Shown here: piece after piece, positions 1 through 32,822 of the stretch | Layout: the number at the start of each line of letters is the position of its first letter | Numbering within the stretch: the stretch's first letter is position 1 | Origin: Chlorobiota bacterium | Lineage (GTDB): Bacteria; Bacteroidota; Bacteroidia; Bacteroidales; B39-G9 | Assembly (NCBI GenBank): GCA_013152655.1 | Contig: JAADFW010000041.1 | Coordinates: 1 to 32,822 of the forward strand | Reading direction: 5' to 3' | DNA: 32,822 bases | Made by a program: the position numbers and the translations under genes | Notes under the pieces: model-generated | Told to the model about the DNA's origin: nothing | Database searches by the model: none | Seen by the model: the letters and a program-made list of their open reading frames with translations, nothing else

Positions 1-147
1 CCTATAAGCCTCACAATATCTGATAGTTATGTCAATATTTTTAAGATCTTAGAAATGTCATAAATATCCTGCTTCAAAGAATATGAAAACCTGTTAAACT
101 TTAGGTTTGAGATTTTTTATATTTTTGCTTTTCAAATTTAGTTCAAA

Positions 148-849
148 ATGAATATTTTTTACACTACAAATATTAAAGGAAAGTATTATCAGCTTACTGA
201 AGAAGAATCGAAACATTGTATAAAAGTATTAAGGCTTTCAATGGGTGATAAAGTTCAATTAACCGACGGGAAAGGTTTTTTTTATATTGCAACCATCATA
301 CACGATCATCCAAAACATTGTAAAGTAGAAATAATTGAAACTATTAAAAAGCACAAACCGCGTGATGTATATATTCACATTGCAATTGCACCGACAAAAA
401 GTATGGAACGTTTTGAATGGTTTCTTGAAAAATCTACCGAAATTGGAATTGACGAAATTACTCCCATCATAACTGAAAGGTCGGAACGTAAGACAGTTCG
501 GCACGACCGTATGGAGAAAGTTCTGATCTCAGCCATGAAACAATCGCAAAAAGCATTTTTACCTAAATTAAACAAGTTAACTCCTTTTTACGATTTTATT
601 TCACACAATAATACTGCTACTAAATTTATTGCACATTGCGAACCAAGGGAAAAAATGCAACTAAAAAACATTACTGTCGTAAATAATGAAGTATTAGTTT
701 TAATTGGCCCTGAAGGTGATTTTTCTTCTGAAGAAATTAATAAAGCATTAGCAAATAACTTTATTGAAGTAAGTTTAAGCAATAACCGTTTAAGAACAGA
801 AACAGCAGGAATTGTGGCCTGCCATACCATTAATTTGTTATTCGAATAA
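148..849 (+). CDS. rsmE: 16S rRNA (uracil1498-N3)-methyltransferase RsmE
   Basis: 233 aa; motifs HCIKVLRLSMGD, EKSTEIGIDEITPIITERSER, LIGPEGDFSSEEI and LSNNRLRTETA are typical of RsmE/SPOUT family. Confidence 0.95.
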   Translation: MNIFYTTNIKGKYYQLTEEESKHCIKVLRLSMGDKVQLTDGKGFFYIATIIHDHPKHCKVEIIETIKKHKPRDVYIHIAIAPTKSMERFEWFLEKSTEIGIDEITPIITERSERKTVRHDRMEKVLISAMKQSQKAFLPKLNKLTPFYDFISHNNTATKFIAHCEPREKMQLKNITVVNNEVLVLIGPEGDFSSEEINKALANNFIEVSLSNNRLRTETAGIVACHTINLLFE

Positions 850-949
850 AATATTTATTATATTTGAATTGTAACAACTATACGTATCAAATCATAAGTC
901 AATATTGCCCAAAAGTTGTTTCTTTTATCTTAATAAATACATACTTGCA

Positions 950-1291
950 ATGCACGAAATGTCAATAGCAATGAATATTATTGATATAGCAATAGAACAA
1001 GCTAAAAAAGAAAAAGCAGATAGAATTGTTGAAGTTGAATTGGAAATAGGCACATTAGCAGGAATTGAATTTGAATCGCTGAATTTTGCAATGGAAATTT
1101 CTGTTAAAAACACAATGCTCGAAAAATCAGCAATTCACATTAATAAAATTCAAGCAATTGCCGAATGTATTGACTGTGGAAAGCGGTTTAAAACCGAAAA
1201 TTTATTTAATAATTGCCAAAAATGTAAAAGCTACAATACAAAACTAATTAAAGGAAAAGAATTAAAAGTAAAATCAATTGTAATAGACTAA
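950..1291 (+). CDS. hypA: Hydrogenase/urease nickel metallochaperone HypA
   Basis: The ORF track starts at 905, but MHEMSIAMNIIDIA at 950 is the canonical HypA N-terminus (His2 Ni ligand). CIDC...CQKC zinc motif present. Confidence 0.93.
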   Translation: MHEMSIAMNIIDIAIEQAKKEKADRIVEVELEIGTLAGIEFESLNFAMEISVKNTMLEKSAIHINKIQAIAECIDCGKRFKTENLFNNCQKCKSYNTKLIKGKELKVKSIVID

Positions 1292-1306
1292 TAAAAGGAG
1301 GTAAAA

Positions 1307-2155
1307 ATGTGCGATACATGTGGTTGCGGAAATACCGATGGTGTAAAAATAACAGTTCCCGGAGAGGGACAAAATCATGAACACAGTCATAGCCACGATG
1401 GCGGAAAAACTTTCCATGAGCATACACATAACCATGATGCAAAACATGGACATCAAGCAGAACATAACCACCATCATCATGGCCACGAGCACCATCATAG
1501 TGAATACGGTAACCGGAAAATTGAAATTGAAACTGATATTTTAAGTAAAAATAATTTGCTGGCCGAACGAAACAGGGGGTTCTTTGAAGCAAAGAAAGTA
1601 ATTGCATTAAACCTAATGAGTTCGCCCGGCTCAGGAAAAACCACCTTACTGGAAAAAACCATAAAAAACCTTATCGAAACACACCCGATAACAGTTATTG
1701 AAGGCGATCAGCAAACAATGAACGATGCTAAACGCATTGAATCTACCGGAGCACCGGTTGTGCAGGTAAATACCGGCAATGGTTGCCATCTTGATTCAGA
1801 CATGATTAATAAAGCAGTGAAAAAACTTAACATTAAAGAAAATTCATTTTTGTTTATCGAGAATGTTGGCAATCTGGTTTGTCCCTCTCTTTTTGATTTA
1901 GGCGAAGCTAAAAGAGTAGTTATTATTAGTGTAACCGAAGGTGATGACAAACCAATTAAATACCCGACAATGTTTGAAGGTGCTGACCTTTGCATAATAA
2001 ATAAGACAGACCTCCTGCCCTATGTTGATTTTGATGTAAAAAAAGCTAAAGAATATGCACTTCAGGTAAATCATCACCTTGAATTTATTGAGTTATCAGC
2101 CAAAACCCTTGATGGAATGGATAAGTGGATCAAGTGGTTAGATAATTTATTATAA
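1307..2155 (+). CDS. hypB: Hydrogenase nickel incorporation GTPase HypB with His-rich nickel-binding N-terminus
   Basis: MCDTCGCGN N-terminus, long His-rich stretch, P-loop SSPGSGKTTLLEKT, ENVGNLVCPS, NKTDLLPY. Confidence 0.96.
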   Translation: MCDTCGCGNTDGVKITVPGEGQNHEHSHSHDGGKTFHEHTHNHDAKHGHQAEHNHHHHGHEHHHSEYGNRKIEIETDILSKNNLLAERNRGFFEAKKVIALNLMSSPGSGKTTLLEKTIKNLIETHPITVIEGDQQTMNDAKRIESTGAPVVQVNTGNGCHLDSDMINKAVKKLNIKENSFLFIENVGNLVCPSLFDLGEAKRVVIISVTEGDDKPIKYPTMFEGADLCIINKTDLLPYVDFDVKKAKEYALQVNHHLEFIELSAKTLDGMDKWIKWLDNLL

Positions 2156-2247
2156 ACTACTTGAACAATAACAGCGCGAGAGGAAAGTCTTTACTTTTTG
2201 ATAACTAAATTGCATTAATTTGTCAATTTAAAATTTGCAAAGATTTG

Positions 2248-2706
2248 TTATACTCCAATCAACTCAAAAATCTTTTTATGAACTTCAGGAATACTTTTTT
2301 CAACTTCTTCTGATAATTCCATATTTACAGTTTGGCAATCCATAATATCAACCACAATCAGGTCAATATCTGGCAAATCGCCTAACAACTCAGCCGATTG
2401 CATTAAATCACGCAACCCAATATCGTGCGAAGTTAATGAATTTGGAAAATCAGAAGCAAACTTAGGTTTTATTACCCGCACATTTCCAACTTTGTCTTTT
2501 GTAAGGGTAGCATCAATCAATACAAATTTTTCATAATCGCTAAATAAGTGCAATAAATGAAATCCGCCTGTTCCTCCGTCAATAACATCCACATTATCGG
2601 GCAGTTTACTTTTATCAATTCGTTCAACAACCCTTACTCCTACACCTTCATCCTTCATAAGTATATTTCCTAAACCCAGTATTAAAGTTTTTCTTATGGC
2701 TTTCAT
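2248..2706 (-). CDS. Hydrogenase maturation protease (HyaD/HybD/HoxW family)
   Basis: TLILGLGNILMKDEGVGVRVVERI N-terminus and ...IDGGTGGFHLLHLF... typical of the Ni-Fe hydrogenase maturation endopeptidase family. Confidence 0.9.
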   Translation of the reverse strand: MKAIRKTLILGLGNILMKDEGVGVRVVERIDKSKLPDNVDVIDGGTGGFHLLHLFSDYEKFVLIDATLTKDKVGNVRVIKPKFASDFPNSLTSHDIGLRDLMQSAELLGDLPDIDLIVVDIMDCQTVNMELSEEVEKSIPEVHKKIFELIGV

Positions 2707-2777
2707 AATTGTAATATGATTGATTTATCGAAATATACTAAAATATGCTAATTTTAAAGCATTAATTATAAAAGCTA

Positions 2778-4586
2778 TTGAAAGATATAAATAAAAATAT
2801 CGATTATTTAAAATCGCTAATTGATGTATTGCCACATAAACCGGGTGTTTATCAATATTTTGATGAAAATGAAAAAATTCTTTATGTTGGTAAAGCAAAA
2901 AACCTGAAAAAAAGAGTTTCATCCTATTTCACAAAAAGCCACGATAGCAATAAAACAAAAGTGCTGGTTAAGAGAATTGCCAATATAAGGCATATTGTTG
3001 TTGACCGTGAAGAAGATGCTTTGCTATTAGAAAACAACCTGATAAAAAAATATCAGCCACGTTATAATGTCATGCTTAAAGATGACAAGTCGTTTCCCTG
3101 GATATGTATTAAAAAGGAGCGATACCCCAGAGTTTTTATGACCCGCAAATTAATAAGAGACGGGTCGGAATATTATGGCCCATATACTTCAGTCAGAATG
3201 GTAAAACTGGTATTGGATTTAATCAGGCATCTTTATCCATTGCGTAATTGCAATTTAAATTTAAGCCAGGAGAACATTGATAACCTGAAATTTAAGGAGT
3301 GCCTGGAATTTCACTTAGAAAATTGCAAAGCACCCTGCATTGGGAAACAAAAAGTTGAAGAATATGACAACAATATAAATGAAATTAGAACTATATTAAA
3401 AGGAAATTTGCAAAGTGTTAAATCTTACTTATCCGATTTAATGAATAAATATGCTAAAGATTATGCATATGAAGAAGCGCAACAAATAAAAGAAAAAATT
3501 GAAATAATTGACCAATACCAAAGTAAGTCAACTATTGTAAACCCTAAAATAAACAATATAGATGTCTATTCAATAATTGATGATGAAAAATCTGCTTATA
3601 TTAATTTCATAAAAGTGGTAAACGGTGCTATTATCCAGGCACATACAATTGAAATTAAAAAGAAACTAAGTGAAACGGTTAAGGAACTGTTACCTATTGC
3701 AATTATTGATATTCGCCAAAAAGTAAATAGTAACTCAAAAGAAATTGTTATACCATTTTCAATTGACTACGGCTTTTCCAATGTTAAATTCACCATTCCG
3801 CAACGGGGTGACAAAAAGCAATTACTTGAACTTTCAGAACGTAATGCAAAATATTATCGTTTTGAAAAAATGAAATATATTGAAAAAGCAAATCCTCAAA
3901 AAAAAGTTAACCGTATTATGGAAACTATGAAAAAAGATTTGCACCTGAAAGAAAAGCCAGTTCATATTGAAGGATTCGATAATTCAAATATACAAGGGAC
4001 AAATCCGGTTGCAGCGTGTGTTGTTTTTAAAAACGGGAAACCACAAAAAAGTGAATACAGAAAATTTAATATAAAAACAGTAGTGGGGGCTAATGATTTT
4101 GCTTCAATGGAAGAAATTATTTTCCGCCGTTATAACCGGTTGTTAAATGAAAAAAAAACGTTGCCTCAACTTATTGTTATTGATGGTGGAAAAGGACAAC
4201 TTAGTGCAGCCGTTAATAGTCTTAATAAATTAAAATTAATGGGTAAAATAGCTATAATTGGTATTGCCAAAAAACTGGAAGAAATCTATTTTCCGGGTGA
4301 TTCCATTCCGCTTTATTTAGACAAAAACTCAGAAACTTTAAAAGTTATTCAACATATTCGTAACGAATCGCACCGTTTTGGAATTACTTTTCACAGAAAT
4401 AAAAGGCAAAAATCTGCTATAAAATCAGAGTTGGAAAATATTAGCGGTATTGGAGAAAAAACAATTCAGGTATTACTTAAAAAATTTAAGTCAATAAAAA
4501 ATATACGTGAAGCAAATATGGAAGAACTGGTTAGGCATATTGGCAAGTCAAAAGCTAATTTGATAAAAAAATACTTCCAACACTAA
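2778..4586 (+). CDS. uvrC: Excinuclease ABC subunit C (UvrC), TTG start
   Basis: PHKPGVYQYFDENEKILYVGKAKNLKKRVSSYF GIY-YIG domain; HIEGFDNSNIQGTNPVAACVVF; C-terminal HhH ENISGIGEKTIQVLL. Start codon at 2778 is TTG. Confidence 0.96.
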   Translation: MKDINKNIDYLKSLIDVLPHKPGVYQYFDENEKILYVGKAKNLKKRVSSYFTKSHDSNKTKVLVKRIANIRHIVVDREEDALLLENNLIKKYQPRYNVMLKDDKSFPWICIKKERYPRVFMTRKLIRDGSEYYGPYTSVRMVKLVLDLIRHLYPLRNCNLNLSQENIDNLKFKECLEFHLENCKAPCIGKQKVEEYDNNINEIRTILKGNLQSVKSYLSDLMNKYAKDYAYEEAQQIKEKIEIIDQYQSKSTIVNPKINNIDVYSIIDDEKSAYINFIKVVNGAIIQAHTIEIKKKLSETVKELLPIAIIDIRQKVNSNSKEIVIPFSIDYGFSNVKFTIPQRGDKKQLLELSERNAKYYRFEKMKYIEKANPQKKVNRIMETMKKDLHLKEKPVHIEGFDNSNIQGTNPVAACVVFKNGKPQKSEYRKFNIKTVVGANDFASMEEIIFRRYNRLLNEKKTLPQLIVIDGGKGQLSAAVNSLNKLKLMGKIAIIGIAKKLEEIYFPGDSIPLYLDKNSETLKVIQHIRNESHRFGITFHRNKRQKSAIKSELENISGIGEKTIQVLLKKFKSIKNIREANMEELVRHIGKSKANLIKKYFQH

Positions 4587-4700
4587 TAGTCTTTACTTAA
4601 TCTAAAAAAATTATTTTAACCATTTATAATTCTTTTTAGGCTATTCATATATAATTTATCTCTAATTATGTAAAATTGTTCTAAATAGTTTAAAATGTTT

Positions 4701-4708
4701 TATATTTG
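4701..4708 (+). promoter_or_regulatory. Putative Bacteroidota -7 promoter element TATATTTG (TAnnTTTG) with an upstream TTG at 4676-4678
   Basis: Matches TAnnTTTG consensus upstream of the lipoprotein gene at 4749; spacing is 22 nt. Confidence 0.5.
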
Positions 4709-4748
4709 CATAATTCCAATTATGTATTAATTAAAAAATTCAACAAAA

Positions 4749-5606
4749 ATGAAGAAATTAAGTTATTTATTAAGTTTATTAGTAATTATGGCATTGTGGG
4801 TAGCATCTTGTACAACCGAAGAAGAAGGTGTTGCACCTACCATTACAGTTACACCAACCTCTGCTGAAGCTTCAGTTGGAGAAGAAGTACAATTTACAGT
4901 TTCAGTAAGTGCCGATGCAGAATTAAAAAGTATTACAGCAGTAGTTGATCCTTACGCTACTTTTCCTGATACTTTATTTGACAAAGGAAAACACACTGCT
5001 TCTATAAATTATATTTATGCTGTTCCTTCAAGTGCTGCTGCAGGTACTGCTCATACCATTACATGGACAGCTGAAGACGTTGACGGCTTAACCAGTACTA
5101 CAACTGCTACAATAAATATTATTGCAGGTGCAGGGTCAATCAATACTTATACTACAGTATTATTAGGAGCCGACCAAAATGCAAATGCAGGAAGCTTTTA
5201 TGCAACAGCTACAAATACAGTTTATACTGTTTCTGAAGCAATGACAAACCAGGATAATGTAGATTTTATATATTATTATGGAAGTACTAATGGTTCTACT
5301 GTTGCTGCTCCAAATGATGCAGGTGTTGCACAGTTTAATGTTTATAGTTTAGCCAACTGGACAACTAAGAATGCTACTAAATTTAAAGCTACTTCTGTAA
5401 GTACTTCAGATTTTGATGCTATGACTGATGATGCAACCATTGTAACTGAGGCAGATGGTGCAAGTGAAACAAGTGCAACTCAGCTTTCATCAGGCAATGT
5501 ATTTGCTTTTGTAACAACAGCAGGCAAAAAAGGATTAGTAAAAGTTGGTGCTATAACTACAGGTAGAGATGGAGATATTACTTTAACAGTAAAAGTTCAA
5601 GAATAA
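4749..5606 (+). CDS. Surface lipoprotein with Ig-like N-terminal region, function unknown
   Basis: Signal peptide with lipobox-like VASC; Ig-like repeat composition (TITVTPTSAEASVGEEVQFTVSVSA); Thr/Ala-rich. Confidence 0.7.
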   Translation: MKKLSYLLSLLVIMALWVASCTTEEEGVAPTITVTPTSAEASVGEEVQFTVSVSADAELKSITAVVDPYATFPDTLFDKGKHTASINYIYAVPSSAAAGTAHTITWTAEDVDGLTSTTTATINIIAGAGSINTYTTVLLGADQNANAGSFYATATNTVYTVSEAMTNQDNVDFIYYYGSTNGSTVAAPNDAGVAQFNVYSLANWTTKNATKFKATSVSTSDFDAMTDDATIVTEADGASETSATQLSSGNVFAFVTTAGKKGLVKVGAITTGRDGDITLTVKVQE

Positions 5607-5627
5607 ATAATTAAATTCCACATATAT

Positions 5628-5657
5628 AAAGCCCATTCTTAACGGATGGGCTTTTTT
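5628..5657 (+). terminator. Rho-independent terminator
   Basis: AAAGCCCAT-TCTTAACGG-ATGGGCTTTTTT: 9-bp stem plus T-tract directly after the stop of the 4749-5606 CDS. Confidence 0.85.
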
Positions 5658-5788
5658 ATTTTCATCTGTTTTGCAAACATTTCAGTTTTGCTTTATCAAT
5701 CATTTTGTTTATAAATTGGTTTTTTCATTTATTTAGTATAATTTGAACTTCAGTTTAACTAACAATTTTTTAACCAAATTTTACTATC

Positions 5789-6373
5789 ATGAAACTTACA
5801 ATTAAACATCAGGAAAGTTTTTCGCGCGGTGAGCTTTTATTGCGTACATTTTTTGGATGGATTTACATTTTAATTCCACATGGTTTTATACTGGCCTTCT
5901 TAGGAATTTGGTCGTGTATTTTAACATTTATATCTTTTTGGGCTATTCTGTTTACAGGAAAATACCCGAAAAGTTTTTTTGAATACCAGGTTAACTTGCA
6001 AAAATGGGCACTAAGAGTAAACTCAAGAATGTATAATTTAGCTGACGGGTATCCTGCTTTCGGCTTAAAAGCTAATGATGAACACACTGATTTAGAAATA
6101 CCTTATCCTGAAAATTTAAACAGGGGAATGGTTTTAGTAAAATTCTTTTTTGGTGCTATTTACGTAATAATCCCTCATTTGTTCCTATTGTTTTTTAAAG
6201 CTATTGCAGTATGCGTAATAGCATTTTTAGCTTGGTGGGTTGTCTTGTTTACAGGAAATTATCCAAAATCGTGGCATGCTTTTAATGTCAGGCTTTTCCG
6301 CTGGCAAACAAGAATAAACTTATATTTAACATTTATGACAGATGAATATCCTCCGTTTAACGGGAAAGAATAG
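5789..6373 (+). CDS. Membrane protein with two tandem DUF4389-like domains
   Basis: Internal duplication: RGELLLRTFFGWIYILIPHGFIL...LFTGKYPKSFFEYQVNLQKWALRVNSRMYNLADGYPAF versus RGMVLVKFFFGAIYVIIPHLFLL...LFTGNYPKSWHAFNVRLFRWQTRINLYLTFMTDEYPPF. Confidence 0.75.
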   Translation: MKLTIKHQESFSRGELLLRTFFGWIYILIPHGFILAFLGIWSCILTFISFWAILFTGKYPKSFFEYQVNLQKWALRVNSRMYNLADGYPAFGLKANDEHTDLEIPYPENLNRGMVLVKFFFGAIYVIIPHLFLLFFKAIAVCVIAFLAWWVVLFTGNYPKSWHAFNVRLFRWQTRINLYLTFMTDEYPPFNGKE

Positions 6374-6407
6374 CTATTAACTTAGTTATTAATTAAGCAA
6401 TAATATT

Positions 6408-6456
6408 AGCCATTGAGAAAGATTATTTCACATTACATTTTCTCAATGGCTTTTTT
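6408..6456 (+). terminator. Terminator-like hairpin, 13-bp stem plus T6
   Basis: AGCCATTGAGAAA (6408-6420) pairs with TTTCTCAATGGCT (6439-6451), followed by T-tract. The right arm overlaps the REase 3' codons on the - strand. Confidence 0.65.
6427..6456. repeat. Left copy of 30-bp direct repeat flanking the R-M module
   Basis: TTCACATTACATTTTCTCAATGGCTTTTTT, identical to 8614-8643. Confidence 0.93.
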
Positions 6457-7158
6457 CAATCGCTCAATTTCTATTCTTATTTCGTCAATTACTTCTTTGT
6501 TTTTAATAATTTTCTTATCACCGGTTCGAGTTGAAAAAACTACAAAAACTTTCCCACCATATTTATTTTCAAAGTCTTGAAAACTTGCACTCATTCTTTC
6601 CGTAATCTTGTAATTTCCAAAATTTGCATTTGCAGTAATTGGCTTAATTTGAATACCAAAATACTTGTTTCCAACTTTTCCAAGATAATCAATATCACCG
6701 GCGTGGTCTAATTCAGGGTCGCTTTCTTCAAACTCTATTTCCGGGAATATTTTTGCAAGTCCATCATTTATTACTGATTTTTCAAGTAAAAAGCCATCAT
6801 AAGTACGAACAATTGTGACTTCGTAAATGTAATCTTTGCAATCTTGCAATGTTAAATCTTCAAAAGCTGCTGTCCACTCAGGAATAACTACTTCTGTTAT
6901 TTTAGCATAGAGTCTTTCACCAAGTTCGTCTAATGTTTCTTTCGTTATTTTGACACTGTCTTTTTTCTTTGTGTAAGCTTTCTTAAAATAAAAATCTTCC
7001 CATTCTTTAAATGCTTTTGGTTGACATTCACGGATTAGAGCCATTACAGCATCAACTTTATTCGGCCTTGTAAGTTGATAGGTATTGCTTGCATAGTTCA
7101 ATACTTTTTCCTTTTTGCCAAAAGGCTTTGCATATTTTTTAAACTCCTTATTTGCCAT
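6433..7158 (-). CDS. Type II restriction endonuclease, putative MjaI-like family
   Basis: Overlaps the MTase stop as TAATG (translational coupling). PD-(D/E)xK-like pattern ELDHAGDIDYLG...YFGIQIKP. MjaI-like assignment is from memory of family features. Confidence 0.7.
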   Translation of the reverse strand: MANKEFKKYAKPFGKKEKVLNYASNTYQLTRPNKVDAVMALIRECQPKAFKEWEDFYFKKAYTKKKDSVKITKETLDELGERLYAKITEVVIPEWTAAFEDLTLQDCKDYIYEVTIVRTYDGFLLEKSVINDGLAKIFPEIEFEESDPELDHAGDIDYLGKVGNKYFGIQIKPITANANFGNYKITERMSASFQDFENKYGGKVFVVFSTRTGDKKIIKNKEVIDEIRIEIERLKKAIEKM

Positions 7159-8456
7159 TATACAGTTTCATTGCCTAAATACATAAATTTTTCTTTGTTC
7201 TTATAATTAAATGCCAAATCAGCATCTGCAAAACCATTTTTTATCAGGTGAGCATTAAGGAATGTTTTATTTTTTAAATACAAATAAACCATTAAATGGT
7301 TATTCTCATCATGTTTGGTTTCATCATATTTTAGAAAAACTTTTTGTCCTTTTGTTTTGAGCTGCAAAAATTCAATGGCTTTTCCATTACCTTCCTTTTT
7401 TTCTTTAACTCCAATAAGGCGAACAATCAAACCATTATTTAGTTTTATTAGTTCAGGACTAATAATTTCTTTTATTGAATAATATTCTTCTCTTTTGGCC
7501 GAACCATTTTGGTCAATTTTTGAACCGAATTGAAGTTTCTTAGGGTCTGTCTTTTTATCAAAATTATGAAAATCTTTAAAAATATATGGTAGTTCTTTTA
7601 TTTCATTCTTAAAGTTAATATTTAGCTTTTCTTGTTTTATAAAATTATAGTCAGAATTAAAAATATCACTTTGATTTATCTCTAACTTTTTTTCAATGTA
7701 AGGTATAAATTCAGGGTTCATTTCATAACCCACAGAATTTCTATTTAATTTTTTTGCTGCAAGTGAAGTTGTTCCACTTCCAAGAAAAGGGTCAAGGACA
7801 GTGTCGTCAACAAATGAAAACATTTTTATAAGCCTTTTAGGCAATTCTTCCGGAAACATTGCAATATGTCCGTCTTGCCTTGCTCCGCCAAAGTTCCAAT
7901 GGCCATCAAAATATGTTTTCCACTCTTCTTTTGTCATTTTTGACTGTTCCTTAATTTCCTTACTTGGTTTTATTGGTGTCCCCAGTTTCTTAAACAATAA
8001 GATAAATTCGTAATCAATTGACAAGATACCATTTCTTGGTGTTGGATAACTACCCATTAACGAAGCTCCGCCAGTAGTGTTTGATGTGGTTTTTTTCTGC
8101 CAAATTATTGCACCCATATAATCAAAGCCAATAGCTTCGCAGAATTTTATTATTTCTGTTCTTATTGGAATTACTTTGTATCTACCATAATATACTGCTC
8201 TGGCAAATTGGTCTCCAATATTTACACATAAACGACAACCATTATTTAGAACTCTATAACTTTCTTTCCAAACAAGGTTTAAGTTATTAATGTATTCTTC
8301 ATAACTGTCATTATATCCAATTTGGTTTTCTGTTCCATAATCTTTTAATTGCCAGTACGGTGGTGATGTAATAACCAAATCAACTGATTTATCTTCTAAT
8401 TCAGCCATTTTACGGCTGTCTCCATTTATAATTTTATGTTTCGTTTTAAAACTCAT
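7158..8456 (-). CDS. Site-specific DNA methyltransferase (N4-cytosine type) with C-terminal SNase-like domain
   Basis: TSPPYWQLKDYGTENQIG (SPPYW catalytic motif), VLDPFLGSGTTSLAAKKLNRNSVGYEMNPEF SAM-binding motif. C-terminal GLIVRLIGVKEK...AIEFLQLKTKGQKVFLKYD...VYLYLKNKTFLNAHLIKNGFADADL resembles the staphylococcal nuclease fold. Confidence 0.88.
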   Translation of the reverse strand: MSFKTKHKIINGDSRKMAELEDKSVDLVITSPPYWQLKDYGTENQIGYNDSYEEYINNLNLVWKESYRVLNNGCRLCVNIGDQFARAVYYGRYKVIPIRTEIIKFCEAIGFDYMGAIIWQKKTTSNTTGGASLMGSYPTPRNGILSIDYEFILLFKKLGTPIKPSKEIKEQSKMTKEEWKTYFDGHWNFGGARQDGHIAMFPEELPKRLIKMFSFVDDTVLDPFLGSGTTSLAAKKLNRNSVGYEMNPEFIPYIEKKLEINQSDIFNSDYNFIKQEKLNINFKNEIKELPYIFKDFHNFDKKTDPKKLQFGSKIDQNGSAKREEYYSIKEIISPELIKLNNGLIVRLIGVKEKKEGNGKAIEFLQLKTKGQKVFLKYDETKHDENNHLMVYLYLKNKTFLNAHLIKNGFADADLAFNYKNKEKFMYLGNETV

Positions 8457-8613
8457 TTATCTATCCGTATAATTTAAAATATAAAGATAATCATTGTATT
8501 TTTCGCTGTGAAATTTATTTTCCGCTACTGTTTCATTAACTTGCTATTAATTAGTACCAAAAAGAAAACTCATCATTTTAAGTCTTTGATAAATTTATTT
8601 CATTTCATTTCAC

Positions 8614-8643
8614 TTCACATTACATTTTCTCAATGGCTTTTTT
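8614..8643. repeat. Right copy of 30-bp direct repeat flanking the R-M module
   Basis: Identical to 6427-6456; followed by two further T residues before TCTCC. Confidence 0.93.
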
Positions 8644-8651
8644 TTCTCCTT

Positions 8652-11315
8652 TTATCGTAATTTCTTACATTGCTTCAAATATGATTTTCTTAAATATTTA
8701 AACCATTTCTCATCAGTAATATACTGTTTTACAAAAACTTTTGGAATATTAATATTAACACCCTTGTAATCTTTAATTGCCAAATGAGTTCCCAAAAGAT
8801 TCTGATTACTTTCTGTCCATTTTGCCGGATAACCTTTTGAATATAAAAGTTTTAAATATTTCAATGCTTCATCTAACTGGTTATTTTCTGCAAAATATTT
8901 TACCGAATAATTTATAAATCCATTTACATTATTACTTATAAAATTATCTAAAGGAGCAAGTGTTATGCCTGAATCTGCATTAATATTAGAGTCTTTATAA
9001 AATTTTTCAAGATTTATATAATTAATTAATGCATCCTGATAACTTTCATCTTCAATTTGTCTTGATATTTTAATAAGCTGTTTTTGAAAATATACAATAT
9101 TGCTTATTTCGTCTCTGTTTTTAATAGCTTCCTTGGTTAATATTTGGCACTCGGAATTTTCATCTGCAATACGTATTGATTTTATCAATGCATTGTCTGC
9201 TTTAATATATTTTCCTTCTTCAATAAAACGAAGTGCTGTGTTTTTCTGCACATCATAATCTAATTGCGCATTTTTACACTTTTGTGAAAATATATTTGAT
9301 TTTAACTCTTCAAAACTACTTTTTAAATCATCGGATATTTTTATTTGATAATTCTCAACCATTGATGTTGCAACAGAGTAATGCTTTTTTGCCTCATTTA
9401 TTTTGTTCTCAGCAGCTCTTCGTTTACCTATTTTTAGTTCTGTTATAATGGCTAACTTAGTTGAATAACTATACAATGAATCAAATTCCTCCTGTTTCGG
9501 AAGTTTATAATCTAACTGTATTTTATTGGCATCAAGTAGTAAATTAACAGCTTTTTCATACTTCTTTACTGATAAATATGCCCTGGCATCTTTAATATTT
9601 TTCAAATAATACTTCTCAAAGATTTGTTTCTCCAGTTTTTCTAATTTTTCATTGGGTTCTAAATGATTTTTTATTTGCTGAACTTTTAACCTGTTAATTA
9701 AATTCTCAGCTATTTCATACTGCTGGTTATCGTAATATATTTGTACACTATCAATTAATATTCTATAAATTCCCTGATTTGATGCAGTAATTCCTTCGTA
9801 AATTTCATTATTACAAGGAATTACAACAAATTTCTTACATAATTTTTCAGCATAAGTATATTGTTGGTTAGATTCAATAAAGTTTTCATTTTTTAATAAA
9901 GAATCTGCATAATCAATTACATTCTCATACAGTACTGATATTAACGGGATAATTTTATTATTTATCTTAATATAGTAATTGTTTTTATTCTTATAATTAA
10001 CGGCACTGTCTATCATTATCTCCGCATCTTCAAATGTATTCTCACTAATATCTGTTTTTATTTGCTCCAACATTTGCATATAAATTCCGGTATGCGATGT
10101 TGTATATTCATTATACAAATTTTCATCGCAAAGTGAATTTGAAATATTTTTACATAAATTACTTACAGTGCGTAAAAAGAGCATGGCCGAGTCATATTTT
10201 TCAACCTGATTATACTGCTTAGCAATTTTAATATAATTATGGCTTACACGTTTAGCAATTTTAATTCCGGCTTTTTGCAATTCCGGCGAAAGATTCATTT
10301 TATTAAATACATTTAACAAAACTATTGCACATGAATCATTCATTTCTGTATTTAAAAAATGCTCTGCAATCTGTAACCACGACGGGACATAATTGTTCTT
10401 AACTTCAATAGATTTTCTAAAATATTTTGTTGCCGAAATAGTATCATATTGCTCTAAATATAGTAATCCCCTTTTATAATAAGTTACATGCATATTTTGT
10501 AAAGCATAATTTATTTGCTCCTCATACTTTTTTGTATTGGCTTGCAGGTTTTTTAACTTTACAATAAAATCAGCAGGGTCGTTATTATTCAAATTTAACT
10601 TAGCGTTGAATTTCTTGTTTTCAACACTTTTAATAAATTTTTTAGTTTTTTCAACCTGGTTTCTATACTTAACTAATTCATCTATATTCTTCAAGTCAAT
10701 TTCTTTTATTGAATTCAGTTCCAGATTAATAAGTGCTAAATAATTATAATAATCATCAATCTGATTTGTTTTATTATCAAATTTTTCTTTTGTTTTATCG
10801 CTATAATTAAAAAAGTAAATTTTATTAACTATATCATTAACCGTAAAATAATCGAACCCATTATAATTAAAAACAATTCTTTTTGAATTATTCTTTGAAA
10901 TCATGGCTTTATTACTTTCAAAATGAGTAATATTTTGTCCATCTTTTCTTACGTCAAAAACTATTGAAACATTTGAAGGTTGAAGAAAAGAAGTAATATT
11001 AAAGCCTTTATAGATAATATTATCAGTTGCTTTTATATTTAATAGTTGTATTGTAACAACATTGCCTGTTGAATTTGGATTAGAACTTAGTAATAAATTA
11101 AATTGAAAATGAATTTTAAAATCCTCAATATCACCGGAAAAACTTTCTTTCAATTTTTCAATAATTAAATTACTATTCTTTAAACTACCCGGAATATATT
11201 CCACAATAGCCGAATCCAAAAATGTTTTTTCCGTGGGTACTTTTTCTTGTGCCGACAGGTGAATTGTAAAAAACAGTATTATTAAATTTGCCAAATAAAA
11301 ACTTTTTTTAAGCAT
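8652..11315 (-). CDS. Large exported protein with TPR-like helical repeats, function unknown
   Basis: Probable start at MLKKSFYLANLIILFFTIHLSAQ (signal peptide), 50 codons inside the ORF-track start of 11465. Repeated A-x-x-Y/F helical-pair patterns such as YLEQYDTISATKYFRKSIEVKNNYVPSWLQIAEHFL. Confidence 0.65.
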   Translation of the reverse strand: MLKKSFYLANLIILFFTIHLSAQEKVPTEKTFLDSAIVEYIPGSLKNSNLIIEKLKESFSGDIEDFKIHFQFNLLLSSNPNSTGNVVTIQLLNIKATDNIIYKGFNITSFLQPSNVSIVFDVRKDGQNITHFESNKAMISKNNSKRIVFNYNGFDYFTVNDIVNKIYFFNYSDKTKEKFDNKTNQIDDYYNYLALINLELNSIKEIDLKNIDELVKYRNQVEKTKKFIKSVENKKFNAKLNLNNNDPADFIVKLKNLQANTKKYEEQINYALQNMHVTYYKRGLLYLEQYDTISATKYFRKSIEVKNNYVPSWLQIAEHFLNTEMNDSCAIVLLNVFNKMNLSPELQKAGIKIAKRVSHNYIKIAKQYNQVEKYDSAMLFLRTVSNLCKNISNSLCDENLYNEYTTSHTGIYMQMLEQIKTDISENTFEDAEIMIDSAVNYKNKNNYYIKINNKIIPLISVLYENVIDYADSLLKNENFIESNQQYTYAEKLCKKFVVIPCNNEIYEGITASNQGIYRILIDSVQIYYDNQQYEIAENLINRLKVQQIKNHLEPNEKLEKLEKQIFEKYYLKNIKDARAYLSVKKYEKAVNLLLDANKIQLDYKLPKQEEFDSLYSYSTKLAIITELKIGKRRAAENKINEAKKHYSVATSMVENYQIKISDDLKSSFEELKSNIFSQKCKNAQLDYDVQKNTALRFIEEGKYIKADNALIKSIRIADENSECQILTKEAIKNRDEISNIVYFQKQLIKISRQIEDESYQDALINYINLEKFYKDSNINADSGITLAPLDNFISNNVNGFINYSVKYFAENNQLDEALKYLKLLYSKGYPAKWTESNQNLLGTHLAIKDYKGVNINIPKVFVKQYITDEKWFKYLRKSYLKQCKKLR

Positions 11316-11545
11316 AATACAATGGTAATTAGTTGAATATCCTGTACAATATTTATTTAGTTGTTCAAAACATAATAATAAGTTTACTAAGTTAAAAATT
11401 TTGTACATCATTTCAATTTTGTTCAAATAACTATTATAAAACATAGTGTAAATAATTGCCGACAATTTTGGATTATTATCTTTGCTGGCAAATTCTTAAT
11501 TATTGTTTTCGTTCACTTTATAAAACTGAAATAAAATAAAGTAAA

Positions 11546-12778
11546 ATGGCTAAAAAAATATTTAAAGCAGGCAATACCGGTGGAAGAATAAGGTCGGACT
11601 GCCTTATGAATCTTGAATTAACCGGTAGTGGTGGAATTAAAATTAATTTAGAAAGTAAAGTTAAGAAGCTTTATGGCGAAGATATTATAAATACTTCTAA
11701 AGAAGTTTGTTCATTTTTTGATATAAAAAATGCCTCTATTGATATTACAGATACCGGGGCACTTCCTTTTGTTTTAACTGCCCGTTTAGAAGCTTGCATA
11801 AAACAAGCAATAAAAACTGATAAAGAATATTTACTTCCGCTAATAGAAGAAAACACATATTCAACCCCAAAAGAGCAATTTAGATTCTCAAGGCTTTATT
11901 TGCCCGGCAATACGCCTAGTATGATGCTAAATGCCGGAGTTCATAAACCCAACGGTATTATTCTTGACCTTGAAGATTCAGTTGCACCGGCTAAAAAAGC
12001 AGAAGCACAATTACTTGTCAGAAATGCTTTAAGGCAGGTAAATTTTTATGGTGCTGAACGCATGGTTCGTATTAATCAGTTCCCTGGCGGATTAGATGAT
12101 TTAAAATACATTATTCCGCATAATGTTAATTTAATTTTATTTCCAAAATGCGAAAGTGCTGAACAAATTCACAAATTAGAAGAAAAAATTAATGAATTAA
12201 AAACAAAATTCAATATTAAACAGCCGGTTTTTCTTATGCCAATTATTGAAAGTGCTTTAGGTGTTGAAATGGCTTATGAAATAGCATCCTCATCAGAAAA
12301 TGTTGTAGCACTGGCTATTGGATTAGAAGATTATACCGCAGACTTAGGTGCCAGAAGAACAAAAGAAGCTACTGAATCTTTTTATGCACGTACACGACTG
12401 GTTAATGCTTGCAAAGCAGCAGGTATTCAGGCTATTGATTCTGTATTTTCCGATGTGGCAGACGAAGAAGGATTAAGGCAAAATGTTAAAATTTCAAAAT
12501 CGCTGGGATTTGAAGGCATGGGATGCATTCACCCGCGACAAATAAAAGTAATACATGAAGGTTATGCTCCTGAAGAAGCTGAAATTGAAAAAGCAAAAAA
12601 AATAGTTAACGCATTTATTGAAGCAAGTGAAAAAGGCCTTGGTGTAGTTTCACTCGGTACAAAAATGATAGATCCTCCGGTTGTAAAAAGAGCTCAAAAA
12701 ATTATTGATTTAGCTGTAAAACTTAATATGTTACCTGAAAACTGGAGAAAAGATTTTTTAAATAATAAAGCTATTTAG
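11546..12778 (+). CDS. citDE: Fused citrate lyase acyl carrier protein (gamma, CitD) and citryl-CoA lyase beta subunit (CitE)
   Basis: N-terminal ~90 aa AGNTGGRIRSDCLMNLELTGSGGIKINLESKVKKLYGEDI...DTGALPFVLTARLEACIKQA matches CitD; then RFSRLYLPGNTPSMMLNAGVHKPNGIILDLEDSV...MPIIESALGVEMAYEIA...GLEDYTADLGARRT matches the CitE/HpcH-HpaI aldolase family. Confidence 0.88.
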   Translation: MAKKIFKAGNTGGRIRSDCLMNLELTGSGGIKINLESKVKKLYGEDIINTSKEVCSFFDIKNASIDITDTGALPFVLTARLEACIKQAIKTDKEYLLPLIEENTYSTPKEQFRFSRLYLPGNTPSMMLNAGVHKPNGIILDLEDSVAPAKKAEAQLLVRNALRQVNFYGAERMVRINQFPGGLDDLKYIIPHNVNLILFPKCESAEQIHKLEEKINELKTKFNIKQPVFLMPIIESALGVEMAYEIASSSENVVALAIGLEDYTADLGARRTKEATESFYARTRLVNACKAAGIQAIDSVFSDVADEEGLRQNVKISKSLGFEGMGCIHPRQIKVIHEGYAPEEAEIEKAKKIVNAFIEASEKGLGVVSLGTKMIDPPVVKRAQKIIDLAVKLNMLPENWRKDFLNNKAI

Positions 12779-12801
12779 AACACTACCAAAATACTAATAA
12801 T

Positions 12802-14352
12802 ATGGAATTTGTTAAAAATGCAATAGGAAAATTAGTTCCTACAGAAATTAATGGCGAACAGGTAATTCCTTTTAAAGGAGTAGGCAAGTATAAACCTGAA
12901 GGAAAAAAACATGCTCCCTATATCCCATCAAATGTGGACTTTCCACTTGATGGCAACAAAACGGTAAGTTCTTTAAAAGAAGCGTTAATAAAAGCCGGGT
13001 TAAAAGATGGCATGACCATTTCTACACATCATCATTTTAGAAATGGGGATTTAATAGCCAATCAAATTTTTGATATTGCAAAAGAACTAAGTGTGAAAAA
13101 TTTACGTTGGTTTCCCTCTGCTTCATTTCCATGTCACGAACATTTAATTCAATACCTTGAAGATGGAACTATTCAAAGAATTGAAGCCAGCATGAATGGC
13201 CCTTTAGGAAAATTCTGCTCGGAAGGAAAAATGAAAGGAACCGCTGTTTTACGTTCTCACGGTGGACGGTATCAGGCTGTTCAGGATGGAGAAGTCAAAA
13301 TTGACATTGCTGTAATAGGTGCAGCATGTGCCGACCCTTTTGGTAATGCAAATGGCTTATTCGGCCAATCAACCAGCGGGCTATTAGGCTTTGCACTGGC
13401 TGATTCACAGTACGCTGATAAGGTAATTGTTGTTACAGATAATATGGTTCCATTTCCATGCATCCCATGGCAAATTCAGGGTAATTATGTTGATTATACT
13501 GTTAAAATGAATAAAATAGGTATTCCTGAAAAAATTATTTCAGGAACTACTAAAATTACCAAAAGCCCTGACCGCTTACTTTTAGCCGAAATGACAGCAA
13601 AATTTTGTGATGTTACCGGAATTATTCAGGAAGGGTTTTCTTTTCAAACCGGTGCAGGAGGAACTTCTTTGGCTGTTAGCGAATACTTTGCAAACATAAT
13701 GAAAAAGAAAGGCATAAAAGGACGCTTTGCAAGAGGAGGAAGTAACAAATATCTTGTAAAAATGTTAGAAGAAGGCTTAATAGATTATATTCTCGACGGA
13801 CAAACATTTGACCTTGATGGAGTGCGCTCAATGGCAGAAAATCCAAATCATGTATGGACCAGTCCGTTTACCAGTTATAATTACCACAGCAAAGGAAATT
13901 TTGCAGGAATTCTGGATGTTGTTATACTAGGTGCAACAGAGGTGGATATAAACTTTAATGCAAATGTAGTTACACATTCAGATGGATATTTATTACACGG
14001 TATTGGTGGATGGCAAAACTGTCTTTTCTCTAAAACCGTTATACTTCCACTACCTTTATTCCGTGACAGAATTCCGGTTGTAGTAGATGAAGTAACAACA
14101 GTTTGCGGGCCTGGTGAATTAATAGATGTTATTGTAACTGAACGTGGAATTGCTATAAATCCAAAAAGAAAGGATTTAATAGACAAAGCAAAAAACTCAG
14201 GATTACCACTAAAAACCATCAGGGAACTAAAAGACGAAGCGGAAAAAATATGTGGTAAACCTACCAAGCCAAAATTGGGTGATAAAGTTGTTGCAGCTAT
14301 TAAATGGGTAGATGGAACTGTTATTGATGTAGTTAGACAAGTTTTAGAATAA
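12802..14352 (+). CDS. citF: Citrate lyase alpha subunit CitF (citrate CoA-transferase)
   Basis: DGMTISTHHHFRNGD, SMNGPLGKFCSEGKMKGTAVLRSHGGRYQAVQDGE, GFSFQTGAGGTSLAVSEYF, LLHGIGGWQNCLFSKTVILPLP. Confidence 0.93.
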   Translation: MEFVKNAIGKLVPTEINGEQVIPFKGVGKYKPEGKKHAPYIPSNVDFPLDGNKTVSSLKEALIKAGLKDGMTISTHHHFRNGDLIANQIFDIAKELSVKNLRWFPSASFPCHEHLIQYLEDGTIQRIEASMNGPLGKFCSEGKMKGTAVLRSHGGRYQAVQDGEVKIDIAVIGAACADPFGNANGLFGQSTSGLLGFALADSQYADKVIVVTDNMVPFPCIPWQIQGNYVDYTVKMNKIGIPEKIISGTTKITKSPDRLLLAEMTAKFCDVTGIIQEGFSFQTGAGGTSLAVSEYFANIMKKKGIKGRFARGGSNKYLVKMLEEGLIDYILDGQTFDLDGVRSMAENPNHVWTSPFTSYNYHSKGNFAGILDVVILGATEVDINFNANVVTHSDGYLLHGIGGWQNCLFSKTVILPLPLFRDRIPVVVDEVTTVCGPGELIDVIVTERGIAINPKRKDLIDKAKNSGLPLKTIRELKDEAEKICGKPTKPKLGDKVVAAIKWVDGTVIDVVRQVLE

Positions 14353-14369
14353 AAAATAAAATATTTAAG

Positions 14370-14430
14370 TTCAAGGATACTCTCTTTCTGGAAGAAGGAT
14401 ACTATCTTTTAAAAAGATAGTATCCTTGAA
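14370..14430 (+). terminator. Strong hairpin after citF with duplicated left arm
   Basis: AAGGATACTATCTTTT (14395-14410) / AAAAGATAGTATCCTT (14412-14427) perfect arms; a second near-copy of the left arm, TTCAAGGATACTCTCTTT, at 14370-14387. Confidence 0.6.
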
Positions 14431-14460
14431 GTTACTTTAGAAAAACAATAAAAAAAATGC

Positions 14461-14468
14461 TAACTTTG
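14461..14468 (+). promoter_or_regulatory. Putative Bacteroidota -7 element TAACTTTG
   Basis: TAnnTTTG match about 55 nt upstream of the 14523 start codon. Confidence 0.4.
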
Positions 14469-14522
14469 AGATATTAATCTGTACCAAACTTTTTTTATTT
14501 CTCTCATTAAAAGCCGGTAAAC

Positions 14523-16691
14523 ATGCGAAAGAATTTTATACTTGCCCTTATATTATGTATAGGGTTTCTATCTGGTTATTCACAATTAAATATTGGCGGA
14601 CAACCTTTAAGCTATCAAAAAGACCTGACTAATTATTCTTTTCCTACTGAAACAATGCCATCATTTGATATTCCGGTAATGGAGCAGGAAGACAGGTTTA
14701 TTGGCAAATATGAAAAAGAGAGTTACAGATTTGCTAAATCGTTTGATGTTAATTACAGCTTAAATAATTCAGGTTCATGGATTAACTTACCTGATGGATC
14801 AAGAGTTTGGAAGTTAGGCATTTACTCACCGCATGCATATTCCATTAATATAATATTTTCAAAATTTTACTTACCACAAGGAGCTAAATTATACATTTAT
14901 AATTTAGAAGAAAGTTATTCAATTGGCGGATATACTAATAGAAACAATAATATAAATAATTTGCTTGCCACAGAACCGGTTTTTGGAGATTATGTTGTTG
15001 TTGAATATTTTGAACCTGCATCAGAAAAAGGAAAATCATTACTTACAATAGGAACGGTTTCGCATGATTATAGAAATATATTAAAACTATTTCATGAAAA
15101 GGATGACCAGTTTGGTGCATCGGGTGAATGTAATGTTGATATAAACTGTACTGAAGGAAACGATTGGCAAAAAGTTAAACATTCAGTTACCCGCATAATA
15201 ATAGACGGAAGTAAGCTTTGTTCCGGTGCATTAATTAATAATACGAGGCAAGATGAAACACCATACTATCTTACTGCAAATCACTGCATTAGTACTACTG
15301 ACGAAGCAGCTACTTCTATATTTTATTTTAATTATGAAAGCCCTACTTGTAACGGTATTGACGGAATAACAACTCAAACAATTTCCGGCTCAACCATAAA
15401 AGCCACAGGACCCGACCATAAACTTGATTTTTGTCTGTTAGAATTAAATGACGATATACCTGCTAGTTTTAATCCTTATTTTGCAGGCTGGAACCGTAGT
15501 GAAAACATTCCCCAAAATACTGTCAGTATTCATCATCCAAGTGGAGATGTAAAGAAAATATCGATTGACGATGATCCTCCAACAACCGGAAATTACGGTT
15601 CTACATACGATATTAATTCACACTGGTGGATTCATAGCTGGGAAGTTGGAACTACTGAAGGAGGTTCTTCAGGATGCCCGCTATTTGATGAAAATCAAAG
15701 AATTATTGGCGATTTAACCGGAGGTGAAGCATCTTGTTCAAATTCCGTAAACGATTATTTTGCTAAATTTTCAATGTCTTGGGCTGATTATCCGAATAAT
15801 GATGAACAATTAAAATACTGGCTTGACCCTGACAATTCAGGAGTTGTAACACTTGATGGCTTTGACCCTAACGGTGGAGAAATTGCAGGATGTGATACCT
15901 TATCAAATTTTATTGGTACATCTACTCTTTATACCACTCAGGAGGGCGGATATTTAGCCGGAAATAATGAATACGGAGATCTTGCAAAAGCAGAATATTT
16001 TGAAAGCACCAATTCACATGATATAATTACCGGTGTAATTTTTTATTTTGGCGCAGCAAGCGGCAGTGTTAGTAATTTAACTTTTGCTGTTTGGGAAGAT
16101 AACAATGGAGAACCGGGCAACCAAATTGGTTCAAATACTAAAGCGTTGAGTGATATAGTAACCGATGTAGAAAACAACGATTTAACCATTGTTTCTTTTA
16201 CAGATGCAATTGAAATAAACGGGCCTTTTTATGTTGGCGTGTACTTACCCACTGAACCTGATGAATACGTTGGATTAGTTACAAATGCCGAAGGTGACAA
16301 CGCAACAAATACCGGTTGGGAAATGCTAAGTACCGGATTATGGTATCCGTACAGCAGTACAAATTCATGGAGTATATCCTTGAATCATGCTATTTTTCCA
16401 ATTACTTGTTCATACGTTGGTACTGAGATTGTACCAAAAGAAAATAGCTTTGTTAATATATACCCTAATCCTGTTTCAGACAGGTTAACTATTGAAAAAG
16501 GCACATTATTTAAACTTAATCGTATAATTGTTTATAATTATTTTGGTGAAAAAGTAATGGAAAAATTCAATTCAAATGATTTAAACTCAGGTAATATAGA
16601 AATTAATTTATCATCGCTATCACCTGGTTTTTACTTAGTAACGCTTATTTCCGACAATGAAATAATTACAAAAAAAATAGTAAAAGACTAA
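14523..16691 (+). CDS. Secreted trypsin-like/lysyl-endopeptidase-like serine protease with T9SS C-terminal sorting domain
   Basis: Signal peptide; CSGALINNTRQDETPYYLTANHCI (His), GPDHKLDFCLLEL (Asp), GTTEGGSSGCPLFDENQRIIGDLTGG (Ser); C-terminal IYPNPVSDRLTIEKG...LSPGFYLVTLISDNEIITKKIVKD T9SS type A domain. Confidence 0.88.
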   Translation: MRKNFILALILCIGFLSGYSQLNIGGQPLSYQKDLTNYSFPTETMPSFDIPVMEQEDRFIGKYEKESYRFAKSFDVNYSLNNSGSWINLPDGSRVWKLGIYSPHAYSINIIFSKFYLPQGAKLYIYNLEESYSIGGYTNRNNNINNLLATEPVFGDYVVVEYFEPASEKGKSLLTIGTVSHDYRNILKLFHEKDDQFGASGECNVDINCTEGNDWQKVKHSVTRIIIDGSKLCSGALINNTRQDETPYYLTANHCISTTDEAATSIFYFNYESPTCNGIDGITTQTISGSTIKATGPDHKLDFCLLELNDDIPASFNPYFAGWNRSENIPQNTVSIHHPSGDVKKISIDDDPPTTGNYGSTYDINSHWWIHSWEVGTTEGGSSGCPLFDENQRIIGDLTGGEASCSNSVNDYFAKFSMSWADYPNNDEQLKYWLDPDNSGVVTLDGFDPNGGEIAGCDTLSNFIGTSTLYTTQEGGYLAGNNEYGDLAKAEYFESTNSHDIITGVIFYFGAASGSVSNLTFAVWEDNNGEPGNQIGSNTKALSDIVTDVENNDLTIVSFTDAIEINGPFYVGVYLPTEPDEYVGLVTNAEGDNATNTGWEMLSTGLWYPYSSTNSWSISLNHAIFPITCSYVGTEIVPKENSFVNIYPNPVSDRLTIEKGTLFKLNRIIVYNYFGEKVMEKFNSNDLNSGNIEINLSSLSPGFYLVTLISDNEIITKKIVKD

Positions 16692-16750
16692 TCTTTAAAA
16701 AAGGCTGTATAATTTTTCAGGTGTATTTTTAATACTAAAATTAAACACTT

Positions 16751-19267
16751 GTGAAAACTCCATATTTACTAATATCACTAATTTTTTTCTCCTCTTTTTT
16801 ATATTTAATAACCTGGAGCTTTTCCAAACTGTATATCCTAAAAAAAAACACACACCTGAAAATTTGGAATGTAATTCTTCTTTTAACTTTTTTGGTAACA
16901 GCTATATTGGGAATTTTATTGGCTGCCCAGGTAAATTATAAATGGGATATCCCCTATTTAAAAGAACTATTGAACTGGCATGTGAATTTTGGTATTGCCA
17001 TGGCTATAATTTCAGTATTTCATTTTATTAACCATTGGAAATACTATTGGCATATTTTCAGCAATGATAAAAATAAACTAAAAAGATACAACGAAACACA
17101 AAAATCGTATTTAAACAAAACTATTCAATCACCTTACAAAAAGAGAGATAAAATCCCTGTTTTATTATTAGGATTTTCAGCCATAATTATACAATTAGTT
17201 CTTATTCGTGAGATTTTTTCAATCATAAGCGGTAATGAGTTAATTATAGGAATAGTTCTATCCAACTGGATGATTATTACAGGATTAGGAGCGTACCTGG
17301 GAAAATATTCCCATAAAATAAAGCATTCCGACAGATTTGTTAAATTTGTTTTATTGTTGCTTCCTATACTATCAATTATAATTGTATTTTCAATTAATTC
17401 TTTAAAAAACAGCGTTTTCCTCCCCGGAAGTATCATAAGTTTATACCAGATTATTTATTCAACTTTCATTATTTTATTCCCGGTTTGCTTTTTATCAGGA
17501 TATCTTTTTACGCATTTATCTTTTCAACTCTCGCAAAAATATAAACAAAACTTTATTGACAAAACATACGCATTTGAGGCAATAGGAAGTTTAACAGGAG
17601 GCGTAGTTTTTAATTTTATATTGGTTTATTTTTTTCATTCAATACAAATACTAACAACGCTGTTTATCATAAACCTTGTTGTTTTGAAATTCTATTCAGC
17701 CGGCCAAATACGATTTCAAAATTTAATTAGCCGGCTACTTATTGCCTTGGCACTAATACTAACATTTTTTGTATTTGATATTGATACTTTTTCCAAACAT
17801 TTTTTATATAAAAATCAGAATATTGTAATTAACAAAGACACGCCCTATGGAAATTTAATTGTTACAAAGAATGAAGATCAAATTAATTTTTTTGAAAATT
17901 CCGTTTTACTTTTTTCAACCAATAATGTTATTGAAAATGAAGAATTAGTGCATTTTGCCATGCTTCAAAAAGATACAATAAATAATGTTTTATTAATCTC
18001 CGGAGGAATAAAAGGCCTTGCCAATGAAATAAATAAGTACAATATTAAACAGATTGATTATGTCGAACTTAACCCGTGGATAATAAGAACCGGTAAAATT
18101 TTTACCGAATCCTTGAATAATAAAAAACTAAATATCATATTAAAAGATGCTAAGATTTTTATTAAAAAAACAAGTAAAAAATACGACATTGCTATTTTAG
18201 ATTTACCCGGCCCTGTTACTGCACAAACCAACCGATTTTATACTACCGATTTTTTTGCTGATTTAAAGAAAATTGTTACTCCTAAAGCTGTTATTATTTT
18301 AAAACTGCCATCAACTTACAATTACATTAGTAATAGTTCTGTTAAAGTTCAATCGGTAATTTACAATTCTTTAAAAAGCAAGTTTAAAAATGTCAGGATA
18401 ATACCGGGTGAATATAATTACTTAATAGCTTCTGACAAATTACTGCAATTAAATTATTTGACATTATTAAATAAACATGATTTTGAAAATGAATATGTAA
18501 ATGAATATTACCTTGATGATTATTTATTACAAGAAAGAAGCAAATATTTGGAAAGCAATATGCTACCCGATACAGAATTAAATACAGACTATAAACCTGC
18601 TGCCTATTTTTATTATATAGCTCATTGGTTAGATTATTTCAAATCAAATTATAAGCCTGCTCTTTTTATATTTCTTGTTCTTGTTCTTGTTTTTATTATA
18701 TTTTTAAAACCGTTAAAACTAGGGCTTTTTACAGTTGGCTTTTCCGGAGCTTCCATTCAGTTTGTACTAATATTTGCTTTTCAGGTAATTTATGGGTTTG
18801 TTTTTCAAATGATTGGCATTTTAATAATGTTTTTTATGGCAGGACTTGCTATAGGCGCCTATTTTAATAAAAGAATAACAAGCAAAACAAACATTAAAGT
18901 ATTTAATAAATATCAGCTTGCTTTAGGATTGCTTAATTTTATCATTATCGGGTTGTTAATTCTTTTTAAAAAGTTTATGATTCCTTCATTTATAGTCTAT
19001 TTCATTTTTGTTTTAATAATATTTTCTGTATCAGTTCTAACAGGAATTTTATTTTCAATTGCTACTCATATAAACACTAACTCAATAATAAATATTTCTT
19101 CGTCCAGTTATGGTGCAGACCTTGCCGGATCAGCATTAGGGTCGGTTTTAACTTCAATAGTATTTATTCCATTTTTGGGAATAATTCAAACGCTATTATT
19201 GATAGCATTACTCAATTTTTTAATTATTTCAATTAATTGGCTTAGAACCGGTAAATATTTTTCTTAA
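16751..19267 (+). CDS. Polytopic membrane protein: N-terminal b-type-cytochrome-like (DUF4405-like) helices fused to membrane spermidine/spermine-synthase-like domain; GTG start
   Basis: HLKIWNVILLLTFLVTAILGIL and WHVNFGIAMAIISVFHFINHWKYYWHIF carry spaced His as in heme-b bundles; then multi-TM GFSAIIIQLVLIREIFSIISGNELIIGIVLSNWMIITGLGAYLG and LLISGGIKGLANEIN...YVELNPW...DIAILDLPGPVTAQTNRFYTTDFF (aminopropyltransferase-like). Confidence 0.75.
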   Translation: MKTPYLLISLIFFSSFLYLITWSFSKLYILKKNTHLKIWNVILLLTFLVTAILGILLAAQVNYKWDIPYLKELLNWHVNFGIAMAIISVFHFINHWKYYWHIFSNDKNKLKRYNETQKSYLNKTIQSPYKKRDKIPVLLLGFSAIIIQLVLIREIFSIISGNELIIGIVLSNWMIITGLGAYLGKYSHKIKHSDRFVKFVLLLLPILSIIIVFSINSLKNSVFLPGSIISLYQIIYSTFIILFPVCFLSGYLFTHLSFQLSQKYKQNFIDKTYAFEAIGSLTGGVVFNFILVYFFHSIQILTTLFIINLVVLKFYSAGQIRFQNLISRLLIALALILTFFVFDIDTFSKHFLYKNQNIVINKDTPYGNLIVTKNEDQINFFENSVLLFSTNNVIENEELVHFAMLQKDTINNVLLISGGIKGLANEINKYNIKQIDYVELNPWIIRTGKIFTESLNNKKLNIILKDAKIFIKKTSKKYDIAILDLPGPVTAQTNRFYTTDFFADLKKIVTPKAVIILKLPSTYNYISNSSVKVQSVIYNSLKSKFKNVRIIPGEYNYLIASDKLLQLNYLTLLNKHDFENEYVNEYYLDDYLLQERSKYLESNMLPDTELNTDYKPAAYFYYIAHWLDYFKSNYKPALFIFLVLVLVFIIFLKPLKLGLFTVGFSGASIQFVLIFAFQVIYGFVFQMIGILIMFFMAGLAIGAYFNKRITSKTNIKVFNKYQLALGLLNFIIIGLLILFKKFMIPSFIVYFIFVLIIFSVSVLTGILFSIATHINTNSIINISSSSYGADLAGSALGSVLTSIVFIPFLGIIQTLLLIALLNFLIISINWLRTGKYFS

Positions 19268-19306
19268 ATTTATAATGGAAGAATACTAATTTACATACCA
19301 AATAAA

Positions 19307-20446
19307 ATGAAAAACAATAGACGGCAGTTTTTAAAATATGGCTTAGCAGGTGTTGGGTGTGTTTTTACAAATTTATCAGCTATTGCAACAACTTCATCTT
19401 TCATAGAAAATTTTAGTAAATCAGACAAATTATGGAAATGGAGCAAAGAAGGTGATTTTTATACTGAAACTCCACGTGGTATTAAGTGTTTGATTTGCCC
19501 GAATGAATGTACTTTAAAATTAAATGAAGTTAGTGTATGCCACAACAGAATAAACATAGACAATAAGATTTATACAATGGCATACGGCAACCCTTGTGCA
19601 GCTCATGTTGACCCGGTTGAAAAAAAACCATTATATCATTTCCTTCCATCAAGTAAAGCTTTCTCAATAGCAACAGCCGGCTGTAACTTAGCATGTTTAA
19701 ATTGCCAGAATTGGACTATTTCTCAATTTAGCCCGAAAGAAACACAAAATTACGATTTAATGCCCGGGCAAGTTGTAAGTAAATGTATTGAAATGAATTG
19801 TGAATCAATTGCATATACCTATTCTGAGCCATTAACATTTTATGAATATACCTACGATACTTCTAAAATTGCCCGTGAAAATAATATTAAAAACATATTG
19901 GTTTCAGCCGGTTATATTAATGAAAAACCACTGCGAAAATTAAGTAAAGTAATTGATGCTGCTAATATTGATTTAAAATCGTTTAGTGAAGATATTTATT
20001 TACATCTAAATGCAGGAAAGCTTGAACCTATACTGAACACATTAAAAATTCTGAAAGAAGAAAACGTTTGGCTGGAAATTACCAATCTGGTAATTCCTTC
20101 ATGGACAGATGATATGGATATGATTAAAAAAATGTGTGATTGGTTGTATGAAAATAATTTTGCTGATACTCCACTTCATTTTAGCAGGTTTCATCCACTT
20201 TACAAATTAACGCAATTACCTGCAACTCCACTCGCAACTTTAGAAAAAGCCAGAAATACAGCCTTAAATTCCGGATTAAAATATATTTATATTGGCAATG
20301 TTCCGGGGCGAAACAGTCAGAATACCTATTGCCCAAATTGCAAGGAATTACTAATTGAACGAAAAGGATTTACTATTCTTAAAAATAGTATTATTAACGG
20401 TAAATGTCCAAATTGCAACGAAAGTATTAATGGAGTTTGGGAATAA
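19307..20446 (+). CDS. AmrS-like (AmmeMemoRadiSam-type) radical SAM protein with twin-arginine signal
   Basis: NNRRQFLKYGLAGVGCVF Tat-like signal; CLICPNECTLKLNEVSVCHNR; DPVEKKPLYHFLPSSKAFSIATAGCNLACLNCQNWTIS (CxxxCxxC); C-terminal CPNC...CPNC zinc ribbon. Confidence 0.88.
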   Translation: MKNNRRQFLKYGLAGVGCVFTNLSAIATTSSFIENFSKSDKLWKWSKEGDFYTETPRGIKCLICPNECTLKLNEVSVCHNRINIDNKIYTMAYGNPCAAHVDPVEKKPLYHFLPSSKAFSIATAGCNLACLNCQNWTISQFSPKETQNYDLMPGQVVSKCIEMNCESIAYTYSEPLTFYEYTYDTSKIARENNIKNILVSAGYINEKPLRKLSKVIDAANIDLKSFSEDIYLHLNAGKLEPILNTLKILKEENVWLEITNLVIPSWTDDMDMIKKMCDWLYENNFADTPLHFSRFHPLYKLTQLPATPLATLEKARNTALNSGLKYIYIGNVPGRNSQNTYCPNCKELLIERKGFTILKNSIINGKCPNCNESINGVWE

Positions 20447-20455
20447 ACAGGGTAA

Positions 20456-20854
20456 TTAAATATATTCCGACAAATACTGGCTTTCTAAATAGTCTCTGAA
20501 ACGTATTGTCATGTTCTTAACAACATTGTTCATAATACATTTATCAAAAGGACAAACCGGTTTATTCATATGGCATTCAGGTATTGTAATTTTACCTTCA
20601 ATAGATTCATAAATTTGTAAAAAATTGAGCTCATTTGGATTAGCTTTTAAAGCAAACCCACCTGAAGGGCCTCTATGAGAAATTAAAAAGTCTTCTTTTA
20701 CTAATCGTTGTAAAATCTTAGCTACATGATGTTTTGAAGTGCTCGTTAATTCTGAGATTTTAATCACATTAAGCAACTTATCTGATTTGGCAATTAAAAC
20801 CATACTATGAATTGCAATTGAAGAAGCTTCTGATAAATTAACAATATTAGACAT
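20456..20854 (-). CDS. Rrf2-family transcriptional regulator with three-Cys candidate Fe-S motif
   Basis: Winged-helix N-terminus STSKHHVAKILQRLVKEDFLISHRGPSGGFALKANPNEL; CHMNKPVCPFDKC. Confidence 0.92.
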   Translation of the reverse strand: MSNIVNLSEASSIAIHSMVLIAKSDKLLNVIKISELTSTSKHHVAKILQRLVKEDFLISHRGPSGGFALKANPNELNFLQIYESIEGKITIPECHMNKPVCPFDKCIMNNVVKNMTIRFRDYLESQYLSEYI

Positions 20855-20866
20855 TTGCTATAATTA

Positions 20867-20880
20867 AGTATTTAAATACT
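20867..20880. promoter_or_regulatory. Perfect 14-bp palindrome AGTATTTAAATACT upstream of the Rrf2 gene, candidate operator
   Basis: Sequence equals its own reverse complement; ends 13 bp from the Rrf2 ATG. Confidence 0.5.
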
Positions 20881-20934
20881 CAAATTAACTAAATTAATTG
20901 GCAAAAAACTAAAATATTATACTTTTTTAACTTT

Positions 20935-20978
20935 AAAAGGGAAATGCTTCGGTTACTATTGGAATTTTCTCTTTCCCT
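20935..20978 (-). terminator. Possible terminator for pdxB
   Basis: AGGGAAA (20938-20944) / TTTCCCT (20972-20978) with A-tract on + (T-tract on - strand); long loop. Confidence 0.3.
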
Positions 20979-21038
20979 GAATTTCATTCTTACTCTTGTT
21001 CCATTTCGGAGGTGACAATCGTGTTAGTTTAAAAGATT

Positions 21039-22154
21039 TTAAACAGAAAGTTCAAAACCCAATTTTTCAATTTTATTCTCAATTTCATCAGTACAATTCA
21101 TTAACAAAACTTTATATCCTGAATAATCATGCCTATAATTATATTCAGACCTTAGTTTTTCAAAATTATGAAGATTATATATGAAAAGCTGATGATCATT
21201 AATTAAAGAGTAAGTACTATTTAATAAAGATTCAATAGTTCTGCTATTACAGTCAAAAATTAACTCTTTTTTTTCAGGCACAATTATTTTTTCAGCTCCC
21301 TGTGTATTAATATTTAAATGAAAAAAATTAGCTATTTCCAAAATCGCAAATAAACTGCCTCTTGCTTTTCCTTCAATTGAATACCCTGCTATATGAGGTG
21401 TTGCAATCAATGTATTCTGAGCCAAGCCTTCATTAATTACAGGCTCATTTTCCCAAACATCTAAAATTGGTTTTTGAATATACTTTTTACTCACAGCATT
21501 ATGCAAGGCATTATTGTCAATTACCTCACCTCTTGATGTATTAATAATAAAAGGATTTTTACGTAAGGTTTTTAAAAAATCATCATTAGCCAGATAGTAG
21601 GTTTTGTCAATTCCTTTCATAGTTAACGGAACATGAAAGGTAATTATGTCAGATTCTTTTTTTATGGTTTCAATATCAACAAATTTGTTATTCCCTTCTC
21701 TTCTTGCTCTTGGTGGGTCGTTCATTAATACATTTAATCCCAATACTTCAGAAGACCGGACAACTTTTGAACCTATATGCCCAACCCCTACCACACCAAT
21801 GGTAAGTTTCTTATAGTCAAGGTGATATTGATGACAAATATGAATTATAGAATTAACAGTATATTGTTGAACTGCAGTTGAATTGCATCCGGGAGCGTTT
21901 TTCCATACAATCCCATTGTTCCGGCAATAATCTATATCAATATGATCAAAACCAATAGTAGCAGTAGCTATAAATTTTACACTTGTACCTCTTAACAACT
22001 TCTCATTACATTTAGTTACCGACCTAATTATTAAGGCATCAGCACTCTTTAAATTATTATTGGATATTTTTTCAGCCGGTAAATAAATTGCCTCAGCATA
22101 ATTATCCAGAATGCCTCTACTAAATGGTATTTTGTCGTCAATTATTACACGCAT
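21039..22154 (-). CDS. pdxB: 4-phosphoerythronate dehydrogenase PdxB
   Basis: D-2-hydroxyacid dehydrogenase fold: KFIATATIGFDHIDIDYCRNNGIVWKNAPGCNSTAVQQYTVNSI, GVVGVGHIGSKV, INTSRGEVIDNNAL, DVWENEP, TPHIAGYSIEGKARG. Confidence 0.92.
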   Translation of the reverse strand: MRVIIDDKIPFSRGILDNYAEAIYLPAEKISNNNLKSADALIIRSVTKCNEKLLRGTSVKFIATATIGFDHIDIDYCRNNGIVWKNAPGCNSTAVQQYTVNSIIHICHQYHLDYKKLTIGVVGVGHIGSKVVRSSEVLGLNVLMNDPPRARREGNNKFVDIETIKKESDIITFHVPLTMKGIDKTYYLANDDFLKTLRKNPFIINTSRGEVIDNNALHNAVSKKYIQKPILDVWENEPVINEGLAQNTLIATPHIAGYSIEGKARGSLFAILEIANFFHLNINTQGAEKIIVPEKKELIFDCNSRTIESLLNSTYSLINDHQLFIYNLHNFEKLRSEYNYRHDYSGYKVLLMNCTDEIENKIEKLGFELSV

Positions 22155-22215
22155 ATTAAATAAAAAAGAAATTATAGAAACAATAAATGTATTAAAATAG
22201 CAAGTATAATAAAGT

Positions 22216-22260
22216 AAAAAGGGTATTTAAAAATTATCTCTTTTTTAAATACCCTTTTTT
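22216..22260 (-). terminator. Bidirectional-looking terminator downstream of the M13 peptidase gene
   Basis: AAAAAGGGTATTTAAAAA / TTTTTTAAATACCCTTTTT arms with T-tracts on both strands. Confidence 0.8.
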
Positions 22261-22278
22261 ATACTTTCAATAATAATT

Positions 22279-24324
22279 CTACCAAATTACAGCTCTTTTC
22301 TCCACAGGAATATATAATTTATCTCCCGGCTTCACATTAAATGCCTCATAAAACAGCGGCATATTAGGAATTGGCCCGTTAACCCTGAATTTTCCGGGCG
22401 AGTGAACATCTTCTTTCAGGTTCCTAAGAAGCTGTTTATCGGTAATATTTTGACGCCATACTTGTGCAAAAGCTAATAAAAATCTTTGCTTATAATTAAA
22501 TCCGTCAATATCTGCCGGTTCTTTATTATTTTTAAACGACATTTTTAAAGCTTCGTAAGCAACAGTTAAACCACCAAAATCAGCAATATTTTCTCCTAAG
22601 GTTAATTTACCGTCAACAAAATTTGAGTCTAATGCATCAAACGAATTATACTCATCCACAAGTATCTGTGTTCTTTCTTCAAATTTTTTAGCATCTTCTT
22701 CTGTCCACCAGTCATTCCGGTTTCCGTTTTTATCGAATTTTCTTCCCTGATCATCAAAGCCATGAGTCATTTCATGCCCAATGACTACACCAATTGAGCC
22801 ATAATTAACTGCATCGTCAGCAGCCATATTAAAGAAAGGAAATTGCAAAATAGCAGCCGGAAAAACTATTTCATTTTTAGTAGGGCTATAATAGGCATTT
22901 ACAGTTTGTGGCGACATTCCCCATTCATCTTTGTCAACTTTTTTACCAATTTTATTATAATTAAATTCAGTAGCAAATTTACGGGCTCTAAACATATTTT
23001 CTACATAAGAATCATCTTTAACTTCCAGTTTTGAATAATCTTTCCATTTGTCAGGATATCCAATTTTAACTTTCATTGCATCTAACTTTTCAAGTGCTTT
23101 TTCTTTGGTTAAGTCACCCATCCAATCCAGATTCTCAATACGGTTTTTTAAAGCTTTTTTCAGGTTCATAACTAATTCAATCATTCTTTCTTTTGCTTCT
23201 GGCGGGAAATATTTTTCAACATAAAGTTGTCCAATTCCTTCGCCTATTGAACGGCTTGTTGCACTCATTACTCTTTTCCATCGTTCTCTCATTTTCTTTC
23301 TTCCTGAGAGAGTTTTGCCAAAAAACTCAAAATCTTGTTTCACAAAACCGGAACTTAAATAATTAGCATTATGATCAATTAAATTCCACTGTAAATAGTT
23401 TTTCCAATCATCAAGTGAAGTTTGAGTTAACATATTGCCAACTTCCTTCATGAACTCAGGCTGAGCTACATTAATTGCAACTGTATCAGGAATATGAATG
23501 GTATTAAAATAATAATCCCAATCTATGTTAGTAACTAAATTTTTTAACTCTGAGAAATTCATTTTATGATAAGTTGAATCAGGATCTCTTCGTTGCAACC
23601 TTGACATTGAAGCAGTAGCCAGTTGAGTTTCAAAATGCATTACAGACTGTGCCATTTCCCCAGCTTTTTCTTCAGATTCACCTGCTAAAACAAACATTTT
23701 GGCAATATGTTTTACATATTCATTTCTAATATTCTTAAATCGTTCATCGTCTTGTAAATAATAATCTCTATCAGGCAATCCTAAGCCTCCCTGGCTTATT
23801 TGAGTAATTACCCAGTCGCTGTTTTTTATATCAGCATATCCGTATGAATTAAAAACAGGGCTTAATCCGTAAGAATGCATCATAGAAATATATGCTATAA
23901 CATCTTGCTGTGTTTGTATTTTATTAATTTGATCTAAATATTTTTGAAGCGGTTTGATTCCTAATTCATCAATTTTAACAGTATCCATTCCCTGGATAAA
24001 AAAGTGGCTAATTTTAGACTTTACGCTTCCTGGTTTTGAATTTTTATCAGCAATTAAATCATCAACTAATTTTTTCAATTTATCATTATTCTCTTCAAAC
24101 AATATTTGAAAAGCACCATATTGACTATACTCTTCGGGAATTGGATGGTTCTTCATCCATATTCCGTTGGCATATTGAAACAAATCATTGCCCGGACTAA
24201 CGGTAGTATCCATATTTGCTGGATCAATGGCAGGAAGTACACCTAAATTATTAGTAGAGTTATTACATGATGTTAAATTAAACATAAGGATAGTAATTGT
24301 TAAGTAAAAAAATAGTTTTTTCAT
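22279..24324 (-). CDS. M13 (neprilysin/PepO) family zinc metallopeptidase lipoprotein
   Basis: VVIGHEMTHGFDDQGRKFDKNGN, ENIADFGGL, AYYSPTKNEIVFPAAILQFPFF; N-terminal lipobox LTSC. Confidence 0.95.
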   Translation of the reverse strand: MKKLFFYLTITILMFNLTSCNNSTNNLGVLPAIDPANMDTTVSPGNDLFQYANGIWMKNHPIPEEYSQYGAFQILFEENNDKLKKLVDDLIADKNSKPGSVKSKISHFFIQGMDTVKIDELGIKPLQKYLDQINKIQTQQDVIAYISMMHSYGLSPVFNSYGYADIKNSDWVITQISQGGLGLPDRDYYLQDDERFKNIRNEYVKHIAKMFVLAGESEEKAGEMAQSVMHFETQLATASMSRLQRRDPDSTYHKMNFSELKNLVTNIDWDYYFNTIHIPDTVAINVAQPEFMKEVGNMLTQTSLDDWKNYLQWNLIDHNANYLSSGFVKQDFEFFGKTLSGRKKMRERWKRVMSATSRSIGEGIGQLYVEKYFPPEAKERMIELVMNLKKALKNRIENLDWMGDLTKEKALEKLDAMKVKIGYPDKWKDYSKLEVKDDSYVENMFRARKFATEFNYNKIGKKVDKDEWGMSPQTVNAYYSPTKNEIVFPAAILQFPFFNMAADDAVNYGSIGVVIGHEMTHGFDDQGRKFDKNGNRNDWWTEEDAKKFEERTQILVDEYNSFDALDSNFVDGKLTLGENIADFGGLTVAYEALKMSFKNNKEPADIDGFNYKQRFLLAFAQVWRQNITDKQLLRNLKEDVHSPGKFRVNGPIPNMPLFYEAFNVKPGDKLYIPVEKRAVIW

Positions 24325-24358
24325 ATCAATTCTTTTGGGTTAGTGAAAAATAATAATT

Positions 24359-24366
24359 CAAAAGTA
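24359..24366 (-). promoter_or_regulatory. Putative -7 element TACTTTTG for the M13 peptidase gene
   Basis: TAnnTTTG on - strand, ~35 nt upstream of the start codon. Confidence 0.45.
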
Positions 24367-24640
24367 GTATTTAATAAATATTCAAAGAAGAATTGAGCAA
24401 ACAATATTCACACCAACCAATTTAAACACTTAATTCTAATTGTTTTAAATATTACAACTATTCATATTATGTTTAACTATTGTTCGTTTATGAATTCATT
24501 CTGAACGAAAATGAACAAATATTTTTTACTTTTTACTGTTGGTGTAGCTCTAAGCAACGCCGACAGTATTTATAGCCAGTTGTGGGTAATGAAAAGAAAG
24601 CTTGTGTTTAATTAGTATCAGATATGCAAAATAAGTAAAT

Positions 24641-25237
24641 TTGCAAAAAAACAGAAATAATTTGAAAAGACTTTTTATCATATCTGGTTGCAACGGGGCA
24701 GGAAAAACAACTGCTTCTTATTCTATTTTACCTGAAATATTAGATTGTGAGGAATTTGTAAATGCTGATGAAATAGCAAAAGGACTTTCTCCTTTTAAAC
24801 CTGAACATGCAGCTATTCAGGCAGGAAGATTAATGCTTGATAGGATAAACAAATTGATTGAAAAAGGACAGGATTTTGCATTCGAGACAACTTTGACAAC
24901 AAAAAGTTATAAGAATCTTGTTCTTGACGCAAAAGAAAAAGGATACCATGTTACTTTGTTATTTTTTTGGTTACGAACATCTGATTTAGCTGTTAAAAGA
25001 GTTGAAACTAGAGTAAAAGAAGGTGGACATAATATTCCTGAAAGTGTTATTAGACGGAGATATGAGAATGGATTAAGAAATTTTTATAACATATTTGAAT
25101 CCATCGTTGATGAATGGATGTTTATTGATAATTCAGGAGAGCCTTATGAAATTATTGCTTACAAAAATAGTATAAACAGCTTTGTAAAAAATCACGATAA
25201 ATGGGATAGCTTGTTGAAATTATATAAATTGAAATAA
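24641..25237 (+). CDS. Zeta-toxin-like P-loop kinase (TTG start; alternative TTG at 24662)
   Basis: RLFIISGCNGAGKTTASYSILPEIL Walker A; FVNADEIAKGLSPF; FAFETTLTTKSY; RRRYENGLRNF, as in the zeta toxin family. Confidence 0.85.
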   Translation: MQKNRNNLKRLFIISGCNGAGKTTASYSILPEILDCEEFVNADEIAKGLSPFKPEHAAIQAGRLMLDRINKLIEKGQDFAFETTLTTKSYKNLVLDAKEKGYHVTLLFFWLRTSDLAVKRVETRVKEGGHNIPESVIRRRYENGLRNFYNIFESIVDEWMFIDNSGEPYEIIAYKNSINSFVKNHDKWDSLLKLYKLK

Positions 25238-25239
25238 TT

Positions 25240-25404
25240 ATGGATAATAGTGAAAAAATAATAGAAGGATTAGAAAGAGCATATAAAAAATTGATTGAGT
25301 TTAAAAAATATAAAAAAACTCCATTAATTGTTTCAAGAGAAGGAAAGGTTATAGAGATTTCTCCTGAAAAAATCACTACCCACGACAATGTATATAAAAA
25401 ATAG
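25240..25404 (+). CDS. 54-aa hypothetical protein immediately downstream of the zeta-like kinase, candidate partner/antitoxin
   Basis: Not in ORF track (shorter than 60 aa). Reads MDNSEKIIEGLERAYKKLIEFKKYKKTPLIVSREGKVIEISPEKITTHDNVYKK*; ATG begins 2 nt after the kinase stop. Confidence 0.65.
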   Translation: MDNSEKIIEGLERAYKKLIEFKKYKKTPLIVSREGKVIEISPEKITTHDNVYKK

Positions 25405-25503
25405 GCGAGACAATAGTAATATCAAGGTGTGTAGCCCGTTTAAACTTTCTTGTAAATTAAAAGTTTTGAGCTTCTAAATCGCCTACTTTTCATATACTCA
25501 CCG

Positions 25504-27150
25504 TTATCGTACCATTATTTTACCTTCAAAATATTTTCCTTTTGAGTCAATGACTTTATAAATGTATAATCCTGGTTCAAAATCTGATTTTTTTATAATA
25601 AAGCTATTTTTAATCATTTTATTGATAATAAGTTCACCCGACATATTAAATATTTCCAATTTAATCTCTTTTGAATCTATATTTCCAACTATTGACAATA
25701 CAGATGTACTTTTAACAGGATTAGGAGTAATATATACTTTTAATTTTTGACTATTCTTAATTTCAATTCCTGAATATTCATAATAACAGGATGTATAATT
25801 GGATTTAATAAATTGTAATGTATCATTTTCTGTAAAGCACAATAGCGAAAATCCATCACGTCCGACTAAAACGGTTTCATTATGTAATATTCCGCTCATG
25901 CTTCCCATTCCTTCAATCCATTGTTCAATGTCATGCTCTTGGACATGTGATTCAAAATAATCTAAATGAAATTGTTTTTTATAAGAATCACCTATTAACA
26001 GACTATCAATTGAACTCACAATATAAATAAGGCTATCAAAGGTTTCATTTTCAAAGTTATATAAACTAAATACAGTTATTGTATCATATAACTGAACATT
26101 AAAATCATAAATTAATTTTTCCGTCTTATTTTCATTTAGTCTATAAAAAACTTTTTTTGTTGAATCTTCACGTATATAACCGAAAAAAGTCCAGTTAATC
26201 TGAGATTCATTACTTGACCTAATTACTTTTTTATAACTATTATTGCCAATTATAGTATCTATAGTAAATCTGATAAAGTTTGTCTCCGCAGACCAGGGAT
26301 AATAAAAATATGTTATAACACTCCAAATTTTGTTTGTGTCAACAATAATCTTACTATTTAACTTTTTATCTTCAAATACAATGTCATCAATAAAAACTCC
26401 ATTTCCTTTACCTGAAATTGCTTCAAATCCAAAATGAAATGAAGATGGCAATGATTCAAGTGAGTATTCTACTAAATGCCATTCTTCAATTGATGAAAGA
26501 GGTTCAAATATTTGATGCCAATTTCCTGAACTATAATAATATAGTTTTAAAGTATCAGAATTTCCCTGATTACCAGGAATTTTACACATAAAACTCAATT
26601 TAGGCGTTTCATTATCATTAATTTGAATTGCCGTTGTAGTCAGTATTGATCTGAAATTATTGGAATCAGATGTAAATTTCGCAGAATGACCTTGCGAGTA
26701 AAAAATACTATCTGTAAGTTCCCAATTATCATAACCTTTAATAATGTTCGCAACCATTCCGCTACTATATGCTCCTTCTTCAAAATTTACCCGAGTAGGT
26801 AAAACCCATAGTAAAGGAATTACACTACAAGTCCAAAGTGTATCAGAATTTCCTATTGGGTTAATATACTCAGCAGAAATTCCATAACATTGATTATATG
26901 CAAAAGTCGGATGAGGAACAGAAAATATAGTATCTGTAGTTGAGCCTATTTGTATTTGCAGTCCACCTTGGAATCCTTGAAAATAAATATTATAGTGTGA
27001 AAAAGATTTAGCCCCAGGGGCTTGCCAGCTAAGGTAGATAGAATCTTGCTGAAAATCGGCATAGAAGTTAGTTGGAGGTGGAAAATCTTGATTATATCCA
27101 GTACTCCTCCAAAAAAATATAATAATAATTATTAGTTTAAATAGTTTCAT
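25504..27150 (-). CDS. Secreted protein with N-terminal fibronectin-III-like region, MAM/jelly-roll-like region and T9SS C-terminal sorting domain
   Basis: Signal peptide; PPPTNFYADFQQDSIYLSWQAPGAKSFSHYNIYFQG (FnIII-like); VYITPNPVKSTSVLSIVGN...FEPGLYIYKVIDSKGKYFEGKIMVR (T9SS domain). Confidence 0.75.
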   Translation of the reverse strand: MKLFKLIIIIIFFWRSTGYNQDFPPPTNFYADFQQDSIYLSWQAPGAKSFSHYNIYFQGFQGGLQIQIGSTTDTIFSVPHPTFAYNQCYGISAEYINPIGNSDTLWTCSVIPLLWVLPTRVNFEEGAYSSGMVANIIKGYDNWELTDSIFYSQGHSAKFTSDSNNFRSILTTTAIQINDNETPKLSFMCKIPGNQGNSDTLKLYYYSSGNWHQIFEPLSSIEEWHLVEYSLESLPSSFHFGFEAISGKGNGVFIDDIVFEDKKLNSKIIVDTNKIWSVITYFYYPWSAETNFIRFTIDTIIGNNSYKKVIRSSNESQINWTFFGYIREDSTKKVFYRLNENKTEKLIYDFNVQLYDTITVFSLYNFENETFDSLIYIVSSIDSLLIGDSYKKQFHLDYFESHVQEHDIEQWIEGMGSMSGILHNETVLVGRDGFSLLCFTENDTLQFIKSNYTSCYYEYSGIEIKNSQKLKVYITPNPVKSTSVLSIVGNIDSKEIKLEIFNMSGELIINKMIKNSFIIKKSDFEPGLYIYKVIDSKGKYFEGKIMVR

Positions 27151-27172
27151 TTTTTCTCTAATTAGCTATAAT

Positions 27173-30127
27173 TTACCAATAAATTGCATCATAAAAAGCT
27201 TGTTGAATATTTGTCCTAACATTCATTTCAACCAATTTTGCATTATTCTGGTTAGGATAAACCCTGTTTGACAGGAATATATATACTATTTTTGTAACCG
27301 GATCAGCCCATGCAATAGTACCGGTAAATCCGGTGTGTCCAAAGCTTCTATCCGAAACACACTGACACGTCGGCCCTTCTTTACTGTAATCCATTTCAGG
27401 CTTGTCAAACCCTAAGGCACGCCTGTTGTTCGGGTTATTTGCAGAAGTTGTGGTAAATAATTTAACCGTTTCAGCATTAATAAATTGTTTCCCTCCATAT
27501 CTGCCGTAATTCATTAACATTTGCATAATAATTGCCAAATCATTGGCATCGGAAAATAATCCGGCATGGCCTCCAACTCCACCGAGCATTGCAGCACCCT
27601 GATCGTGTACATATCCTTGTAATAACTGTTTTCTGAAAACAGTATCCCATTCAGTTGGTACAATGTTTCCCTTCTTGTTTCTTTTTAAAGGAAGAAAACC
27701 CATTGTTTTCAACCCAAGTGGCTTATAAAACACAGAATCAACAAAAAGATTAAGTTTTGTATGCTCCTCATTCTGAATCATTTTTTTAAACATGAAAAAC
27801 CCTAAATCGCTATACTTATAATCATTTGTATCGCGCAATGGTGAGGCAAAAATTGAATCAAACAAACTCTCCGAATAATCTTTTGTAATATAAAGACTAT
27901 CAGCTACTTGTATCGAATAGTCATCCGATTTTATTCTTGAATATATAGCTGAATCAGGAAGAGAATTAACAATAGTTGACCGGTAAAATGGCATCCATGC
28001 TTTCAGCGATGCCTGATGGCGAAGAATATCATCTAATTTCATTTTTTTTTTATTAGTTGTATCTAAAGCACAAATATGTTCTGATAATAAATCGTTCGGC
28101 AAAAGCTTTTGTTCATCGTACATTTTCATTAATAATAAAGTAGTGGCTGCAACTTTTGTAATAGATGCCAAGTCGTATATATTGTTATTTCTGACTTTGT
28201 TTATTGAATCGTAAGTATAATAGCCAAAGGATTTTTCATAAAACACCTTCCCGTCTTTTGCACAAAGAATCTGACATCCCGGAGTTGCTTTATTGGTTAT
28301 GGCATTTTCGGCAAGTGAATCAACTTTTATTAATAGATTTGGCTCAATACACAAATCTTCAGGTATGGTATATTTTAAACGAATAGTTGAATCGATAACA
28401 ATTCCACTGTTAATATTAAATTTATTTAATGAAACCGGTAATTTGCCCAGTGCTTTTATTCCGCCAAAAATAAGCTGAGCAGATAATGCCTGCGAAAGCC
28501 TGCTATCTTCATAAGAAAGAATGACAGAACTCAGGTTACTGGTTTTAAAACTATTTAATGAATAAGGATTAGCAAAAACATCAAGAATTACATTTTTATG
28601 AATAGCTAATTTTGTAACAAATTCAACTTCAGTTTTTGTAATACCATATTTACCTGAAGGTGATTGGCTTGTATTATGAATACTGACAATTATCAAATTA
28701 AAATTTTTCAGCTTTTTATGAAGAGAATCAATCTCTTTTTTTGTAGCATGTTTATTTAAAGCTAATTTCTTAACGTATGTATATTTATTCAGGTATGTTT
28801 GAAAAGTTTTTATTTTCCCATTACCTATGGCAACACTGGCAATTTTAAGAGTATCAAGTTGTTGTAAAGGAATAATTCTATTCTTGTTATTTAATAAAGT
28901 GATGGCAGATTCAACTAATTCAATATTCGTTTTTTTTGCATCAGAACTATTTAAATCGCTGTTCAATCCTTTTAATTTAACCGGTTGGTATTGATTTAAG
29001 CCAAACCATCTTTTAGCCATAAGAATTTTTTTACAACTTGTTTCAATTTTGCTAAGAGGAATTTCCCCTTTTTCAATTGCTGTTTTTATATTTTTAATTG
29101 CATTACCCACATTATCGGGAAAAACTAAAACATTGTTGCCGGCTTTTATTGCCAGAATATTTATTTCATCCGGAGTATAATAATTTCTTACTCCTCTCAT
29201 ATTTAAAGCATCAGTAAAAACTAATCCTTTAAATGCCATTTGCTTTTTTAACAAATCTGTTACAATTACTTTTGATAAAGTTGATGCTCTATCAATGGTA
29301 GAATCAAAAGCAGGCACAAATAAATGAGCAACCATAATACCACCAAGCCCATTATTAATTAATTGTTGAAAAGGATATAATTCATTATCAAATAAATGTT
29401 GTCTTGTATGATTAATAGTAGGCAATGTTTTATGTGAATCAAATTTAGTATCACCATGTCCGGGAAAATGCTTACCTACAGCCAATATATTATTGTCTTG
29501 CAATCCTTGCATATAAGCAATTCCCTTTTGCGAAACATTATTTCTGTTTTCACCGAACGACCTAAAATTTATTACCGGATTATCAGGATTATTATTTATA
29601 TCAATATCAGGTGCAAAATTAATATGAACACCTAACCTCCTCATTTGTTTAGCAATATGTTCGCTCATGTTGTAAATAAGCTCATTATCCTGAATTGCGC
29701 CAAGCATAAGCTGTTTTGGATATTTTACTGTGCTATCCAAGCGCATAGCTAATCCCCATTCTGCATCAATGGCTATCATTAAAGGAGTTTTTGAAACAGT
29801 TTGATAATAGTTTGTTAAAACAGCCTGTTTGTATGGGTTGCCTTCAAAAAAAATTAATCCGCCAATTTTATCTTCTTTTATTAATTTAGTTATATATTTT
29901 ATATGACTTGAATCTTTATTGGAATAAGTAGCTACCATAAATAACTGTCCAATTTTTTCATCCAGTGTTAAAGAATTAAAAACTGAATCTACCCAGGTAT
30001 CATGTTGCCCAATAAAAGGTGGTGATTTAAAAGTATCTTCTTTTTTTTGTTTGTTAAAAGAACTTAATGTTAAAACAAACAATAAAAAAAGGCTAATTAA
30101 AAAGGTTTGTGTCTTATGTATATTCAT
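27173..30127 (-). CDS. Fusion of glycoside hydrolase family 3 (NagZ-like) and serine beta-lactamase/penicillin-binding-like domain
   Basis: GQLFMVATYSN, MIAIDAEWGLAMRLD, AVGKHFPGHGDTKFDSHKTLP (GH3/NagZ); YDLASITKVAATTLLL (SxxK), KYSDLGFFMF, GHTGFTGTIAWADP (class C beta-lactamase-like). Confidence 0.92.
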   Translation of the reverse strand: MNIHKTQTFLISLFLLFVLTLSSFNKQKKEDTFKSPPFIGQHDTWVDSVFNSLTLDEKIGQLFMVATYSNKDSSHIKYITKLIKEDKIGGLIFFEGNPYKQAVLTNYYQTVSKTPLMIAIDAEWGLAMRLDSTVKYPKQLMLGAIQDNELIYNMSEHIAKQMRRLGVHINFAPDIDINNNPDNPVINFRSFGENRNNVSQKGIAYMQGLQDNNILAVGKHFPGHGDTKFDSHKTLPTINHTRQHLFDNELYPFQQLINNGLGGIMVAHLFVPAFDSTIDRASTLSKVIVTDLLKKQMAFKGLVFTDALNMRGVRNYYTPDEINILAIKAGNNVLVFPDNVGNAIKNIKTAIEKGEIPLSKIETSCKKILMAKRWFGLNQYQPVKLKGLNSDLNSSDAKKTNIELVESAITLLNNKNRIIPLQQLDTLKIASVAIGNGKIKTFQTYLNKYTYVKKLALNKHATKKEIDSLHKKLKNFNLIIVSIHNTSQSPSGKYGITKTEVEFVTKLAIHKNVILDVFANPYSLNSFKTSNLSSVILSYEDSRLSQALSAQLIFGGIKALGKLPVSLNKFNINSGIVIDSTIRLKYTIPEDLCIEPNLLIKVDSLAENAITNKATPGCQILCAKDGKVFYEKSFGYYTYDSINKVRNNNIYDLASITKVAATTLLLMKMYDEQKLLPNDLLSEHICALDTTNKKKMKLDDILRHQASLKAWMPFYRSTIVNSLPDSAIYSRIKSDDYSIQVADSLYITKDYSESLFDSIFASPLRDTNDYKYSDLGFFMFKKMIQNEEHTKLNLFVDSVFYKPLGLKTMGFLPLKRNKKGNIVPTEWDTVFRKQLLQGYVHDQGAAMLGGVGGHAGLFSDANDLAIIMQMLMNYGRYGGKQFINAETVKLFTTTSANNPNNRRALGFDKPEMDYSKEGPTCQCVSDRSFGHTGFTGTIAWADPVTKIVYIFLSNRVYPNQNNAKLVEMNVRTNIQQAFYDAIYW

Positions 30128-30150
30128 ATTTAACTTTTTCAGTGTGTAGG

Positions 30151-30158
30151 CAAAAGTA
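30151..30158 (-). promoter_or_regulatory. Putative -7 element TACTTTTG for the GH3/beta-lactamase gene
   Basis: TAnnTTTG on - strand, ~24 nt upstream of the start codon. Confidence 0.45.
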
Positions 30159-30277
30159 CATTCTTAGATTTAATGTTAAAATAAATTGGTAAAAATTATC
30201 CTTTTCAATGTTACAATAGTATATTGCATACATTATTATTGAGTCCACCTCTAAGGGGTTAATTCCTTCTTTACTTG

Positions 30278-30285
30278 TATATTTG
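30278..30285 (+). promoter_or_regulatory. Putative -7 element TATATTTG immediately upstream of the glycosyltransferase start
   Basis: TAnnTTTG ends 5 nt before ATG 30291. Confidence 0.45.
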
Positions 30286-30290
30286 TAGCA

Positions 30291-31409
30291 ATGCAAAAAA
30301 GAAAAAAAACAGTAATCATTTCAGTAATTAACGACTTGGTTACCGACCAACGTGTACATAAAGTATCTCAAACCTTATATAATATAGGATACAATATACT
30401 TTTAGTTGGAAGAAGATTACCTGACAGTTTAGATTTAACAAAAAGAGATTACAATACAAAAAGGTTCAAATTAATTTTCTTAAAAGGCCCTTTGTTTTAT
30501 GCTGAAATAAATATTCGTTTATTTTTTTTCTTACTATTTAAAAAGTTTGATATTGCACTTGCCAATGATTTGGACACATTGCCTGCAAACTATTTTGCTG
30601 CATTTATTAAAAGAAAGAAACTGGTATATGACTGTCATGAAATTTTTACTGAAGTACCTGAATTAATACATAGGAGTTTTACAAAAAAAATATGGGAATT
30701 AATTGAAAAATGTTTACTTCCAAAAGTAAAATATGCTTATACGGTTAATAAATCGGTTGCTAATTATTATGCCATCAAATATGGTGTAAGCATGAACATT
30801 GTTAGAAATGTTCCAATAAAACATAGCATAACAAAGAAAGATACGAAAAGGTTTAATGAAAAAAAGAAAATTATTGTTTATCAGGGAGCTCTTAATATCG
30901 GAAGAGGATTGGAAATAATGATTGAAAGTATGCAATATATTAAAAATGTAGATTTTAACATAATTGGTGATGGAGACATTAAACAAGAATTAATTAAGCT
31001 GGTAAAACAACTTAAGCTTGAAGATAAAGTTAAATTTTTAGGAAAAATCCCTTTTAAAGAACTTCATTATTATACAGAAAAAGCTGATTTAGGGGTTTCT
31101 TTAGAAGAAGATTTAGGATTAAATTACAGATACTCCTTACCCAATAAGATTTTTGATTATATTCATGCCGGTATTCCTGTGCTAGTTTCTGATTTACCTG
31201 AAATGTCGGAATTAATTATTAAATATCGTGTTGGTGAAATTTTAAAAAACAGAACACCTGAAGAACTTGCAAATAAAATTGAATTTATTTTTAAGGATAT
31301 TAAAAGATATACGTTGTGGATGCTTAATACTATAAAAGCTAAAGAAGAACTCTGTTGGGAACAAGAAGAAAAAAATATTGTTTCACTATTTAATTCCATT
31401 AATTTGTAA
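30291..31409 (+). CDS. Glycosyltransferase, GT4-like
   Basis: SVINDLVTDQRVHKVSQTL, VYDCHEIFTEVPEL, VYQGALNIGRGLEIMIESM, FLGKIPFKELHYYTEKADLGVSLEEDLGLNYRYSLPNKIFDYIHAGIPVLVSDLPEM. Confidence 0.88.
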   Translation: MQKRKKTVIISVINDLVTDQRVHKVSQTLYNIGYNILLVGRRLPDSLDLTKRDYNTKRFKLIFLKGPLFYAEINIRLFFFLLFKKFDIALANDLDTLPANYFAAFIKRKKLVYDCHEIFTEVPELIHRSFTKKIWELIEKCLLPKVKYAYTVNKSVANYYAIKYGVSMNIVRNVPIKHSITKKDTKRFNEKKKIIVYQGALNIGRGLEIMIESMQYIKNVDFNIIGDGDIKQELIKLVKQLKLEDKVKFLGKIPFKELHYYTEKADLGVSLEEDLGLNYRYSLPNKIFDYIHAGIPVLVSDLPEMSELIIKYRVGEILKNRTPEELANKIEFIFKDIKRYTLWMLNTIKAKEELCWEQEEKNIVSLFNSINL

Positions 31410-31411
31410 AA

Positions 31412-32728
31412 ATGATTCTTATTTATTCTGAAAATATTTCAACACGCTTAGAATATATTGTTGCCTTTATTTTTAATACAGTGTTAAATGTTAAGTATAA
31501 AATTACTAATGATATTTCTGTAGTAAAATCTTACAATAGCCTAATAATAAATTATTCAAACCAAAGCATATCAAATTGTATTAATATTAACCCTCATTCT
31601 CTTCTTTTTGAAAATAAAATAAGAAATATTGATATAGATATCTCCGAATGGCAAGGTATTAAAGTTTTTTTTCAAACTAATAATAATGCAGAGATTCCTT
31701 TTGATATTTTTGCTGCAAGTTTTTATTTAATAACCCGGTATGAAGAATATAAAACCAATAAAAAAGACAAATTTGAGCGGTTTATTGCAGAAGAATCAGT
31801 AGCATTTAAATATGGATTTTTAGACATTCCTATTGTTGACATATGGCTGCTAAAACTCAAAGAAATTATTATAAAAAAGTACCCGCAATTTAATTTCCCA
31901 AACAAGCAGTTTACATTTATTCCAACTATTGACGTTGATAATGCATGGGCATATAAACATAAGAGTTTTTACCGAACCGGTGGTGGAATTGCCCGTTCAA
32001 TATTCAAATTTAAATGGTTAGACCTTATGCGAAGATTCTCCGTTTTGGTACTCAAAAAAAAAGATCCGTACGATACTTATGATTATATAAATTCGTTGCA
32101 TAAAAAATATAATTTCAAACCAATTTACTTTTTTTTATTGAGGAATAATGGAAAGTACGACACTAGCCATAATGTAAAGAATAAGAGATTTAAACGCTTA
32201 ATTAAAAATATAAGTAAAAAACATATAATTGGGATTCATCCTTCTTACACATCAAATAGTACTGCGGCACTTGTTAAAGAAGAAACCGCTATTCTATCAG
32301 CAATTACCGGAGAAAAAATAACACGTAGCCGTAGTCATTTTTTGCGCATAAAAATCCCTCACACATACAGAGTTTTGATAAAAATAGGTATTGAAGAAGA
32401 TTTCTCAATGGGTTATAGTTCACAAAACGGTTTCAGGGCAGGAACTTGTAATCCATTTTTATTCTATAATTTAAAACAAGAAAGAATTACTAATTTGAAG
32501 ATTATTCCATTTCAAGTTATGGATGCAACATTTAAATATTACAAAAAATTTAAACCTCAAAAAGCATTAGAAAATATTAAATACTATATTGAACAAGTTA
32601 AAAATGTTGATGGAACATTTGTGAGTATTTGGCATAATGAATCTTTTTCAAATATAGGAAAATGGAAGAATTGGAGACAAGTTTATTCTACAATGTTAGA
32701 GGAATGTGATTTATTTATGAACAGTTAA
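31412..32728 (+). CDS. Polysaccharide-deacetylase-like protein with Bacteroidota-type N-terminal domain (DUF7033-like)
   Basis: FIPTIDVDNAWAYKHKSFYRTGGG (TxDVD motif), FFLLRNNGKYDTSHN, IIGIHPSYTSN, RSRSHFLRIKIPHTYRVLIKIGIEEDFSMGYSSQNGFRAGTCNPFLFY. ATG lies 2 nt after the GT stop (operon). Confidence 0.75.
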   Translation: MILIYSENISTRLEYIVAFIFNTVLNVKYKITNDISVVKSYNSLIINYSNQSISNCININPHSLLFENKIRNIDIDISEWQGIKVFFQTNNNAEIPFDIFAASFYLITRYEEYKTNKKDKFERFIAEESVAFKYGFLDIPIVDIWLLKLKEIIIKKYPQFNFPNKQFTFIPTIDVDNAWAYKHKSFYRTGGGIARSIFKFKWLDLMRRFSVLVLKKKDPYDTYDYINSLHKKYNFKPIYFFLLRNNGKYDTSHNVKNKRFKRLIKNISKKHIIGIHPSYTSNSTAALVKEETAILSAITGEKITRSRSHFLRIKIPHTYRVLIKIGIEEDFSMGYSSQNGFRAGTCNPFLFYNLKQERITNLKIIPFQVMDATFKYYKKFKPQKALENIKYYIEQVKNVDGTFVSIWHNESFSNIGKWKNWRQVYSTMLEECDLFMNS

Positions 32729-32822
32729 ACAGTCAGATAGTGAAGATTATTCATTTAACACATGACAAAATAAATAAGTATAAATGGGATAGCTGTATTC
32801 GCAAGTCATTTAACGGAATTGT

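Follow-up and report, generated by a model that had tools for sequence, protein, structure and literature searches.

The locus analysed here raises the question of how a restriction-modification (R-M) operon, unaccompanied by any transposase, came to lie between two identical copies of a 30-bp sequence, one of which forms part of a hairpin. The window denotes the whole 32,822-nt stretch of DNA that was analysed, to which all coordinates refer unless a contig is named. The answer developed below, and considered probable, is that an MjaI-type R-M operon was inserted into a terminator hairpin with a target duplication of 20-30 bp, one of the two joints being located at a microhomology.

An MjaI-type R-M operon and its relatives

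The operon is composed of two genes on the minus strand, specifying a 241-aa MjaI-family type II restriction endonuclease (6433-7158; PF09568, 1.5e-27; PDLC03450, 1.3e-84) and a 432-aa type II N6/N4 DNA methyltransferase with a TSPPY motif (7158-8456; PF01555, 5e-44; PDLC03259, 1.2e-182). From these protein matches the locus is assigned as a predicted MjaI-type type II R-M system, comprising an RE_MjaI endonuclease and an amino-methyltransferase. Residues 358-421 of the methyltransferase additionally give a weak staphylococcal-nuclease-like C-terminal match (PF00565, 6e-6) in a region that is aligned in homologues. The tetranucleotide CTAG, the putative recognition sequence of such a system, is strongly under-represented in the window (7 occurrences against 38 expected), but it is similarly scarce in genomes, relatives included, in which no MjaI homologue was detected.

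The order of methyltransferase and endonuclease genes is kept among the R-M homologues, the closest of which, in genome G004 of the same family, reaches up to 93% identity. The homologous locus of G002 (C5, L019, 4865-6852) encodes a methyltransferase 90% identical to that of the window and an endonuclease only 60% identical, a difference that hints at separate histories for the two genes. A search of plasmids returned only distant Paenibacillus matches.

A perfect direct repeat and a hairpin at the ends of the operon

The 30-mer TTCACATTACATTTTCTCAATGGCTTTTTT is present at 6427-6456 and again at 8614-8643 with zero mismatches, as the first-pass annotation had stated; it constitutes the best direct repeat of the whole window, with 0 such pairs expected from 100 shuffles. 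The 13-mer TTTCTCAATGGCT within it has three copies in the whole genome of 4.0 Mb, every one of them at the R-M locus (6439-6451 and 8626-8638 on the plus strand, and 6408-6420 on the minus strand), which agrees with the single inverted copy reported earlier. This inverted copy, AGCCATTGAGAAA, is the left arm of a hairpin that pairs with 6439-6451 through a perfect 13-bp stem around an 18-nt loop. The hairpin on the left side is complete (6408-6451, -19.3 kcal/mol) and is followed by T6, whereas the right copy of the repeat yields a fold of only -0.1 kcal/mol and runs on as T8 toward the stop codon of the right-hand gene.

The left copy comprises half of the loop, the right hairpin arm, the T tract and the 3'-terminal part of the endonuclease gene. 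It had been proposed that the repeat exactly encloses both genes; this does not hold, given that positions 6433-6456 of the left copy are the endonuclease 3' end including its stop codon. The unambiguous inserted segment extends from 6457 to 8613 (2157 bp, or 2187 bp including one repeat copy), and ends, upstream of the methyltransferase gene, with DNA that has no match in relatives (8522-8613), the right junction being 8613/8614. The GC content of the insert (30.1%) equals that of the window (30.3%), for which reason composition is uninformative on its origin. The earlier observation that neither a transposase nor an integrase is present is borne out by the absence of a Pfam or NCBIfam match to either among the neighbours scanned.

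With up to 3 mismatches allowed, none of 294 other genomes of the order contained the 30-mer, and its 22-mer core had no match in viral contigs. A misassembly at the 30-bp repeat is unlikely, even in a draft assembly of 287 contigs. The identity of the repeat copies sets only a loose upper limit on the age of the insertion, which had been proposed to be recent.

Reconstruction of the target site

The gene to the left (5789-6373, plus strand) encodes two DUF4389 domains (PF14333, 3.5e-18) and is convergent to the R-M genes, while the gene to the right (8652-11465, minus strand) specifies a long repeat-rich protein that has no Pfam match and is TPR-like by inspection only. In silico joining of 6426 to 8614, by which 2187 bp are removed, generates one hairpin consisting of AGCCATTGAGAAA, 18 nt, TTTCTCAATGGCT and T8, approximately 15 bp from the stop codon of the right-hand gene and approximately 35 bp from that of the left-hand gene. 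The single-copy hairpin of the empty site would accordingly read AGCCATTGAGAAAGATTATTTCACATTACATTTTCTCAATGGCTTTTTTTT. Its location between the stop codons of two convergent genes, the convergence having been noted earlier, is the textbook position in which a bidirectional terminator is expected. The further claim that the joined site makes a better terminator than the present left hairpin is not clearly substantiated for the left-hand gene, the two stabilities being about equal (-18.1 and -19.3 kcal/mol, respectively).

Through the insertion, the 8652-11465 gene has lost the terminator on its side and now points into the R-M operon: it lies upstream of the operon and is co-directional with it, no terminator separating the two. 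An empty site was sought by means of both flanking proteins, among relatives and in one scan covering 84,980 species, and the two neighbours were never adjacent elsewhere; relatives of the left flanking protein (54-65%) are found in other Bacteroidales, never beside the same right neighbour. Because this gene pair occurs nowhere else, the compared genomes contain no empty site, and for the R-M locus itself that site is a reconstruction.

Family homology stops inside the left repeat copy

The endonuclease of the window terminates in ...ERLKKAIEKM*, a C-terminus shown by none of the compared homologues (approximately 20 genomes). The G004 (93% identical) and G002 (60%) proteins both end in ...ERLKKASL*, followed by a long imperfect attC-like inverted repeat, and that of G055 ends in ...ERLKKANS*. 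At the DNA level, the window and G004 are identical at 64 of 80 positions as far as AAAGCCA, against 21 of 60 beyond it; G004, G002 and G055 all have ...AAA(G/A)AAAGCCA in common with the window before diverging, and in G055 an identical TTGAAAAAAGCCA precedes the divergence. Family homology spans 6447 to approximately 8521, and in every relative 6408-6446 is outside the R-M unit.

Since this break falls inside the 30-bp repeat, directly after AAAAAAGCCA, the half of the hairpin that lies within the gene is target sequence. Neither the remaining 20 bp of the left repeat copy nor the arm at 6408-6420 is R-M sequence, and the repeat, being absent from homologous R-M units whose homology ends within it, belongs to the target and not to an element. 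The residues IEKM* of the endonuclease would then be derived from the target. The segment TGGCTTTTTT (6447-6456, plus strand; coding strand AAAAAAGCCA) is the putative microhomology, approximately 10 bp which may have been present both in the donor's endonuclease gene and in the terminator that served as target. On the donor side this stretch reads AAAAAAGCCA in G055 and AAAGAAAGCCA in G004, and because of the latter the donor match may be only 7-10 bp. No donor comparison is available for the right joint because 8522-8613 has no relative.

A model for the insertion

Based on these comparisons, a bare two-gene unit of approximately 2.16 kb would have entered a bidirectional terminator hairpin between convergent genes. 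At the first joint, the endonuclease 3' end, ...AAAAAAGCCA, would have matched approximately 10 bp of the terminator, formed by its A-tract and the base of the hairpin, while the second joint would lie 20 bp deeper into the hairpin loop. As the two joints would overlap on the target, 20-30 bp of the latter would now be present twice. The endonuclease reading frame would have been kept, its last codons and stop being borrowed from the hairpin. Such an event would represent illegitimate recombination of incoming DNA, of an end-joining or template-switch type, as opposed to transposition, and its product may have been kept by selection for a working R-M unit, the expression of which may now be aided by read-through from the right-hand gene.

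A joint at a shared stretch with a second joint 20 bp further on would account for the duplicated bases and the uninterrupted frame, and for the lack of both a recombinase and recurrent ends. The shared stretch would also fit a chance joint that was preserved by selection, the two being indistinguishable here. What can be read directly at the locus is the repeat, the break in homology inside it, and the bases that the window has in common with homologous R-M genes.

Alternative origins of the repeat

It was considered whether a circular R-M element could have been integrated at the terminator, in Campbell fashion, by a tyrosine recombinase, with the 30 bp representing the att core. Terminators can act as att sites, 30 bp is a plausible core size, and tyrosine recombinases are encoded in the genome (e.g. 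on G000:C205). This is nonetheless an unlikely origin: the insert consists of two genes only, neither of them a recombinase, the core would be required in the donor endonuclease gene, yet it is found in no relative, and the 30-mer flanks nothing else in its own genome or in the order.

It is somewhat less probable still that the hairpin is part of the R-M operon and that the right copy was left over from a neighbouring copy of the operon through tandem duplication followed by deletion. The left hairpin is directly 3' of the endonuclease gene and could be its terminator, but the downstream sequence differs in relatives, the right copy, with its T8 tract, is located immediately after the right-hand gene in the manner of a terminator, and two extra events would be required.

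A slightly weaker case can be made for the insertion of the operon as an integron gene cassette with the hairpin as its attC site, an improbable reading. Long attC-like inverted repeats follow the endonuclease gene in G004, G002, G055, G017 and G404, relatives are often situated within arrays of attC-like repeats of 75-280 bp (G002, G053, G065, G085 and G177), and the end of the G004 cassette abuts native DNA at GTTAATG. However, as judged from folds and by eye, the window hairpin with its perfect stem is unlike these sites; its right copy is only half a hairpin, where an array would provide whole sites on both sides; and no integron integrase reached the curated cut-off in the genomes scanned, the IntI-like proteins in these lacking the middle part of the profile. 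Apart from this reading of the hairpin, an ultimate derivation of the R-M unit from an integron-cassette reservoir is a reasonable guess in view of the attC-like ends of its relatives.

Among the IntI-like proteins is an integron-integrase-like tyrosine recombinase of the own genome, which has an N-terminal extension but lacks the IntI-specific middle part (G000:C205, L109, 196-1344), and similar matches are located near contig starts in G004, G002, G017 and G052. By eye, attC-like inverted-repeat arrays also surround small genes (PAD_porph, NYN/OST-HTH) in the own genome (G000:C34, L159, 3200-9250; G000:C46, L170, 3600-5250), and these are probably cassette clusters without an integron integrase. 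Direct repeats that bracket R-M homologues in G053, G065, G404, G085 and G002 were rejected as target duplications, several of them being within attC-like arrays.

Finally, the first-pass annotation had offered two routes of entry, of which long-target-duplication insertion on a terminator hairpin is favoured by the homology break inside the endonuclease gene. The other, a non-autonomous transposon bounded by 13-bp terminal inverted repeats (TIRs; 6408-6420 and 8626-8638), is highly improbable: inverted 13-mers do occupy both outer ends, and some R-M units with imperfect inverted repeats and short duplications are reported (PMC3874152), but the two supposed TIRs are the arms of one hairpin, one of them duplicated, the 13-mer has no further genome copy and no target duplication outside it, homologous units end at 6447 and not at 6408, and the search suggested earlier for other cargo between such ends found none (13-mer in the own genome; 30-mer in the own genome and the order).

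A toxin-antitoxin insertion with an empty site

A parallel to insertion of the R-M operon by target duplication is found in G004 (C279, L018, 4800-5699), where a UPF0175 and PIN/DUF3368 toxin-antitoxin pair is located between 58-bp direct repeats (98%). The repeat spans promoter-proximal DNA and the opening codons, start codon included, of a host gene named iorA by inspection of its sequence. The congener G003 (C46) has a single repeat copy and no toxin-antitoxin pair at this position, and thus represents the empty site. The only other homologue of the pair found, in G002, is without the duplicated sequence and starts with MDNTTLKTE against MQNSMLKTE in G004; the match between the two continues as far as ...GAATTATAGTTTG and stops at the joint, immediately ahead of the second G004 repeat copy. 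The toxin-antitoxin and R-M cases have the same architecture, a start codon being borrowed in the former and a stop codon, from the terminator, in the latter.

Direct repeats of at least 20 bp positioned 0.25-6 kb apart were surveyed in 798 kb (20%) of the own genome. Apart from one locus, the other cases resemble repeats of genes or of tRNA regions, cassette arrays, or an IS or IS200-type gene, and no general insertion rate can be claimed. This one locus, L157 (G000:C32, 595-2160), is unexplained: a direct repeat of approximately 125 bp, corresponding to a gene 3' end, surrounds two small ORFs without Pfam match and an apparent transposase remnant, and is possibly another long target duplication.

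Discussion

R-M units with long and variable target duplications and no mobile element are described for Helicobacter in PMC3874152, PMC3031569 and PMC1643837, all of which cite Nobusato et al. 2000 for long-target-duplication insertion in Helicobacter pylori. The window fits this type of insertion in its architecture, and its perfect 30-bp repeat exceeds the usual transposon duplications. By the features tested, the unit does not classify as an integron cassette, a TIR element or an integrase element. As in the H. pylori cases, a bare R-M unit without transposase lies between direct repeats that stem from the target; unlike them, the duplication measures 20-30 bp in place of the order of 100 bp, the host is of Bacteroidales type, no sister genome offers an empty site, and the position of one joint can be assigned to shared bases within the endonuclease gene. 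The MjaI-type cassettes of G004, G002, G055, G053 and G065 carry homologous genes, but these end in attC-like inverted repeats, an end that the window copy lacks, and some are arrayed.

In an experiment with PaeR7I, recounted in PMC3031569, an R-M plasmid moved by reciprocal illegitimate recombination at 1-3 bp of identity. This resembles the window in having joints at very short identity and no element of its own, and differs from it in involving a whole plasmid, shorter identity and no long duplication. The type of movement is already known, and the window adds to it a joint that is better resolved than usual, together with the parallel toxin-antitoxin case.

The manner in which R-M systems enter chromosomes without a transposase has been an open question since the Helicobacter comparisons. 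At this locus the endonuclease gene ends in duplicated target sequence, which allows one joint to be read base by base, and this joint speaks for a short stretch of common sequence and not for a recombinase. As a tentative and rather speculative generalization, addiction modules of this family (R-M and toxin-antitoxin) might leave integron-like cassette arrays and enter ordinary sites of the chromosome by a common transposase-free process, with joints wherever a module gene agrees at its end with the end of a host gene or with its terminator, a start or stop codon of the host being borrowed and 20-60 bp of target duplicated. The occurrence, in the same family, of a toxin-antitoxin insertion with a real empty site suggests that the process is not peculiar to R-M systems.
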